In this document: positions 1 to 64,000 of the stretch, in pieces
Numbering within the stretch: position 1 is the stretch's first letter
Layout of the letters: each line of letters begins with the position of its first letter
DNA from: Natrarchaeobaculum aegyptiacum
Lineage (GTDB): Archaea > Halobacteriota > Halobacteria > Halobacteriales > Natrialbaceae
Direction: 5' to 3'
Length of the DNA stretch: 64,000 nucleotides
Assembly: GCF_002156705.1 (NCBI RefSeq)
Contig: NZ_CP019893.1
Location: 3,348,001-3,412,000, forward strand
Program-made: the position numbers and the translations under genes
Notes under the pieces: generated by a model
Database searches by the model: none
The model's input: the letters and a program-made list of their open reading frames with translations, nothing else
What the model was told of the DNA's origin: nothing

Positions 1-252
1 CTCGTCAACCACGTCTACCCCGAAGACGAGTTCGACGAGGAAGTCGACGCCTTCCTCGAGAAGATCGTCTCGGGGCCACCGATCGCGCTGCGACACGCGA
101 ATCGACTGATCGGCGAAGGCCTCGAGAAATCCTTCGAGCAGGCGCTGGCCGACGAGGCCTACGCGCAAGGGATCGTCTTCGATACCGACGATCACGAGGA
201 AGGCGTCCGCGCGTTCCTCGAGGATCGCGACGCGGAGTTCGAGGGGCGCTGA
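1..252 (+). CDS. Enoyl-CoA hydratase/isomerase family protein, C-terminal part
   Basis: This is an open frame from the first base of the window to TGA at 250-252, giving the last 83 residues of a protein whose start lies upstream. The segment RHANRLIGEGLEKSFEQAL followed by an acidic helix and FLEDRDAEFEGR is the typical C-terminal helical region of crotonase-fold enzymes, where the last helices pack over the CoA site and make trimer contacts. The catalytic oxyanion-hole glycines are outside the window, so the substrate cannot be judged. A second crotonase domain occurs in the fused gene at 4.9-6.9 kb, so several fatty-acyl degradation genes are close together here. The family call is fairly firm; the specific reaction is not. 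Confidence 0.7.
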   Translation, partial: LVNHVYPEDEFDEEVDAFLEKIVSGPPIALRHANRLIGEGLEKSFEQALADEAYAQGIVFDTDDHEEGVRAFLEDRDAEFEGR

Positions 253-418
253 CAACCAGCAGACTACGGATCGGCCCGAAAATTACTTTTCGCTGGGTGG
301 GATTCGAAACCGGCTGCAAAGAGCGCGGCGTACACTCATACGGTTCACTCTGGGGCTTTTCCGGTCCCGCCGCGACTCTGGAGGCGGCTGCGCCGGAACA
401 CCGGTACAGGAATCCGTA

Positions 419-868
419 TCAGCCGTTCCGATTTCCCGGAGTCGGTACCAGCGTCGACACGCGCGCGTTCTCTTTGATCTGCAATCCACCGTCGGCTACG
501 GTGAGGGGCATCAACGGCAGGTGCGTCGCCACCAGCATCGTCGGGTGGGACCCACCGCGAGCGAGCAGTTCGTTTCGCGGCTGGAGCCACAGTGGCTGCC
601 CGGGCTCGAGCAAAAACTCGTTGTGCTGGAGGACGTACTGGCCACCCTCGAGGTCCCACCAGCCGTACTCGTCGTCGGGGTCGCGTTTCTCGGTCGCGAC
701 CGGCTCGAGGTCGGCGTCTGCGAGTTCGTCGCCACCGAAGTCGAGCCGACCGGGGGCGGCTACCTCGTAGATGGCGCTGACGGTCAGATCGACGCCGTGG
801 TCGTGGACCTGTGCTGGTTCGTAGACGAGGTTGTCGACCACCTCGCCGAGGGAGTGGTCGGACGACAT
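419..868 (-). CDS. dCTP deaminase / dUTPase-like protein
   Basis: 149 aa. The start is the ATG at 868 (MSSDHSLGEV), about 40 nt from the end of the next gene upstream on this strand. The sequence HDHGVDLTVSAIYEV near residue 25 and YVLQHNEFLLEPGQ in mid-protein match the trimeric dUTPase/dCTP deaminase fold as seen in haloarchaea; these enzymes remove dUTP or make dUMP/dUTP from dCTP in pyrimidine nucleotide metabolism. I do not see the usual dCTP-deaminase TLE signature: the corresponding stretch reads GSHPTMLVATHLPL. Membership in the fold is therefore better supported than catalytic type. It follows the ATP-grasp gene on the same strand with a 40-nt gap and could be co-transcribed with it, although the two functions have no obvious link. 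Confidence 0.7.
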   Translation of the reverse strand: MSSDHSLGEVVDNLVYEPAQVHDHGVDLTVSAIYEVAAPGRLDFGGDELADADLEPVATEKRDPDDEYGWWDLEGGQYVLQHNEFLLEPGQPLWLQPRNELLARGGSHPTMLVATHLPLMPLTVADGGLQIKENARVSTLVPTPGNRNG

Positions 869-908
869 GCCACTACGTGTGGTCCCGGTGACGGCCAAAA
901 AACGTTGC

Positions 909-2222
909 CTAGAACCGCTCGATCGTGCTCTTGATCGTCTCCGTGATCGACGTGAGCTGGCGACTGCTGGCGGTCGGGGGCTCCTCGAGCGTCTGGTCTC
1001 CCGCAGGCGGGTCGTCCGCGCCGGCAAGCAGCTGTCGGGCGGCGTTGCGACTGTCCTGGACGAACGGACCGAAATCGTCCGGATCGAGGTAGTCGAATCG
1101 CGGGTGCAACGCGAGCGTGAGTGCCATCTCGAGGATCGTCCGCGAGAGCTTGGGGCGGTCGACGACCGGATACTCCTCGTAGAGGATGCTGTGGAGGTGC
1201 AGCAGTTCGCCGCGGAGCAGGTGGCCACCGAGCCCGATGTCGTAATCCGGCGGATCCGGCAGCTCTCGCCCGGTCGCCTGCAGCCAGTAGAGGTACGGAA
1301 AGTCGACGCCAGCTCGGACCGTAAACGGCAGCGACGTCCAGAACCGGGGGTTCACCTCCATCAGTTTGAACTCGCCGGTCTCCGGATCCCGGAGGAACTC
1401 GACCATCGCGAGGCCGTGCCACTCGAGGTGGTCGAGGAGGGCGTGGCCAGCGTCGTACAGTTCGGGGATGTCGACGGACTCTCGATACGCACTCGGACCA
1501 CCGGCGTACTTCCAGCCGCGACGCTGACGGTGCTGGAACGTGGCCACCGCCTCGCCGTCCCGATAGAGCGCGAAGAACGCGTACTCGTCCGAGTCGGGGA
1601 CGTACTCCTGGACGATCGGAACGTGTCCCATCCGGTCGACGAGCCGGGACCGGTCCGGCGCGTGCCCGGCGGGGATGTACCGCGTCGAGAACGGGTTCGT
1701 CTGTCGGGTGTCGAAAGCCGGCGCATACTCGGGCGTGTGAACGGTGTATCGAGGTTTGACGATGCTGTCGTCGTCCCAGGAAGCCCACTCGTCGAATGGC
1801 TTCGTCTCGGGGCTTGCGACCCCTGCCTCGCTCGCCGCGTCGAACAGTCGCACGCGATCCTGGACCGTCCGAAGCTGTGGGAGCGTCGGCCACGCCGTGG
1901 CGATCTCGCTCTCGAGGGATTCGACGTTGCGAGCGAGGACGTAGATGTCAGCCTCCCGAACCGGGATGATCGTGCAGACGTCCTCACGACGGGCGAGCTC
2001 GAGGATCGCGTCTTCGTAGGCCTCGAGGTCGAGTGCGGGATCCGGGACGCGTACGGTCTCGTCGACGTACCGTGACCTGAATCCCGGTGGCGAGCGCTGT
2101 TCTGAGATGGCGATCGTCTCGATGCCGCGCCTCCCGAGTGACCGCATGCACGCGACGCTGCTGGCCGCATCGATCGCTGGAACGACGACTTTCCCGTCGA
2201 CTCCCTGACGAGGACCGTCCAT
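909..2222 (-). CDS. ATP-grasp domain protein (carboxylate-amine ligase type)
   Basis: 437 aa from ATG at 2222. This start is preferred to longer frames because a TATA-like box (2247-2255) sits 28 nt upstream, the usual spacing for a leaderless haloarchaeal mRNA. The N-terminal pre-ATP-grasp domain (VVVPAIDAASSVACMRSLGRRG, residues ~10-30, then a Rossmann-like stretch) leads to the ATP-grasp core, with IVKPRYTVH (Lys near residue 165), IVQEYVPDSDEYAFF, and KLMEVNPRFWTSLP, whose Glu and Asn bind Mg-ATP. Such enzymes join a carboxylate to an amine through an acyl-phosphate. The substrate is unknown; haloarchaea carry many orphan members, and no partner biosynthetic genes are next to it. Confidence 0.8.
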   Translation of the reverse strand: MDGPRQGVDGKVVVPAIDAASSVACMRSLGRRGIETIAISEQRSPPGFRSRYVDETVRVPDPALDLEAYEDAILELARREDVCTIIPVREADIYVLARNVESLESEIATAWPTLPQLRTVQDRVRLFDAASEAGVASPETKPFDEWASWDDDSIVKPRYTVHTPEYAPAFDTRQTNPFSTRYIPAGHAPDRSRLVDRMGHVPIVQEYVPDSDEYAFFALYRDGEAVATFQHRQRRGWKYAGGPSAYRESVDIPELYDAGHALLDHLEWHGLAMVEFLRDPETGEFKLMEVNPRFWTSLPFTVRAGVDFPYLYWLQATGRELPDPPDYDIGLGGHLLRGELLHLHSILYEEYPVVDRPKLSRTILEMALTLALHPRFDYLDPDDFGPFVQDSRNAARQLLAGADDPPAGDQTLEEPPTASSRQLTSITETIKSTIERF

Positions 2223-2246
2223 GCGACCACCGTGACACCATCGGTG

Positions 2247-2255
2247 TATAGTTAA
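2247..2255 (-). promoter_or_regulatory. TATA-like box of the ATP-grasp gene
   Basis: On the minus strand this reads TTAACTATA, centred about 28 nt before the ATG at 2222. The spacing predicts a transcript starting at or next to the start codon. Confidence 0.5.
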
Positions 2256-2318
2256 TCGTTGGTACGGCGGCGCGTCTGCGGCGGTAATCGACCCATATCG
2301 TTGTCCCGGTGACTTCCT

Positions 2319-2368
2319 CCCCACCCTACTCGCTCACGGCTTGCGCCGCTCGCTTCTTGAGGGTGGGG
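2319..2368 (-). ncRNA. Right-end hairpin, probable 3' scaffold of the TnpB guide (omega) RNA
   Basis: CCCCACCCT at 2319-2327 pairs with AGGGTGGGG at 2360-2368 around an inner G+C-rich loop that could fold further. The hairpin overlaps the last codons of tnpB. In characterised IS200/IS605 elements the omega RNA derives from exactly this 3' end of tnpB plus the element's right end, and its guide is the flanking DNA just outside. Here the guide would be read on the minus strand from about 2309 downward (starting GGGACAACG). The structure is seen; the RNA is inferred by family. Confidence 0.4.
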
Positions 2369-3555
2369 CTTCCTGTTTCCACGACGCGCTTTGCAGGAAC
2401 CGAATCGGTCCCCGTAGGGAGCGCAGTCTCCGCAGGCGTTGATTCGGGACAGCCCGTCCCTACTTGTTTCAGTCCGCGCACCAAGATGTTGTAGGCCGCG
2501 TTCCAGTCTCTGTCCGCCGTGAATCCACAGGAAGGACAGGAGTGTTTGCGGACCCACAACGGCTTGTCTGACTCGGCACCGCAGGCCGCGCACTCTTTGG
2601 TCGTCCCGTCCGGATCGACGGCCACGAAGTGTGTTCCTTCCCGTTCGCACTTGTACTCGAGCATCCGGAGGAACGTTCCCCACGCTGCTCCGGCTCGGTT
2701 GCGGCTGTTCGTTGGGAGTTCCATCAACCCCTTGGCGTCGAGGTCTTCGACCGCAACGAGGTCGTACTCTCGAGCGTAGTGGTTAGAGAGCTTGTGCAAG
2801 AAGTCCCGACGCTTCCGTTGCATATCGGCGTGGCGCTTGGCGACGACTCGCTGTTGCTTGCGGTAGTTCGACGAGCCGTGTTCTTTGCGTGAGAGTTTCC
2901 GTTGCTCGCGTTCCAGCCGCTCGCGTTCGTCCGAGAGGTCGGGACGTTCGACAGCGGTTCCGTCCGTGTCGTGAGCGTACTTCAGGATGCCCACGTCGAT
3001 CCCGACACAATCCTCGAGTGTCTTGGGTTTCTCTGGTGGTTCGTCCTTGGTTTCGATTCCAAGGACGGCAAACCACTCGCCGGTCGGTTCTTGCTTGACG
3101 ACGATCTCTTTGATCGTAGCGTCGCCGGGAACGTCGCGGTGGTAGACCATTGGAATATCGCCGATTTTGGAAAGAGAAAGTACAGCACGGCCACTCGTGT
3201 TTTTGAGTTCGAAGCCGGTTTGACTGTACGTGATCGAGCGATATTCCTTCGGAGCCTTCCACTTAAGTTCGCCGACACGATAGCCGTTGTCTTTTCGCCC
3301 TTTCAGCGTCGAGAGGTTGTCATACAGCCGCTGTACGACCTTCTGTAGCACCTTCGAGTGGACTTGTTTCAGGTCGGTCCACCAGTCCTTGAGGTCGGGA
3401 AGAACCGACTGCTCGGAGTATGCCGACGTGCCGTCCTCTCGGTTGAGCCGGTACAAGAAGTGGTTGTAGACCTGTCGGCAGGTATCGACAGTCCACGCTA
3501 GCCGTTCGTGGAGTTCGTCGGTCGGGTTGAGTCGATACCTGTAGTTGTAGCGCAT
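2326..3555 (-). CDS. tnpB: TnpB, RNA-guided nuclease of IS200/IS605-type element
   Basis: 409 aa, ATG at 3555. The N-terminal helix-turn-helix-like part (RYNYRYRLNPTDELHERL) is followed by the OrfB wedge region. A split RuvC nuclease follows: first Asp in CVGIDVGILKYA (~residue 190), Glu in LVAVEDLDAKGL (~272), last Asp in ADRDWNAAYNIL (~350). Before the last motif lies a zinc ribbon with CAAC and CPSC. All three acidic residues and four cysteines are present, so the protein looks catalytically intact. The family makes guide-RNA-directed DNA breaks near the element's ends. It is preceded by the 49-aa gene with a 3-nt gap and was probably expressed with it. Its C-terminal codons overlap the right-end hairpin. 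Confidence 0.93.
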   Translation of the reverse strand: MRYNYRYRLNPTDELHERLAWTVDTCRQVYNHFLYRLNREDGTSAYSEQSVLPDLKDWWTDLKQVHSKVLQKVVQRLYDNLSTLKGRKDNGYRVGELKWKAPKEYRSITYSQTGFELKNTSGRAVLSLSKIGDIPMVYHRDVPGDATIKEIVVKQEPTGEWFAVLGIETKDEPPEKPKTLEDCVGIDVGILKYAHDTDGTAVERPDLSDERERLEREQRKLSRKEHGSSNYRKQQRVVAKRHADMQRKRRDFLHKLSNHYAREYDLVAVEDLDAKGLMELPTNSRNRAGAAWGTFLRMLEYKCEREGTHFVAVDPDGTTKECAACGAESDKPLWVRKHSCPSCGFTADRDWNAAYNILVRGLKQVGTGCPESTPAETALPTGTDSVPAKRVVETGSPTLKKRAAQAVSE

Positions 3556-3558
3556 GGT

Positions 3559-3708
3559 CTACTCGTCTTCGTCGGACGGATCGGTGACGCGGACGACTTT
3601 GACAGTGGCACCCCGCCACCGTTTGGGAACGAGTACGTGAGCGCCATTGCCGGTTGGTTTGACTTCGGCTTCGTGAACTTCGTGCCCTTCGACTTCGTAC
3701 CGATCCAT
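3559..3708 (-). CDS. Small transposon-associated protein (DUF2080-like)
   Basis: 49 aa from ATG at 3708 (MDRYEVEGHEVHEAEVKPTG). The stop at 3559 lies 3 nt before the tnpB start, so the two form a tight unit. The middle of the protein (GNGAHVLVPKRWRGATVKVV) looks like one half of an AbrB/SpoVT swapped-hairpin DNA-binding fold, with a V-x-V-P-K-x-W-x-G pattern. Proteins of this kind (DUF2080) are found next to TnpB in many haloarchaeal IS elements, and their role is unknown. Regulation of tnpB or binding of the element's ends is my inference from size, fold hint and position. Confidence 0.75.
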   Translation of the reverse strand: MDRYEVEGHEVHEAEVKPTGNGAHVLVPKRWRGATVKVVRVTDPSDEDE

Positions 3709-3834
3709 TACTAATGTTTAAACTAAGTAGAAACATAAAGCTACCGATGGCGTGGGCCTGCGGGCCTGCTGTAGAACTGTCAAAGAAACACGAGCGGCGT
3801 TGACGAGACGCAAAGTGTTCTCGTTCGCACACCA

Positions 3835-3960
3835 GAAATCGAATATTTCTGGGGACGTCCTCAGAAACGCTCGCGTTTCTGATGGGCTGCACAAGAGCTT
3901 GCTCTTGTGAACGCTGTATCCCCTCCCTGCTCGCGCCTTCGGCGCTCGCTGAGGAAGGGG
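3835..3960. repeat. Palindrome cluster at the left end of the TnpB element
   Basis: Four consecutive inverted repeats: AGAAATCGAATATTTCT (3835-3851), TCAGAAACG with CGTTTCTGA (3861-3882, four-base loop), CACAAGAGC with GCTCTTGTG (3890-3909, two-base loop), and GCGCC/GGCGC inside an imperfect longer stem whose arms are the C-rich stretch at ~3920 and GGAAGGGG (to 3960). IS200/IS605 left ends carry such hairpins as TnpA recognition sites. No gene is visible between 3709 and about 4130 apart from these structures. Confidence 0.6.
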
Positions 3961-4135
3961 CATTAGCGCCTCGATTTAGGTAACAGGTCGAGGGTGGGCG
4001 TCACCACGCACTCGAGCCACGCGGGGAAGCCACCGATCGCTATATCTGCCCGGGCCGTGAGACGCCTGTATGGTCGACGTGGGTACTGCAGACCTCGAAC
4101 GGTACGTGCGACTCGTCGGTCCGGATCCAGATCCG

Positions 4136-4570
4136 GACTCGAGGAGTGCCTTCTTCGAGACGAGTGCGTAGTACTCGGATGTCGGCCTCGTAAGACGACC
4201 GAGCCGAGACGTCGTCGACGATGTCGAGCAGTTCCTCTTTCGAGACGGGCTTGACGAGATAGTCGTCGAAGCCCATCTCGATGATGTCGAAGGTCCGGGT
4301 CCACGGCGTTACCATGACGACGCGAGCGTCGTACTCGATGTCGCGTATGCGCTCTAGGACTTCGTCACCCAGAGTCCGGGCATCCCCGGTCAGCAAACGA
4401 CCTCGACCGAGTCGGCCATCTTCTCGAGAAGCTTCCTCGCCGTCGTAGGCCGTTTCACGGACCACCGTCTGCAACCAGGCCGCGAACAGGTCTGCCAGTC
4501 GGGCCTCGTCTCGACGACGAGTACCTCGACCGGGCATCGCCGTCCGCTTGCCCACCGTTCCTTCGTCCAT
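4136..4570 (-). pseudogene. HalX-type response regulator remnant, truncated and frameshifted
   Basis: The receiver domain is readable only by changing frame several times. Start is near ATG 4570; PVEVLVVD then DEARLADLFAAWLQT; ETAYDGEEA; an intact run GDEVLERIRDIEYDARVVMV; then FDIIEMGFDDYLVKPVSKEE with the conserved Lys; then EADIR and, shifted again, YYALVSKKALLES, which begins the HalX domain. Similarity ends at about 4136, close to the IS element's left end, so most of the ~60-residue HalX domain is missing. The family works with histidine kinases in phosphorelays. The shifts resemble those in the next five genes and may be partly sequence error; the 3' truncation looks genuine. Confidence 0.7.
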
Positions 4571-4579
4571 TCCAGCCAC

Positions 4580-4881
4580 GCGTCACCAATGGAACCTCTG
4601 GTTCATAAAACTCGCGACATATGTATCGTTCACACGATTTCGTCGATTAACCACAGTTCGAAGAATAAAAATTATCCGTCGACGAGGCAATTTGCGTTTT
4701 TGGACACTCCGTCCCGAGTGGTAAAGCTACCGCTCGAGTGCATTCTAGTGGTCCGCGTTCACCCACTCACAATCGCGCTGTAGCCACTGGAGGGGGTGCG
4801 AGGCAACTCGACGATCGTCGGCGTCTCGAAAGAACGTGTCGTACCGGCCGAGGCGTTTGCTGGTCGTCGTCGGACTGCTAC
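4580..4881. other. AT-rich intergenic region
   Basis: About 300 nt between the response-regulator remnant and the end of the fatty-acid gene. It is visibly more A+T-rich in its first half. TTTTATGAA on the minus strand (about 4600-4608) lies 30 nt before the regulator's start and could be its promoter. I see no gene, repeat or RNA in the rest. Confidence 0.5.
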
Positions 4882-6855
4882 TTACTTCCCTTCGAACTCC
4901 GGTTCGCCGTCACCCATGAAGGCTGTGAATCCCCTCCATGAGGTCGTCGGTGCCCATCAGGTGGCCGAACGCCGAGGACTCGTACTCGAGGCCGGCGTCC
5001 GGTGTCGTTGCGTCCGGCGAGGAAGGGCTCGCTTGGTGAACTTGTTCGCGATCGGCGGCCCGCCCGCGAGCTGGCGGCCAGCTCGAGTGCGCGTTCTTCT
5101 GCCGATTCGGCCTCGTGGACTTCGTTGACGAAGCCGTAGTCGGCATGGTCTCGGCGTCGTAGCGGTCGGCGGTGAGCACGATTTCTTTCGCACGACCTCG
5201 CCGACGATCTTCGGGAGGCGCTGGGTGCCACCCCAGCCGGGGATGAGACCGAGGTTGAGTTCGGGCTGGCCGAACTCCGAGCGGTCGCTCGCCACGCGCA
5301 GGTCCGCACTGGCTGCCAGTTCCATGCCCCCACCGAGACAGTAGCCGTCGATACCGGCAACAGTCGGCAGGTCACAGGCCTCGAGCTTGCCGAAGACGCG
5401 CTGGCCTTCTCGAGAGAGTTCGCCGCCCTCGAGCGGATCGGCCCCGCTCGCGGCCATACTCTGGAAGTCTGCGCCCGCGGAGAACGCGCGGTCGCCCTCA
5501 CCGGTGAGACAGATCGCCCGGATCTCGTCGTCGTCTTCGAGCAGGTCGATTGCCCGATCGAGGTCTTCGAGGACCTGCTCGCTGATGGTGTTCATCCGGT
5601 GGGGTCGGTCGATCACGACGTGGCCGACCATCTCACCCGGATACTCGATGCGGAGAGCCTCGAACTCGGCTGTGTCGTCCTCGGCGTCCTGCTCGTAGAA
5701 CCCACCCTCGGCGGCACGTTCCTCGAGGTAGTCGGCGGGTTCGTACCGTGCGTGGCCGCTCTTCCTCGTGGGCTTCCTCGAGCGTCTCGAGGAGGTCATC
5801 GAGACCGTAGTCGTCGGCCATCGTGACTGGCCCGTCGGGGAAGCCGGCCCCGAGCTGGGTGGCACGGTCGATCGACTCCGGCGGTGCGACGTCGCCGCCG
5901 ATCAGTTTTGCGACCTCGTTTGCCATTACCGCGAGGAGACGGGCCTCGACGACCTCGGAAATTTCGTCGGTCGGGATCTCTGCTCCCGGGCCGTCCTCGT
6001 ATCGTAGAATCCCTTGCCGGTCTTGGTTCCGAGGTTCTCGTTTTCGACTTTTTGCTCGAACAGCGGGCTCGGCTCGTAGGTGTCTCCGAGGACGTCGTGC
6101 ATGTACTCGAGGACGTGGTAGCCGATGTCGATGCCGGTCATGTCAGCGAGTTCGAACGACCCCATCGGGAGGCCCATTCCGTACTTCGTCGTCGAATCGA
6201 CCTCTTCGATGGTGGCGTGGTCCTCGTGGACGAGCCACGTCGCCTCGTTCATCAGTGGGACGAGCACGCGGTTGACGATGAATCCGGGTTCGTCCTTGTG
6301 CACGCGGACGGGTGACTTCCCGAAGTCGTCGGCCAGCTCCTCGATCACGTCCAGGGTCTCGTCTGCACTCTCGGCACCCGAGATGACCTCGACGAGGTCC
6401 ATCCGAACCGGGGGTTGAAAAAGTGCATCCCGCAGAAACTGTTCGGGACGCTCGGTGAACTCCGCGAGGTCCGTGATCGAGAGACTCGAGGTGTTGGTCG
6501 CGAAAATCGTGTGGTCGGGAGCGACCGACTCGAGTTCTTCGTAGACGTCCTGTTTGATCGCCATCTGTTCGGGAACGGCCTCGATGACGACGTCGACGTC
6601 ACCACAGGCCTCTTCCATGTCAACGAACGGGCGTGATGCGCTCGAGGGTCGCCTCAGCGACGTCTTCCCGATGCGGTCGTTCTCGGCGAGTTTTCCGAGT
6701 GACCACTCGATCTGATCGTAGCCGTCCTGGACGAATTCTTCGTTGATGTCCCGCAAATGGACGTCGTAGCCGGCCAGTGCCGCGACCTCTGCGATGCCGT
6801 GACCCATGTTCCCTGCTCCGAGAACTGCGACGGTGTTGATATCGTCGAGATCCAT
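4882..6855 (-). pseudogene. 3-hydroxyacyl-CoA dehydrogenase / enoyl-CoA hydratase fusion, frameshifted as sequenced
   Basis: One gene of about 657 codons from ATG 6855 to TAA 4882-4884, read through at least five indels. The N-terminal half is a 3HCDH NAD-binding domain (VAVLGAGNMGHGIAEVAALAGY at the start; ATNTSSLSITDLAEF; the expected HFFNP active-site stretch is in another frame near 6415), followed by the C-terminal 3HCDH domain (KDEPGFIVNRVLVPLMNEA). From ~5700 a crotonase domain follows, with DRAFSAGADFQSM and GYCLGGGMELAASADLR forming the oxyanion hole. It would perform the hydration and oxidation steps of beta-oxidation. Shifts are seen near 6650, 6415, 5990, 5755 and 5200. Total length agrees with intact haloarchaeal homologues, and divergent promoters are shared with the acyl-CoA dehydrogenase. 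Confidence 0.85.
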
Positions 6856-6939
6856 GCTCGACTATCCGACTCGCGACCGTTTCAACGTTTCCCTCTTCCA
6901 GAGAGAGAACTCTGTTTTAGTTTACTCCGGGTTACAAAG

Positions 6940-6950
6940 GACTTTATCGC
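6940..6950 (+). promoter_or_regulatory. TATA-like box of the acyl-CoA dehydrogenase gene
   Basis: GACTTTATCGC centred about 25 nt before the ATG at 6970, in the 114-nt divergent region between the two fatty-acid genes. Confidence 0.4.
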
Positions 6951-6969
6951 TGGCTCCGAAAGGTCGACT

Positions 6970-8118
6970 ATGGAATTCGGTCTCAACGAAGAGCAAGAAC
7001 AGATTCGTGAAGAGGTCCAGCGGTTCGCGGAGAACGAATCGTCCCCGTCGCCGAAGAGTACGACGAGGAGAGAAGTATCCCCACGACGTCGTCGATAAAG
7101 CCGCCGAGATGGGCCTCGTTGGTTCCTCCATCCCGTCGAGTACGGCGGTGCGGGCTACTCGACCGGTCGAGTCGATCCTGATCGCCGAGGAACTGTTCTC
7201 CTACGACCCCGGATCGCACTCTCGATCCTCTCGTGCTCGTTCGGAACCGAGGGCCATCGAAGAGTTCGGAACCGAAGACCAGAAAGAACGCTTCCTCGAG
7301 CCAGTCGCGCTGGGCGAGAAAATCTCCGGTGCCGCCATCTCCGAGCCAGACACCGGCTCCGACGTCTCCTCGGTCTCGACGCGCGCCGAAAAAGACGGCG
7401 ACGAGTGGGTCATCAACGGCAACAAGATGTGGATCACCAACGGTAGCATCGGTGACTTCTTCGTCGTCCTCTGTAAGACCAACCCCGACGCCGAGGGCCG
7501 TTACAACGGCTTCAGCCAGATCGTCGTCGAGTCCGACCGCGACGGCTTCAGCGCCGACAAGATCACCGGGTAAGATGGGATCCGCGCCTCGGACACGGCC
7601 GAATCATCTTCGACGATGTCCGCGTCCCCGAGGAGAACCTCATCGGCACTCGCGACGCCGCTTTCATGCAGCAGATGCAGTTCTTCGACGCCACCCGCGT
7701 CGGCGTCGCCGCCCAGGGCGTCGGTATCGCGAAGGGTGCTACCCGGCGAAGCCCTCGAGTACGCCCAGGACCGCGGAACAGTTCGGCAAGCCAATTGGCG
7801 AGTTCCAGGCCATCCAGCACAAGCTCGCGGATATGGCGACCCAGACCGAGGCCGCCCGCAACCTGACCTACAAGGCTGCCTGGAACGTCGACCAGGGCAA
7901 CGACATCACCAAACTCGCCTCGATGGCCAAGAGTACACCTCCCGCGTGGCCGTCGACGTCGCAAACGAGGCCGTTCAATCCACGGCGGCTCCGGCTACGT
8001 CAACGACTTCCCCGTCGAGCGCTTCTACCGCGACGCCAAGATCACCCAGATCTACGAGGGCACCACGGAGATCCAGAAGAACGTCGTCGCCCGCGAACTG
8101 CTCGGTAAAGGCTTCTAG
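6970..8118 (+). pseudogene. Acyl-CoA dehydrogenase, frameshifted as sequenced
   Basis: The gene runs from ATG 6970 (MEFGLNEEQEQIREEVQRF) to TAG 8116-8118, 383 codons, exactly a normal family length once frames are joined. The central domain is intact (KISGAAISEPDTGSDVSSV, DEWVINGNKMWITNGSIGD). The C-terminal flavin/substrate domain reads FFDATRVGVAAQGVGIA, REQFGKPIGEFQAIQHKLAD in pieces, and ends [20 protein letters not shown], which contains the catalytic Glu motif. Shifts occur near 7045, 7070, 7135, 7220, 7573, 7740 and 7930. Several look like lost bases in AAA, CCCC or GGGG runs. It oxidises acyl-CoA to enoyl-CoA with FAD, the step before the divergently transcribed fusion enzyme. Confidence 0.85.
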
Positions 8119-8247
8119 GCCTCGCGTCGACGACCCCCACGCGAACCCGTTCGACCACGCTCGGGCACACGTCGTTCTCCCGGTTTTCCCCGTCGTTTCG
8201 CCCATGGAGGGCCTGCAATCGCGCGTCTGTCTCTCATTTGTGCCACA

Positions 8248-8256
8248 GATTTAAGG
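8248..8256 (+). promoter_or_regulatory. TATA-like box of the RNase H-like gene
   Basis: GATTTAAGG centred 27 nt before ATG 8279, predicting a leaderless transcript. Confidence 0.45.
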
Positions 8257-8278
8257 TAATCAGCTACTTCCCCCACGT

Positions 8279-8943
8279 ATGGCCGCTCACGGCCGGTCTG
8301 CACTGCGGACCTGTTCGACGAGTCGCCCGACCCCCACATCGCCCACCCTCCGCGGACCCATCATCGTGACTTCTACGTCGCTACCGACGGGTCCTTTCGA
8401 ACGGCTGGCGGTGGACTCGGCGCCGTCATCGAAACGCGCGACGGCACCCGCGTCGCTCGCATCTCGGCGCCGGATACCCGCCGGACAACAACGTCGCGAA
8501 TATCGGGCACTCCACCTCGGGCTCGACGTCCTCGCCGCGCGCGCCCCCCGAGACGCATCCGTCGTATCCTCGTCGATCAACGACGTCTCGCGAGCAACGT
8601 GAACACGGCGGTGCTGTCGACGAGCTATCCCGAGGGGGCGGCTCCACGGCCCATCTCCGTCCCCGCCGAAACGCACAATCACTGGCGCGGGATCGAGGCC
8701 CGCCTCAACGGCTTCGCCGAAGTCCGTGCCGCCCGGATCGACAGCGACCAGAATCCGGCCCACCCGCTCGCGAACGCACCGGAGCAGTACCGCCACGTCA
8801 ACCGCGAACCGGATCGCTGCGTCCTCCCCGATCCACCCGAGCCCGCGTCAACGTCGTCCGATTTCCGCCACCGTCTCGAGCAGACCGGAACACCGGTGGC
8901 CGGGCCTCCGACTGACCGGTCCGAGGGTCGCCGCCCCAGGTAG
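8279..8943 (+). pseudogene. RNase H-fold (RNase HI-like) protein, frameshifted as sequenced
   Basis: Starts at ATG 8279 with a TATA box 27 nt upstream. Joining frames gives an N-terminal piece ending FYVATDGSFR (first catalytic Asp), a glycine-rich turn AGGGLGAVIETRDGTRVA, NNVAEYRALHLGLDVLAAR (catalytic Glu), ILVDQRRLASNV (third Asp), and DSDQNPAHPLANAPEQYRH, which resembles the N-x-x-A-x-x-L-A segment before the last acidic residue. The order D-E-D is that of RNase HI-type enzymes, which cut RNA in RNA-DNA hybrids. At least three single-base shifts are needed (~8475, ~8510, ~8570). The last ~55 residues match nothing I recognise, and the exact end is uncertain. Confidence 0.6.
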
Positions 8944-9044
8944 CCCACCACTTCGTCCGGTCGTCTCGAGTGCCCCACGGCAGGCGAGTCCGTGAGCAGA
9001 GACGATCGGTACCATTTTGAGGACACTCCGCCGAGTCGATGCCG

Positions 9045-9505
9045 ATGAGTCTCCGGGGTTGCCGTCGCCGCACCCGTTCGTCCAGCACGGCACCCGGGCG
9101 CTCGAGGAAAGCGAGTTCGTCGTCGCTCTCTCGCTCGACCGTGACTGGTTCTCGCCTGACCAGGCGAAACGACTGATCGACATCGCGACCGAAGAGGGGC
9201 TGCTCGAGCGGGAAGGCGACGACCTCGTCGCCTCGTTTTCCCCCGCTGAGGTGACGATTCCAGAGGACTTCGTGCCGGAGGAAGACCTCCTGCAGGAACG
9301 GTCGGCGTTTGAGCGCGTCCTCGACGGCCTCGTCGCCGAAGGCGTCGAGAAACACGAGGCCGTCGGCGCGATCAACGGCGTCCAGCAGGAACTCGGCGTC
9401 ACGATCGAGACCGCGGCCGTGGTCTACGCGCGCCGCGAAGGACTCGTAGTCGACGACCTCGTCGGGGGTGGCGCGAGCGGCGCTCGCGGATGCGTCCACG
9501 GACTG
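9045..9505 (+). pseudogene. DUF2240 family protein, short frameshifts at both ends
   Basis: The core is intact and well conserved: ALEESEFVVALSLDRDWFSP, QAKRLIDIATEEGLLEREGD, FEPEEDLLQERSAFERVLDG-like sequence and GVTIETAAVVYARREGL. The natural start is ATG 9045 (MSLR...) with an extra G near 9057 and an extra C near 9076. The natural end is TGA 9503-9505 after ...ARAALADASTD, reached by one more shift near 9470. A frame with no correction starts further upstream and runs to 9523. DUF2240 is an archaeal family with winged-helix-like N-terminal sequence and no assigned function. Confidence 0.65.
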
Positions 9506-9551
9506 AACGCCGTCCACCGATAACGCTCGAGAACAGTACGAGGCTACACAG

Positions 9552-9994
9552 ATGGTCATCGATCGAATTACAGACGGAACCCGAATCGCACAGCTACTCG
9601 CCTCCGAACTCGACGGCAGAGAGGACGGCGGCCTCGAGACAGTCAGCGTCGTCAACGCCGATCGCGACGTCGAACCGACCGCGGCCGGCGCGCGAGCGTA
9701 CGACGTCGTCGTCTCGGCTGGCGTCGACGGAGCGAACGCAGCGACGCCGAGCACGACGACAACGACGGCATCGAGCGTCTGGCGCAGGTGTTCGTCCACC
9801 CGGATCGAGCCCGGGTGACGCTCGAAGCCGAATTCGGCGTCGTCGAGGCAGCCGCTGGTGACGTCGATCTCGAGGTCGTCGGAGGGAAAGACGGGAAGGA
9901 CGAAGACGAATCTGGGCCATCGGTGGTCGTCGACAGCGCCGCGGCAGTCAAGCGGGCGACAGACGTCGTACAGCGAGTGCTTGCCGACGGCTAG
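9552..9994 (+). pseudogene. Uncharacterised haloarchaeal protein, one frameshift
   Basis: About 147 codons from ATG 9552 (MVIDRITDGTRIAQLLASEL) to TAG 9992-9994, with a shift near 9740. The first half holds VSVVNADRDVEPTAAGARAYDVVV; the second half, in another frame, reads IERLAQVFVHPDRARVTLEA and ends VKRATDVVQRVLADG. No catalytic or membrane motif is visible and I do not recognise the family. Its stop overlaps the stop of the convergent copper ATPase gene by four bases. Confidence 0.5.
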
Positions 9995-12465
9995 TCCTCG
10001 TCCGGGAGCAACGGTCGCGAGGAGTTCGTGACGACGAGGATGCTACTCGTCGCCATCGCGATGGCAGCGAACAGGGGATTGAGCAGCCCCGTGATTGCGA
10101 GCGGGATCGCGATGCCGTTGTAACAGAACGCCCAGCCGACGTTACCTTTCACCCGGCGGTCGGTGGCGCGAGCGAGGTCGAAACCGTCTCGACCGAGGCG
10201 AGGTCGTCGTCGACGAGCGCGACGTCGGCGGCGTCTGCGGCCATCGCCGTGCCGCCGCCGAGGGCGATGCCGAGGTCTGCGGCCGCGAGCGCAGGCGCGT
10301 CGTTCGTCCCGTCGCCGACCATCACGGTCAACCCCTGTCCGCGCAGTCGTTCGACCGTCTCGGCTTTCCCTTCCGGCGGCACGCCGGCGAAAACCTGTCC
10401 GACCGCGCCGTGGTCCTCGAGCCGGGCAGCCGCTCGTTCGTCGTCGCCGGTGAGGACGACGACCTCCGCGCCGGCGTCGGAAATTGCCGACAGCGTCTCG
10501 TCCCAGCTGTCACGGAGTTCGTCACCGACGACGATCAGTCCCTCCGCGACGCCCGTCGCGCCCGACGGCGACCGGGACGCGGCCAGTCTCCCGGCGTTCG
10601 TCGATTCGCGAACGAAGCCCAGCGGGCACCTCCCAGCCGAGGTCGTCGAAGAGATCAGGGTGACCGGCGACGATCTCCTCGTCGTCGACGACGCCCGAGA
10701 CGCCGTTACGGTGACTCTCGAAGGACTCGAGGCGGTCGTCGACAGACGCACCGTCCTCAGGCTCGGCCTCGGTCGCCTCGAGCGCGCCCCCGTCGGCCAC
10801 TGCCTCGTCGTCGGCCACCTCGTCGCCAGCCGGGGCGACCTCGGCGATAGCTCGTCCGATCGGATGGGCCGATTGCGACTCGAGGACGGCCGCTCGCTCG
10901 AGAAGCGTGTGGTCGAGGTCGGCGTCGACGACGGTCATGTCGCCGGTCGTCAGCGTCCCGGTCTTGTCGAAGACGACCGTGTCAGCTTCCTTGATCCGCT
11001 CGAAGACGCTGTCGTCGAAGACGACGATCGAGCGCTCGAGGGCGTCGCGGATACCTGCAGCCACGGCCAGCGGCGTCGCGAGCCCGAGCGCGCACGGACA
11101 GGAGACGATCAACACGGTGAGACCGACGAGCAACGCGGTTGCGAGGCCGGCCCCGAGGACGAGGTAGACGGCCGTGATGACGACTGCGAGCGCGAGAACG
11201 AGCGGGACGAAGATCGTCGCCAGTTTGTCCGCGAGTTTCTGGATGCCGTGGGTACCACTCTGGAGGTCCCAGACGAGTTCGGTGATTCGATCGAGCGTAC
11301 TGGTCGCGTCCTCGCCGACGCGAACCGTGATCGACCCGTCTTCGACCATCGAGCCGCCGACGACCGGGTCGGTCGACGCTTTGGTGACCGGGAGCGACTC
11401 ACCGGTGACGACCGCCTCGTCGACGGCCGCCTCGCCGTCGACCACCTCGCCGTCGATCGGCACGCGTTCGCCCGCCCGGACGAGCACCCGGTCGCCCGAC
11501 TCGAGATCGGCGATCGGGACGTCCTCGTGGTCGCCGTCGACGATCCGGCGGGCCTCGTCGACCTGCACGCTCGTCAGGTCCGAGAGTCGATCGATCGCCT
11601 CGTCTTTCAGCGAGGATTCGTAGTACCCCCCGACAGTGACGATGACGATGATCGCGACGGTCACGTCGTAGTACAGCTCAGGCTCACCGGCGACGATCGA
11701 GAGCGTGCTGTAGAGGTAGGCACTGATGGCAGCGATCGCCACGAGCAGGTCCATGTTGGGCGAGCGCGTCCTGATACCGACGTAGGCCCCCTGCAGGATC
11801 GGCTTCCCCGTAAACACGAGGATGATCGTCGTCAACACGGCGATCATGAGGAAAAACGGCGTCGCAAGGTCGCTCGCGAGCGTCGCCTCGAAGTACTCGA
11901 GCGTTCGCTCGTCGTAGAAGAAGGCCCCGAAGTAGGTGGGGTAGATGATGACGAAGTACTGCATCATCACCATCATCCCCATCAGGACGCCGACGGCGAG
12001 TCTGGCCATCGCCCAGTCGTCGGCTCGGCGCCGGCTGAACGCGTCGTCGCGGTCGTAGGCGGTGTATCCGAGGCCGCTGATGCGCTCTTTCAGGTCCTCG
12101 ATCGACACCGCATCGGGATCGTGGTCGATCCTGACGGTGTCGGTCACGTAACTCGAGCTGGCGGCGCTGACGCCCTCCTCGGCGGTGGCGACGGACTCGA
12201 TGAACGCCTCGCAGGACGAACAGTACATCCCGTCGACCTCGAGGAAGGTCGATTCGTGTCCGGGCGGTCGCTCCTGTTCGTCGGCGTCGTCTGCTCGGTG
12301 GGCTTCCCTGACGTCGTCGGCCTCGACACCCTCGACGTCGCCGAGGACCGCGTAGACGTCCCGGCAGCCGACACAACAGAAGGCGTTCCCGTCGGCGATG
12401 ACGCCGCTGCCCTCGACTGGCAGGTCACAGAGCGTACAGCCGTCGTCTGGATGGTCTGTGGTCAT
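9991..12465 (-). pseudogene. Heavy-metal P1B-type ATPase (copper, FixI/CcoI-like), two frameshifts near the 3' end
   Basis: 824 codons from ATG 12465 to TAG 9991-9993. The Cys-rich N-terminus (CTLCDLPV, FCCVGCRDVY) resembles the extra metal domain of FixI/CcoI pumps. Then come an HMA domain with GMYCSSCEAF, eight predicted membrane helices, the phosphatase loop TGESLPV, SCPCALGLATP in helix 6, the phosphorylation site DKTGTLT, and the HP motif in QSAHPIGRA. The reading frame shifts near 10555 and near 10160; between them [20 protein letters not shown] is intact, and the final part gives [20 protein letters not shown]. The net length is correct. With the SafE-like gene upstream on the same strand it probably exports copper or loads it into terminal oxidase. 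Confidence 0.85.
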
Positions 12466-12593
12466 CGTCTGGGGTCAGATCGTCGTGTCCTCCCGTGTCC
12501 GGCCGCGTGCCGTCGGTCGTCGTTCAGTGATCGGTTCGACGTCTGTCCTCGGCCATCGACTCGAGCGGTGGTCACCCGCTCGAGTGAGCCGTT

Positions 12594-13451
12594 TCAGTGG
12601 TGGTCGTGTCCACCGGTCTCGACGCCGGGGACGTCGATCCCGTCGTAGAACGGGAGTTCGGGGTGTGGGACGTGGTAGCCGAGGCTCATCAATCCGTGGG
12701 CGACGAGCACGTACCCGAGCACCACGAACGCGAGTCCGAGCAGCCGATGGACCCGTCGTCGGTGGACGACGTCCACCGAGTCGATGATCGTGCCGTAGGC
12801 GAAGACCGCCGGGATGGTCCCGATACCGAGAGCCGCGAGCGCGAGCGCACCACCTGTCGGCGACCCGATCGCGAACGCGTACAGGTACGCCGGATAGAGC
12901 ACCGGACACGGCAAGAGTCCGTGGACGGCCCCCAGCCCGACGATTCCCGGCCCGCTCGCGAGTCGGTCGACGTACTGCATCAGCCACGCCGTTACGCGCT
13001 CGAGCCCCGGAATCTGCACGCCGCCGGTCGTGCGCCCGATCAGGTAGTAGAACCCGGTGAGGACGACGAACCCGCCGATCACGAGGCCGATGACTCCGCG
13101 CGCGACGTCCGCGAAGGCGGTCAACTCGCCGGTGGTGACCAAGAGGACGCCACCGAGCGCGCCGAAGGCCGCGCCGATGAGCGTGTAACTCGCGGTTCGG
13201 CCGAGGTTGAACAGGGCGTGCTGGCGGACCGCGTACGTCGTGAGGTGGCCGCGACGCCCGGAGCGGTTCGTGGCCGAAACGCCGCTGTCAGTGCCTACAG
13301 CGTCGGTTCCGCTCCCGCCGCTTGCATCCCCCATCCGGCTCGCGTAGACCGTCACGAGCGGCCCACACATTCCAATACAGTGGGCGCCGGCGAGGACGCC
13401 GATGAGGAGGAACAACAGCACGTCGATCCCGAGGACGGTGAACGGATCCAT
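12594..13451 (-). CDS. SafE/TauE-like (UreH domain) membrane protein
   Basis: 285 aa from ATG 13451 (MDPFTVLGIDVLLFLLIGVL). The first helix ends in AGAHCIGMCGPLVTVYAS; this CxxxC-containing signature is typical of the UreH/SafE branch found beside FixI-type copper ATPases. About six membrane helices follow, with GLGAVHGLLPCPVLYPAYLY in the second half-repeat. The last residues GGHDHH are His-rich and could touch metal. The gene is 128 nt upstream of the copper ATPase on the same strand. In bacteria this pair (CcoI/CcoH-like) matures cytochrome oxidase; the same job here is inference from pairing. Longer in-frame starts are possible but lack similarity. Confidence 0.75.
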   Translation of the reverse strand: MDPFTVLGIDVLLFLLIGVLAGAHCIGMCGPLVTVYASRMGDASGGSGTDAVGTDSGVSATNRSGRRGHLTTYAVRQHALFNLGRTASYTLIGAAFGALGGVLLVTTGELTAFADVARGVIGLVIGGFVVLTGFYYLIGRTTGGVQIPGLERVTAWLMQYVDRLASGPGIVGLGAVHGLLPCPVLYPAYLYAFAIGSPTGGALALAALGIGTIPAVFAYGTIIDSVDVVHRRRVHRLLGLAFVVLGYVLVAHGLMSLGYHVPHPELPFYDGIDVPGVETGGHDHH

Positions 13452-13651
13452 GGCTGGTCGAAGACTTGTCGTTGCTCGACCTATCCGCTCGAGCACGTAG
13501 TGCGTTTCGCCTCGCAGCCGCTGGACTCTGGTTCAATTCTCGAACGGAGGTGTGAGACGGTCGGTCGACTCGAGGGCATGAGCACGTCAGCGGATTCGAA
13601 GGCATCGAGGAACCCCGAGCGCTGCAGTATCGAAGAATACAGCGGTCCGTC

Positions 13652-14989
13652 CTACTCGACGTAGCGGTACTTGCGCTCGCCCATCCGCCCCCAGCCGTCG
13701 AAGGCGAACTCACCCTCGGGAGCGGTGAACTCCTCCATCTCGACGTCCATATCGTGGTTGTGGACGTCGTGGACTTCCTCGTAGTCTGCCCAGTCCATCT
13801 CGTAGCGGGCGGTGAGTTGTTCGTCGACGTTCAGTGCTTCGATTTCCTCTTCCCAGCCCGGACAGACGGTCTCGGCATGGATCTCGGCCTGCGCGCCGCT
13901 GCCGTAGGAGCCGACGAGCAGCGTCGATCCGGTCATGTCCTTGCCGGCCTCGAGTGCGGATTTCAGCGCGCTCGCACGAGCGATGTGGACCGAGCCCGTG
14001 TACCAGTTGCCGACCTCGCGGGAGATTGCGAGCGTCGGGTCGATCGTCTCGGCGTACCACTCCCGGTAGCGGTCGGTGTCCTTGAGCGAGTCCATGTACT
14101 CGCGCAGGGCGTCGTGGAAGGACTCCTCGTCGTCGAAGGCCTCGGCGCGAGGCTGGCGGCCGATCTCTTCGGCGAGTTCGTCCTCGACCGCGGTGTCGCG
14201 GGTGACGTGGCGGTACGCGAGCAGGGCCGCTTTCCGGACCATCCCCGGGAACGGCGTGTGGAACGGTGCGTACGCGAAGTCGTCGGGATGGACGTCGCCC
14301 GCCACGCTCTCGTAGTCCTCGAGCGCCTCACGCATGCGGGCGAGGTAGACCTGCACGGAGCGTTTGCCGTCGACGGAGGGGAACTGCTGGTTGGGCTTGA
14401 GGAAGTCGGTCTCGTCGGCAGAGCCGTAGCCCTGATGGGTCGAGAGTTCGACGAGGCTCGGGTCCTCGTCGATGAGCATGGCGACCGCGCCGGCACCCTG
14501 GGTCGCCTCGCCAGCGTCGCCGCGGGCGTACAGCGCGGTGTCGGTCGCGATCACGAGCGCGGCGCGGCCGCGATTTCGACCCGCCTTGATCCAGTTATAC
14601 GCGTCGTCCAGACTCTGGGTGCCAGCGATGCAGGCGAACTTGCGCTCGCCCTTGTTCGCGTGGTGAAAGTCACCGTCGAAGACCTGCTCGAGGCAGCCAG
14701 CGACGTACGTCGAAACGGGTTTCGAGTTGTCGAACGCGCTCTCGGTCGCGACGTCGATTCGGCCGATATCGTCCGGCTCGAGGCCCTTGCGCTCCATTAG
14801 CCGGTGGGCAGCGTTGGCCCCCATCGTGACGATGTCCTCGTAACTGTCGGGGAAGGAACTGGCGTTGAGTCCGAGGCCTTTCGTGTACTTCTCGGGGTCT
14901 TCGCCTTTCTGCGGCGCGAACGTGCCGGGCAAGTCGAGTTTGAGATTCCCGGTCCAGATCTCGAGCGCGTCGATACCGACTGCTGTCAT
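13652..14989 (-). CDS. hmgB: Hydroxymethylglutaryl-CoA synthase
   Basis: 445 aa, ATG 14989. Condenses acetyl-CoA and acetoacetyl-CoA to HMG-CoA, the entry to the mevalonate pathway that supplies archaeal isoprenoid lipids. Thiolase-fold signatures are present: VATESAFDNSKPVSTYV with the general base Glu, KFACIAGTQSLDDAYNW with the acyl-accepting Cys, FAYAPFHTPFPGMVRKA with the catalytic His, and NWYTGSVHIARASAL followed by GSTLLVGSYGSGAQAEI. Length and order are those of haloarchaeal HmgB. A TATA-like box lies about 25 nt before the start. Confidence 0.95.
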   Translation of the reverse strand: MTAVGIDALEIWTGNLKLDLPGTFAPQKGEDPEKYTKGLGLNASSFPDSYEDIVTMGANAAHRLMERKGLEPDDIGRIDVATESAFDNSKPVSTYVAGCLEQVFDGDFHHANKGERKFACIAGTQSLDDAYNWIKAGRNRGRAALVIATDTALYARGDAGEATQGAGAVAMLIDEDPSLVELSTHQGYGSADETDFLKPNQQFPSVDGKRSVQVYLARMREALEDYESVAGDVHPDDFAYAPFHTPFPGMVRKAALLAYRHVTRDTAVEDELAEEIGRQPRAEAFDDEESFHDALREYMDSLKDTDRYREWYAETIDPTLAISREVGNWYTGSVHIARASALKSALEAGKDMTGSTLLVGSYGSGAQAEIHAETVCPGWEEEIEALNVDEQLTARYEMDWADYEEVHDVHNHDMDVEMEEFTAPEGEFAFDGWGRMGERKYRYVE

Positions 14990-15010
14990 AGCCAGTTAAT
15001 GTTGACGGGG

Positions 15011-15018
15011 ATATATGG
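15011..15018 (-). promoter_or_regulatory. TATA-like box of the HMG-CoA synthase gene
   Basis: Minus-strand CCATATAT about 25 nt upstream of ATG 14989, inside an AT-rich spacer. Confidence 0.45.
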
Positions 15019-15125
15019 TATTGTCGTTTGAGGTTTCGACGGATGACGAACCTGGACTCAATGATATAATTGTCCTATGGATCAAATTGTTCAACTCCTA
15101 GAGGAGTGAAGTTACCAGCCAGACA

Positions 15126-16898
15126 CTAACACTGGTCCCAGACAACCCGATTCTCTTCTTGTGACTCTAAGGCAGCCTCTTCGCCCTCATTTAACTGTAC
15201 AGTATAGCATAATCCCCCTTCAATATCGGCTACCAATTCGACGGGGTAGGTATCCGGGTCACCAGGTGGACCGCCTGCACCCCACTCTAGCTCCACTTGC
15301 CCACCAGTGGTGTCTTCCACTACTTCAGTATCTTCTTCTTCTACGTTATTCTCTCCAGAGAATGTTATTGTATTTCCTTCACTCGCCGTTTCAAATGTGA
15401 TTGTAACTCCTTCGGCCGCATTATCTCCGGAGCGCACATCCATTTCTGTTTCAAGCAAATCAAATGTTGTATCGCCTTCGCCCCCATCATTACCATTCCC
15501 TTCGTCTGGTGGTGATGGTCTGTCAATCTCCTTGGTTGTGACTGTTGCAGTTACATGGACTTCTTCAGAAACTTCTGTTTGAGGATGGCCTAGGACGGCT
15601 AAGCCTGTAGAGCGCCATGCTCGGATCGTAACTGACTTGTCGTCAACATTAACGATTTCTGCAGTGTATACACGATCGTCTCGATCTTGAACTACGGTTG
15701 CGGTTACAACTGGTACTTCATCCTCATCAAGATCCCAGATTCGTTCACCGTCTTTCGTCCCATCATCTGTGAAATACACCGTTTTGCCATCCTCTCCATC
15801 AGTCTCTACTGTCCACCCATACGTCTGTATCTGTCCAGGGTCGGAAACTGGTTGATCAGAAAGGTCACCAATTCGAACCCGTCCGTCACTTCCCGTTGAA
15901 TCCGGAAGATTGTCCTTTTCGATTCGCTCAACGTTCCCAATCATCTCATCAATATTTTCTATTTCATCGATTTCTGCGCTAGGTACTGGATTATTGAATC
16001 GATCTCGGAACTCTACGATCGTTGCTGATTCCTGTTCGTCCGTCCAGAGATATTCGACCCGATCCTCCGGACTCCCTTGAGTTGCATCACCGATCCCCAC
16101 CTCAGCCATTCGAAGATTGTACGTCCCAGGTTCGAACGTGATCGTCACGATTTCGTCATTCGCAGTGATTTGATGATCGGTGGTCTCAGAGAGGGTTTCC
16201 TCCCAGTGCTCGGGACTATTCGTCGGGAGCGTTACTTCCATTGGATCCTGACTATCACTTTCGACGCTGATGGTGTTCGTCGACGTGCTGAACTCTCGAG
16301 GGTCAACTGTGGCCGTCCGCTGGCCGAACTCGGAATAGTTCCCCTGAAGAGTAACGATTGTAATTTCGTTTCCGTCGACGACGAGCTGGGATTGGCCACC
16401 GACGTTTAGCCGTTCGTCGTTCGGGTGATGGTTGTACAGGAGGCCGTGTTCGTATCTCGTTTGCGGGGCGTTTTGGTATTCATTATAATTGGGCGAATAC
16501 GTGAGACCATAGGTTCGATATCCATCCTTCCAGCCGTCGCTAACCTGATCGGAGTCATCAACTGGAATTGCATTTTCGATGGTAATCTCTCCGATCGGTT
16601 CGCTCTCCAATGATCCTTCCATTGGCCCCGGGTTTATCCCAAACGTTCGGGGTGGATATGAAGTTCCCAAAGAGACGGATTGGGAGGTTCCACTGTTCCC
16701 ACCAGGAACCGATACAATGGTATTACGTACTTCCTGAAGGTCGTCCTGAACATCCTGGTTGTGCTCAATTTCGACGACTTCGTTCTCTGCAGGGACGGAA
16801 TTAACCTGATAGAGCGCCAGCGCCGTGATGAGAATCGCAAGCAGTAACACAGCACCGATCTGGACGGTTACGCCACGCTCGTCACCCCCACGAATCAT
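15126..16898 (-). CDS. Pilin-like secreted/surface protein of unknown function, AT-rich
   Basis: 590 aa from ATG 16898; GTATACG lies about 25 nt upstream as promoter. The N-terminus (GGDERGVTVQIGAVLLLAIL then ITALALYQV) is a charged segment followed by one hydrophobic helix, like archaeal type IV pilin-type anchors, and the rest is outside the membrane. It holds conserved-looking GGNSGTSQSVSLGTSYPPRT, several beta-rich stretches (VTITFEPGTYNLRMAEV), a Ser/Pro/Gly/Asp linker near residue 460, and a C-terminal domain with a Cys pair (GGLCYTVQL, last residue Cys) that could form a disulfide. Codon use is visibly more A/T-rich than every neighbour, suggesting recent transfer. I do not recognise a named function. 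Confidence 0.7.
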   Translation of the reverse strand: MIRGGDERGVTVQIGAVLLLAILITALALYQVNSVPAENEVVEIEHNQDVQDDLQEVRNTIVSVPGGNSGTSQSVSLGTSYPPRTFGINPGPMEGSLESEPIGEITIENAIPVDDSDQVSDGWKDGYRTYGLTYSPNYNEYQNAPQTRYEHGLLYNHHPNDERLNVGGQSQLVVDGNEITIVTLQGNYSEFGQRTATVDPREFSTSTNTISVESDSQDPMEVTLPTNSPEHWEETLSETTDHQITANDEIVTITFEPGTYNLRMAEVGIGDATQGSPEDRVEYLWTDEQESATIVEFRDRFNNPVPSAEIDEIENIDEMIGNVERIEKDNLPDSTGSDGRVRIGDLSDQPVSDPGQIQTYGWTVETDGEDGKTVYFTDDGTKDGERIWDLDEDEVPVVTATVVQDRDDRVYTAEIVNVDDKSVTIRAWRSTGLAVLGHPQTEVSEEVHVTATVTTKEIDRPSPPDEGNGNDGGEGDTTFDLLETEMDVRSGDNAAEGVTITFETASEGNTITFSGENNVEEEDTEVVEDTTGGQVELEWGAGGPPGDPDTYPVELVADIEGGLCYTVQLNEGEEAALESQEENRVVWDQC

Positions 16899-16920
16899 AC
16901 GTGGTGATAGTCACACCAAC

Positions 16921-16928
16921 GTATACGC
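16921..16928 (-). promoter_or_regulatory. TATA-like box of the pilin-like gene
   Basis: GTATACGC (read on the minus strand as GCGTATAC) about 25 nt before ATG 16898. Confidence 0.4.
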
Positions 16929-16974
16929 TTGTTGGCTCGAGAGTGAACGACCGAGCCAGTCAAAACGTGCGACG

Positions 16975-17553
16975 CTATTCGTCTTCCTCGACGACCTCGG
17001 GATCGCTCATCGCACTCTGGAGGCTGTCGAGCCCGTTGATCCACTCGGTGACGAGGCCGTACTCGAGTTCTTCGGCGATCGAGATGTCCAGATCGTCGCC
17101 GTCGATGATTCGGGTACCGGCCTGGGCGGCGTAACCGAGGGCCGCGTCGAGGTCCTCTTCGGCCTCTGCATCGGCGGCGGCACCGAGATAGTCGCTGACG
17201 CTTCCCTCGTCGGCCGGACCGCCGGCGACGTACTCCTCTGCGGCGAAGAAGACGCAGACGAGACTCGTCTGGACGCCGTCGACGAGAATGAGTTTCTCCT
17301 CGTCCTCGACGTTGACCTCGCTCAGGACGATCTCGCGGACGTCGGCGATTTCCGCCAGAGCTTCCTCTTCGCCCAGGTCCCCGTCGTCGTAAGCGGCGAC
17401 GATCTTCGCAATCGCAATTGCCGTATCGTCCTGCAGGTTGAGCAGGAGTCGCGCCGACGACTCGTCTTCCGGATCGATGTCTTCGTCCTTGATGCGATCG
17501 ATCCAGTTCTGCCAGCGTTCCTCCGAGTAGAACTCGGTGGGGGGATTGCTCAT
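16975..17553 (-). CDS. DUF2150 family protein
   Basis: 192 aa, ATG 17553 (MSNPPTEFYSEERWQNWIDR). Soluble, very acidic, all-helical in appearance: LLNLQDDTAIAIAKIVAAYD and IVLSEVNVEDEEKLILVDGV are family hallmarks, and VQTSLVCVFFAAEEYV is a hydrophobic core helix. DUF2150 is conserved across haloarchaea with no assigned role. It stands alone between the pilin-like gene and the TatD-like gene on the same strand, with a 76-nt gap to the former. Confidence 0.8.
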   Translation of the reverse strand: MSNPPTEFYSEERWQNWIDRIKDEDIDPEDESSARLLLNLQDDTAIAIAKIVAAYDDGDLGEEEALAEIADVREIVLSEVNVEDEEKLILVDGVQTSLVCVFFAAEEYVAGGPADEGSVSDYLGAAADAEAEEDLDAALGYAAQAGTRIIDGDDLDISIAEELEYGLVTEWINGLDSLQSAMSDPEVVEEDE

Positions 17554-17615
17554 ACAGCAACCTACACCGGCCGCTTGAAATGCCTTTCTCTACCTTCCGA
17601 CAAACCGACTGAACG

Positions 17616-18476
17616 TTACCGACCGTTTCGGCCGCTCTCGAGCGTCTCTTCGGTAGAAATTCCGTATACGCGTTCCGGGGTCTCGACGTGGGCGTTCCGG
17701 ACCGCGTCGTCGTGACCGTCCTCGAGCAGCCAGTCGACGCGCCGGGGGACCGTCTTCGGTCCGAGGACGGCACCCGGTCGGTCGGGGTCGTCGATGTAAT
17801 CGGTCTCCATCAGGAACGGCTCGCCGCGCTCTGTGGCAACCTCGAGGCGCTCTTTGTCACACATCACGCTCGGGACAGGGCCCTCGAGTCTTCCGGCGGC
17901 GTAGTGTTTGACGACGCGGTGGGCGGGCAGTCCCACCTCCTCTGCCCACCCGGTCACTTCGGTCATATCCTCGCTGGCTTCGGCGTGTAACTGGACGGCA
18001 CACTCGAGGCCGGCGGCCAGTTCGAACGCGTGGCGCATGACCGCGTTCGACGCCTCCCAGACGGCGTCGGTGACGTCGTAGTGGGGCCGGCCGGATTTCA
18101 GCGCGAGGGCGTCGCCAGCGTCGACGTACTCCGCGGCGACGTCGAGCCCGGCGCACATCAGGTCCCGGGCATCGGCGGGTGAGAATCCACGCTCGTCCAC
18201 GAGCCGCGAGATCAGACCGGGGTGGACGCCGAGAACGGGCCAGGCCCGTCCCGGCAGTTCGCTCGAGGCCTCGGCGACGATGTCGATCGTTCGCTCGAAG
18301 ACGGGGCGGAAGTCCTCGCCTGCGTCGGCGTCGACGCCGAGGTGCCACGAGGGCTTGTTGACGACGAGCAAGTGCGTGCCGCCGACGCGGGCGAAGTCAC
18401 GGACGGCGTCGATGCCACGGTGGTTGTCCGGGTCCAGGTGGAGGTGATTGTCGAGCACCGGCGTCTCGGCTGTCAT
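17616..18476 (-). CDS. TatD-related amidohydrolase
   Basis: 286 aa from ATG 18476 (MTAETPVLDNHLHLDPDNHR). Metal-ligand motifs of TatD-like TIM-barrel hydrolases are in place: DNHLHLD at residues ~9-15, ALKSGRPHYDV in the middle, VQLHAEAS, RVVKHYAAG with His, and FLMETDYIDDP near the end with the last Asp. The protein lacks membrane segments and is probably a metal-dependent phosphodiesterase, nuclease or hydrolase; the substrate is unknown. It is upstream of DUF2150 and downstream of the TIGR00300 gene on the same strand, about 120 nt from the latter. Confidence 0.8.
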   Translation of the reverse strand: MTAETPVLDNHLHLDPDNHRGIDAVRDFARVGGTHLLVVNKPSWHLGVDADAGEDFRPVFERTIDIVAEASSELPGRAWPVLGVHPGLISRLVDERGFSPADARDLMCAGLDVAAEYVDAGDALALKSGRPHYDVTDAVWEASNAVMRHAFELAAGLECAVQLHAEASEDMTEVTGWAEEVGLPAHRVVKHYAAGRLEGPVPSVMCDKERLEVATERGEPFLMETDYIDDPDRPGAVLGPKTVPRRVDWLLEDGHDDAVRNAHVETPERVYGISTEETLESGRNGR

Positions 18477-18594
18477 GGTCGCTACTGCGGGTCGGCCGAT
18501 GGAAAACGCACCGACTTCCGCTCGCGCCAGAGCTCCGAATCGACGGTCGACATGGAGTCGACATCCGGTGGCCGACACTCGAGGAACCAACCGG

Positions 18595-19821
18595 CTACTC
18601 GAGCAGTTCGTTCCGCAGCATCGGCAGGAAGGTCCCGACGTCGGTGACGAGCCCGACCGCCTGGGCGCTGCCGCGGTCGACCAGCTGGGTGACCGTGGCC
18701 GGGTCGATGTCGACGCAGACGGTGCTGGTCGTCGAGGGCAGGCAGTTGCCGACGGCGACCGAGTGCAGCAACGTCGAGAGCATGAGCACGAGGTCCGCCT
18801 CGTGGGCTTGCTCGCGGATTGCGTTCTGGGCCTCGATACTGTCCGTGATCGTCTCCGGGAGCGGGCCGTCGTCGCGGATCGACCCGGCGAGGACGTAGGG
18901 GACGTCGTTTCGAACGCACTCGTACATCACGCCGCCCTCTACAGCTCCCGCCTCGATGGCGGCCTCGATCCCGCCCAGCCGGGCGATCTCGCTGATCGTG
19001 TAGATGTGGTGTTTGTGGCCCGACCGCGGGTGCTCTAGGTGTTCGGTGTCGACACCGAGCGAGGTGCCGTACATGTCGCGCTCGAGGTCGTGGACGGCGA
19101 AGCCATTCCCCGCGCTCAACGCGTCGACGTGGCCCGCAGCGACGAGATCGGCGAGGGCGTCGCGGCCGCCGGAGTGGACGATCGCCGGTCCGCAGACGGC
19201 GAGGACCGTGCCGCCGTCGTCACGGACCGACCGCATCTCGTCTGCGATTTCGCCGATCAGCGACGGGGAGGGTCGCTCGCTCGAGACGCCGCCCTGCATG
19301 AACCCGAAGGCACCGCTTCCCTCACGGGGTCGTTCTGGCGGGTCGACGCGAATTCCGGCCTCGCCGGTAACGACGAGATCCCCGACTTCGATCGCGTTCA
19401 GCGTCTTCGTCCGCACGACTGGATCCGACTCGTCTCGGTCGACCACCAGCGCACAGTCCATCTCCGGATTCTCGACGGGAATCCACTCGCCGTCGACTCG
19501 AACGGCCGTCGGGTGGTTCGTCGTCGAATAAAATCCCACGGGAACGACGCCGTCGGCTGGCGCAGCCTCGAGTTCCGCGTCCCGCGGATCGGCGACCGTC
19601 GCGCCCAGCTGGTTGAGTTCGTGGACGATCTCTCGGAGGTCGCCTTCGGTGTCGGCGGTCACCGCGAGGCGACAGTAGCTCTCGTCGTGGGCGTGTCGGC
19701 CGACCTCGAACGCCTCGACCTCGAATTCACCACCGAGGTCCATCACGACGGTGAAACACTCGCCCATCGTTCCCGAGTCGATGATGTGGCCCTCGAGTTC
19801 GACCGTTCGCGAGACAGTCAT
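18595..19821 (-). CDS. TIGR00300 family protein (LOR/SDH region; archaeal ornithine cyclodeaminase type)
   Basis: 408 aa from ATG 19821 (MTVSRTVELEGHIIDSGTM). The N-terminal LOR/SDH bifunctional-enzyme region (ECFTVVMDLGGEFEVEAFEVG) is followed by a Rossmann-like domain (GGTVLAVCGPAIVHSGGRDA; HKHHIYTISEIARLGGIEAA; LVLMLSTLLHSVAVGN). The closest experimentally studied family knowledge is a methanogen member with ornithine cyclodeaminase activity, which makes proline from ornithine without cyclisation through a separate enzyme, and the C-terminal part of cyanobacterial ArgZ/AgrE. Function in this organism is transferred from family. A TATA-like TATACGTTC lies upstream on the minus strand near 19843. 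Confidence 0.75.
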   Translation of the reverse strand: MTVSRTVELEGHIIDSGTMGECFTVVMDLGGEFEVEAFEVGRHAHDESYCRLAVTADTEGDLREIVHELNQLGATVADPRDAELEAAPADGVVPVGFYSTTNHPTAVRVDGEWIPVENPEMDCALVVDRDESDPVVRTKTLNAIEVGDLVVTGEAGIRVDPPERPREGSGAFGFMQGGVSSERPSPSLIGEIADEMRSVRDDGGTVLAVCGPAIVHSGGRDALADLVAAGHVDALSAGNGFAVHDLERDMYGTSLGVDTEHLEHPRSGHKHHIYTISEIARLGGIEAAIEAGAVEGGVMYECVRNDVPYVLAGSIRDDGPLPETITDSIEAQNAIREQAHEADLVLMLSTLLHSVAVGNCLPSTTSTVCVDIDPATVTQLVDRGSAQAVGLVTDVGTFLPMLRNELLE

Positions 19822-20069
19822 CGTCCCTGCTTCGTGCCCCAGTATTGTGAACGTATACCCCGTACCGTGGCCCAGCGGCGAAATTGCCCGTCGCTGGAAA
19901 GCGCGCACGAAATATCGTCCCAGCTGACGAAGCGGGTATCCTTGCCTGTACCGGCGTTCGGTCTCACCACCGGTGACCGGACAGTCCTCCGATTCTGCCG
20001 TTCACGTGTCGTGAGACGTCGGCCAACGCTTTTGTAGGTCCTCGTGGACAGGCACCACGGAGATCACCC

Positions 20070-20660
20070 GTGCAGGACACTCACACACCACCCCGAACGG
20101 TCGAACTGTGGACCCGTTCGTTCGTACCGGTTTCGACTCCCCGGTGCGAGCGAGCGATCGAGTGCGCCCGCGACCTCGAGGCCGAGGGAGTACTCGACTG
20201 CGTCGAGGTCGGCGTCTGGGGACGCGAATTCGCACACACAACCCTGTCACAGCGCGTCCCCCAGCTCGAGGCGATCCACCGTCGGCTCGAAGCGTTCGAG
20301 GCGTGGGCAGAGACCACCGACCGAGACCTCGAGCCGTTTTTCACGCGTCGACACGTCGAGTCCGAGATCACGGGTGAACAGCACGTCCGCTGGCGATTAC
20401 CCGTACTCGCGCTCGCGGAGTTCGACGGCGACGAACTCGTTCACGTTACACCCTGTACGGTGGGTGACCGAACCGTCGACGTCTTCGACCGACTCGAGGC
20501 GCTCGCCGACGGCGAGTTCGACGGACGTGACGGCCATGACGGCCGTCTCGAGGCCGACTACCGCGATCGGCGGGTCGGCGAGGTGATCTCCCCGACGTTC
20601 GACGTGGAGGCGTCAGATCCGGATCCTCGCGTCGAGCCGTCTGCTTCGGGATCGAACTGA
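20070..20660 (+). CDS. Conserved haloarchaeal protein of unknown function
   Basis: 196 aa. The start taken is GTG 20070 (MQDTHTPPRTVELWTRSFVP); there is no better ATG before the conserved core. Recognisable blocks are ARDLEAEGVLDCVEVGVWGR, FEAWAETTDRDLEPFFTRR, ITGEQHVRWRLPVLALAEFD and LVHVTPCTVGDRTVDVFDRL. This pattern recurs in haloarchaeal proteins that are sometimes labelled as HTH-domain proteins. There are no membrane segments or catalytic motifs, and the C-terminus is a disordered acidic tail. Probably a small regulatory protein, but that is a guess from similarity pattern only. Confidence 0.6.
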   Translation: MQDTHTPPRTVELWTRSFVPVSTPRCERAIECARDLEAEGVLDCVEVGVWGREFAHTTLSQRVPQLEAIHRRLEAFEAWAETTDRDLEPFFTRRHVESEITGEQHVRWRLPVLALAEFDGDELVHVTPCTVGDRTVDVFDRLEALADGEFDGRDGHDGRLEADYRDRRVGEVISPTFDVEASDPDPRVEPSASGSN

Positions 20661-20807
20661 CCAGTCACACGTTCCGTTCGTCCCCGACTCCCGTTTTTTC
20701 GAGTGTATGCGTTACCCGCGGCGACGCCTCGAGCGACCGGTGAGCACTGGGCTGTCGGACTCGACTTCACCGGTAACACTTTGCCAGCGTGTGTCATACA
20801 TGGGGCT

Positions 20808-20969
20808 ATGTCCGGTGAGACAGCCACGGCGAGATCCTCGCGGTGTCGACGATGCGGCTTCGAAGCTCCCGGCGGCGCGGACGACTGGCTCCGCATCGAA
20901 GTGCCAAAGCTCGGACGGATGACCCAGTGTCCCGAGTGTGAGAGCACGGATATCATCACCCAGCGCTGA
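20808..20969 (+). CDS. Small zinc-ribbon protein
   Basis: 53 aa from ATG 20808 ([20 protein letters not shown]). Two CxxC knuckles, CRRC and CPEC, separated by about 28 residues with a hydrophobic-acidic middle ([16 protein letters not shown]), give a compact single zinc ribbon. Longer in-frame starts have no such composition. It lies 94 nt before msrB on the same strand. Small one-domain zinc ribbons of this kind are common in haloarchaea and few have a known role. Confidence 0.65.
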
Positions 20970-21063
20970 CCGACTCGACGCCGCGGAGGTCACGACGAAC
21001 GCCCCATCGAGTCCTGGCGTGGTCGCGGACAGACTCTTGGTCCTGACGGGCCAAGTGACGTCC

Positions 21064-21489
21064 ATGGCAGATCAGACTGGCGGCCCCGACGTCGATTCGG
21101 ACGTCGACCTCCCCGCCGACGAGGCAGAGTGGCGCGAGCGACTCGACGACGAGGAGTATCGAATCCTCCGGGAAGCCGGAACCGAACCCGCATTCAGCGG
21201 CGAGTACGTCGAGCACGACGGTGACGGCACGTACGCCTGTGCCGGCTGTGGCACGCCGCTGTTCGATTCCGATACCAAGTTCAAATCGGGAAGCGGCTGG
21301 CCTAGCTTCTTCGACGTCGACCCCGACCGCGTCGAGACGCGACTCGACACCAGCCACGGGATGCGACGAACCGAAGTTCTGTGTGCGACCTGCGGAGGCC
21401 ACCTGGGTCACGTCTTCGACGACGGACCGGACCCCACCGGAAAACGGTACTGCATCAACTCCGCAGCCCTCGAGTTCGAAGACGAGTGA
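21064..21489 (+). CDS. msrB: Peptide-methionine (R)-S-oxide reductase MsrB
   Basis: 141 aa from ATG 21064. Repairs methionine-R-sulfoxide in proteins. It has [20 protein letters not shown], the zinc-site pairs CAGC and [13 protein letters not shown], and the catalytic block with Cys in [13 protein letters not shown]. All are standard MsrB features, so it should be active. Longer upstream frames are rejected because similarity starts only after the Asp-rich N-terminus. No msrA is visible in the window. Confidence 0.93.
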
Positions 21490-21604
21490 CGTCGACGTCG
21501 ACCGAGAGTTCTGGCCACCCTGCCGAGAACGGCGTGTTCTGACACGCCTCCCGGCGATCCCCTATCGCGCGTGGTCGGTTAGCCTCGAGTCGTCGAATCG
21601 CCGA

Positions 21605-21805
21605 TCAAAACGGCGCCGTCAGGAGCGGAACTCCAAACAGGAACCCGTAGACGATGAACACGAAGTATCCGAAGACGAATACGTAAAAGAGGCCGATAAA
21701 GGCGTGTACCGGCGCATTTGGATTCGAATCGAGAAACTCCTCGAGGAAGCTGTCCTCCTCGAGATCGGTGTCGAACGGGAGTCCCAGGTCGTTGTAGGTA
21801 GCCAT
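21605..21805 (-). CDS. Small membrane protein
   Basis: 66 aa from ATG 21805 (MATYNDLGLPFDTDLEEDSF). An acidic soluble half is followed by a long aromatic hydrophobic stretch (HAFIGLFYVFVFGYFVFIVY) and a second short one ending the protein, so one or two membrane passes. A TATA-like run AACTTAA on the minus strand (about 21830-21838) is 28 nt upstream, which supports a real leaderless gene. No named family recognised. Confidence 0.6.
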   Translation of the reverse strand: MATYNDLGLPFDTDLEEDSFLEEFLDSNPNAPVHAFIGLFYVFVFGYFVFIVYGFLFGVPLLTAPF

Positions 21806-21924
21806 GCGTGACCTTCAGTCCACCACTGGTTAAGTTTTTAGGGCGATTTCGGGACGGGCCGATCGCCTTCCCGAAAAGTGTGCTGGCCGAACCCACTCGT
21901 TGTACGCTGAACAGGCACAAAGCC

Positions 21925-21942
21925 CCGCGCTTCAGCGCGCGG
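21925..21942 (-). terminator. G+C-rich hairpin after thrS
   Basis: The palindrome CGCGCTTCAGCGCG and flanks lie just past the thrS stop; on the minus strand it is followed by GGGCTTTGTG. It could act as a transcription terminator. Its sequence also resembles the right-end hairpins of haloarchaeal TnpB elements (compare 2319-2368), so a solo IS end is an alternative. Confidence 0.35.
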
Positions 21943-21948
21943 AGAATA

Positions 21949-23895
21949 TCAACGCAGGAAATCAGGTTCCGTGCGCTTTTCGGCGCGCTCGGCTTCGAGG
22001 TGTTCCCGGAAGTCGTCGATCTCGACGTCGTACTCCTGGTCTTCGAATCGGTCGCGAACCGAGATCGTCCCGTCGTCGGCTTCGTCGTCGCCGACGATAA
22101 TCTGGTAGGGGACGCGGTCGTCGTGGGCCGCTCGGATCTTTCGGCCGAGGGTGCGGTCGCTGTCGTCTACCTCGAGACGGAAGTCGTCGAACGCCGCGGC
22201 CACCTCGCGTGCGTACTCGAGGTTGTTGTCGGAGATGGGCAGCACGCGGATCTGCTCGGGGGCGAGCCAGAGCGGGAAGTTGCCCTCGAAGTGCTCGATG
22301 AGCATCATGAAAAAGCGCTCGTAGGAGCCGTAGAGCGCGCGGTGAATCATGACCGGGCGGTGTTCCTCGTTGTCCTCGCCGACGTACGAGAGGTCGAACC
22401 GTTCGGGCATGTTGAAGTCGAGCTGGACCGTGGGGCCGTCCCAGCTCCGGCCGATAGCGTCCTCGAACGCGTAGTCGATCTTCGGGCCGTAGAACGCGCC
22501 GTCGCCCGCCTCGAGTTCGTAGTCCATTTCGCGACTCTCGAGGACCGACTCGAGCTGTGATTCCGCACGTTCCCAGATCTCGTCGCTGCCGACGGATTTG
22601 TCGGGACGGGTCGCGAGAGCGACCTCGTACTCCAGATCGAACGTCGAGAGAACCTCGTCGATCGAGTCCATGATCGCCTCGACCTCGGCTTCGATCTGGT
22701 CTGGGCGGACGAACAGGTGGCCGTCGTCGATCGTAAACGCCCAGACGCGCGAGAGGCCCGAGAGTTCCCCGCGCTGTTCCTTGCGATACACTTTGCCGTC
22801 TTCGGCGTACCGGACCGGCAGGTCGCGGTAGGACCACGACTGGTCCTCGAAGATCGTCGCGTGACCGGGGCAGTTCATCGGCTTCAGGCCGAACTCGTCG
22901 TCGCCGAGTTCGAAGACGAACATGTCGTCGGCGTAGTTCTCGTAGTGGCCGGACTTCTGCCAGAGATCCGTCTTGAACAGGTGTGGCGTCTCGACGTAGT
23001 CGTAGCCCGTGTCCTCGTTGAGCTCGGTGACGAAGTCGGCGAGTTCGGTCAGGATCGTCTTCCCCGGTGGATGGTACAGCGGGAGGCCGGGCCCCGTGAC
23101 GTCCTGGATCGAAAAGAGGTTCATCTCCGACCCGATCTTGCGGTGATCGCGCTCTTTGGCCTCCTCGCGGCGCTCGAGAAAGTCCTCGAGGTCGCTTTCG
23201 TCTTCGAACGCCGTCCCGTAGATCCGGGTCTGCATCGGGTTCTCCTCGTCGCCGCGCCAGTAAGCGCCAGCGATCTCGAGGAGTTTCACGGCACCGATCT
23301 CACCCGTCGAGTCGACGTGCGGGCCGGCACAGAGGTCCTCCCACTCACCCTGGCTGTAGAAGGTGACCGTGTCCGACTCGTCGGCGAACTCCTCGAGGAG
23401 TTCGAGTTTGTACGGCTGGTCTGCGAGGCGCTCTTCTGCCTCCTCGATCGAGACCTCCTCGCGTTCGATCTCGTGGTCTTCCGCGAGGATCTCCTCGATT
23501 TCGTCTTCGAGGTCGGCGAGGTCGCTTTCGTCGACCTCGAGGTCGTCGAAGTCGTAGTAAAAGCCTTCGTCGGTAGGCGGCCCGATGGCGAGGTCGACGT
23601 CGTCGTAGTGGCGACAGACGGCCTGGGCGAGCGCGTGCGATGCGGAGTGGCGCATCACCTCGAGGTACTCCTCGGACTGGTCGGTGACGATTTCGAGGTC
23701 GACGCCGTCGTAGACGGGTTCCTCTTTGGCGACCAGGTCTCCGTCGAGTTTGCCCGCGACCGTGTCCCGGCCGAGGCCGGGGCCAATCTCGTAGGCACAG
23801 TCCTCGACGGTCGCCCCGTCGGTGACCTCGAGTTCCGAACCGTCTGGCAGTACGACCGTAAGCTGCTCCTGTGAATCTGAATCTGAGTCTGACAT
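21949..23895 (-). CDS. thrS: Threonyl-tRNA synthetase
   Basis: 648 aa, ATG 23895. Charges tRNA-Thr in the cytoplasm. Domains in order: TGS ([20 protein letters not shown]), the second additional/editing domain with [11 protein letters not shown] and GFYYDFD, the class II catalytic core ([15 protein letters not shown] with zinc-binding Cys and His; [20 protein letters not shown]), and the C-terminal anticodon-binding domain ([20 protein letters not shown]). The bacterial-type architecture and length fit haloarchaeal ThrRS. The acidic Ser/Asp stretch at residues 1-10 is a normal halophilic extension. Confidence 0.95.
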
Positions 23896-24191
23896 TGTGG
23901 TGGTTGTGTCTGGCTGGTGTGGCTATCGCTGGGTGGGGAACTTCAAAGAGAAGTTCGATATCGTGTCCGCTCGGACCGCTCGACTGCTGGTCTTCGTGGC
24001 CACAGCGAACGGTAGGTGGGAGTGATTAGAAGCGGGCCGAGGCCCCTGTAAAGCGGACACCTACCATCGTGAACTCGAGTTGTCTCGAGCGGGATAAAAG
24101 CGTTTTGATGGGGGCCCGGACGTGGTCCAGATCGACTTCAGGTGGTCGCCACTGGTTGGTCACGATTGAGATGGGCCAGTGGGCGGCCGGG

Positions 24192-26339
24192 TCAGAACTG
24201 GTCGATCCTCGTTGCAATCGTCTCGTCGGCAGCGATTTCGTTCTCGAGTTCGGTCGGATCTGGTGCTGTGAACGTAACGACCGGATCCGTCTCGGTGACC
24301 TGCTCGACGAGTGAACCGATCTCGTCGAAGAGGGCCGGGTGGTCACCGGCCCCCGTGACCTGACACCAGGCTCGCGTTCGAGTGATCCCGACGAACGCCT
24401 CGTTCCGTGGTTGAACGCGGTTGTCGTGCCAGTAGGGGTCCGGATCGTCGAGGTAGTCGACGCCGAGGAGGTAGACCGAGGCGGCTTCGTTTCCTTTCGC
24501 CCGATTGATGCCCGAGATCGTTACCTCTCCTGGTTTCTGGAACACGCTCGTGTTCCCCTTCCAGACGAGGTTCGCATCGAGGTCCCGGTCCTCGAGCCGA
24601 TGCGCAAGTTGTTGCCCGATCGAACGGACGTCCGAGACCGTTCCGAGGGGGATAACGAGGACGTCAGTTGGCTCGAGGCCGTGGTAGCGGACGTCGTTCT
24701 CGATCTCGTCGGCGACGGCGTCGAGTTCGCTGGATCGCCGATCGAACGAATCGAAGGTGACGAACGGCGTCGCCTCTGGCCGATCAGCGAGTGGATGTGG
24801 CGAATTGGCGTCGGGTCGCCGGATCGAGACCGGTTCGCCAATCCGTCGGAAATCGCCTTCCAGAATCTCGTAGCCAATGTCTTCCCATCCCTCCTGTGTC
24901 GTTATCGCCTGAACAGGTCCACGACTGCTCGTCAGCCCCATTCCAAAGACGTGGGCAAGCATCAGTGCCGATCGTGGCGTGCGATACGACTTTCGCATGA
25001 TCTGGCTCTTCTGGATGCCGCCCGGATAGATTCCGCTCAGATCGACCGTCGGAGTGCCGTCGTCGTCACTGCCGAAGACGTTTTTCGGGCTCGGAGCGGA
25101 GAGGCTCGTCAGGTTTTGTGCCTCGTCGTAGGCCCAGATCAATCGTTTCGGCGGCGTCAGCGCCTCGTAGCACATCTGGTAAAACGCCGGCTCCATATCC
25201 TGGGCCTCGTCGATGAGGATCGCATCGTATTCCTCCTGAATCGGGGCCTCCTCGACGAGTTCTCGACAGCACGCTTCGAGGAGTTTGCCGGGACCGCGGT
25301 CGCCGAACTCGTCTTTCGCAGTTCCGACAGTCCGGGGGGTCTGCCCGGCACTCTGGGAAATCTTGTAGTACATCCCGTGTTCTGTCTTCCCACCCCAACC
25401 GTGGAGGACCTCGAGACGGGTCCAGTCCGGCTCTTCACCACCGAAGTCGGCGTAAAACCGGCGAATCGAATTCCGGATCGTCTGGTAGAGGCTCCGCGTG
25501 TTGAACGTCACCGCGATATTCCAGTCGGGGTGTTTTGCGTGCATAGCCGCCGCTTTCCGGGCGAGCAACGCGGTCTTTCCAGACCCTGCGATTCCCCGGA
25601 TCTGCTGTGGTCCGTCGGGGATCTGGATACCGATCTCTTCCTGTCGCTCGTCGAACCGCTGAAGCCCCTTCTGGACCGTCTCGTACAGGCCAGCTTTCGT
25701 ATCCTCGTCTGTCAGGACCGGGCCACGTTCGCCGCTGATTGCCTGTCCTCCGCCGAGAACTGCTCGCGCGTCGGCGTACTGATCCATCGTAAGGGCATCG
25801 TCGGCCGGGAGCGAATCGAAGACGGCACGGAGGGCTCCCCTCGAGAGGTCCTCTCGCAGAATCATGCGCGGCACCGATGGAAGGTCACCGAATCCACGGT
25901 CGTCCCATTCGTCGCGACTGACATTTGGCAGGGCGACGAGTGGTGTCATGACGATGTGGCAGTTGCCCCGCTCGTCGACCAGCGACGGTTCGCGCATCAT
26001 CGGCGACCGAATTCGGAAGCCGTGATCTCGAGCCTGCGAATACGGCGCGGATGCATCCTGTGACGTACCAGAGAGATTCCACCTCGACCCCTCGATCGAC
26101 TCGATCTGATCGATCGTGTACCCTTTACACTCGATGACGACGAGGCCGTACCGCTGGTGAAGCATCACGAAGTCAGCCTCTCGATCCAGCGCTGCGCTAC
26201 GTTCGTCGACGATCGGGAATCGATAGTAACAGACGCCGACGTCGTCGGGGGTGAAACATCGTTTGAGGCGGTCCCACACCTCGAGTTCTGACCCAACCCC
26301 GCTGCCTGCTTCTTCGTATTCCGCTGCGACAAATTTCAC
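24192..26339 (-). CDS. NERD domain - superfamily 1 (UvrD/Rep-like) helicase
   Basis: 715 aa. The start taken is GTG 26339 with a TATA-like box 26364-26370 about 28 nt upstream. The N-terminal NERD nuclease-related domain (residues ~15-110: DREADFVMLHQRYGLVVIEC with the D...E-x-K core) is followed by a linker and a helicase core: Walker A RGIAGSGKTALLAR (~270), Walker B AILIDEAQDMEPAF (~395), motif III-like RLIWAYDEAQNLTSL, motif IV RKSYRTPRSAL, and C-terminal motifs GEVTISGINRAKGNEAASVY and NEAFVGITRTR. The D, E and K of NERD and all helicase motifs are present. Such proteins are thought to process DNA ends, and relatives occur in defence loci. Here it is a single gene beside thrS and pyrE. 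Confidence 0.82.
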   Translation of the reverse strand: MKFVAAEYEEAGSGVGSELEVWDRLKRCFTPDDVGVCYYRFPIVDERSAALDREADFVMLHQRYGLVVIECKGYTIDQIESIEGSRWNLSGTSQDASAPYSQARDHGFRIRSPMMREPSLVDERGNCHIVMTPLVALPNVSRDEWDDRGFGDLPSVPRMILREDLSRGALRAVFDSLPADDALTMDQYADARAVLGGGQAISGERGPVLTDEDTKAGLYETVQKGLQRFDERQEEIGIQIPDGPQQIRGIAGSGKTALLARKAAAMHAKHPDWNIAVTFNTRSLYQTIRNSIRRFYADFGGEEPDWTRLEVLHGWGGKTEHGMYYKISQSAGQTPRTVGTAKDEFGDRGPGKLLEACCRELVEEAPIQEEYDAILIDEAQDMEPAFYQMCYEALTPPKRLIWAYDEAQNLTSLSAPSPKNVFGSDDDGTPTVDLSGIYPGGIQKSQIMRKSYRTPRSALMLAHVFGMGLTSSRGPVQAITTQEGWEDIGYEILEGDFRRIGEPVSIRRPDANSPHPLADRPEATPFVTFDSFDRRSSELDAVADEIENDVRYHGLEPTDVLVIPLGTVSDVRSIGQQLAHRLEDRDLDANLVWKGNTSVFQKPGEVTISGINRAKGNEAASVYLLGVDYLDDPDPYWHDNRVQPRNEAFVGITRTRAWCQVTGAGDHPALFDEIGSLVEQVTETDPVVTFTAPDPTELENEIAADETIATRIDQF

Positions 26340-26363
26340 AGTCGGTACTGGTAACGATTACGT

Positions 26364-26370
26364 GATAAAT
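26364..26370 (-). promoter_or_regulatory. TATA-like box of the NERD-helicase gene
   Basis: Minus-strand ATTTATC about 28 nt before the GTG at 26339. It helps choose this non-ATG start. Confidence 0.45.
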
Positions 26371-26396
26371 CGATCGGCTATGCAGGTCGGAACGCG

Positions 26397-26924
26397 TTAC
26401 TCGCGATCGGCCAGCAACTCACTCGCCGTCACGAGCGCCTCCATCTCGACGTCGGCGTCCTCGACGTTCTCGCGGCCACCCTCTTCGCGGTCGACGACGA
26501 CCAGCGCGCGGTCGACCGTCGCGCCCGCCTCACGCAGTGCTTCGATAGCATCGACGAGACTGGTCCCCGTCGTGACGATGTCCTCGAGGACGACGACCTC
26601 CTCACCGTCCTCGAGTCGGCCCTCGATCAGGTTGGCCGTGCCGTACTCCTTGCGCTGCTTGCGCGCGATGACGTAGGGGACGCCAGCGGCGACGCTGGTC
26701 GCGGCGGCCAGCGGGACGGCACCGAGGGCGACACCGGCGAGTTTGTCGTCGTTGTCGACGCGCTCGGCGAAGGCCTCGGCGATGGTCTCGAGGCAATCGG
26801 GGTCGGTCTCGAAGAGGTACTTGTCGACGTAGTACTCGCTCGTGCCGCCGTGGGAGAGTTCGAACTCGCCGTAGCGGACGGCCTCTGCCGCTCGAAGGGC
26901 GTCGATTACGTCCTGATTGGTCAT
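26397..26924 (-). CDS. pyrE: Orotate phosphoribosyltransferase
   Basis: 175 aa from ATG 26924 ([20 protein letters not shown]). Makes OMP from orotate and PRPP in pyrimidine synthesis. [37 protein letters not shown] and the PRPP loop [20 protein letters not shown] are all intact. Haloarchaeal OPRTases have just this length. A longer in-frame extension upstream is Arg/Asp-rich and is not real. It is convergent to nothing and ends 57 nt from the helicase promoter. Confidence 0.93.
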
Positions 26925-27059
26925 GGTCGAACGCGCGTGCCCCGACGAGATAAGCGGTGTGGAACGTCCTCGGGACGCAGGGACGTCGCTGCTGGAACCT
27001 GTCGTTGGAATCCGAACTGGCATCCGATCCAGACAGTCCGGCAAGCGAGACAAACCACC

Positions 27060-27067
27060 GATACTTA
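27060..27067 (+). promoter_or_regulatory. TATA-like box of the SDR gene
   Basis: ATACTTAG about 28 nt before the ATG at 27093, leaderless spacing. Confidence 0.4.
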
Positions 27068-27092
27068 GGTACCGACGCACGTACAGGTCACC

Positions 27093-28262
27093 ATGACCAC
27101 CGACGAGGACGTCGACGACGCAGCGGAGGACTCGGACGGTTCCACCGTCGACGACGCGACTCGAGACGAGGCCTCGACGACTGGCGAGGAGTCCGGGTCC
27201 GCAGTTGAGCAGGCCTCCGGATCCGGGAGCGACCCAGACACGGAGACCGATTCGACGGTCGATCCGGATGCGGAACCAGCCGCGGATTCGGAGGGGGAAT
27301 CGACCCCCGACCCGGTCGACGACACCGCCACGGCACGGAACGTCGCGCGCGAGTCCGACGTGAGTGAGGAGGTCGTCGACGAGGCCGACGCAACGACCGA
27401 GACGACCGCCACCGGACAGTCGGACCGATACGTCCGCAAGAAGACCGTCCTCATCACCGGCTGTTCGTCGGGAATCGGCCGCGCGACGGCCGAGGCGTTC
27501 CTCGAGGACGAGTGGCTCGTCGTCGCGACGGCTCGCGATCCGTCGGACATCGAGGAGCTCGCCGCGGCCGGCTGCGAGACGCTCGCACTCGACGTTACTG
27601 ACCCCGAACAGGTCGCCCGCGCGGTCGAGACGACCGTCGACATCGGCGGTGCGATCGACTGCGTCGTCAACAACGCCGGCTACGCCCAGATGGGGCCGCT
27701 CGAGGACGTCTCCACGGCGGACCTCCACCGGCAGTTCGACGTCAACGTCTACGGTCCCCATCGACTTACCCGCGCGGCAGTCCCGCACATGCGCGCTCAG
27801 GGCGAGGGCCTGATCGTCAACGTCTCGAGCGTCGCCGGACGACTCTCCCTGCCCGGCTACGGCGCGTACTCGGGGTCGAAACACGCACTCGAGGCGATGA
27901 GCGACTCACTCCGGGCCGAACTCGAGGAGTTCGGCGTCGACGTCGTCCTGGTCGAACCGGGTCCAGTGGCGACGAACTTCACCGAGCGCGTCAGCGAGGA
28001 ACTTCCCGATTCGGAGCAAACGCCGGCTTACGAGCACCTCTACGAACTGATCGACGACATGAAACTCCTCGGCGGTGGTTCTGATGGGCCGTTCGCCTCG
28101 GAACCCGAGGAGGTGGCCAGGGCGATTCTCGAGGCTGCGAGTCACCCGGAACCCCCGACTCGCTACCCGGTTGGGCCGCTGGCACAGTTCGGTAGCTACG
28201 CTCGATTCCTCCCGGATCAACTGCGCGACGCCGGGTTCGCACTGCTGCGTCGTCTGGCCTGA
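27093..28262 (+). CDS. Short-chain dehydrogenase/reductase with acidic N-terminal extension
   Basis: 389 aa. The first ~110 residues are a disordered extension made almost only of D, E, S, T, A and G. The classical SDR follows: [17 protein letters not shown] (NAD(P) site), [34 protein letters not shown] and the catalytic Y-x-x-x-K in [14 protein letters not shown]. This is a typical classical SDR of unknown substrate; TARD after the second strand does not settle NAD versus NADP. ATG 27093 is supported by a TATA-like box. An internal start just before the SDR core cannot be excluded, but codon use stays in frame throughout. Confidence 0.82.
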
Positions 28263-28324
28263 CTCCGCTGGGACCGCTCTTCGACGCGAGTTCCGTTCTC
28301 GTCGGTTCCTGCTGTCTACCTGCC

Positions 28325-28549
28325 TCAGTTGTTCGATGCTGTGGAGCCGTCGTCGGCGAGAACGAGTTTTCCGCCCGTGCACTGCCTGATTCGGCCGGCA
28401 CGCTGGAGTTCGAGACACTGTCGCTCGACCGTCACGGGATGGGCCTCGAGTCGAGCGGCAACTTCGGGAACGGTCGTGGGACCGACGTCGGCGAGAATCT
28501 CGAGGAGTCGTCGGTGCCGGGAGAAATCGGGCGGTTCTGGCGTCGACAT
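28325..28549 (-). CDS. Small winged-helix DNA-binding protein
   Basis: 74 aa from ATG 28549 (MSTPEPPDFSRHRRLLEILA). The segment LADVGPTTVPEVAARLEAHPVTVERQCLEL breaks into the helix-turn-helix of an ArsR/MarR-like winged helix, and CTGGKLVLAD forms the wing. It has no effector domain. It sits 92 nt downstream of the end of the SLC13 transporter's reading direction (its start is upstream of nothing on that strand), and its target is unknown. Confidence 0.6.
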   Translation of the reverse strand: MSTPEPPDFSRHRRLLEILADVGPTTVPEVAARLEAHPVTVERQCLELQRAGRIRQCTGGKLVLADDGSTASNN

Positions 28550-28640
28550 CTCTTCTACGAGCGACCATCCGCGGGGAATCCAAGAAGGAGGCGTCCGATT
28601 CTCGGACGATGGGAATCGGTCACTATCGCTCGTCAGTCGC

Positions 28641-30590
28641 TCAGCTCTCGAACGCCTCGAGGAATTCCGTGGGGAGGGTCGTGGGGTCGATTCCCCAGGC
28701 GATCGGGAGCCACAGGAGGGCAACGAGCGTGATCAGCGCGATGCCGATGACGTTGAGCCCGGCGCCGACGCGGGCCATCTGGGGAAGCGTGATGTAGCCA
28801 CTCCCGAAGACGATGGCGTTCGGTGGCGTCGCGACGGGGAGCATGAACGCGAACGACGCGGCCGTTGCCCCGGCGATCATGAGTCCGAATGGGTGGACGT
28901 TGATTCCGATCGCGACGCCGGCGAGGATCGGCATGAGCATCGCCGTGGTCGCCGTGTTCGAGGTGACCTCCGTGAGGAAGATCGTCATCGTGACGACTGC
29001 CAGCAGTATGATGACCATCGAGACGCCCTCGAGCAGCTGGAGCTGTTCGCCGATCCAGGTGGCGAGGCCGGTTTCGCCGAATCCGGCGGCGATCGCGAGT
29101 CCGCCACCGAACAGGAGGATGACGCCCCATGGAATCTGGACGGCGCTCGACCAGTCGAGCAAGAAGGTGTGGTCGCCGTCGTCGGTTTTCGTCGGGAGCG
29201 TAAAGAGGACCATCGCGCCGGCGATGGCGACGACCGTGTCTGCGTCGTCGGGAATGGGGAGGGCAAACAGCGGGTCGAGGACGAACGCAAGTGCGGACGT
29301 GAGTGCGAAGACCAGCGTACCGAGGAGGGCGACGTCGAGTTCGACGACCGGGAACTGGTCGAACTGATCGAGGAGGCTCGCACCGATCCAGGAGACGGCC
29401 ATGCCGGCGAAGACCAGCAGGACGAGGCGTTCCTGACGGCTCATCGATCCGAGATCGGCGAGTTCGCGGTCGATGACGTCGCCCGCAGCGGGCAACTGGT
29501 CGAACTGGGGTGTGAGGGCAAGTCTGGTGACGTAGAGGTACACTGCGACGAGGCCGACGATGGAGATGGGGACGCCGTAGAGCATCCACTGGGCGAACGA
29601 GACGTTCTGTCCGAATATCTCACCTGCCTGCCCGGCAAAGAGGATGTTCGGTGGGGTGCCGATGAGCGTCGCCACGCCGCCGACTGACGCACCGTAGGCG
29701 ATACAGAGCATCAGGGCGACGCCGAACGCGAAGCTTCCCTGACTCGTATCGACGTCGAGTGAACTCTCGTCGATGAGGTCTGCAGTCTGGTAGATAACCG
29801 CGAGCGCGATTGGAACCATCATCATCACCGTCGCACTGTTCGAGACCCACATCGAGAGGAACGCCGTCGCGAGCATGAACCCGAGAATGAGCCTCGAGGG
29901 TTCGGTCCCGACAGCCTTGATCGTCCGCAGGGCGATTCGCCGATGGAGGTCCCATCGCTGCATCGCCATCGCGAGGAAGAACCCGCCCATAAACAGGAAG
30001 ATCAGCGGGTGACCGTACGAGGGGGTCGTCATATCGACTGGTAACGCGCCCGTCAGCGGGAAGAGGACGATCGGTAGCAGGGAGGTCGCCGGAATCGGAA
30101 TCGCTTCCGACATCCACCAGACGGCGACCCACGCCGTCACTGCGGCGACGGCCTGTCCTTCCGGTGAGAGCCCTTCAGGCGTCGGTGACAGGTAGATGAG
30201 TGCGAACAGCAGTGGTCCGAGTACGAACCCGAATTTCTGCCGCCGACCGTACCCGCCACCGACGTCGAACGGTGAGTCGTCGCCGCCGGGACCGGGGGTG
30301 CCCCCGGAACCGCCGGAGCCGTTCGACCCGGTCGCACCGGCTGAATCGCCAGCACTGGCGTCACTTCCAGTCGGTGGATCGCCGTCACCGGTGTCGTTCA
30401 CACTGCTGGAGGCGTCTTCGAAGCCGAGTTGCTCGAGTCTGTTCGTCTCGTTCGAACCGTACCCAAGGTCCCGTGCGATCGCGGGTCCGTCGAGGGTAAG
30501 GTACGCTTTCGTCTGGGCGTTGAGCAGCCAGAGGTACGTCCAGAGCCGCTGAACGTACTGTTGACACGTGTGGCGGAGGGAGTACGCCAT
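28641..30590 (-). CDS. SLC13/DASS family anion:sodium symporter
   Basis: 649 aa from ATG 30590, with a TATA-like box about 29 nt upstream. The N-terminal ~120 residues are a cytosolic extension with a Gly/Ser/Asp-rich linker. The membrane part has about 11-12 helices with the two DASS signatures, VSNSATVMMMVPIALAVIYQ and EVTSNTATTAMLMPILAGVA (SNT motifs binding substrate and sodium), plus GGVATLIGTPPNILFAGQ and PVATPPNAIVFGSGY. It imports dicarboxylates, citrate, sulfate or phosphate with sodium; substrate is not decidable from motifs alone. It is divergent from the MFS gene. Confidence 0.88.
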   Translation of the reverse strand: MAYSLRHTCQQYVQRLWTYLWLLNAQTKAYLTLDGPAIARDLGYGSNETNRLEQLGFEDASSSVNDTGDGDPPTGSDASAGDSAGATGSNGSGGSGGTPGPGGDDSPFDVGGGYGRRQKFGFVLGPLLFALIYLSPTPEGLSPEGQAVAAVTAWVAVWWMSEAIPIPATSLLPIVLFPLTGALPVDMTTPSYGHPLIFLFMGGFFLAMAMQRWDLHRRIALRTIKAVGTEPSRLILGFMLATAFLSMWVSNSATVMMMVPIALAVIYQTADLIDESSLDVDTSQGSFAFGVALMLCIAYGASVGGVATLIGTPPNILFAGQAGEIFGQNVSFAQWMLYGVPISIVGLVAVYLYVTRLALTPQFDQLPAAGDVIDRELADLGSMSRQERLVLLVFAGMAVSWIGASLLDQFDQFPVVELDVALLGTLVFALTSALAFVLDPLFALPIPDDADTVVAIAGAMVLFTLPTKTDDGDHTFLLDWSSAVQIPWGVILLFGGGLAIAAGFGETGLATWIGEQLQLLEGVSMVIILLAVVTMTIFLTEVTSNTATTAMLMPILAGVAIGINVHPFGLMIAGATAASFAFMLPVATPPNAIVFGSGYITLPQMARVGAGLNVIGIALITLVALLWLPIAWGIDPTTLPTEFLEAFES

Positions 30591-30614
30591 TCTTGCCGGC
30601 AATTCCAAACACGA

Positions 30615-30623
30615 GTATTAAAC
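30615..30623 (-). promoter_or_regulatory. TATA-like box of the SLC13 gene
   Basis: Minus-strand GTTTAATAC about 29 nt before ATG 30590. The rest of the 270-nt divergent region to the MFS start shows no other clear element. Confidence 0.5.
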
Positions 30624-30862
30624 ACTAGTGATCCGACGAAGTGATTGCGAACGAAAACATCTGGTCTGGTCGTCTAACCCGGAAAAATTGCAATTATGTT
30701 CCGAAATCGCTGTTCATATGTCCGATGTCCTATCGTCGTCGAGGGGTGACGGGTTCTGACCGAGCTCGGTCGAGCCGTCGGCCGGGGATGCCCTGATCTG
30801 GGGCCATTCGTCCACCAGCGAAACGTGCGTTCTATCCCGGTCGCTCGAGAACGGAGTCTCGA

Positions 30863-32056
30863 ATGAGCCGCGCCGACTGGCGAGTCGTGGGGCTGGTGAC
30901 GTCGTGGCAGGTCGCCGCCAGCGTCTGTTACTACACCGTCTTTGCGGCGACACCGCTGTTTCGCGAGGCGTTCGCGCTCTCGCGGTTCGAAGTCGGGTTC
31001 GTCGTGACGGCACTGACGCTCGGGTACGCGACCTTCCTCCTCCCGGTCGGTGCGCTCGTCGATCGGTTCGGCGAACGAGTCACCCTCACGCTCGGACTGG
31101 TTGGGCTCTCGGCCGGGTCGGCCCTCGTCGCTGGCGCACCGACGTTCGCGACGCTGCTCGCGGCCGCGTTCTTCCTCGGGTCGACCTACGCCGGAGCGAT
31201 ACCAGGAACGAACAAGGCGATCTACGATCGGATCGCGGCGGGTCGCCAGCACGTCGCCATCGGGATCAAACAGGTCGGCGTCACCGCCGGCAGCGGCATC
31301 AGCGCCCTCCTCGTGACCGGACTCGCTGGTGTGGTCGTCTGGAACGCCGGGTTCTTCGTCGCCTCTGCGCTCGGTCTCGCCGTCGCAGTCACCTTCGCAC
31401 ACCTGTACGCAAACGCCGAAACCAGTGCTCGAGCCACCTACCCCGACTTTCGGCAGCTCTCGCGGAACGCACCCTACCGAACGCTCGTCGCCGCCGGCTT
31501 CTTCCTCGGAGCGGCACTGTTCACGACTACCGGCTACGTCGTCCTCTTCGTCCAGGAGGAACTCGAGGCGTCGATCGCCGCCGGTGGCATCGTCCTGGCG
31601 CTCGTCCAGGTGGCAGGCAGCGTCGGCCGCGTCGTGGCGGGGTGGCTCGGCGACGTCTTTCCCGGTGACCCGCGTCTCCGTCTCGGCGGGATCCTCCTCG
31701 TGCAGGCCGTCGCGAGTGCAGCGTCGTTCGCAGTCGTCGCCACCGTCTCGAGCCCGCTCGTCGGCACCATCGCCTTCGTCGTCCTCGGCTTTTTCGTCCT
31801 CGGGAACACCGGCGTCTACTACTCCTGCATGTCGACCGTCGTCACGAACGAGGAAATGGGTGGTGCGACCGCGGGCGGACAGCTCTCACTGGTCGCCGGG
31901 TCGATCGTCGCCCCACCCGCGTTCGGCCTGCTGGCGGATCTGGTGGGATACCGGGCGTCCTGGATGCTGCTGGGCGTGGCCTGTCTGATCGCGGCCGGAT
32001 TGATCGTCCACACGACGCGCCTCGAGGCACCCGTCGAGGACCCGGCCGTCGAATGA
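30863..32056 (+). CDS. Major facilitator superfamily transporter
   Basis: 397 aa, ATG 30863. Twelve hydrophobic helices in two six-helix halves. The loop 2-3 motif appears as GALVDRFGERVTLTLGLVG, and its counterpart in the second half as GRVVAGWLGDVFPGDPRLR. SWQVAASVCYYTVFAATPLF starts helix 1. The substrate is unknown. It is followed after only 19 nt by a universal stress protein on the same strand, so they are likely one transcript. Confidence 0.85.
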   Translation: MSRADWRVVGLVTSWQVAASVCYYTVFAATPLFREAFALSRFEVGFVVTALTLGYATFLLPVGALVDRFGERVTLTLGLVGLSAGSALVAGAPTFATLLAAAFFLGSTYAGAIPGTNKAIYDRIAAGRQHVAIGIKQVGVTAGSGISALLVTGLAGVVVWNAGFFVASALGLAVAVTFAHLYANAETSARATYPDFRQLSRNAPYRTLVAAGFFLGAALFTTTGYVVLFVQEELEASIAAGGIVLALVQVAGSVGRVVAGWLGDVFPGDPRLRLGGILLVQAVASAASFAVVATVSSPLVGTIAFVVLGFFVLGNTGVYYSCMSTVVTNEEMGGATAGGQLSLVAGSIVAPPAFGLLADLVGYRASWMLLGVACLIAAGLIVHTTRLEAPVEDPAVE

Positions 32057-32075
32057 AATCCTTTAGGCGCTGCCG

Positions 32076-32573
32076 ATGAAGCTATTCGACATGTACCGCG
32101 TTCTCCTGCCGATCGACCGAGAGGACCGACGGGCCCGCGCGCAGGTCGACGCCATCCTCGAGTTGCCCGAGACCGAGTCCGACGAAGCGAACGAGGGTGG
32201 TGGGGTCCACGTCGACGTCCTCCACGTTCGCGAGGCCGACGGGACCGACGCCGAGTGGGCGGCTGGCGGATTCGCAGACACGTACGAATCCGAACTCGAG
32301 GAGACGGCCGGGGAGCGACTGATGGATACCCTCGAGCCGGTCCGCCACTCGCTGGAGTCGGCCGGCCTCGAGTGTGAAATCCACGTCGCCGAGGGCGAAC
32401 CCGCAACGACAGTCCTCGAGGCCGCAGCGGAGTTCGACAGCGACCTCGTCGTCATCGGGGTCAGGACGCGCTCACCGCTCGGGAAGGTGCTGTTCGGGAG
32501 CGTCGCACAGGCCGTGATCCTCGACAGTGACCAGCCAGTGATGGCCGTTCCGAGCGACAGCGACGCGGCGTGA
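32076..32573 (+). CDS. Universal stress protein (UspA family)
   Basis: 165 aa from ATG 32076; ATG 32091 (MYRVLLPIDREDRRARAQVD) is an equally good start. The nucleotide-binding fold is clear: strand 1 VLLPID with its Asp, HVDVLHVREAD, ATTVLEAAAEFDSDLVVIGV and the phosphate loop GVRTRSPLGKVLFGSVAQAV (G-x2-G-x9-G-S). These imply ATP binding. Closely placed USP genes after transporters are common in haloarchaea and are thought to tune them; here that partner would be the MFS protein. Confidence 0.88.
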   Translation: MKLFDMYRVLLPIDREDRRARAQVDAILELPETESDEANEGGGVHVDVLHVREADGTDAEWAAGGFADTYESELEETAGERLMDTLEPVRHSLESAGLECEIHVAEGEPATTVLEAAAEFDSDLVVIGVRTRSPLGKVLFGSVAQAVILDSDQPVMAVPSDSDAA

Positions 32574-32601
32574 GCCGTCGCCATCGTTGCGGTGGGCAGG
32601 A

Positions 32602-33843
32602 TCAGCGGAGACAGGCCGCGACGATCGTTAGCATCTCCTCGCCGCGAACCTCGTCGGCGAACAGCGGCACTCGCCTGACCTCCGTCCCACGGAACAATTC
32701 GTGGGCCTCCTGCAAGGCCGACTGCTGGACGTCCCACCGACGCTGACAGAACGCACAGTCCTCGAGATTCGGCTCGAGGAACGCCTCGCCGCCCTCGACG
32801 TCGTCGGCCACGTCGGAGAGGGGCTCCATCACGCGATTGACCACGACGGTCCCGACGGGGATTTCGAACGACTGCAACTGGGTGCGCAACCGCTTGGACT
32901 CGAAGACGCTCATCTCCTCGGGAACCATGACGATCCGGAAGTCCGTCCGCGCCGGATCGCGCAGGACGGCCCGAAGGCGTTCGATCCGATCACGGAGTTC
33001 CTCGAGGTCCTCGAGTCCCTGCTCGGCGTCGGGCTGTGGCCCACCGAACATCCCCTTGACGCTCTCGAGCATGCCGCTTAGCCGCTGGCGCATCGTCAGC
33101 ATCCGGCCGACCATCGAGTCCATCACCTCCGGCAACTGGAGGAGCCGGAGCGTGTGGCCCGTCGGCGCGGTGTCGACGACGACACGATCGAACCGGGGGT
33201 CGTCCAGGTACTCGAGCAACAGCTGGACCGCCGCGGCCTCGTCGGCACCGGGCATGGCACCGCCGAAGAGGGCGTCCATCGGGTTCTCGCCGCCGAGAAG
33301 GTCTCCCAGCCCACCGAGTTCGCCCGTATCGCCGAACCCGCCGACCGGGTCCTCGTCGACGCTGGCGTCGAGATCGCCGATCCCGCTCGGGCCCCTGGTA
33401 CCGACGTCCTCGTCGGACCCGTCGCGTCCGTCACCTGCGGCTTGCCCGAACAGGCCCGCCTGTCCCCGCTCCATCGCCGCTTCGGGATCGATCTCGGCGG
33501 CGTAAAGGGGAATATCCTCGTGGATGCGCTCGGGTTCGGCCGGGACATCCGTTTCGAGGGTGTCGGAGAGCGAGTGGGCGGGATCGGTCGAGACGACGAG
33601 CGTCCGAATCCCGCTGCGGGCGCTGTCGAGCGCCGTCGACGCGGCCATCGTCGTCTTTCCCACGCCGCCTTTCCCACCGTAGAGGACGTACTCCGGGCCG
33701 TCGATCGGCTCGTCGGCGGGCTCGACGGTGATCGTCTCGCGCTCGTCGCCGATCGAGTCGGTCGGCGTCACCTCGATCGTGTTGTCCGCGCGCTCGGCGT
33801 CCGCCTCGTCCCCGTCGGCCGGCTCGACGTCCAGTCCGCTCAT
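32602..33843 (-). CDS. ArsA/Get3 (TRC40) family ATPase
   Basis: 413 aa, ATG 33843, with an acidic N-terminal extension of ~50 residues. The deviant Walker A is YGGKGGVGKTTMAAS, switch I STDPAHSLSDTLETD, switch II VVDTAPTGHTLRLLQLPE, and a CAFC zinc-type motif lies near residue 365. The combination of one ATPase domain, a Met/Gly-rich helical insert (RLSGMLESVKGMFGGPQPD) and CxxC is closer to Get3, which guides tail-anchored proteins to membranes, than to arsenite pumps; no ars genes are near. A Gly/Asp-rich insertion (residues ~140-190) is unusual and probably a disordered loop. Confidence 0.85.
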   Translation of the reverse strand: MSGLDVEPADGDEADAERADNTIEVTPTDSIGDERETITVEPADEPIDGPEYVLYGGKGGVGKTTMAASTALDSARSGIRTLVVSTDPAHSLSDTLETDVPAEPERIHEDIPLYAAEIDPEAAMERGQAGLFGQAAGDGRDGSDEDVGTRGPSGIGDLDASVDEDPVGGFGDTGELGGLGDLLGGENPMDALFGGAMPGADEAAAVQLLLEYLDDPRFDRVVVDTAPTGHTLRLLQLPEVMDSMVGRMLTMRQRLSGMLESVKGMFGGPQPDAEQGLEDLEELRDRIERLRAVLRDPARTDFRIVMVPEEMSVFESKRLRTQLQSFEIPVGTVVVNRVMEPLSDVADDVEGGEAFLEPNLEDCAFCQRRWDVQQSALQEAHELFRGTEVRRVPLFADEVRGEEMLTIVAACLR

Positions 33844-33915
33844 GGCACCCCCTACAGCGTCCCATCACGAGTATTCGTCGGTCTCGAGAGCCGAGAAAAA
33901 CGAGCGCCGCCGGAG

Positions 33916-35016
33916 TCAGCCGAGGTACCCAGCCAGCCGGTCTGCGGCCTCCTCGACGCGCGGTGTCACGAGCGCGAACCGGAGCCAGTCCTCCCGGGAG
34001 TCGCCGAATCCGGAGCCGGGCATCCCCGCAACGCCAGCCTCGTCGATCAGCTCGAAGGTGTTCTCGACCGTCCCCGGGAAGCCGTCGAATCGGGCCATCA
34101 CGTAGAACGACCCCTCGGGTCGGGTGTACTCGGCGCCAGCGGCCTCGAGCGCCTCGGTGAAGGCGTCGATGCGCTCGCGGAGACGCTCGCGGTTTCGCTC
34201 GTAGTAGTCGGGGTCGGTCTCGTGGAGGGCCTTCAGGACGGCGTACTGGCCGGGCCGGGTCGTCGCGACGTTCACGAGCATGTGGCGGCCGCGGGCGTTC
34301 TCGACGAGGTGGTGTGGAAAGACGGCGTAACCCACGCGGAGTCCGGTGATCGCCATCGACTTCGAGAACCCGTTCGTGACGATCCGGTGATTCGATTCGA
34401 TGCCGAGCGCACTCGAGAACGCCCCGGCGTAGTCGAAGTGATCGTAGACCTCGTCACTCACGAGGATCGCGTCGTGGGCCTCGGCGATGGTGACGAGTTC
34501 GCGGATCGTCTTCTCGGGATAGACCGCGCCGGTCGGGTTGTTCGGCGAGTTGACGACGATTGCCGCCGTGTCCTCGCTCGCAGCCTCGCGGACGGCCGCG
34601 GGATCGAGTCGCCCCGTCTCGTCGGTCGCGACGTATGCCGGCCGACCCCCGAGCATCGTCGTCTTCCCCGGGTAGTACGGATAGACGGGATCGGTCAACA
34701 GGATCTCCTCGCCACGGTCGCGCTCTAGCGCGCGGGCCATCGCGAGGTAGTTCGCCTCGCCGGCCCCGTTGGTGATAACGACCTGTTCGACGTCGACGCC
34801 CCGACGTGCGGCGATCTCCTCTCTGAGCGCTCGCAGGCCAACGCTCGGCGGGTACTGAAACGCGTCCGGCTCGAGGTCGGCGTACTCGCGCAGGCCCTCC
34901 CGGAGGGCGGCGGGCGGATCCCAGTCCGGGTTGCCACTGACCATGTCGACGACGTCCCGATCGGCCTCGTTCGCGTAGGCCATCACGCGGAAGAACAACG
35001 GCGTCTCGTACTCCAT
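33916..35016 (-). CDS. Class I/II pyridoxal-phosphate aminotransferase
   Basis: 366 aa from ATG 35016 (MEYETPLFFRVMAYANEADR). VSGNPDWDPPAALREGLREY at the start, VITNGAGEANYLAMARALER, VVNSPNNPTGAVYP (Asn contact to PLP), VSDEVYDHFDYAG (Asp and Tyr) and the lysine loop TNGFSKSMAITGLRVGY are all in order. The C-terminal Arg lies in DWLRFALVTP. Aspartate/aromatic aminotransferase-like; the amino donor is not known. It ends 72 nt from the ArsA-like gene on the same strand. Confidence 0.9.
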   Translation of the reverse strand: MEYETPLFFRVMAYANEADRDVVDMVSGNPDWDPPAALREGLREYADLEPDAFQYPPSVGLRALREEIAARRGVDVEQVVITNGAGEANYLAMARALERDRGEEILLTDPVYPYYPGKTTMLGGRPAYVATDETGRLDPAAVREAASEDTAAIVVNSPNNPTGAVYPEKTIRELVTIAEAHDAILVSDEVYDHFDYAGAFSSALGIESNHRIVTNGFSKSMAITGLRVGYAVFPHHLVENARGRHMLVNVATTRPGQYAVLKALHETDPDYYERNRERLRERIDAFTEALEAAGAEYTRPEGSFYVMARFDGFPGTVENTFELIDEAGVAGMPGSGFGDSREDWLRFALVTPRVEEAADRLAGYLG

Positions 35017-35182
35017 ACTCGAGCGTTGGCCTCCCCTACCGTCCGTCTTCCGTTTTCGCGTACGCCACGACTGACCGATCGACCGCCGACACAGTTGACT
35101 CGAGTACCGCCAGTTCGTCGACTTTCGACGACGCCCTGTCGAGACCACCGACTTGACAAGATTGCCAGCCATTGGATCGCGT

Positions 35183-35695
35183 ATGAACCTCGACGTGGAC
35201 CCGGACCTGCCCGCACGTGTCGGCGATGCACTTCGTGAAGCCGACGAGACGCTCGCCGTCGCCGAATCCTGTACCGGCGGCCTCATCGGGGGCGCGATCA
35301 CGGCCGTCCCCGGCTCGAGCGACTACTTCGAGGCGGGATTGACGACCTACGCCTACGGTGCCAAGCGCCAGCACCTCGGCGTCAGCCACGAATCGCTGGA
35401 CGAACACGGGGCCGTCTCGGAACGGGTCGCCCTCGAGATGGCCCGCGGCGTCCGCGACGTCTGTGACGTTACCTGGGGGATCGCCACGACCGGCATCGCG
35501 GGGCCGGACGGCGGGACCGAGACCGATCCCGTCGGGACCGTCTACGTCGGAATCGCCTACGCCGGCCCGTGGGGCAGTGAATCCTCGTACGCGACGGCGA
35601 CCCGGCACGAGTTCGACGGCGACCGTGCCGAGATCCGTGCGAAGACGGTCGAGCAGGCGCTCGTGGATTTCCTCTCCGAACTCGAATCCCAGTAG
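35183..35695 (+). CDS. CinA family protein (NMN deamidase domain)
   Basis: 170 aa from ATG 35183 (MNLDVDPDLPARVGDALREA). Stand-alone C-terminal CinA domain: LAVAESCTGGLIGGAI holds the catalytic Ser, TTGIAGPDGGTETDPVGTVY the second signature, and a helix ends the protein. Family members deamidate nicotinamide mononucleotide for NAD recycling. The N-terminal COG1058 domain of full-length CinA is absent. Divergent from the aminotransferase with 166 nt between; no strong TATA box noticed. Confidence 0.88.
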   Translation: MNLDVDPDLPARVGDALREADETLAVAESCTGGLIGGAITAVPGSSDYFEAGLTTYAYGAKRQHLGVSHESLDEHGAVSERVALEMARGVRDVCDVTWGIATTGIAGPDGGTETDPVGTVYVGIAYAGPWGSESSYATATRHEFDGDRAEIRAKTVEQALVDFLSELESQ

Positions 35696-35888
35696 GCCCC
35701 GTCGAAGCTACCCAGTTCGAACGCGACGATGGCTGCCGTCACTCTCGCCCTCGAGTCGCGAGTGTGAATGGACGACCAGCGAGCGACCAGTCCGAAATCG
35801 GATCGATCAGGGCGACCAGTCGACGCCTCGAATCGAGAGACACTCAGGAGAGAAAGGTATTCACGTCCCCCGATTCGAGTACGGGTCG

Positions 35889-36386
35889 ATGAACAAGAAG
35901 GGGCACGTGCTCAACGCCGTGCTGTTGAGCGTCGGACTCGGCTACCTCCTCGAGCCGGCAACAGAACTCACAGACGTGCTGGTGACACTCGAGACGATGG
36001 TGATGATCGGCGTGCCGGTGACGCTGGGGGCGCTCTTCCCCGACGTCGACACGGCCTTCGGAAAACACCGAAAGACGCTGCACAACCTGCCGGTCCTCGC
36101 CGCGTTCTTTTTCTTCCCCGCCGCGTTCGGCAACCTCGAGTACGTCTGGATCGGCATCCTCACCCACTACGTTCTCGACGTGGCCGGGAGCAGACGGGGA
36201 ATTGCGCTGTTCTACCCGCTCTCGTCTACCGAGTACGGCCTCCCGTTCGGGGTCACCGTCAGTAGCAGTCGGGCGACCATCGTAACCGTGCTCGTGACGA
36301 TAGTCGAGGTGGCCCTCGCCGCTGTCGTGATCCTCGAGGTGCCACAGTGGGGACTCGAGGTGGGTCGACAGGCGATGGGGATCTAA
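35889..36386 (+). CDS. Membrane-bound metal-dependent hydrolase (YdjM/DUF457 superfamily)
   Basis: 165 aa from ATG 35889 (MNKKGHVLNAVLLSVGLGYL). Four to five hydrophobic helices carry scattered polar metal-type residues: H in KKGHVLNA, the ALFPDVDTAFGKHRKTLHNL block with D-x-D, H-R and H, and LTHYVLDVAG with H and D. This arrangement is that of YdjM-like integral membrane hydrolases, sometimes called LexA-regulated. Substrate unknown. A second member with the same motif order is at 48869-49357. Confidence 0.8.
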   Translation: MNKKGHVLNAVLLSVGLGYLLEPATELTDVLVTLETMVMIGVPVTLGALFPDVDTAFGKHRKTLHNLPVLAAFFFFPAAFGNLEYVWIGILTHYVLDVAGSRRGIALFYPLSSTEYGLPFGVTVSSSRATIVTVLVTIVEVALAAVVILEVPQWGLEVGRQAMGI

Positions 36387-36471
36387 CGCTCGTCGCGTCT
36401 TCAGCGTCGAGAAACCGGGAAGAAAGAGCCGCGGTCAGCGTCGAGGTCGATCGCGTCTCGAAGCCACATCA

Positions 36472-37449
36472 TTAGGCCGGCGTCGCGGTGTTCGAGGCCT
36501 CGAGCAGCTCCTTGTACCGGTTGCGGATGGTGACTTCCGAGATGTTGGCCACCTCGCTGACGTCGTTCTGGGTGACCTTCTCGTTGGTCAGGAGTGCGGC
36601 AGCGTAGACGCCTGCGGCCGCGAGACCGACGGGCGACTTGCCGCTGTGGACGCCCTCCTGACGGGCCGACTCGAGCAGTTCGCGGGCCATCCGCTCGGTC
36701 TCGTCCGAGAGGTCGAGGTCGCTGACGAACCGGGGGACGTACTGCTCGGGGTCGGCGGGCTGAACCTCGAGGCCGAGTTCTCGGATGACGTACCGGTACG
36801 TCCGGGTCAGCTCCATCTTGTCGACGCGGCTGACCGCCGAGATCTCGTCGAGGCTGCGCGGCGTGCCAGCCTGTCGAGCCGACGCGTACAGCGAGGCCGT
36901 CGCGACGCCCTCGATCGATCGCCCGGGGAGGAGGTCCTCCTCGAGTGCGCGCCGGTAGATGACCGACGCGGTTTCGCGGACGTTCTCGGGGAGGCCGAGT
37001 GCGCTGGCCATCCGGTCGATCTCACCGAGGGCCTGCTTTAAGTTACGCTCTTTGCTGTCCCGGGTGCGGAAGCGCTCGTTCCAGGTGCGCAGCCGCTGCA
37101 TCTTCTGGCGCTGCCGACTCGAGAGCGCCCGACCGTAGGCGTCTTTGTCCTGCCAGCCGATGTTGGTCGACAGGCCCTGGTCGTGCATCATGTTCGTGGT
37201 GGGCGCACCGACGCGGCTCTTCTCGTCTTTCTCGGCGGCGTCGAACGCGCGCCACTCGGGACCGCGGTCGATCTCGCCCTCTTCGACGACGAGCCCACAC
37301 TCCTCACAGACGGTCTCGGCGTGTTCGGTGTCCGAGATGAGTCGGCCGCCACACTCGGGGCACTCCTCGCGCTCGTCGGCCCGGGCCGTCTCCTCCGTTC
37401 GTTCATCCGTGCTTTCTCGCTCGTTAGTGTAAGTTCGAATGTTGCTCAT
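36472..37449 (-). CDS. tfb: Transcription initiation factor IIB (TFB)
   Basis: 325 aa, ATG 37449. Bridges TBP-DNA and RNA polymerase at start sites. N-terminal zinc ribbon with CPECGG and CEECGL, B-finger/linker (RGPEWRAFDAAEKDEKSRVG, PTTNMMHDQGLSTNIGWQDK), then two cyclin repeats (LGLPENVRETASVIYRRALE; ESARQEGVHSGKSPVGLAAA) and the terminal recognition helix ISEVTIRNRYKELLEA. Haloarchaea carry several TFBs, so this is one paralogue of unknown specialisation. The leader is unusual for this window: the strongest TATA box is ~90 nt upstream of the ATG. Confidence 0.95.
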   Translation of the reverse strand: MSNIRTYTNERESTDERTEETARADEREECPECGGRLISDTEHAETVCEECGLVVEEGEIDRGPEWRAFDAAEKDEKSRVGAPTTNMMHDQGLSTNIGWQDKDAYGRALSSRQRQKMQRLRTWNERFRTRDSKERNLKQALGEIDRMASALGLPENVRETASVIYRRALEEDLLPGRSIEGVATASLYASARQAGTPRSLDEISAVSRVDKMELTRTYRYVIRELGLEVQPADPEQYVPRFVSDLDLSDETERMARELLESARQEGVHSGKSPVGLAAAGVYAAALLTNEKVTQNDVSEVANISEVTIRNRYKELLEASNTATPA

Positions 37450-37538
37450 GGTGTATCGGGATGGTTACTCGGGGCTCCCGGGTGGGGTAACCAGAAGAAA
37501 CCCGGTCGCCTCGGCTAACGTATAGTAAGACCGGAACT

Positions 37539-37547
37539 CATATAAAG
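37539..37547 (-). promoter_or_regulatory. Probable TATA box of tfb, long leader
   Basis: Minus-strand TTTATATGA, the best TATA match in the tfb upstream region, 90 nt before the ATG. It predicts a 5' UTR of about 60 nt. A weaker candidate CTTACTATACG lies at 37517-37527, and AAAATTTTAAA at 37576-37586 marks an AT-rich block further up. Confidence 0.5.
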
Positions 37548-37723
37548 CTTTCGCCGCCGTAATAAGGCTCTCGGCCAAAATTTTAAATGGTTTTCGGTTA
37601 CATGGTGATTAATCGGCAGGGTTACCTCGGTAAGAGCGAACTATCTCCGATCGGACTCACTCGAGCGTCGCCGACCCGTCGAGAGTCGAACGATTTTCCA
37701 CCCGGCCACGCGAACGACCACCG

Positions 37724-38470
37724 ATGACCGTCCGATTCGGTGCGCTCACCGTCGACTGGCTCGGCCACGCCTGCGTCCGCCTCGAGGGTCACACCGGCGT
37801 CGTGATCTACGTCGATCCGGGACCGGGACGTCACGGCGTCCTCGAGGGCCACGAACCGGGGGACGGCGACCTCGTGGTCGTCTCCCACGGCCACCACTAC
37901 GACCCCGCGTCGATCCGCCGGGTGGCCCACGACGAGACCATCGTCGTCGTCCACGAGGCAGTGGACGTCACCGACCTCGAGCACGCGAGCGAACGGCCAG
38001 AGGACCTCCCTTACGAGGTCGAACGCGTCCGTGACGACGAGGGATTCGTCCTCGGGCCACTCGACCTCTTCACGACACCGGCGTTCAACGATCCGGCAGG
38101 CCCAAACACCGACGTGGATGGCGAGCCGTACCATCCCGACGGCACTGGCTGCGGGTTCGGTATCACCGTCGACGGCGTCACCGTGTACTGGCCCGGCGAC
38201 ACCGATCCCTTCGAGTTCCACGCCGACCTCGAGGTCGACCTCTTCCTTGCACCCATCGGCGGCGCGACCACGATGGATCGCCACGAGGCGGCCGACCTCG
38301 CCGGGGAGATGCGACCGGACCTCGTCTTGCCGGTCCGCTACGATCTGGCCGGCGAACGCGGTGACGATGCAGACGGCGTGGCCGCCGTCGACGTCGACGC
38401 GTTCGTCCTCGACGTCGCCAGCCGCGGTGTCCCGGTCGTCCTCGATTCGCACCCGGATGCAGACCAGTAG
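37724..38470 (+). CDS. MBL-fold (UlaG-like) protein with altered metal motif
   Basis: 248 aa from ATG 37724 (MTVRFGALTVDWLGHACVRL). Metallo-beta-lactamase fold: GHACVRLEGHTGVVIYVDPG, VVSHGHHYDPASIRRVAHDE, GCGFGITVDGVTVYWPGDTD and a final DSHPD. The usual HxHxDH becomes H-G-H-H-Y-D, so the position of the second-metal Asp holds Tyr. Other ligands (GDTD, final His) remain. It may bind one metal or be a specialised branch. No neighbours on its strand suggest a pathway. Confidence 0.75.
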   Translation: MTVRFGALTVDWLGHACVRLEGHTGVVIYVDPGPGRHGVLEGHEPGDGDLVVVSHGHHYDPASIRRVAHDETIVVVHEAVDVTDLEHASERPEDLPYEVERVRDDEGFVLGPLDLFTTPAFNDPAGPNTDVDGEPYHPDGTGCGFGITVDGVTVYWPGDTDPFEFHADLEVDLFLAPIGGATTMDRHEAADLAGEMRPDLVLPVRYDLAGERGDDADGVAAVDVDAFVLDVASRGVPVVLDSHPDADQ

Positions 38471-38520
38471 TTTCTCGACAACACCCCAACACTTACTGGG
38501 GGCGCTATCGATCCCGAAGT

Positions 38521-39573
38521 ATGGGCGGCCTCGGCGGTTCGAACTCGAGACACCAGCCACGGTACTGTACAGCCTGTGGAGCATCTCTCGAGCCCGGGGC
38601 CAATTACTGTTCGGCCTGCGGGAGGGCCGTTTCGCCTTCTGGTTCGGCCGCCCGTTCTGCCGCCGGTACCGGTGAGAGACGACAAGCGGACTCGACCGAT
38701 TCGTCGTCGGCGGTCACCGACCGCGACGTCCTCGAGTACCGGATCGCCAGGGCCACGGAAGCGGGCTGGAAACTCGAGGGCGATTACGGCGACTACGCGG
38801 TGATGGTCCGGCGGACGGTGGGTGACCTGGGGACCCACGCTCTGATCGCCATCCTGACGATCTGGTTTACCGGTGGGCTGGCGAACCTGGCCTACGCGGG
38901 TTACAAGTACGTCGGTGACGCCGAACGGGTCGTTCTGCGAGCAGACCAGCCCACGCGGGCGAGGTCTCGAGGAGGAACGACCAGGAAGTCAGACCCCGGC
39001 AGGAACGCACTCGGCTGGTTCGTCGGCATCGCCTGTTTCGCAATGGCTGGATTGTTCGCACTCATGGGAGTTCTCGGCGGCATCCTCTCGGTCGTGCTGG
39101 CCATCTTCGTCTTCCTCCTCGGAACGTTCGGCGTGATCGCCCTTCCACCCATCCAGCAACGCGTGCGCCGCCGCCACTCGGTCACGACGAACGGCCGTGC
39201 TCGAACGGTCGACGAACGAGCGGTCTCCGCCCCCGAAGAACCGTGTACCACCTGCTCGAGCCCTGTCGACCCCGGCGTCGAACGCACCTACCGCGAGTCG
39301 TTCTGCGTGCTGGGATTTCCACTCACCACCGACGAAGGGAGAAACCACTACTGCCGTGGCTGTGCGAACGCCGAGGGCGTTTCGGACGGCACGCTCGAGT
39401 CGGGTCACGACGTGAGTGGGCCGAACACACGGAACGGGTCGGTCGACGACGGCGCTGCTGGCTCACCTGCGGACACAGAGACGGGCAGAGACACAGACCC
39501 AGCCACAGACGTGGGCGCAGACACAGCGAGCGCGGAACCCGGCGACACCGACCTCGAGTCGGAATCGGCCTGA
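38521..39573 (+). CDS. Zinc-ribbon membrane protein of unknown function
   Basis: 350 aa, ATG 38521. The N-terminal zinc ribbon (YCTACGASLEPGANYCSACG), Ser/Gly linker and a small folded segment (LEYRIARATEAGWKLEGDYG) are followed by GDLGTHALIAILTIWFTGGL, one hydrophobic pair, then two more helices (LGWFVGIACFAMAGLFALMG...). A second four-Cys block (CTTCSS, CVLG, CRGC) and a disordered Asp/Thr tail complete it. Haloarchaea have many such ribbon-plus-helix proteins; none has a clear role. 50 nt after the MBL gene on the same strand, so possibly co-transcribed. Confidence 0.7.
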   Translation: MGGLGGSNSRHQPRYCTACGASLEPGANYCSACGRAVSPSGSAARSAAGTGERRQADSTDSSSAVTDRDVLEYRIARATEAGWKLEGDYGDYAVMVRRTVGDLGTHALIAILTIWFTGGLANLAYAGYKYVGDAERVVLRADQPTRARSRGGTTRKSDPGRNALGWFVGIACFAMAGLFALMGVLGGILSVVLAIFVFLLGTFGVIALPPIQQRVRRRHSVTTNGRARTVDERAVSAPEEPCTTCSSPVDPGVERTYRESFCVLGFPLTTDEGRNHYCRGCANAEGVSDGTLESGHDVSGPNTRNGSVDDGAAGSPADTETGRDTDPATDVGADTASAEPGDTDLESESA

Positions 39574-39653
39574 CCGTGGGCGGTCATATCGGCTCTCGAG
39601 AGCGCGTCGACGGTGGTGAAAACGAGCGGGAACCGGGCACAACTCGAGTAGCG

Positions 39654-40745
39654 TCAGATGATGCCCATCTCGTCGAGTCGCTCGGGCAGGTAGGTGTCGG
39701 TCACGAAGTCGAGGCCGTGAGAGGCCAGTGCCTGCTGTTCGGACTTCTTCTCGATCTCGAGTTGCAATTCGATCTGTTCTTCCCAGTAGTCGGTCTGGAA
39801 CCGGGGGTCGGTGAGTTCGTTCTCGAGGGCGTTGATGTCAGAATCGCTGAGCGGGTCGTTCGGCAGGTCGTACTCGACGATGTCGGCGGGCTGGATGCCG
39901 ATGAACTGCGCTTCGGGCGTCGCGAGGTACTCGGAGAGGTGTGCGGACTTGATCGAGCCGTACGCCACGGAGCCGTAGATCCGGTAGGACCACGGGTCAC
40001 CGTCCGTAAAGACCGTCACGGGAAGCCCGAGTTCGTCGTGGAGCCGGCGGGTGATGCGTCGAGTCGCGCGTGCGGGCTGGCCCTTGAGGTGGACGATCAG
40101 GGCGTTGTACTCGTCGTCGAAGCCGTTTTCGACGAGCCGGTCGCGCATCCCACCGGTCTCGACGGCGAGGATGAAGTCGGCGTCCGTGCCGAGGAACTCG
40201 ATCGTGTCGGGGTTGTTTGGTATCTGGTAGCCACCTTCGCCGACGTCCTCCTGACAGTGGATCTCGCGTTCGCCGCGACGGGTCTGCTCGCGCAGATGCA
40301 ACGGCCCCATGATCGTCGCACCGGACTCCTCCGGCCGCATGTGGAAGTCCTCGCGAGTTACCCCCGAGACGATCTCCAGGTCCTCGATCAGTCCGTTCGA
40401 CTCGTCCTGATCCGAGAACTGGGCTTCGTCGTTGTCCCAGCTCTCTGAAAGGTAGTAGAGTTCACGCAGGGTCGACGACCGGTCTTCCTCGAGCTGTTCG
40501 GCGAGGAACTCGATGGTGTAGACGGCTTTCAACAGCTTGCGGGCACCGCGGACGGAGTTTGCGGATCGCTTCGAGGTCCGGTCGCCGTAGACCCATACTT
40601 TCTCGTCTTCGTCGTACTCGATGTTGGTCTTCGTCCGCGTCGGCACGGACATGTGGGGGATCTCACCCAGTTCGAACTGGTCGTAAAACTGTGCGGCGAG
40701 GTCGATCAACTGTTCGCGGGCCTGCTGGTCTGATTCTGTGCTCAT
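39654..40745 (-). CDS. top6A: DNA topoisomerase VI subunit A
   Basis: 363 aa from ATG 40745. DNA-cutting subunit of the A2B2 type IIB topoisomerase, which decatenates and relaxes DNA. The catalytic Tyr is in [13 protein letters not shown] (~residue 105); the Toprim domain has [14 protein letters not shown] (Glu) and [20 protein letters not shown] (D-x-D). Related to eukaryotic Spo11. Its ATG overlaps the stop of top6B as ATGA (40742-40745), so the two subunits are translationally coupled. Confidence 0.96.
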
Positions 40746-43177
40746 TGTGTCACCGTGAGTTTCTCGCTTTCGACGCCTTTCACGCTCAGGTCGAACGACG
40801 CGTCGGCCCCGACCTCGTACTCGAGGGTGGCCTCGTCGCCGCTTTTGACCTCGGGCTCCCAGGTGAGGAACCACTCACCGTCCATCTCGATAACCGACGC
40901 CTCATCCGGAAGGGCAGACGGTTCGGCGGAGACGATGTCGGTGATCTCGAGGCTCTCGTTCGTGCTCGAGTTGTTCTCGACGACGACCGACACTGCCTGA
41001 CTGTCGCCGTTTTCCTCGACGTTCCGTTCGACGAGGACGTTGTTCATGATCCGGGCGAGTGCGTCGTCGATGTCGGGTTCGTCGCGGCCGGTAACCTCGG
41101 CGACCTTTTCGGCCATCTCCGGGAGGATCTTCCCGAGGACGTTCTGTTTCTTCCGGCGCTGTTGCATCGACCGGCGTTTGTTGAGGTAGCTCTTGAGTTC
41201 GCGGGCGGCCTCACGAATCGCGAGTTCGATCTCGTCTTCGATCGCCGGCACGTTCGCGACAGCGTCTTTCGATTCGCTCGTGAAGGGGACGTTCGTCGAG
41301 GCGACGTGGACCATCACGACCGCGGGGCCGTTCGGGAGCCCCGACCCGCCGGGCTGGTCGAGTCCGTAGTTGCGCCAGCCGATCGACTTCACCACGTCGG
41401 TGGTCGCACAGGCACCGCGCTGGTAGACCAGCGGCACCCGGTTGGCGAACCGGAGGACGTCGATGCTCCCTTCGGCCTCTAAGCCGCCGCCGTAGGCGAT
41501 GCCGGCCTCGACGACGAACGGGTCGCCGCCGTGGACCTCGGCGTCGCGGCTCGCGGCCGCGAAGAAGTCCGCGTCGAACTCCTTCTTGAGGCCGGCTTCG
41601 ACGAGGTCCGCCGTGATCGGCGAGAGACACCGCGTCGGCGGGGCCATGATGTCGGTCTCACGCATCCCGTCGACGAGGTCGCTCGCTGCGTCTCGGTCGT
41701 CGGCCAGTTCCCTGACCAGTGGGGGCTCGTCGGGGACGGTGGCCATGACGCCCCAGATCGCCTCGAGGACGTTCTCGCGGGCGGTGTCGCCGAACGCGAC
41801 GTCGTCGTACTCCTCTGTGAGGTCGGCCGCGCGGTCGACGTTCTCGCGCAGTGAGGTTCGCGTCAGGCGGTGACGGGTGTCCTCGAGGTCGGTGAAGGTA
41901 GCGGCGAGTCGCTGGGAGAAGGCGTGGAGGACCTCGTCGTCTTTCCGGGTACTCGTGGCGTCGTCGACGAGCGCGTAGAGGTCGGAGACGAGGCGTGACT
42001 CCTCGGCGTCGTCGACGTCCTCGCGCTCGTCGATCAGCGCGAGCCAGACTGCCTCGACGGCGTTTTCGCGAACGGTGTCGCCGAAGGTCGTTCCGTGATC
42101 GGCCTCGACGGTTGCTGCAGCGTCTCCGACGACGGCCGCGAGTTCGTGGTGAGCGATCCGGTCACGGTCGACGACGGCGTCGGTGATCGCGTCGGCGAAC
42201 GCTGCGGTCGCCTCCTGTCCTTTGTTCGCGGTGGCGTCGGCGACGATGGCGTGGAGGTCGAGCCCCTCCTGAGCTACCGGCGGCCGCCAGCGCATCTCGC
42301 GACCGAAGTGACGGTCGCGGAAGGCGTCGATAATCGAATCGGACGTCTTCTTGCCGACGCGGGTGAACTCCTCCTGGAGAAAGCCGGAGACGGAGTGGGA
42401 GTCGGTGGCCGCGAGCATCTTGAGGACGGTCCCGAGTTCGACGCCGTGTGGGTGCGGACGGATCTCCTCGGTCTCTTCGGGGAGCTGGTCGGTCGCTCGC
42501 TCGAACTTGAAGTGGGCCTTGGGCTCGCGCAGCTCGAGGCGGGCGTGGGGATTGACGACCGCCGTGTGCTTGATGTAGTCGTGAAGCTGCTGGCGCGCCC
42601 GCATGTTGGCTTCCATCTCGAGTTCGATGCGGGTGCCGTGTGGGCGGTCCCAGGAGGTGGTCCGGTCGACGCTGATCTCGGGTTCGTTCTCGTCGGTGTC
42701 GACGATCAACTCGAAGTACTGGGCGTCCGAAGAACCCTGCGTTCGACTGGTGATCTTGGCGGGTTTGCCGCTCGTAAGCTGGGAATAAAGCACCGCCGCG
42801 GAGATCCCGATCCCCTGCTGGCCGCGATTCTGTTCGCGGACGTGGAATCGCGAGCCATAGAGGAGTTTCCCGAAGACCTTCGGGGCCGATTCCTTCGTAA
42901 TCCCTGGACCGTTGTCCTCGACGATCAGCCGGTAGTAGTCCCCGGCCTCCTGGATCTCGACGTAGACGTCCGGCAGGATTCCGGCCTCTTCTGCGGCGTC
43001 TAACGCGTTGTCGACGGCCTCCTTGACGGCCGTAACCAGGCCTCGAGCACCGCTGTCGAAGCCGAGCATGTGCTTGTTCTTCTCGAAGAACTCGGCGATG
43101 GAGATCGACTGCTGGTTTTCAGCCAGCTCCTCGGCGATCCCCGACTCCTCACCGAGCGTCGACTGGAGAGACGTCAT
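40742..43177 (-). CDS. top6B: DNA topoisomerase VI subunit B
   Basis: 811 aa from ATG 43177; two in-frame GTGs just upstream are less likely because the TATA box (43201-43210) is 28 nt before the ATG. GHKL ATPase: [17 protein letters not shown] (Asn), [36 protein letters not shown]. The transducer carries the KxK-type helix region ([20 protein letters not shown]), and there is a C-terminal Ig-like domain. Between them lies a long insert (residues ~300-490) in which FGDT-x-REN-x2-EA-x-W occurs twice, 97 residues apart. The subunit binds ATP and gates the DNA duplex passage. Confidence 0.96.
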
Positions 43178-43200
43178 CACCACCCAGTAGAGAGGGCGGG

Positions 43201-43210
43201 GCTAAAAGGT
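43201..43210 (-). promoter_or_regulatory. TATA-like box of the top6BA operon
   Basis: Minus-strand ACCTTTTAGC centred 28 nt before ATG 43177. It supports ATG over the two upstream GTG codons. Confidence 0.5.
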
Positions 43211-43297
43211 GTACGCAACCGGGGCGAAAGTGGAACGACGACCAACCGTCGTGGAAATCCAGCAGTTTTTTGACCGGTACGAAACCTGATACGAGCG

Positions 43298-44527
43298 ATG
43301 ACTGCGCGGGGACCACGCTCGAGCAGGCGACGAACATTGCAAGTGGCGTCGCTCGCGATCGGCGGTGGGCTCGCTGGCTGTATGCAACCGTTGCTCGAGG
43401 AGGCTGGGGACGGTGGACAGGCGTCGACCGACGACGAGCCGGCGACCGACTCGACCGGGACGGATACTGAACCACAGCCGGAGGCAGACTCCGACGAATC
43501 CGACGAGGGCGATACCATCGAAGCGGTCGACCTCTCACCGGCCTGGGACGTCGACGGACTGAACAGGGTCTTCGTCGACGACGGCCAGTTCGTCGGCCGC
43601 AATTCGGGCGACGTCACCATCGTCTCGTGGGACGGCGACGTCGTCTGGGAATCCCAGAGCGGCGACCCCGACGGCTACAGCGAGTGGCCAAACGACGGTC
43701 GCGGTTTCGCTCGCACCGACGACTACGTCTTCGTCCACTACCTGAGCTGGGGAATCGAAGAGGAGTATCCGGCCTGCGTCTACGTCTTCGACGCCGACAC
43801 CGGGGAACTCGAGTGGCGTCACGACACCGGCGCCGATCGCGTCTACGGGATGGATGCCGTCGGCGACAGGCTCTACTACGCCGCCCGGCCGTTCGACAGG
43901 GACGAAACGGAGTCGCCGATCAGGGCCTACGACCTCGACGACCGCGAGATCGTCTGGGAGTCGCGTTTCTCGACGAACGATCCCTGGAGTCTCACCGTCC
44001 ACGACGGGCACGTCTACGCGACGACGGGTCGAATGCGCGTTCTCGACGCCGCGAGTGGCGATCTCGTGGCCGAACACGGCAACTGGTTCGCGTTTCACCG
44101 CGAGAACGAGACGCTGTACTTCGAGGACGGAGACACGATCGGTGCGTACGATCTGGTCGCCGACGAACGCACGATGGAGGTGAGCGTGGATCACGGCTAC
44201 TCGAGAGATCTGACCGTCGTCGCCAACAGAGCTTACGTGTCTGATACCAACGGCTATCTCTCGGCAATCGACCTCGAGACGGGGACGGTCCGCTGGGAAG
44301 AGCGACTCGACGGCAGTCTCAGTGGTCGGCCGATCGTCGACAGCGGAATCGTCTGGGCCTACGACGCCACGAGTGTCCTGTGGGGACTCGACGCCGACGA
44401 CGGCTCTGTTCTCGTCCGACGGTCGACGGAGGCCGACGGGGACGATCGGGTCTCCGCCCTGGACGGTCGCGTCTTCGTCCCGGACCCCTACTACACGGCC
44501 TACGACGTCGGGGAGGATGAGAGATGA
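43298..44527 (+). CDS. Tat-exported lipoprotein with PQQ-like beta-propeller
   Basis: 409 aa, ATG 43298. Twin-arginine signal SRRRTLQVASLAIGGGLAGC with lipobox LAGC (lipid-modified Cys ~28). An acidic linker (~45 residues) follows, then repeats with the PQQ-type ending: GDVVWESQSGDPD, FDADTGELEWRHDTG, YDLDDREIVWESRF, IDLETGTVRWEERLDG and DADDGSVLVRRS. It is an outer-face anchored beta-propeller, probably a scaffold or binding protein; haloarchaeal members seldom bind PQQ. The stop overlaps the next gene's ATG (ATGA), so it forms a tandem pair. Confidence 0.82.
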   Translation: MTARGPRSSRRRTLQVASLAIGGGLAGCMQPLLEEAGDGGQASTDDEPATDSTGTDTEPQPEADSDESDEGDTIEAVDLSPAWDVDGLNRVFVDDGQFVGRNSGDVTIVSWDGDVVWESQSGDPDGYSEWPNDGRGFARTDDYVFVHYLSWGIEEEYPACVYVFDADTGELEWRHDTGADRVYGMDAVGDRLYYAARPFDRDETESPIRAYDLDDREIVWESRFSTNDPWSLTVHDGHVYATTGRMRVLDAASGDLVAEHGNWFAFHRENETLYFEDGDTIGAYDLVADERTMEVSVDHGYSRDLTVVANRAYVSDTNGYLSAIDLETGTVRWEERLDGSLSGRPIVDSGIVWAYDATSVLWGLDADDGSVLVRRSTEADGDDRVSALDGRVFVPDPYYTAYDVGEDER

Positions 44528-45801
44528 CAGACGAATCGTCCTCACGACGGTCGTCGCAATCGTGCCGTCGAGACGAGATCATCACGAACCGACGCTCCTT
44601 CTGTGCCGCCCTCGGGGTCGGGGCTCTCGCGGGCTGTCTCCAGCTCGAGCAAGCAGACGACGACCACTCTGCTGGCCTCACGGAGGGCGACGGAACGACC
44701 GACGCAGCGTTCGAGGACGAAGTCGACGGCACCCCGATCGACGATCCAGAGTGTCTCGAACTCGTTTCAGCCTGGGAACGTAACCTCCGTGACGTCGTCA
44801 CCTTCGAGGGAGCGTTCCTCGGTGTTGCTGGCTCGAGAACTGCGGGCGTCGACGCCCCGCGACTCGAGCGATACGCCGCCGACGGAGAGATGACGTGGGC
44901 CAGCGACGAAATCGACTCCGAGTACCGGTTCGAGTTCCACAGAGACGACGACGTCGTCGCCAGAGGCGCCACGGTCGTCGCCGTCGCCCGTGACGGCCAC
45001 GACGGCGTGATTCACGCCTTCGACACCGACACGGGTGAGCGACGCTGGTCCGACGACGTTCGCCTCGATAGAAACGTCGGTGGCTGGGCACTCTCGCTCG
45101 CAGACGATCTCGCCGTACTCGCGGCGGTCAGCGACGAGTCGGCCGACGAAACGATCGTTCGCGGCTACGAGGCTGGGGATGGCGAGCGACGGTGGGAGAG
45201 AGACATCGACCTGGGATACGTGACCGGTGTCGAACACCACGACGACGGCTTCTTCGTCGTCGGCTGGCGACAGGGCGGCGGTGAGATCGTCCGCGTCGAC
45301 CTCGAGGCCGGCGGGAACGTCGGGGGGGAAACTACCCTCGACGTCGCTTCACCGGGATACGTTCGTGGTGAGGGTGGCGATCGGCTCTACTTTCGCGGGA
45401 ACGAAATTCACGCGTACGATCCAGCGAACAACGAATACGAGTGGAGCCTCGAGGTTGACCGGCAGTTCGGGCCGGGCGTGGACGTCGACGGAGAGACGCT
45501 GTACGGCGGAAACAGCTCGGGATGGGTCGTCGCGCGAGACGCGACCGACGGCTCGATGCGCTGGGACACGCGCGTCGAGGGTGGCGTCACGGACTCGCTT
45601 TCGGTCGCTGACGGGATCGTCTGGGCCAGAACCGACCGCGGCGAACTGGTTGCGATCGACGCGTCGACGGGCGAGGTGGTTCACACACTCGAGGACGCCT
45701 ACATGGTCGCTGCAGCGCCGGGACAGGTATTCGTCGGCGACACCGCCTACGACCTCGAGTCGGAGACTGGCTATAGTAACAACTGTAACGATTCACACTG
45801 A
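44524..45801 (+). CDS. Second Tat lipoprotein with PQQ-like beta-propeller; C-terminus altered by a repeat
   Basis: 425 aa, ATG 44524 overlapping the previous stop. Tat signal NRRSFCAALGVGALAGC with lipobox LAGC. The propeller repeats include FDTDTGERRWSDDVR, YEAGDGERRWERDIDLG, YDPANNEYEWSLEVD, RDATDGSMRWDTRVEGG and IDASTGEVVHTLEDAY. It is a diverged paralogue of the upstream gene; together they are one transcript and may act as a pair at the cell surface. The last codons, YSNNCNDSH and the stop, are encoded by the 80-bp palindromic element that begins at 45773, so the native end was probably just after YDLESETG. Confidence 0.82.
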   Translation: MTDESSSRRSSQSCRRDEIITNRRSFCAALGVGALAGCLQLEQADDDHSAGLTEGDGTTDAAFEDEVDGTPIDDPECLELVSAWERNLRDVVTFEGAFLGVAGSRTAGVDAPRLERYAADGEMTWASDEIDSEYRFEFHRDDDVVARGATVVAVARDGHDGVIHAFDTDTGERRWSDDVRLDRNVGGWALSLADDLAVLAAVSDESADETIVRGYEAGDGERRWERDIDLGYVTGVEHHDDGFFVVGWRQGGGEIVRVDLEAGGNVGGETTLDVASPGYVRGEGGDRLYFRGNEIHAYDPANNEYEWSLEVDRQFGPGVDVDGETLYGGNSSGWVVARDATDGSMRWDTRVEGGVTDSLSVADGIVWARTDRGELVAIDASTGEVVHTLEDAYMVAAAPGQVFVGDTAYDLESETGYSNNCNDSH

Positions 45802-45852
45802 TCGCCGATACGTCTGGCGATCAGGTGTGCACTGACGTGCAGTGGCTACTAT
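45773..45852. repeat. 80-bp palindromic element, copy 1
   Basis: Bounded by ATAGTAACAACTGTA on the left and TGCAGTGGCTACTAT on the right; the left arm is a diverged inverted copy of the right. Inside, CTGATCGCC and GGCGATCAG pair around a nine-base loop. A second copy (63647-63728) matches in the opposite orientation over its entire length with about four substitutions and a 2-bp indel. The element contributes the last nine codons and stop of the upstream lipoprotein gene. Confidence 0.85.
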
Positions 45853-45990
45853 AACTGCTGAGTGGCGAGTTTCCCTGCGCTCAAATATCCCATTTCCCGG
45901 CGGATAATATCCGGAACAGTGGGTAGCAACGGTATCCCGGTGTACAAAGGTTTAACCACGAGCGAACCTTCTTCCTAACCGAGAAGACAC

Positions 45991-46596
45991 ATGGTTCGAG
46001 ACGACGGCGACGATCGCCCGGGAGGTGACGACGGCTCGAGTGAGGGTGACGTCTTCGACGACGAGCGAGGGTACGATCCCGTCGAGGACGTCGACCAGCG
46101 GGTCGTCGACCTGCTTTCGTGGATCCTCGACACCGAGACGCGAGCGAAGATCTACGTCTACTTGCTCGCGAACCCGGGGAGTACCTCCGAGGAGGTCGCC
46201 ACCGGGACGGGTCTCTACCCGAGTACCGTTCGCGAGGCCCTCGCCGAACTCCACGAGGAAGACCGTGTCACTCGCACGAAACGCGAGAGTGAGGGGGCCG
46301 GAAACAACCCCTACGAGTACCGGGCGATCCAGCCGAGTGACCTGGTCGGCGGCGTCGTCGACCAGGTCCAGCAAGAGCTAAACACCATCTTCACACTCGA
46401 CCGCGTGCTCGAGCGCGACGAGCCCGAACCGACGCTCGACAGCGGCGTCGAACCGGTGACGATCACCGTCGAGGACGCCGACTCCACCGTGGACGATGCT
46501 CCCGACGATTCCGTCGACGTCCAGCCAGCAGGTGAGGACGCGGCCGATGAGAGCGACGAAGACGACGAAGACGACGAAGACGAATCGTCGGAGTGA
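45991..46596 (+). CDS. TrmB-like winged-helix transcription regulator
   Basis: 201 aa from ATG 45991. After an acidic N-terminus, VDLLSWILDTETRAKIYVYLLANPGSTSEEVATGTGLYPSTVREALAELHEE forms the TrmB/TFIIE-alpha type winged helix, and PYEYRAIQPSDLVGG the wing and exit. The C-terminal ~60 residues are a nearly pure Asp/Glu tail. No effector domain is visible, so it may answer to partner proteins. Upstream, GGTTTAACC (45949-45957) is ~38 nt before the start and might be a TATA or palindromic operator. Confidence 0.78.
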   Translation: MVRDDGDDRPGGDDGSSEGDVFDDERGYDPVEDVDQRVVDLLSWILDTETRAKIYVYLLANPGSTSEEVATGTGLYPSTVREALAELHEEDRVTRTKRESEGAGNNPYEYRAIQPSDLVGGVVDQVQQELNTIFTLDRVLERDEPEPTLDSGVEPVTITVEDADSTVDDAPDDSVDVQPAGEDAADESDEDDEDDEDESSE

Positions 46597-46669
46597 GACG
46601 GTAGCGCCGGGAAGAATCCAGTTCGATTTTCCGGTCAGAGTCCGATTACGAACCAGCCGTCGCTTCGAG

Positions 46670-47839
46670 TCAGCCGTCCTGCTCGAGGATAGCCGGTCGC
46701 TCGAGCTCGAGGTCGTAGCCGATCGCTTCGACCGTGATCGTGGGCCAGTCGCCGGTGGAGGTCAGCGGTTCGAATCCGTTTTCGGCGCGGTCGTCACTCG
46801 TGTCGTTGCCGTCGCCGTCCTCGTCGCGCCCGGTGACGAGCACCGTTCCTTCACTCTTTGCGCCCTCGACGGTCGGGTTCCACGCGTAGGCCATCGGGAG
46901 GCCAACGGGGTGCTCACTGTCGGGAGTCGCGATCCACTCCCGGCCCGAATATCCGGCGGCACCTCCCTGATGGTGGTGTTCCCACTCGCCGGGATAACTG
47001 ACCGCGTCGTAGGCATCCTGAATCGCGGCGAAGACGTCCCCTGAAGTTCCCCGGTCCCGACTCGAGAGGCCGCCCTCACCGACTGTGCCGACCGCCTGCG
47101 TCGCCGCGAGCGCCGTCGTCTCGACGCGGGCGGCAGCCTCGTGTCGTCGCTCGAGCCACGCCGGCGGATCGAACGCGACCGTCCGGGTGCAACTCGCGTG
47201 GAGGCCCGCTCGAGCCGCCGTCACCGAGACCAGTGCGTAGTCTCCGAGTCGCGCCGTCGTCGGTGTGTAGTGGCGATACTGCCCTGCGCGGTCTGCCCCG
47301 CCAACGAGAACGACGGGGGCCTCGATCCCGCGGGCAGAGAGGGCGACCCGGACGGCGGCGGCGACCTCGCGTTCGGTATCCTCGGGTCGCAGTTCTCGAC
47401 AGACCGCCTCGACCGATCTGGAAACCTCCCGACCGAGCTCTCGGTACCGATCACGGTCGCGGGCGGTCAGTGGCTGCCGCAGCGGCGTCGGATCGACCCG
47501 CTCGAGGCCGGGCACGTCGATGTCCGCTGCGGCGGGCCCGTCGACGCGCTCGGCGATGGCCGCCTCGAGCGAGGTCTCGTGCCAGGGGAACACCTCGACC
47601 GCGACCGCGTCGTCGAGGTCCGGCAGTTCTTCGTTTTCGATGCGGTCAGCTTCCACGTTGTTCGTGAGCACGCACACGTCGGAGCCGTCGTAGCCGACTG
47701 CCGCCACGCCCACCGGGTCTGCCCGGTCGACGACGTTCGACCCGCCGGTCAGCCAGGCGAACGCGTTGGGCCGGGCGAACCAGACCGACTCGAGGTCGAC
47801 TCGCTCGAGGTACCGCTCGAGTCGTTCACGTTTCTCCAT
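46670..47839 (-). CDS. M24 (aminopeptidase P-like) family protein lacking metal ligands
   Basis: 389 aa, ATG 47839. The N-terminal creatinase-like domain (ESVWFARPNAFAWLTGGSNV, VLTNNVEADRIENEELPDLD) leads to the pita-bread fold. In active M24 enzymes two Asp residues lie in D-x-G and S-D-x-T-R-T; here the stretch reads VSVTAARAGLHASCTRTV, so both are lost. The His in EHHHQGGAAGYSGREW remains, and the E of the final motifs is not clear. It is probably a non-peptidase member, perhaps acting on small compounds or as a binding protein. Longer than Map-type enzymes. Confidence 0.75.
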   Translation of the reverse strand: MEKRERLERYLERVDLESVWFARPNAFAWLTGGSNVVDRADPVGVAAVGYDGSDVCVLTNNVEADRIENEELPDLDDAVAVEVFPWHETSLEAAIAERVDGPAAADIDVPGLERVDPTPLRQPLTARDRDRYRELGREVSRSVEAVCRELRPEDTEREVAAAVRVALSARGIEAPVVLVGGADRAGQYRHYTPTTARLGDYALVSVTAARAGLHASCTRTVAFDPPAWLERRHEAAARVETTALAATQAVGTVGEGGLSSRDRGTSGDVFAAIQDAYDAVSYPGEWEHHHQGGAAGYSGREWIATPDSEHPVGLPMAYAWNPTVEGAKSEGTVLVTGRDEDGDGNDTSDDRAENGFEPLTSTGDWPTITVEAIGYDLELERPAILEQDG

Positions 47840-48003
47840 GCCGGCTGGTTGGATGGGTAGACCTTGAATGCGACGAAGGGGAAGTCGTCGCGTGTCGAGA
47901 CAGTCACAGTGGCCAGCGGACCCGTCTCGAGGACGATTCCGACCGGTTGGGAACGACTCGGGACCTTCAAATAGCGGAGGTCCTAACCCCCGGGCGAACG
48001 ACT

Positions 48004-48867
48004 GTGTCGTCCGACAGCCACACCCGTCCGATATATCGCTCGCTCGTCGATCGGTTCGGCTTTCCGCACCTGCTCACGACGACGCTGGTCCTCGTCGCGG
48101 CGACGATCCTCCTCGGCGTCGCCGCGAAGGCGACCGGCTCCGGCCTGGCCTGTGAGGCCAACTGGCCCCAGTGTGACGCCGGACCGTTCAACCTCTTCCC
48201 GGCGAACCTGCCGAGTTTCTACGAGTGGATCCACCGATTCGTCGCCATGTTCGCCGGCTTCGCCATCGTCGGCTCCGCACTCGCCGCGTGGCGACTCGAG
48301 GACGTCGACGACCGCGTCGCCTCGCTCGTGATCCTCGGGATGATCCTCACACCGATACAGGTCTACCTCGGCGGTCAGACCGTCCTCCAGTACCAGATGG
48401 AGATCCTCTCGTTGCACTTCTGGACGGCCATCCTCATCTTCGCGATGTTCGTGATCGCGACCGTCCTCGTCTGGCGAGGCTCGTTTTCCGTGCGGACGAT
48501 CACCGGCGCGTTCGTCGTCGGACTCCTCACGCTGCCCGCCCACGTCGCGCTCAGCCCGACCGAATTCGGTGTCGTCACCGACTACTCGCCGACGGTCCAG
48601 CTTCTCCAGTACGGCGTCACGCTCACCCTCATCGGCGCCGTGATCGTCGCGACGATGGTCACTCGGTGGCACGCCGGATCGCGCCTGCTCTCCGGGCTGA
48701 CCTACGGCACGACCGGGCTGGCGCTTGCAGTCGCGTACTTCGGTCGACAGGTGGTGATGAACTTCAGCATGACGATCGACCGACTCTACCTGGTTCTCAC
48801 GGGCGTGCTCGCGCTCGCGTTCGTCGTAGCCATCGCGGTCAGCCGCCGCCAGTCCGGCGGTCGCTGA
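48004..48867 (+). CDS. ctaA: Heme A synthase (CtaA/COX15 family)
   Basis: 287 aa from GTG 48004 (SSDSHTRPIYRSLVDRFGFP), chosen because similarity begins here and upstream TTG codons lack support. Oxidises heme O to heme A for aa3/ba3-type oxidases in the membrane. Eight helices with heme-ligand histidines: FYEWIHRFVAMFAG, ILSLHFWTAILIFAMFV and LLTLPAHVALSPTEF; the Cys pair in ATGSGLACEANWPQCDAG lies in the first outer loop. The copper ATPase and SafE-like genes at 10-13 kb may serve the same oxidase. No ctaB is in the window. Confidence 0.87.
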   Translation: MSSDSHTRPIYRSLVDRFGFPHLLTTTLVLVAATILLGVAAKATGSGLACEANWPQCDAGPFNLFPANLPSFYEWIHRFVAMFAGFAIVGSALAAWRLEDVDDRVASLVILGMILTPIQVYLGGQTVLQYQMEILSLHFWTAILIFAMFVIATVLVWRGSFSVRTITGAFVVGLLTLPAHVALSPTEFGVVTDYSPTVQLLQYGVTLTLIGAVIVATMVTRWHAGSRLLSGLTYGTTGLALAVAYFGRQVVMNFSMTIDRLYLVLTGVLALAFVVAIAVSRRQSGGR

Positions 48868-48868
48868 C

Positions 48869-49357
48869 TCACGCGATCGTCACGACGACGACCGCCGCAA
48901 GGCTCGTTGCACCGACGCCGACCCCGAGGAGTGTGTAGTTCGCGATCGGGTTGGCCGCGTTCGTCAGGTTCAGCGTGTAGTGCCACCGCGAGACCGGCCA
49001 GAGCGGGCGAACGCCCATCGGCGTAATCGCGTCGGCGAGGATGTGCGAACCGATCGAGAGCGTACCGACCACGAACGCGTAGCCGACGAGGCCTGTCGGC
49101 GACAGGCCCCAGGCGTTCGCGAGAATCGCCGTGACGGCGGCCGCTCCGGCGCCGACGAAGAGCGCGAAGAAGACGGTGTGTGTGATCCCACGGTGGTCGA
49201 TCAACGGGAGGCTGTGGTCGACATCGGGGAGGGTCGACAGGGCGAGGCAGACGAATCCGAAGACGACTGCGACCTGTTCGTACCCCGCGAGTGCGACGGC
49301 TCCACCGACCGGCGCGTACGCGAGGAGTGCGGCCCCGTAATGGCCGAACTGGTACAT
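48869..49357 (-). CDS. Membrane-bound metal-dependent hydrolase (YdjM superfamily)
   Basis: 162 aa, ATG 49357 (MYQFGHYGAALLAYAPVGGA). Helices carry the family's ligands: FGHYGAA (His), LSTLPDVDHSLPLIDHRGIT (D-x-D-H, H-R-x-x-T-H-T), then SIGSHILADAITPMGVRPLW (H-x-x-x-D). This is a cleaner match to the YdjM consensus than the relative at 35889-36386. It is convergent with heme A synthase, the two stop codons being 1 nt apart. Substrate unknown. Confidence 0.85.
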   Translation of the reverse strand: MYQFGHYGAALLAYAPVGGAVALAGYEQVAVVFGFVCLALSTLPDVDHSLPLIDHRGITHTVFFALFVGAGAAAVTAILANAWGLSPTGLVGYAFVVGTLSIGSHILADAITPMGVRPLWPVSRWHYTLNLTNAANPIANYTLLGVGVGATSLAAVVVVTIA

Positions 49358-49555
49358 CGATCACAGGAATGGGGCGCTCGCTCATAACCGTTCTGTACTG
49401 GCTCAGCTTCCGACCCCACCGGACAGCCCCCCATCTACCAATCCCTGTCGGATCGACCCCCATCTCCCATCCTCGCGCCCCAGTTCCCGATCCCCATCCA
49501 CCTCGAGTCGTCTCCGACCGTCGAACCTTTTCTCCCGGCCCTCGAACGAGTGGGC

Positions 49556-49960
49556 ATGCGAACTAGCCTCAACGTTCCCGACGAGATGCTGGCCGAGTTC
49601 GACCGGACCTGGCAGGCAGAAGGCCTCGAGTCCCGGTCACGAGCCCTTCGCGAGGCGATCCAGGAGTACGTCGAGTCACATCACCAGCTCGAGAAAGCTC
49701 GCGGCCCGGTCGCCGCGACGGTCGTCTTCGATTACGTCCACGACGAAATTATCGAGGATCTCCACGAGATCCAACACGAGTTTCAGTCGGTCATCGACAC
49801 CACCTGCCACGTCCACCACGGCGAGTGGTGTCTCGAGGCGGTGTTCTGTCACGGCGAGGCTGCACAGGTTCGCTCGCTGGTCTACCGGTTGAAAGATTTC
49901 GACGCGGTGGGTCGAGTGTCCGTGACGTTGCTTCGATCGGACGGGTTCCAGTCGCCCTGA
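49556..49960 (+). CDS. nikR: NikR-like nickel-responsive regulator
   Basis: 134 aa from ATG 49556 (MRTSLNVPDEMLAEFDRTWQ); GTG 49550 is possible but weaker. Ribbon-helix-helix DNA-binding domain (ESRSRALREAIQEYVESH) and ACT-like C-terminal domain VAATVVFDYVHDEIIEDLHE. The high-affinity nickel site is seen in CHVHHGEWCLEAVFCHG: H-x-H and the Cys, with an earlier His. It normally represses nickel uptake when nickel is ample. No nickel transporter is in this window, so its targets lie elsewhere. Confidence 0.9.
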   Translation: MRTSLNVPDEMLAEFDRTWQAEGLESRSRALREAIQEYVESHHQLEKARGPVAATVVFDYVHDEIIEDLHEIQHEFQSVIDTTCHVHHGEWCLEAVFCHGEAAQVRSLVYRLKDFDAVGRVSVTLLRSDGFQSP

Positions 49961-50256
49961 CCCACACTGTGTCGACGATTCGTTTGTACCGGTTCGGCAA
50001 TCGAACACCGCCCTCGGCGAGGAAAACTCCCCACAGCAGGCCCGTCGATTTCGCTCCGTCAACGAGGCGACCGAACACCCCCACGTAAAAGTACCTTCGA
50101 TGGCTAACCATCTAATTCATGTAACCTCGAGTGAATGTATTTACGGAGAATCGATATGTATCGTTGCCCTCGACGACCGGACGACTACCCTCGTTCGCTC
50201 AGTCCCGTTGCCCCCGGTCGAGGACCACCGTCGACTCCCACTGCGGGGATCGTTCG

Positions 50257-51012
50257 ATGAGCGTCGTCGCGACCGTCGCCGTCCCGGCGTCGGCGTTTCC
50301 GCTCGGGACTCTCCTCGAGAGTGATCCAGCAGTCCACCTGTCGGTCGAGGCGGTCGTTCCCACCGCCGACGAGCCGATCCCCTACCTGTGGGTTCCGGAC
50401 GGAACAGACGAGATCACCGACCGACTCGAGGAGATACCGGTCGTGGCAGCGGCGACCGTGGTCGACGAGTTCGAGGAGACGCTCCTCGTTCGCATCGGCT
50501 GGACAGACGGCGTCAACGGCGTGCTCGAGTCGATTCGCCGCGCCGACGGCATCGTCACCAGTGCGGAAGGGCGCACCGATCGCTGGACGTTTCGCATTCG
50601 ATTTTCGAACTACGACGCGCTGTCTACGTTCTACGTCGAATGCTCCAAACACGACGTCGAGGTCGAACTGCTCGAGGTCTACGAACCGACCACGCCGGAG
50701 CAGAACCGACGATACGGACTGACGGCTGGCCAGCGAGACCTCGTAATCGCCGCCTACGAGGCCGGCTATTTCGACGTGCCGCGGGAGACGACGCTCGTCG
50801 AACTCGGCGAGGAGCTGGAAATCTCCGATTCGGCGGTCTCACAGCGGCTCCGGCGCGGGCTCGCGGCACTGATCGGCGCGACGCTCGTCGCCGAGGACGA
50901 TGGCGGGCTGATCCACGATCCGTTCGCCGAATTCGACGACGATGGCAGCGCTGGCAGTGACGTCGAGTCGTCGGTCGCCCACGAATCCTCGCTCGATGGC
51001 GACGAACCCTGA
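50257..51012 (+). CDS. Bat-type HTH_10 transcription regulator
   Basis: 251 aa from ATG 50257 (MSVVATVAVPASAFPLGTLL). The N-terminal BAT domain (VHLSVEAVVPTADEPIPYLW, RWTFRIRFSNYDALSTFYVE) is followed by HTH_10: LTAGQRDLVIAAYEAGYFDV, TTLVELGEELEISDSAVSQR, LRRGLAALIGATL. No PAS or GAF sensor domain is present, so input probably enters via the BAT region. The 296-nt region before it has a TATA-like GTATTTACGG near 50138 and the near-palindrome ATGGCTAACCAT (50100-50111), which may be regulatory sites but lie over 100 nt upstream. Confidence 0.85.
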   Translation: MSVVATVAVPASAFPLGTLLESDPAVHLSVEAVVPTADEPIPYLWVPDGTDEITDRLEEIPVVAAATVVDEFEETLLVRIGWTDGVNGVLESIRRADGIVTSAEGRTDRWTFRIRFSNYDALSTFYVECSKHDVEVELLEVYEPTTPEQNRRYGLTAGQRDLVIAAYEAGYFDVPRETTLVELGEELEISDSAVSQRLRRGLAALIGATLVAEDDGGLIHDPFAEFDDDGSAGSDVESSVAHESSLDGDEP

Positions 51013-51066
51013 GCCGATGACGAGCGACCGCGCCGATTATTGCCATCGCGTGCAAACGACCGGCCC

Positions 51067-51699
51067 GTGAAAACCGTCACCGACCGAACGAGCAACCCGT
51101 TCGACCTCGAGCCACCGTGTGACTGCTCGCCGCCGGACGAGCGGCAGGCGGTCTTTAGCTACGGTGACGCCAACGCCGATTTCCACGTTATCGGCGACCA
51201 TCCCGGCGTCCACGGCGGCAAGCGAACGGGCGTCCCGTTCACCGAGACGGATGCCGGTCGCGGGGTCGTGGACGTCCTTCGATCGACCGGGTTCGTCTCC
51301 GGGCCCGACGACGCGCCGACCGTCGAAAATGCCTTCCTGAGCTACTTGCACATGTGCACGCTGCCGAACGGCCACGAGCCCGCGGTGGCGGCCTACGACG
51401 CGCTCGAGCCATTTTTCGACGCCGAACTTCGGGCAATCAACGCCCACATCCTGTTGCCGGTCGGCGAACGGGCGACCGATCACGTCCTCGAGGGCTACAC
51501 CACCCAGCGTGACAAAGTCGACCTCGACATGGCGAGGCTGCACGCACAGGAGATCCGGGGGCGCGGATTCCTCGTGGTACCGATCCGGGACCCGTCGTCG
51601 TGGGAGCCGGGCGACCGGGAGAAAATCCGCTCGAGACTCGAGGCGATCCTCGGTCGGGATTATCGGCAGACGAAAGGCGTCGCGACGACGGTCGGTTGA
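51067..51699 (+). CDS. Uracil-DNA glycosylase-like superfamily protein
   Basis: 210 aa. GTG 51067 is taken as start (KTVTDRTSNPFDLEPPCDCS). The UDG-fold hallmarks are FHVIGDHPGVHGGKRTGVPF followed by TETDAG, corresponding to the GEAPG...G-x-PF-x-G-x-AG motif of family 4/5 enzymes, and ILLPVGERATDHVLEG for the later Gly. The active-site H-P-S is replaced by IRDPSSW, so activity is doubtful. A Cys pair CDC near the N-terminus hints at an Fe-S or zinc site, but the four-Cys arrangement of family 4 is not seen. Confidence 0.72.
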   Translation: MKTVTDRTSNPFDLEPPCDCSPPDERQAVFSYGDANADFHVIGDHPGVHGGKRTGVPFTETDAGRGVVDVLRSTGFVSGPDDAPTVENAFLSYLHMCTLPNGHEPAVAAYDALEPFFDAELRAINAHILLPVGERATDHVLEGYTTQRDKVDLDMARLHAQEIRGRGFLVVPIRDPSSWEPGDREKIRSRLEAILGRDYRQTKGVATTVG

Positions 51700-51724
51700 C
51701 GTGTGAAATCCGATTTCGTTTGAT

Positions 51725-53386
51725 TCACCGGCCGAATCGCTTCCTGATCGTCGCCCGCAGTGGCAACCAGAGTCCGCCGACGATCGGAAGCAGGCCAAAC
51801 GCGACAATTTCGAGCGGGAGCGTGGCGGAGCCGGCAACGCCGAGGGCGATTCCCGCCGCCGGACCGAAGACCGGCAGGACGTAGAGATACGACGGCGTCC
51901 AGCCCGGAAGTCGGCGGGTGTGGTGGACGACGACGCCGAAACAGAACGGGAGCAGGACCGTTCCGGCGAGCAGCGGACCACCGGTCAGGCCGGCGGCCAG
52001 CGCGAGTGCGATCGCGAGGACGACCGTCTCGCCCATCGTGATCGGCCCGCGGACCGTTTCCTGCCACGCGAGGCGACCGAGGCCGACGAGAGCGATCGCA
52101 CCGCCGAGGAGACCACCGACGAGGACGTACCACTCGAGCGCGGCCACGGTTCCGAGCGCCGGTGGGACGTCGAACCCGAGGGCGAAGGTGGTCGCAGGCG
52201 TGAGCCCGTGTCGATCGCCCGTGAGGACAGCCCATAGTTGGCTGGTCTCGGTCCCGGCTGCCACCAGTTCTGCCCATAGCGTCCCGAGGGCGTGAGTGTG
52301 TTCGAACGCGTAGTGACCCAGTCCGAGGACGTACACGAACAGCGAGCACCAGAGCAACGGCATCGCGACGTTTCGCCGACGCCACCAGGCGAAGACCGTC
52401 TCGAGGGGCCCCGCCCCGGACCCAGTGGCGGTGGCGCTCGTCGCGTCTCGACTCGTCGACGAGGGCCCAGCGGTGCCTGTGCTGGCAGCCGACGTCGCGT
52501 TGGTTCCCGCGCCGATTCCCGTGCCAGCGGCTCCGGCTGTTGCGCTCGAGGCGGCGTTCGTCGCCCCGGCAGTCGCACCGGCAGTCGTCGACCCGGTCGC
52601 CGTCCCGGTTGTTTCATCGGTGCTCGCGTCAGCCGTGGTCGTTCGGGTTGTCTTCGAGCCTGCGCTCGAGGCGTTCGTCTGTGTCTTCGCGGCGTCGCTC
52701 GTCCCGGCCGCTCCCGACCCGGTCGTCGACGATCGCGACCGAGAGGAGGTTCGTGAACGTGACCCTGTGGCGGTTCCGCTCGAGGTGGACGACGTGTCTG
52801 TCCTCGACCTCGTACTGCTCGAACCGGACTGAGACCGGGAACGTGACCCCGTACCCGACTGGGTCCGGGTTCGGCCGCTCGACGAACGCGAGTCCGACGT
52901 CTTCGAGCGTGTCGAGGCCGTCGAACTGTCCGCGCTGGTGGTGCTGGACGTGCTGGTCGCGCCTGTACTCGGGGAAGCGCTCGCGGCCGTCCCCCCACCC
53001 GATGACGACGAGTCTGGACGCGAGCGTGAGGCCGAACTGGCGCTCGAGGCTGCCGTCGCTGACTCGGCGACTTCGGGTTCGTCGTCGTCGTTTTGCCCCC
53101 CGTCTTCGGAGTCGTCATCGGACGGCTTCCAGACGTCTGGCGATGGGATGCCGCTGGTTCGTTTGCTGACGTACGTCTGGTGTCCGAGTCGATCGTAGGC
53201 CTTGCGTTCGACTGGGTCCGTGAGAATTTCGTTCGCCTTGGTGATGGCGGTGAACTGGGCGCGCGCCCGATCGTCGTCGTTGAGATCGGGGTGGTAGATC
53301 CGGACCTTCTCGCGGTAGGCGTCTTTGATCTCGTCCTGTGAGGCGTCAGGCGAGATGTCGAGAAGGTCGTAGAAGTCCTCGGTCAT
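51725..53386 (-). CDS. J-domain protein with long Ser/Thr/Ala-rich linker and membrane domain
   Basis: 553 aa from ATG 53386 (MTEDFYDLLDISPDASQDEI). J-domain at residues 3-68 with the HPD signature in KVRIYHPDLNDDDRARAQFT, so it should stimulate Hsp70 (DnaK). Then ~250 residues of low complexity made of S, T, A, G and R (about 95-340). The C-terminal ~200 residues form about six hydrophobic helices (NVAMPLLWCSLFVYVLGLGH; GGLLGGAIALVGLGRLAWQE; LPGWTPSYLYVLPVFGPAAG). The protein is not DnaJ proper: no Gly/Phe linker or zinc domain. It may tether DnaK at the membrane. The linker's repetitive DNA is a likely site of length variation between strains. Confidence 0.82.
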   Translation of the reverse strand: MTEDFYDLLDISPDASQDEIKDAYREKVRIYHPDLNDDDRARAQFTAITKANEILTDPVERKAYDRLGHQTYVSKRTSGIPSPDVWKPSDDDSEDGGQNDDDEPEVAESATAASSASSASRSRPDSSSSGGGTAASASPSTGATSTSSTTSADSSTASTRSKTSDSRSSSGRTRTQSGTGSRSRSQSGSSSTRSRTDTSSTSSGTATGSRSRTSSRSRSSTTGSGAAGTSDAAKTQTNASSAGSKTTRTTTADASTDETTGTATGSTTAGATAGATNAASSATAGAAGTGIGAGTNATSAASTGTAGPSSTSRDATSATATGSGAGPLETVFAWWRRRNVAMPLLWCSLFVYVLGLGHYAFEHTHALGTLWAELVAAGTETSQLWAVLTGDRHGLTPATTFALGFDVPPALGTVAALEWYVLVGGLLGGAIALVGLGRLAWQETVRGPITMGETVVLAIALALAAGLTGGPLLAGTVLLPFCFGVVVHHTRRLPGWTPSYLYVLPVFGPAAGIALGVAGSATLPLEIVAFGLLPIVGGLWLPLRATIRKRFGR

Positions 53387-53562
53387 AGACAGGGTCCACC
53401 GTCGGTTACCAGACCGTTGTGACCGAAATCTTATAGCTCCGTTGTTCTGTTCGGGACACGTCGCTCGACCACGGCTCTCCACTCGAGTCTGGTAATTGTT
53501 TTGGCCGCCAGACTGGCAGGTTCGCGCTCGCAGATCAGCTGTCGGGTAACCGGACCTCGAAG

Positions 53563-54936
53563 TTACTCGAAGTCAGTCAACGACGCCTGCCCGTTCGAGG
53601 GGCTCGTTCCACCGTCTCCGTCCGTCGCAGGCTGTGACGACGCATCGTTGGTGTTCGACTCGAGAGCGTCGCCAGCTTCGTGCTGACCGTCCCAGCCGTC
53701 GAGACTGGCCTGACCGGCCTCCACCGGGGGCGACGTCGACTCGTCCGGCTCCGGGGCGGGTTGACTGTCCCAGCCGTCGAGGCTGGCCTGATCGACCGCC
53801 GCGAACTCGAGGTTGGCCACGCGGACGCCGACTTTCCGGACCGATTCGGACTCGAACTCCGCGAAGAGGTCGCGAGCGATCCGCTCGACCAGTTCGGGGT
53901 CGTCGACTGGACCCGGGAGTGATCGTTCGCGCGTGTTGACGTCGTACGGCGGCGTGACGGCCTTGACGCCGACGGTCCGGTACAGCGCACCCTCGCGCTG
54001 GGCGCGGTCGGCGACGGCGCCCGCCAGCGTCTCGATCTGGTCGTACTTCGGTTCTGCCTCCGAGACGGGTTCGGGGAAGGCAGATTCCCGCGAGAAGCTC
54101 TTCGGTTCCCCTTTCGGTTCGACCTGTCGGTCGTCGTTCCCGCGGGCGCGCTGGTAGAGTTCCCGACCACGCTCGCCGAAGCGGTCGATCAGCGGCTCTG
54201 GATCGGTCACCGCCACGTCACCCGCCGTCTCGAGGCCCATCTCCCGCAGTTCCCGCGCGGTTACGGGGCCGACGCCGTGGATCAACTCGACCTCGAGTGG
54301 GGCGAGAAACTCCCTGATTTCGCCCGGCCGGACGACCGTGAGGCCGTCGGGTTTGTCGAAGTCGCTCGCGATCTTGGCGGCGCTCATGGTCGGAGCGACG
54401 CCGACGCTGACGGTGACGCCGACCTCGCGGCGGATCCGGTCTTTGACGTGGCGTGCGAATCCGTCGGCGACCTCCCAGGCGGTTCGCTCGGTCACGTCCA
54501 GATACGCCTCGTCGATGCTCACCTCGCGGACGACGTCGGCACACTCGTGGAGGATCTCGCGAACCTCACTGGCGATCGACTCGTAGTAGTCCATGTCGAC
54601 CGGGCGATAGAATCCCGTCTCCTCGCGTGTCAGGTCCGGGTCGTGATCGTCGGCGTCGCGCGAGAGTGCTGCACGACGGGGCAGCCGCTCGAGGGCGCTC
54701 GAGATCGCCTGAGCGCTTTCGACCCCGAACTCGCGGGCTTCGTAGCTCGCGGTGGCGACGGCACCGATGGTGTCGCCGGGTTCGTAGCCCATCCCGACGA
54801 CGACGGGTTCGCCCCGCAGTTCGGGTTCACGGAGCCGTTCGCAGGAGGCGTAAAAGCAATCGGCGTCGACGTGACAGACGATGCGCTCGTCGGTCTCGCG
54901 TTCTCGGTCGACGCCCGGGAGACTGCCCTCAACCAT
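53563..54936 (-). CDS. dinB: DNA polymerase IV (Y family) with three PCNA-binding motifs
   Basis: 457 aa from ATG 54936 (MVEGSLPGVDRERETDERIV). Translesion polymerase. Palm acidic residues: VCHVDADCFYASCERL and EVSIDEAYLDVTE (S-x-D-E-A). Thumb helix-hairpin-helix IHGVGPVTARELREMGLETA; little-finger domain near 300-380. The disordered tail carries QASLDGWD at ~383 and ~409 and QASLTDFE at 450-457: three copies of the Q-x-x-L-x-x-W/F PIP box that docks to the PCNA clamp. One copy is usual. DNA for the two identical octapeptides is also nearly identical, so the duplication is recent. Confidence 0.93.
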   Translation of the reverse strand: MVEGSLPGVDRERETDERIVCHVDADCFYASCERLREPELRGEPVVVGMGYEPGDTIGAVATASYEAREFGVESAQAISSALERLPRRAALSRDADDHDPDLTREETGFYRPVDMDYYESIASEVREILHECADVVREVSIDEAYLDVTERTAWEVADGFARHVKDRIRREVGVTVSVGVAPTMSAAKIASDFDKPDGLTVVRPGEIREFLAPLEVELIHGVGPVTARELREMGLETAGDVAVTDPEPLIDRFGERGRELYQRARGNDDRQVEPKGEPKSFSRESAFPEPVSEAEPKYDQIETLAGAVADRAQREGALYRTVGVKAVTPPYDVNTRERSLPGPVDDPELVERIARDLFAEFESESVRKVGVRVANLEFAAVDQASLDGWDSQPAPEPDESTSPPVEAGQASLDGWDGQHEAGDALESNTNDASSQPATDGDGGTSPSNGQASLTDFE

Positions 54937-55079
54937 CGGCTGAGTCGTCTGAGAGTTCGTCCGAGACGACGTGAACGTTCCGGGAGACGACGGCCGCTGG
55001 CGTTCCTCGACGGACGCTCTCACCGCCTGGACCGTTCGATCCTGTCGCTTTGTTACTAATTCAGCGCGACGAACAAGGC

Positions 55080-55089
55080 TTATTACATA
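55080..55089 (+). promoter_or_regulatory. TATA-like box of the beta-helix lipoprotein gene
   Basis: TTATTACATA about 25 nt upstream of ATG 55109, in the AT-rich gap after the dinB promoter side. Confidence 0.45.
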
Positions 55090-55108
55090 TTCCTCTCTTG
55101 GAGAATGT

Positions 55109-56470
55109 ATGGGTGACTCGCTGGAGGGAACTGGATTCGGACGGCGGTCGTTTCTCCTCGGCTCGAGCCTCGCTGTGGTCGGGGCTGCCGGCTGTCTCGA
55201 GACCGATCCGACCGCCGAGGAGTTCGACGGCGGCGACGGCGGCGGGAACGGTGGCGGCGACGACGGCGATCCCGACGCGACCGTCTCGGGGACCGAGGCC
55301 CCTGAACCGGACTTCACCGTCGGCGACAGCGACGACGCCGACTACGAGACCGTCCAGCAGGCCTACGACGCCCTCGAGTCCGGCGACGTAATCGGCCTCG
55401 AGCCCGGCACACACACGCTCCAGCCCGACGTCGACAACGCCAGAGCCGGCGACGGCGAGGACCTGACGAAAACCTACACGTACGTCGGCGATCCGGACGA
55501 GGAGACGACCCTCGAGTTCGTCACACCGGAGGCTCGGTCGTTCGTCGTCCGCGGCCCCCAGCGATTCAAGCCGGAAGACGGTCCACCGGGGTTCTGGCAC
55601 CTCACACTCGACGTACCCGAGGACGTCACGTTCGCCCGGATCGACGACGACGAACTCGACGAATACGACGGCGAGTACGACGGCGACGCCGACAGCTATT
55701 CGGAGGCACAGAGCGACGTCAACTTCTGTACCGTCCACGGCTCGCTCGATGGACCGGTCAGCGCCACCGAGAGTGTCTTCTACGACGCCCTCGCACACGA
55801 ACTCTCACCGCGGGACTGTCACTTCATGGGGACCGTCAGAGGCTCCCGGATCACCGCTCGCCGCTGCCAGTTCGACGGTCAGCTCCGGAGTGACAACGGC
55901 TGGGTCACAGACAGCGTGATCGAGGGCACGGCCAACCTGAACAACGTGACGCTGATCCGCTGTGACCTCGACGGCGGCCTGAACGTCACCGGACACGGCC
56001 GCGTCGAGAACTGCGTGATCGAACCACAGCCCGACAGTCGCCAGGCGATCTCGATCTCGAGTTCCTACCGGGTCGATATCACAGATTCGGTGATCCACGG
56101 GACGGTCCGCTCCAATCAGGACGGCTCCTACATCGACAAATTCGAGCTCAACGTCTTCGACGTCCCCTCGAGTACCCGCTGGATCATCGACGGCGCGCCA
56201 GCAACCGACATCTACCTGAACGCCTTCGTCGGCGGCGACGTCCGGATCACGACCGACAGCGGCGACCTCTCGTCGTTCCCGGCCGACGACCTCACACTGT
56301 ACGATCGCGAGCGCGAACTGGGCAACTATTACAGCGAGTGGGACGGCGAAGAGGCGGCAGACGGGATTCTCAAAGCGCGTACCTTGCCCGGCGACGACGG
56401 CGAGATGGACCGGTATCCGCTGGCCCACGACGACCTCGAGTCGTACGTGGAAGACGAAGACGACGACTGA
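55109..56470 (+). CDS. Tat-exported lipoprotein, right-handed beta-helix-like
   Basis: 453 aa from ATG 55109. Tat signal GRRSFLLGSSLAVVGAAGC with lipobox AAGC (Cys ~29), then a Gly/Asp-rich linker. The core starts YETVQQAYDALESGDVIGLE, the usual first rung of pectate-lyase-like parallel helices. Repeated short strands follow: FCTVHGSLDGPVSATESVFY, GSRITARRCQFDGQLRS, LNNVTLIRCDLDGGLNV and GRVENCVIEP. It is surface-anchored, perhaps glycan-binding or polysaccharide-cleaving. There are no clear catalytic Asp/Arg motifs, so the function stays open. Confidence 0.78.
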   Translation: MGDSLEGTGFGRRSFLLGSSLAVVGAAGCLETDPTAEEFDGGDGGGNGGGDDGDPDATVSGTEAPEPDFTVGDSDDADYETVQQAYDALESGDVIGLEPGTHTLQPDVDNARAGDGEDLTKTYTYVGDPDEETTLEFVTPEARSFVVRGPQRFKPEDGPPGFWHLTLDVPEDVTFARIDDDELDEYDGEYDGDADSYSEAQSDVNFCTVHGSLDGPVSATESVFYDALAHELSPRDCHFMGTVRGSRITARRCQFDGQLRSDNGWVTDSVIEGTANLNNVTLIRCDLDGGLNVTGHGRVENCVIEPQPDSRQAISISSSYRVDITDSVIHGTVRSNQDGSYIDKFELNVFDVPSSTRWIIDGAPATDIYLNAFVGGDVRITTDSGDLSSFPADDLTLYDRERELGNYYSEWDGEEAADGILKARTLPGDDGEMDRYPLAHDDLESYVEDEDDD

Positions 56471-56505
56471 CCCCGCAAGGAATTCTCACGGGACGTCCAC
56501 ACCGA

Positions 56506-56988
56506 TCAGCCGAGCGGCTTGACGTCGACTTGATGCGGGCCGGCCGGCGTCTCGAGCGTGACGGAATCGACGAGCGCCGACAGCGCTCGCTCGCGCCACT
56601 GTTCGACGGCGGCCGCGTGGCGTTCCCTGACCGCGTCGGCGCTGGCTGCCGGTTGTACTTCCCCCGGATCGGCACGTTCCCCTCCGTCGACGCCCTCGAG
56701 TGCGGTCTCGAGCGACGGGTACCCCTCGACGACGGCGGACTCGAGGACGGTCGACGGCTCGAGGTGGATCGCCCCCGTCAGCGGGGCGTCGTCGACGTGG
56801 TAGACGTGCAGGCGTGCACGCATCCGTCCGTGAAACGGCGGCGTCACCCGCAGGACGCTCTCACCCGGGTTCTCCCGGCCGTAGAGGAACGCGTCGACTG
56901 CGTCCTCGCTCGAGACGGCGAGCGAGCGAATCACGGTCGGATCCTTGCTTCCGGGACCGGACTCGTCTGCTGGGCTCACCGGCGTCAC
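56506..56988 (-). CDS. Unknown protein coupled to RtcB
   Basis: 160 aa, ATG 56988 overlapping the rtcB stop (56985-56987) by ATGA, so it is in one operon and translationally coupled. Soluble: VIRSLAVSSEDAVDAFLYGR, ESVLRVTPPFHGRMRARLHV, HLEPSTVLESAVVEGYPSLE and a helical C-terminus with AVEQWRERALSALVDSV. There are no cysteines, membrane segments or known catalytic motifs. I do not recognise the family name; the tight link with RtcB suggests RNA repair or tRNA maturation, by context only. Confidence 0.75.
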   Translation of the reverse strand: MTPVSPADESGPGSKDPTVIRSLAVSSEDAVDAFLYGRENPGESVLRVTPPFHGRMRARLHVYHVDDAPLTGAIHLEPSTVLESAVVEGYPSLETALEGVDGGERADPGEVQPAASADAVRERHAAAVEQWRERALSALVDSVTLETPAGPHQVDVKPLG

Positions 56989-58496
56989 CCCTTGATGTTA
57001 CAGACGGGGAAGGTCCGGGCGACCTTGTCGCCGATGCCGAGTGCGTCGGAGACGCCGACGACCTCGTCGACGTCCTTGTAGACGCCCGGAGCCTCCTCGG
57101 CGACGGTCGCGCCGGACTGTGCCTTGACGTAGATCTGGTCCTGATCGCGGAGTTGCTGCTGGACGTCGCCGCCCCAGTACTCGTTTTTCGCCTGTGTGCG
57201 GCTCATCAGGCGGCCGGCACCGTGGGCGGTCGAGCCGAACGTCAGCTCCATCGAGTTCTCGCCGCCGCGCAGGACGTAGTTCCCCGCGCCCATACTGCCG
57301 GGAATGATGACCGGCTGGCCGACGTCGCGGTAGGCCTTCGGGACCTCGGGGTGGCCGGCGGGGAACGCCCGCGTCGCACCTTTCCGGTGGACGTAGAGTT
57401 CGCGTTCCTCGCGACCGACGACCTCGTCGCCGACTGCGGGCGTGCCGTCGGGGCCGACGTCGACCTCGTGGTACTCTTTTTTCGCGATGTTGTGGGCGAC
57501 GTCGTACAGCAGTTCCATCTCCATGTCCTCCCACGAGCGGTCGAACACGCGTTCGAAGACCTTGCGGACGCGGTGCATGATCACCTGCCGGTTGACCCAC
57601 GCGAAGTTGATCGCGGCGTTCATCGCTCCGTAGTAGTCCTCGGCGAGTTGCGAGCCTGCAGGCGCCGCCGCGAGTTCCTTGTCCGGTAGTTTGTCGAGTA
57701 GTCCCCTGTGTTGCTGTTCGATCTTCCGCAGGTAGTCGTTACACGTCTGGTGACCCAGCCCCCGGGACCCACAGTGGATGAGGACCACGATCTGGTCTTC
57801 CTCGAGCCCGTAGGCCTCGCCGACCGCTGCGTCGAAGACGTCGGTCACGCGCTGAACCTCGAGAAAGTGGTTCCCCGACCCGAGCGAGCCGATCTGGTTC
57901 TTCCCGCGATCTTTGGCCTTCTGGCTCACTTTCGAGGGGTCGGCTTCCTCGCGCATCCCCTCGTCCTCGCAGTGCAGCAGGTCGTCCTCGACGGCGTGGC
58001 CGTGCTCGAGCGCCCAGTCGACGCCGCGGGCGAGGATCTCTTCGACGGTGTCGACGTCGCCGTCGACGATGCCGCCGCCACCGAGTCCCGACGGGATATT
58101 GGCAAACAGCGAGTCGACGAGCTCTTCCTCGCGATCCTGCAGGTCGCTGTAGGTCAGACTGGTCCGCATCATGCGGACACCGCAGTTGATGTCGTAGCCG
58201 ACCGAGCCGGGCGAGATACAGCCCGTCTCGACGTCCATCGCACCGACACCGCCGACCGGGAAGCCGTAGCCCTGGTGGCCGTCGGGCATACAGATCGCGT
58301 AGTTTGCGATCCCTGGCAGGTGGGTCGTATTCTGTAACTGTTCGAGGGTCTTGTCGTCGGAAATCTCCTCGAGCAGCGCCTCGCTGGCGAGTACGCGTGC
58401 GGGAACGCGCATGTCTCCCGTCCGGGGAATCTCCCAGACGTGCTCGCGCACCTGCTCGAGCGTGACGCCGTCGGCATCGAACGTTCGGTTGGTCAT
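56985..58496 (-). CDS. rtcB: tRNA-splicing ligase RtcB
   Basis: 503 aa, ATG 58496 (MTNRTFDADGVTLEQVREHV). Seals tRNA exon halves with GTP and Mn2+. Metal and guanylation residues: YDINCGVRMMRTSLTYSDLQ (Asp and Cys), GSGNHFLEVQRV (His), VLIHCGSRGLGHQTCNDY (His), MHRVRKVFERVF, and PGSMGAGNYVLRGGENSMEL with the downstream His. ELTFGSTAHGAGRLMSR holds the catalytic His near residue 415. No intein is inserted. Its partners are the overlapping 160-aa gene and archease (59108-59584), whose product is needed for multiple turnovers. Confidence 0.96.
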   Translation of the reverse strand: MTNRTFDADGVTLEQVREHVWEIPRTGDMRVPARVLASEALLEEISDDKTLEQLQNTTHLPGIANYAICMPDGHQGYGFPVGGVGAMDVETGCISPGSVGYDINCGVRMMRTSLTYSDLQDREEELVDSLFANIPSGLGGGGIVDGDVDTVEEILARGVDWALEHGHAVEDDLLHCEDEGMREEADPSKVSQKAKDRGKNQIGSLGSGNHFLEVQRVTDVFDAAVGEAYGLEEDQIVVLIHCGSRGLGHQTCNDYLRKIEQQHRGLLDKLPDKELAAAPAGSQLAEDYYGAMNAAINFAWVNRQVIMHRVRKVFERVFDRSWEDMEMELLYDVAHNIAKKEYHEVDVGPDGTPAVGDEVVGREERELYVHRKGATRAFPAGHPEVPKAYRDVGQPVIIPGSMGAGNYVLRGGENSMELTFGSTAHGAGRLMSRTQAKNEYWGGDVQQQLRDQDQIYVKAQSGATVAEEAPGVYKDVDEVVGVSDALGIGDKVARTFPVCNIKG

Positions 58497-58594
58497 GTGT
58501 AGGGGGTCCGTCCGCGACGATGAAAGGTGTTCGTCTCTTCGGTCGCCTGACCGATAGACGAGGTGGCTGGAACCGGTCGGACCCTGCCACTGCC

Positions 58595-59086
58595 ATGGCG
58601 CGACCAGACGGTAGATTCAACGGCCGGCCGCTCGTCGGTCGACCCGTGTACAGGCGAACGTTACTCGCGGCTGCCGCCGGAACGATGGGCGCAACGGCCG
58701 GCTGCCTGAACCGGATGCCGTTCGTCGGCTCGAGCGTCGACCCGTCGTTCGAACGCGTCTCCGCAGACCTCGCCCACGACGAGGACCCACAGGTATCCGT
58801 CGACGATGGCACCGTCACCGTCCGCGGGACGGTCGAGCACGGCTCGAGCGAGTGTGGAACCGTGGACCTGGCCCACGCAGCGTACGAACGGTCACAGGCA
58901 AGGCTGGATCTGCTCGTCGTCGCCGCCGACGACGGGTCCGGATTCGGGGGCTGCACGGACGACCTCGTCCACGCTGGCTACCGTCTCGAGGTCGACGCTC
59001 CAGACGGCCTTCGTCGCGTCTCGGCGACCGAACATCACGTCTTCGGCGACACCTACTCGACGACCGTCGATGGCCTCGACCGATGA
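58595..59086 (+). CDS. Small Tat-exported lipoprotein
   Basis: 163 aa from ATG 58595. Signal VYRRTLLAAAAGTMGATAGC with lipobox TAGC. The mature part is a compact beta domain: DPQVSVDDGTVTVRGTVEHG, CGTVDLAHAAYERSQARLDL, LVVAADDGSGFGGCTDDLVH and YRLEVDAPDGLRRVSATEHH. Two Cys in the mature part may form a disulfide. It lies between the divergent rtcB and the convergent archease and is probably unrelated to them. The family name is not recognised. Confidence 0.7.
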   Translation: MARPDGRFNGRPLVGRPVYRRTLLAAAAGTMGATAGCLNRMPFVGSSVDPSFERVSADLAHDEDPQVSVDDGTVTVRGTVEHGSSECGTVDLAHAAYERSQARLDLLVVAADDGSGFGGCTDDLVHAGYRLEVDAPDGLRRVSATEHHVFGDTYSTTVDGLDR

Positions 59087-59107
59087 TCGAGCGACGCGCC
59101 GGTTCGC

Positions 59108-59584
59108 TCACATATCGAAGACGACGTACGCTTCCCAGCCCGAGTCCGTCGGCTCGAGTCGCATTTCGGAGTAGGTGACGGCCTTGACCTCACGGGCGGC
59201 GACGTCGGCGAGCGAGACGCCGCGAGCGGTGGCCTCGAGCGACCAGGCATCCAGATCGTCGGCGACGTCGTTCGGTTCGTCGCCGCCACCGCCCTCGGAA
59301 CTCGAGGGGTCACTCGCCGGGCCGTCGATCGCTGCCACCTCGTGGTTGACTGGGAGTTCGTCCCGGACGTCGCGCAGGTAGACGAGTTCGTCGAGGTAAT
59401 CGAACAGCAGCGCCTCGCGCGATTCGGCGGTCACCGACACCGAGAAGCGCTCGCCGCCGTCGGGGACCGACTCGAGCGACGCCGCGACGAACCCCTCGGC
59501 GACCGCAGCGAAGACCGACTCGAGCGTCTCGCCGGTGGCTGCGACGGCCACGTCGGCGGTGTGCTCGCGAAGTTCGTACTCCAT
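59108..59584 (-). CDS. Archease (RtcB activator)
   Basis: 158 aa from ATG 59584 (MEYELREHTADVAVAATGET). The first residues match the family signature E-x-x-x-H-T-A-D; then ESVFAAVAEGFVAASLE, REALLFDYLDELVYLRDV and the C-terminal VKAVTYSEMRLEPTDSGWEA with YVVFDM. It promotes guanylation and recycling of RtcB. A ~25-residue acidic insertion (DGPASDPSSSEGGGGDEPND) in the middle is typical of halophiles. It lies 0.6 kb from rtcB on the same strand, separated only by a small lipoprotein gene on the other strand. Confidence 0.93.
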   Translation of the reverse strand: MEYELREHTADVAVAATGETLESVFAAVAEGFVAASLESVPDGGERFSVSVTAESREALLFDYLDELVYLRDVRDELPVNHEVAAIDGPASDPSSSEGGGGDEPNDVADDLDAWSLEATARGVSLADVAAREVKAVTYSEMRLEPTDSGWEAYVVFDM

Positions 59585-59732
59585 TCTGTCGGTCCTACGG
59601 TGTCCAAGGTGGTATGCCCGTCGATTCACCGAACTGTTCAATCTCGAACGTTCCGAGACCGCGAGACGTACAGACGGTCGGGGGTCGATCTGTCGACGGC
59701 GTCAGACGTTCTCGAGGCTTGCCTGCCGGTGG

Positions 59733-59741
59733 AATTATATT
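59733..59741 (+). promoter_or_regulatory. TATA-like box of the GNAT gene
   Basis: AATTATATT centred 28 nt before GTG 59765. It points to that GTG, rather than the one 6 nt before, as the leaderless start. Confidence 0.5.
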
Positions 59742-59764
59742 CTCGACCATGTTAGGTCGTGGTA

Positions 59765-60241
59765 GTGAGCGTCAACATCGACAGTCGCGTCGTCACCCCG
59801 GGGAGTGACGACTTCGTCGACGACGCCTGGGACTTAAAAGAGGAGATCAATCGTCGCGAGGGGGTGCTCAAACAGCGACGGGACTTTTTTACAGACGCCT
59901 ATCGTCGCTCGACGGTCCACTGTTACCTCCAGAACGGCGACCTGATCGGCTTCGCGGCCGTCAGGCGCGACGGCTACATTCTCTTTCTCGCGGTCGATCC
60001 CACCCACCAGGGCGAGGGAATCGGCAAGAACCTCGTCGCTCGCGTCGCCGACGACCACGACACCGTCACCTGCCACGCCCGGACGACCAACGAGAACGCC
60101 CTCCAGTTCTACGAACACCTCGGATTCGAGATCAGGCGGCGCATCGACAACTACTACGAGGACGGCGGCGACGCCTACTACCTGAAACTCGGGGCCGACA
60201 CCGGAATCACCGATCGTATCTCGGAACTGATGCGGCGCTGA
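59765..60241 (+). CDS. GNAT family N-acetyltransferase (RimI-like)
   Basis: 158 aa from GTG 59765 (in-frame GTG 59759 also possible). The acetyl-CoA loop is YILFLAVDPTHQGEGIGKNL (Q-x-x-G-x-G/A), preceded by GDLIGFAAVRRDG and followed by TVTCHARTTNENALQFYEHL, the C-terminal signature of RimI-type enzymes. The Tyr of FYEHLGFE is present as general acid. Substrate: protein N-termini or a small amine; undecided. It is upstream of priS on the same strand with 81 nt between and has its own promoter. Confidence 0.87.
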   Translation: MSVNIDSRVVTPGSDDFVDDAWDLKEEINRREGVLKQRRDFFTDAYRRSTVHCYLQNGDLIGFAAVRRDGYILFLAVDPTHQGEGIGKNLVARVADDHDTVTCHARTTNENALQFYEHLGFEIRRRIDNYYEDGGDAYYLKLGADTGITDRISELMRR

Positions 60242-60287
60242 TACGTTCCGGCCACCGACGTCGGAGGCTGGACGGGGTTTCCGGCAC

Positions 60288-60296
60288 CATTATACC
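60288..60296 (+). promoter_or_regulatory. TATA-like box of the priS-gins operon
   Basis: CATTATACC about 30 nt before ATG 60323. Confidence 0.5.
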
Positions 60297-60322
60297 TCAG
60301 TACTGACGACTACTCGAGGCGC

Positions 60323-61498
60323 ATGGAGGAGCGAACGAGGGCCTATCTGCGGGGGCGATTTCGCGATCACTACCGGCGAACGGAGATCACGCCGCCGCCC
60401 GCGGCCAACGAACGCGAGTGGGGCTTCATCCCGTGGACGGAGAGCCCCGGGACCACGATGGTTCGCCACCGTTCGCTGCTCGAGCTGGGTGATCTCTCGG
60501 AGTTTCTGGTTCGCAAGCGGCCGCGTCACGTCTACTTCTCGGCCGGCCGCTTTCGCGACCCCGGGGCGTCGTCGATGCACGACAAAGACTGGCAATCGGC
60601 CGACCTCGTCTTCGACTTAGACGCCGACCACCTCCCCTCTGTCACCCTCGGCGAGGACACCTACGCGGAGATGCTCGCGAAGTGCAAGGACGCCCTCTAC
60701 CGACTCCTCGAGTTCCTCGAAGAGGATTTCGGCTTCGAGGACACCGAGGTCGTCTTCTCCGGCGGCCGGGGCTATCACGTTCACGTTCGCGACGAGAACG
60801 TGCTGCACTTAGAGCGGGAACACCGCCGCGAGATCGTCGACTACGTCCGCGGCATCGGACTCGACTTCGACGAACTGATCGAGACCGAGACGGTCGCCGG
60901 CCTCGGCCGGAAGACGCCCACCGAGCGAAAGACGCTCCGGATCGACGGCGGCTGGGGGAAACGAATTCACGGTCACTTCATGGACTTCGTCGACGAGTTG
61001 CTGGCGGTCGACGAGGAAGCGGCTCTCGAGCGGCTCCAGTCGTTCGACGGCATCGGAGAGGGGAAAGCCGAGGCAACGCTCGCCGCCGCGCGGAACAACC
61101 GCGAGGGTCTCGAGGCGGGCAACGTGACGGTCCACACGGCGATCGCCCAGCTCGCCGAACGGTTCGCAGCTGAGGCCGTCGAGCGCGACAACGCGCCGAT
61201 CGACGAGCCGGTCACGACCGACACCAATCGACTCATCCGGCTCCCGGGAAGCCTTCACGGCGGCAGCGGCCTCGAGACGGTCCGGCTCACACGCGAGGAA
61301 CTCGTCGACTTCGACCCGCTCGTCGACGCCGTCCCGGAGACCTTCCACGGACAGGAAATCGCCGTGGACGTCACCGACGGCGGCGAGGTCGAACTCGGAG
61401 GAGATAGCTTTACAGTCTCCGAGGGCGACCAGTCACTACCGGAGTACGTCGCCGTCTTCCTGATGGCACGCGGACGGGCCGAAAAGGAGAAAGAATGA
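60323..61498 (+). CDS. priS: DNA primase small subunit PriS
   Basis: 391 aa, ATG 60323. Catalytic subunit of archaeal/eukaryotic-type primase. The acidic pair is in ADLVFDLDADHLPSV (D-x-D), VVFSGGRGYHVHVRDENVL holds the S-G-x-G-x-H nucleotide-binding motif, and TNRLIRLPGSLHGGSGLE the C-terminal basic pocket. The large subunit PriL is not in the window. The stop overlaps the start of the GINS gene (ATGA at 61495-61498), so initiation and helicase-assembly factors are made together, an arrangement conserved in haloarchaea. Confidence 0.95.
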   Translation: MEERTRAYLRGRFRDHYRRTEITPPPAANEREWGFIPWTESPGTTMVRHRSLLELGDLSEFLVRKRPRHVYFSAGRFRDPGASSMHDKDWQSADLVFDLDADHLPSVTLGEDTYAEMLAKCKDALYRLLEFLEEDFGFEDTEVVFSGGRGYHVHVRDENVLHLEREHRREIVDYVRGIGLDFDELIETETVAGLGRKTPTERKTLRIDGGWGKRIHGHFMDFVDELLAVDEEAALERLQSFDGIGEGKAEATLAAARNNREGLEAGNVTVHTAIAQLAERFAAEAVERDNAPIDEPVTTDTNRLIRLPGSLHGGSGLETVRLTREELVDFDPLVDAVPETFHGQEIAVDVTDGGEVELGGDSFTVSEGDQSLPEYVAVFLMARGRAEKEKE

Positions 61499-62403
61499 AC
61501 CTAGACGAGTTGCGCTCGGTCCAGAGCACGGAACGACAGAAGGACAGTCTCCAGAACCTTCGTCCGTCGTTCTACCGGGAAGTCGGCGAGTACATCGCCG
61601 ACCTCGAGGCCGAGCGCGACCGGATCGCCGACCAGGTCGACGATCCCTTCTCCTCGCCCGAAGTGAGCCGACTGACAGACGAGATCGAGACTGCGAGGGA
61701 CGTCGTCGAGGCCATCTACGAACGTCGTATGGGCAAGCTCGTCAAGCAAGCGAGCCTTGCCGCGGCCGGGCTCAACGCCGACGACGAGGGCCTCACCGCA
61801 GAGGAAGAAGACCTCTTCGAGGACCTGGTCTCGCGCATCGAGTCGAACAAATCCCGGGTACTCGACGTTCTCGAGGTCCGTGACGACGCGACCGGCGCGA
61901 CGGCCAGCGATCCGGCGGCCACCGGCGACGAGTCCCGGACCGGTGAACGGGCCGCCGCCGAACAGGGTGGCCCACCACCAGCGCCACCGGACGAACCGCT
62001 CGACGAGCCGTCGGACCCCTCGAGTGCTGGGCTGTCGCCTGCCGACGCGATGGGTGGCGACGGCGAGGTACCGTCGGTCGAGGAGCCTGTCGCTGCCGAG
62101 TCCGAGACCACCGACCCAGAGCCACCCGCGGAGCGCTCGTCCGGGACGGATCGAACCCGGGCCGATGGCTCGGCCGGGAGTGACCGACCGTCGGAAGCGG
62201 GTGAGGAAACCGAGGGCCCAGCTACCGACGCCGCAACGACCACCGACGTCGATCGCGTGACCGTCAAAATTACCCGGGATCTCGGCTCGATCCTCGGCGT
62301 CGACGCCCGCGAGTACACGCTCGAGACCGACGACGTGGTTACGCTCCCAGAAGAGAACGCGACCCCGCTCGTCGAGCGCGAAGCCGCCGAACGCCTCGAG
62401 TGA
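61495..62403 (+). CDS. GINS complex subunit (Gins51 type)
   Basis: 302 aa, ATG 61495 in ATGA overlap with priS. The A-domain (all helical) spans residues 1-120: LDELRSVQSTERQKDSLQNL, FYREVGEYIADLEAERDRIA, KLVKQASLAAAGLNADDEGL. The small B-domain is at the C-terminus: VTVKITRDLGSILGVDAREY, TLETDDVVTLPEENATPLVE. Between them lies a ~115-residue Pro/Ser/Glu/Thr-rich disordered linker. The order A then B is that of Gins51. It activates the MCM helicase with Cdc45/RecJ-like protein. Only one GINS subunit is seen, matching homotetramer-type archaea. Confidence 0.85.
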   Translation: MNLDELRSVQSTERQKDSLQNLRPSFYREVGEYIADLEAERDRIADQVDDPFSSPEVSRLTDEIETARDVVEAIYERRMGKLVKQASLAAAGLNADDEGLTAEEEDLFEDLVSRIESNKSRVLDVLEVRDDATGATASDPAATGDESRTGERAAAEQGGPPPAPPDEPLDEPSDPSSAGLSPADAMGGDGEVPSVEEPVAAESETTDPEPPAERSSGTDRTRADGSAGSDRPSEAGEETEGPATDAATTTDVDRVTVKITRDLGSILGVDAREYTLETDDVVTLPEENATPLVEREAAERLE

Positions 62404-62470
62404 CCGTCCCAGCCTTCGGGTCGGCCCGGCGATGCCCGTCGCGATCAGTTTTTGACTGGGCTGAAACCAC

Positions 62471-62479
62471 AATACATAC
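62471..62479 (+). promoter_or_regulatory. TATA-like box of bcp
   Basis: AATACATAC about 29 nt before ATG 62504. Confidence 0.45.
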
Positions 62480-62503
62480 AACGACCCTCGCTAACTCCGC
62501 TCC

Positions 62504-62995
62504 ATGCTCGAGGTAGGCGACGATGCACCCGAATTCGAACTGCCGAACCAGAACGGCGACCTCGTCCGTCGCTCGGACGCCGACGGTCGACTGGTCGTGT
62601 ACTTCTATCCCAGAGCCAACACCGAGGGCTGTACGATCGAGGCCCGCCAGTTCGACGACGCACTCGAGTCCTTCGCCGCCGCGAACGTCGACGTCATCGG
62701 CATCAGCGACGACCCCGTTTCGGATCTCGAATCGTTCGCTGGCGAGTACGACCTCTCGTTCGATCTCCTCTCGGACGAACTGGGTGAGGTGGCGACCCTC
62801 TACGAGTCCTACGGCGAGAAACAGATGTTCGGAAACACCTTCGATGGCGTGTTCCGGAACACCTACGTGGTCGACCCGGATGGCCGCATCGAAGCGGTCT
62901 TCGAGAACGTTTCACCGGACGGCCACGCCGAGGAGGTGCTGGCGACGATCGCCGAACTCGAGGCGGAGGCGGAGTCGCCTTCTCCCACGCAGTAA
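62504..62995 (+). CDS. bcp: Thioredoxin-dependent peroxiredoxin (Bcp/PrxQ family)
   Basis: 163 aa, ATG 62504 (MLEVGDDAPEFELPNQNGDL). VVYFYPRANTEGCTIEARQF carries the peroxidatic Cys in T-x-x-C; a resolving Cys five residues later, common in PrxQ, is absent (Ala/Arg there), so it is a 1-Cys form or uses a partner thiol. FRNTYVVDPDGRIEAVFENV completes the thioredoxin-like fold. Reduces peroxides in the cytosol. It ends with a short Pro/Ser tail; its own promoter separates it from gins. Confidence 0.92.
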   Translation: MLEVGDDAPEFELPNQNGDLVRRSDADGRLVVYFYPRANTEGCTIEARQFDDALESFAAANVDVIGISDDPVSDLESFAGEYDLSFDLLSDELGEVATLYESYGEKQMFGNTFDGVFRNTYVVDPDGRIEAVFENVSPDGHAEEVLATIAELEAEAESPSPTQ

Positions 62996-63093
62996 GTGGG
63001 GGAGCCGAGGGTCTGTCGACCGTTTTGTGAGGCGAGAGTAGTCGCGAGCGAGCGGATGGTGATCTCCTGCGTTTCTCTCGATCAGGTAAGCCA

Positions 63094-63501
63094 CTACTCC
63101 GCGGTGAGCCACGCGTCGAGAACGGCGGTGTGGACGGTCCGGAGATCGGCTTCCTGAATGATCGTCGCGGCTTCGAATCGGTCTCGAGCGGCCGCGATCG
63201 TCTCCGGCTCCGCGGCGAGAGACGTCAACGCGAACGCGTCGTGGTCGAGCGAGCGTGCGGCCACGAAGTTGGCCTCGTCGTACAGGGTCGCGAAGTCGGC
63301 GACGACCGAGGCGAGGAGGGCGTGGGTTGCATCGGCACCAGGGTCGCCGGACGGAATCGTCGAGACGGACGGATCGAAGTACTCCTCGAGGTCGACGACG
63401 CCAGCTTCGTCGTAGAGATGCTCCTCGAGCTGTTCACGAACGGATTGTGACAGGTACAGCCCGTAGGTTCGGTATCGGTCCCGGTTTCCCCCCGTGTCCA
63501 T
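63094..63501 (-). CDS. Conserved haloarchaeal protein of unknown function
   Basis: 135 aa, ATG 63501 (MDTGGNRDRYRTYGLYLSQS). Mostly helical and acidic: VREQLEEHLYDEAGVVDLEE, ASVVADFATLYDEANFVAAR, ETIAAARDRFEAATIIQEAD and VHTAVLDAWLTAE. No Cys, His cluster or membrane part. The second half could be a HEAT/TPR-like helical bundle. I do not know the family. Convergent to bcp with about 100 nt between. Confidence 0.6.
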   Translation of the reverse strand: MDTGGNRDRYRTYGLYLSQSVREQLEEHLYDEAGVVDLEEYFDPSVSTIPSGDPGADATHALLASVVADFATLYDEANFVAARSLDHDAFALTSLAAEPETIAAARDRFEAATIIQEADLRTVHTAVLDAWLTAE

Positions 63502-63644
63502 ACAGCCCTATTCGTCGACCGTCCCTTCAAAGATACGGGTCGACAGCCAACCGAGCTTCGCCTGCTACGTACCCCGAGATGGGCGTTCCAGTAAGTCATC
63601 GGGTGGCCAGCCGTCTAACTCGTCAGCGGCATCGAACAGCTGAT

Positions 63645-63999
63645 CTATAGTAGCCACTGCACGTCAGTGCACACCTGATCGCCAGACGGATCGGCGATCA
63701 GTGTGTGAATCGTTGCAGTGGCTACTATTTCCGACGTATCGGTGAGCGAGACGCCACCCGCTTCCCAGTCGACGTCGACGACTCCCTTCTCCTCGAGCTG
63801 TGGAAGCGGACCGTGGACCAGTCGAACGTGGGCTCGCTCGACTCGCTCCTCGGTAATCCGCTCGGGTGAGATGTCTCCGCGCTGCCACCTGTCTCGAGAG
63901 GTCGGTCATACGGATCGATCCGTCGCGTTGTACGAGTTCGTGGAGGACGAGCTGTCGATCAGCGCTTGCGAGGATACGAAACGCCTCCAGCTGATCCAT
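63645..63999 (-). pseudogene. DUF7344-like winged-helix protein, one frameshift; C-terminus from a repeat
   Basis: Begins at ATG 63999, one base from the window end (MDQLEAFRILASADRQLVLH). The N-terminal winged helix runs to DLSRQVAA. One extra base near 63880 then changes the frame; corrected, it goes on as GDISPERITEERVERAHVRL, VHGPLPQLEEKGVVDVDWEA and GGVSLTD, a normal two-wing DUF7344-like ending. Past residue ~93 the protein is encoded by the palindromic element (63647-63728): VATATIHTLIADPSGDQVC up to QWLL and stop. Haloarchaea have many such small transcription regulators. The frameshift may be sequence error. Confidence 0.65.
63647..63728. repeat. 82-bp palindromic element, copy 2
   Basis: Perfect 15-bp terminal inverted repeats: ATAGTAGCCACTGCA (63647-63661) and TGCAGTGGCTACTAT (63714-63728). 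The inner pair CTGATCGCC / GGCGATCAG gives a second stem. The inverse complement matches 45773-45852 nearly perfectly. It lies in the 3' end of the DUF7344-like gene and supplies its last ~26 codons. Confidence 0.88.
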
Positions 64000-64000
64000 T

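Follow-up and report, generated by a model that had tools for sequence, protein, structure and literature searches.

A 49-amino-acid DUF2080 family protein, encoded directly upstream of tnpB in a transposable element of the haloarchaeon Natrarchaeobaculum aegyptiacum, is likely a transposon-borne autorepressor that would act at a 19-bp operator in front of its own gene and thereby limit the element's nuclease and guide RNA. The element lies in the 64,000-nucleotide stretch of DNA analyzed here (hereafter the window). The order of the genes, the selection on DUF2080, the position of the predicted operator, the joint presence and absence of site and protein, and the covariation of DUF2080 residue 26 with bases of the site can all be read directly from the sequences compared. 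An initial annotation had considered the nuclease and its small companion a regulated pair, and our analysis supports this as the likeliest reading. To our knowledge, it is an open question by what means a transposon protects its host from a guide-directed nuclease.

An Intact-Looking IS1341-Type Element

The element occupies positions 2309 to 3979 on the reverse strand and looks like an intact element of the IS1341 type (IS200/IS605 superfamily), 1,671 bp long and without tnpA. Its right boundary was placed at the end common to copies at different sites and its left boundary by comparison of copies. The right end GGTGGGGAGGAAGTCAC is common to copies in other genomes and to two copies of the same genome (L021 and L022), with one base off in L074, and the base after it varies between copies at different sites; the last base of the element is therefore 2309. 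The sister copy L065 has the same length as the window element. On the left, the element ends at 3979, after the tetranucleotide TTAC (3980 to 3983, reverse strand), inferred to be the target or TAM from the boundary comparison of copies and an empty site. TTAC directly precedes the element in 14 of 15 readable sister copies, the remaining one (L068) having CTAT. Among five left-end fragments in the window's own genome, inspected by eye, TTAC stands at the boundary in L023 only and the others have TTAG (L024 and L030), GTAC (L026), and TTAA (L029), so that we propose TTAC solely for elements of this type.

The empty site was found for the copy L073 in a sister genome (L300), where the presumptive guide sequence of L073 comes immediately after TTAC. 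As the sister has 31 extra bases just before TTAC, the junction is clean on the right side only. These observations fit an insertion 3' of TTAC without target duplication, with TTAC as the TAM. For the window's own insertion, we found no relative close enough to provide an empty site; the long matches of the left flank show 65 to 77% identity and end at window position 2225 or earlier. We found no Y1 TnpA match within 1 kb of the window element, in agreement with its annotation as tnpA-less. The own genome (3.93 Mb) contains 24 TnpB matches, some of which are fragments, two DUF2080 matches, and two Y1 TnpA matches. Sequence comparison also places it probably in the Natrialbaceae, as a genome of its family (G007) is 100% identical to the Natronorubrum locus L073 in both flanks. 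It had also been suggested that the pair might have been adopted for another role; we found no evidence of this, and copies occur at many sites, with an empty site for one of them (L073).

The tnpB gene (2326 to 3555, reverse strand) encodes a 409-amino-acid protein of the RNA-guided endonuclease family. It scores 267 bits against the NCBIfam profile guided_TnpB (NF040570; cut-off 100) and aligns to ISDra2 TnpB (8bf8) with an E value of 6e-35, the three RuvC acids (D/E/D) and four zinc-ribbon cysteines being in register, as the reading of the isolated sequence had indicated. With the roles that we take the aligned 8bf8 residues to have, the TnpB looks catalytically intact.

The left end contains a hairpin at 3920 to 3960 (reverse strand) that is conserved in the sister copies and a twin-hairpin insert at approximately 3858 to 3913 that is absent from L063 and L065. 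The palindromes at 3835 to 3960, which had been put forward as the binding site of the small protein, include this left-end hairpin and the insert and were dropped as candidate operator; the operator predicted here lies at 3716 to 3734.

The DUF2080 Protein and Its Genomic Partners

The gene of the 49-amino-acid protein (3559 to 3708, reverse strand) lies 3 nt upstream of tnpB. The protein passes the cut-off of NCBIfam NF033496 (62.8 bits, cut-off 22), whereas its score against Pfam DUF2080 (PF09853; 20.6 bits, E = 0.0004) is just under the gathering score of 21.5. The NCBIfam entry is named "DUF2080 family transposase-associated protein" and states no function; in a text search of papers mostly outside subscription journals, DUF2080 occurred in one and PF09853 in none. 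Across 16 DUF2080 copies of the window's clade, pN was smaller than pS in 120 of 120 pairs, indicating purifying selection. Compared with the L062 copy of Natrialba aegyptia and the L063 copy of Natrarchaeobius chitinivorans, the window's DUF2080 gene had a pN of 0 and a pS of 0.29: the residues compared are identical, and 29% of the synonymous sites differ. The initial annotation had made its proposal depend on conservation of and selection on this frame, and both are seen. The conserved small companion stands; the protein belongs to a named family, and its likeness to AbrB is a short motif resemblance. A profile comparison with AbrB/MazE/SpoVT in hhalign gave an E value of 3e-4 and a probability of approximately 40% over 9 to 11 aligned columns. 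Two AlphaFold2 monomer models of DUF2080 had mean pLDDT values of 63 and 76; Foldseek with both models and VIA-align with the second returned no PDB match, and no AbrB/MazE chain was among the PDB sequence-profile hits. We consider an AbrB fold of DUF2080 unproven.

For a wider view we assembled 110 DUF2080 loci: 61 related genomes had 40 matches, of which 30 entered the set, and named genomes had 202, of which the best 80 were used. Over 600 nt, 104 of them are distinct and six are exact repeats; at least four of these six arise because one locus, or a copy of it, is present in both collections. In 101 of the 110 loci (95 of the 104 distinct ones), an ORF whose N-terminus is of the TnpB type begins −4 to +9 nt after DUF2080; this ORF is at least 330 amino acids long in 79 of the 101. 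The nine exceptions comprise two loci with an intervening 189-amino-acid ORF, two at contig ends, and five that seem broken or of another kind. The TnpBs led by DUF2080 belong to at least four lineages with little sequence in common. A divergent tnpA was found within 1 kb of DUF2080 in 7 of the 40 matches and no TnpA match in 33. The initial annotation, which had suggested a search for the pair without tnpA, is to be amended in that some DUF2080 elements carry one. Outside haloarchaea, DUF2080 proteins stand before other transposases, presumably of types resembling IS66 and IS1182, or without one.

A Predicted Operator Upstream of DUF2080 Genes

The stretches upstream of DUF2080 genes share a 19-bp motif of two boxes, GTnnnnAC-nnn-GTnnnnAC. 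In the window, this family-wide motif predicts an operator GTTTCTAC-TTA-GTTTAAAC at 3716 to 3734 (reverse strand), which has one base in common with a TATA-like box TTTATG recognized by eye (3734 to 3739, reverse strand). The motif starts at −28 to −20 before the DUF2080 start in 94 of the 110 loci and 88 of the 104 distinct ones, and dereplicated 45-nt upstream stretches contain it in 21 of 27 cases, compared with 2.5 expected from shuffles. Among the 22 GT–AC spacings tested, 15 was the strongest (21 of 27), followed by 6 and 17 (14 of 27), the rest reaching at most 7. In 40 DUF2080-less tnpB controls, the motif was found at that place in none and anywhere from −45 to −1 in one; these controls are the top DUF2080-less matches among the matches listed, not a random draw, and the stretch examined is upstream of tnpB rather than of a leader gene, a point that the later comparison covers for copies led by ribbon-helix-helix (RHH)-type proteins only. 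Of the 110 loci, 16 have no motif at the expected place; among these are L053 and L054, the two loci of TnpB lineage D, and L055, which belongs to lineage C.

The site is symmetric over the family. In 60 unique sites, the six inner pairs, which played no part in defining the motif, are complementary in 3.95 of six on average, compared with 3.42 after half-shuffling, and 0 of 5,000 shuffles reached the observed 3.95; the half-shuffle ignores relatedness, but a slid-centre control, which preserves it, gave at most 2.18 complementary pairs. For two of these six pairs, however, the share of unique sites with complementary bases is no more than 48% and 32%. The window's own site is complementary at 6 of 8 pairs, which 20% of shuffles reach, and being not significantly symmetric by itself it leaves the case for the operator to the family. 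A search of the whole genome for GTTTCTACNTNGTNTAAAC, the pattern of the window's clade, within two mismatches gave one match, 3716 to 3734, and thus no sign of a wider regulon; as the reversed control also gave one match, little follows from this except that the genome does not hold many more such sites.

The 8-3-8 layout recurs outside haloarchaea, for example as AGATATCT-AAT-AGATATCT in L232 and L233, where DUF2080-type proteins stand before other transposases. Of the 30 non-haloarchaeal loci, 25 entered a symmetry test and 22 were left after dereplication; seven of these had a symmetry score of 7 or 8, compared with 1.24 expected, and 15 scored below 7.

Covariation of Residue 26 with the Site

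Among 69 unique protein–site combinations, residue 26 of DUF2080 had the highest shared information with positions 3 and 17, a mirror pair of the symmetric site. A leucine at this residue usually accompanies T3/A17 and an isoleucine C3/T17, and a tyrosine is found mainly where position 3 is A or C and position 17 is T. Four independent pairs on the TnpB tree, a number of contrasts that cannot reach significance in a sign test, had L26 with T3 and A17 in 3.8 and the opposite in 0. Within the window's clade, the Natronorubrum locus L073, with tyrosine (GTATCTACTTCGTAGATAC), is sister to L066, with leucine (GTTTCTACGTAGTGTAAAC), and the two-box site of L073 is GTATCTAC-TTC-GTAGATAC. Residue 26 probably reads the operator, though the covariation could be partly hitch-hiking, as the DUF2080 gene may move together with the DNA in front of it as a single cassette.

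Exchange of Leader Proteins

DUF2080 appears to be one of several exchangeable leader proteins, with RHH-like and short MazE-type proteins found in the same slot. Of the 40 DUF2080-less tnpB genes, 20 had an RHH-type leader (two of them broken), five had TnpA, one had another small ORF, and 14 had none recognized; judging from these 14, a leader is not required. The RHH-type leader is approximately 40 amino acids long and reads as a ribbon-helix-helix protein (VATRKNISIRDDQEEWIQENHLNLSSFVQEKLDELIEERES), the label being assigned by sequence pattern; of two such leaders compared with Pfam, only one had a match, to CcdA and below threshold (E = 0.029). A profile of these leaders had 29 matches in 20 of the 61 genomes. 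We examined 25 of them, excluding four partial ones, and 24 stand directly before a TnpB N-terminus, the remaining one being at a contig end. MazE-type leaders, also of approximately 40 amino acids, precede TnpB at L222, L223, L224, and L227, and that of L222 matches PF04014.

On a quick tree of 87 of the 99 TnpBs, with distant and short rows excluded, the leader changed between DUF2080 and the RHH type nine times, six of them on well-supported branches. The RHH-led TnpB of L283 is 91% identical to the DUF2080-led TnpB of L098 and 80% identical to the nearest RHH-led one. The operator changes with the leader: within the same TnpB clade, it is found upstream of the leader in 58 of 67 DUF2080-led copies but in 1 of 19 RHH-led copies. 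Six independent pairs on well-supported branches, a small number, had the site with DUF2080 in 5.0 and the opposite in 0.1 (median P value 0.06). The RHH-led relatives share, by eye, the upstream stretch GGCCCACAGGCCCACG. By eye, repeats such as TTTACACA-ACT-TGTGTAAA in L262 can be made out as candidate sites before RHH leaders.

Proposed Function and Alternatives

Under the autorepressor reading, one transcript would start from the promoter before the DUF2080 gene and carry DUF2080, tnpB, and, at its 3' end, the guide RNA. A DUF2080 dimer would bind 3716 to 3734, in the stretch from the TATA-like box to the DUF2080 start codon, and the bound protein would shut off transcription of its own gene and of tnpB and, with the tnpB message, of the guide RNA produced from that message. 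The single transcript, the binding, the dimerization, the repression, and the effect on the guide RNA are what we infer from the comparisons above. Given that TnpB is able to derive its guide RNA from the tnpB message itself (PMC10278001), repression would limit both enzyme and guide, provided that no separate promoter drives the guide. The nuclease would be kept low in a settled element and might surge upon arrival of the element in a repressor-free cell.

RHH and MazE proteins are two common antitoxin types, and that both RHH-like and MazE-type proteins fill the leader slot, in a gene order and with a spacing like those of antitoxin–toxin pairs, would suit a DUF2080 that binds TnpB or the guide RNA directly and holds the nuclease inactive, with DNA binding as a second function, like that of type II toxin–antitoxin pairs. 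PMC10440598 moreover counts a protein with the label SpnP2/DUF2080, which may or may not be kin to the family studied here, among antitoxins of nuclease toxins validated by experiment. We regard such an antitoxin role as the main rival but as unlikely, because one leader type serves distant nucleases and transposases, DUF2080 being joined to at least four distant TnpB lineages as well as to other transposases, and because leaders are swapped before near-identical TnpBs. The replacement of DUF2080 by an RHH protein before a 91%-identical TnpB is unexpected of a protein fitted to one protein surface, and 49 amino acids leave little beyond the proposed DNA-binding part.

The site itself, which adjoins a TATA-like box, might be a mere conserved promoter element, for example a TFB or activator site, that DUF2080 does not bind; haloarchaeal promoters contain other elements as well. 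We find this improbable: the site is symmetric over the family and varies in step with residue 26, it is absent in 18 of 19 RHH-led relatives although these share the upstream stretch, and the same layout recurs before some DUF2080 genes in other archaea. Its position at the promoter rather than at the transposon ends, and the same absence in 18 of 19 RHH-led relatives, also speak against an accessory role of DUF2080 in transposition, in which it would bind transposon DNA close to the left end and assist a TnpA acting in trans. The divergent tnpA within 1 kb in 7 of 40 DUF2080 matches and the several kinds of transposase fronted by the protein would agree with such a role, yet 33 of the 40 have no TnpA match within that distance, and we consider it the least probable of these explanations. 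A wider generalization, which we think rather unlikely but slightly less so than the direct antitoxin role, is that archaeal stand-alone TnpB elements are toxin–antitoxin-like operons in which a swappable leader both represses the operon and restrains the nuclease, releasing it upon loss of the element or its arrival in a naive cell. If this were true, the leader–TnpB pair would be a guide-directed addiction or homing module.

Relation to Known Systems

TnpB genes without tnpA are abundant in Natronomonas and Haloquadratum, near-terminal palindromes of haloarchaeal TnpA-less TnpB elements are in print (both PMC3119063), and guide RNAs with a right-end hairpin are expressed in Halobacterium (PMC12558985). 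The window element resembles haloarchaeal IS1341-type and IS200/IS605 elements in its TnpA-less TnpB, hairpins near both ends, apparent lack of target duplication, and predicted guide RNA overlapping the tnpB 3' end; it differs from the descriptions of the IS1341 type in the parts of PMC3119063 and PMC12558985 consulted by the leader repressor and operator proposed here. The protein passes the NCBIfam cut-off of a family (NF033496; PF09853 in Pfam) whose name already holds the association with transposases. The DUF2080–TnpB pairing is thus named in databases, and the likely function of DUF2080 is the new part: the operator, the specificity residue, and the exchange with other leaders are proposed here beyond the family names. 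A literature search conducted mostly outside subscription journals, and on parts of papers, found no regulator of a TnpB element, no function or operator of DUF2080, and no leader exchange, from which we do not claim absence in print.

Autoregulated type II antitoxins (CcdA, MazE6, and E. coli MazE) offer a likeness in having a small first gene and a nuclease second and an operator of approximately 18 to 19 bp at the promoter, predicted here by comparison. The operator of the RHH-type MazE6 is 18 bp long and located at the −10 region, and the RHH domain of CcdA is contrasted with the AbrB domain of E. coli MazE (both PMC9477884). Unlike in these systems, the second gene here is a guide-directed DNA nuclease; relative to MazE/AbrB, homology of DUF2080 is not established. 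The sequence evidence also suggests that DNA-binding proteins of antitoxin type were enlisted more than once to govern TnpB. With the site, the probable reading residue, and the natural swaps named by the sequences, the function of the leader can be tested with the 49-amino-acid protein and a 19-bp duplex.

Right End and Predicted Guide RNA

The right end of the element (2309 to 2440, reverse strand) contains a predicted omega-RNA scaffold whose 5' limit is a guess. It overlaps the 3' end of tnpB, and this overlap and the conserved structure found there agree with the earlier description of a right-end hairpin arranged as in omega RNAs. A 20-nt guide CGGGACAACGATATGGGTCG is predicted from the position of the right end at 2289 to 2308 (reverse strand). 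With 2309 as the last base of the element, the C at 2308 would be the first base of the guide (CGGGACAACG...); its placement just outside the element had been anticipated correctly, whereas the start proposed then, GGGACAACG, is one base late. For copy L073, the position of the guide also follows from its empty site.

No Rfam match was found in the window. The 172-nt 3' region folds better than shuffled sequences (z = −2.9, with 1 of 200 as good), and the right-end structure and boundary fit a guide RNA and equally a hairpin of the single-strand transposon. Own-genome copies L021, L022, and L029 have longer right ends. As the form seen in the window prevails among intact sister copies, the longer ends are seen to carry inserts, and the idea of a guide RNA decayed in the window was dropped. 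Over 12 distinct copies, 98.8% of the paired cells of the right-end hairpin are kept, with one compensated pair; the set represents 12 of the 17 distinct right ends, the other five having inserts or being of another type.

Genes in and around the leader position

At locus L217, the gene heading a lineage-B TnpB encodes a 47-aa protein (VTKQLKVSDTVYDNLDELKDEEGHTSFDSVLRTLL...; 853-996, G000:C1 about 2464752-2464895) of a type apart from the other leaders. It overlaps the TnpB gene by 4 nt and has a divergent tnpA upstream; the protein is possibly a further class of TnpB leader. A 189-aa ORF follows DUF2080 at L039 (1626-2195; G000:C1 about 508780-509349), where the gene order is DUF2080, the ORF and then TnpB; both there and at L033 the ORF shares 4 nt with the end of the DUF2080 gene, including its stop codon. 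Searches of the L039 protein against Pfam and NCBIfam gave no family above threshold.

Outside the haloarchaea (L232, L234, L239-L243 and other loci), DUF2080 is followed by other transposase types or by no transposase, and several of these genes have near-perfect AGATATCT-AAT-AGATATCT-like sites upstream.

Repeat modules and element ends

Element copies differ in the presence or absence of twin-hairpin modules, about 45-60 bp long and composed of a hairpin, a GGGCTG-like spacer and a second hairpin. We located these at the right ends of L021, L022 and L029, copies or ends elsewhere in the same genome, and at the left ends of the Natrialba aegyptia copy (L062) and the window's own element (about 3858-3913). 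At L029 and L048, a module lies inside the zinc-finger/RuvC-III part of tnpB, and the frame stays unbroken at that point. The modules are reminiscent of the short mobile repeats of Haloquadratum, whose targets are PATEs and IS605-type elements (PMC3119063).

Another copy in this genome, L026, carries a tandem repeat of right-end sequence plus guide-like DNA after it (1560-1780). Next to the window's element, the gene at window 909-2324 has a reading frame already open within the transposon right end; its similarity to relatives ends near 2225, and the true start is therefore probably the ATG at 2222.
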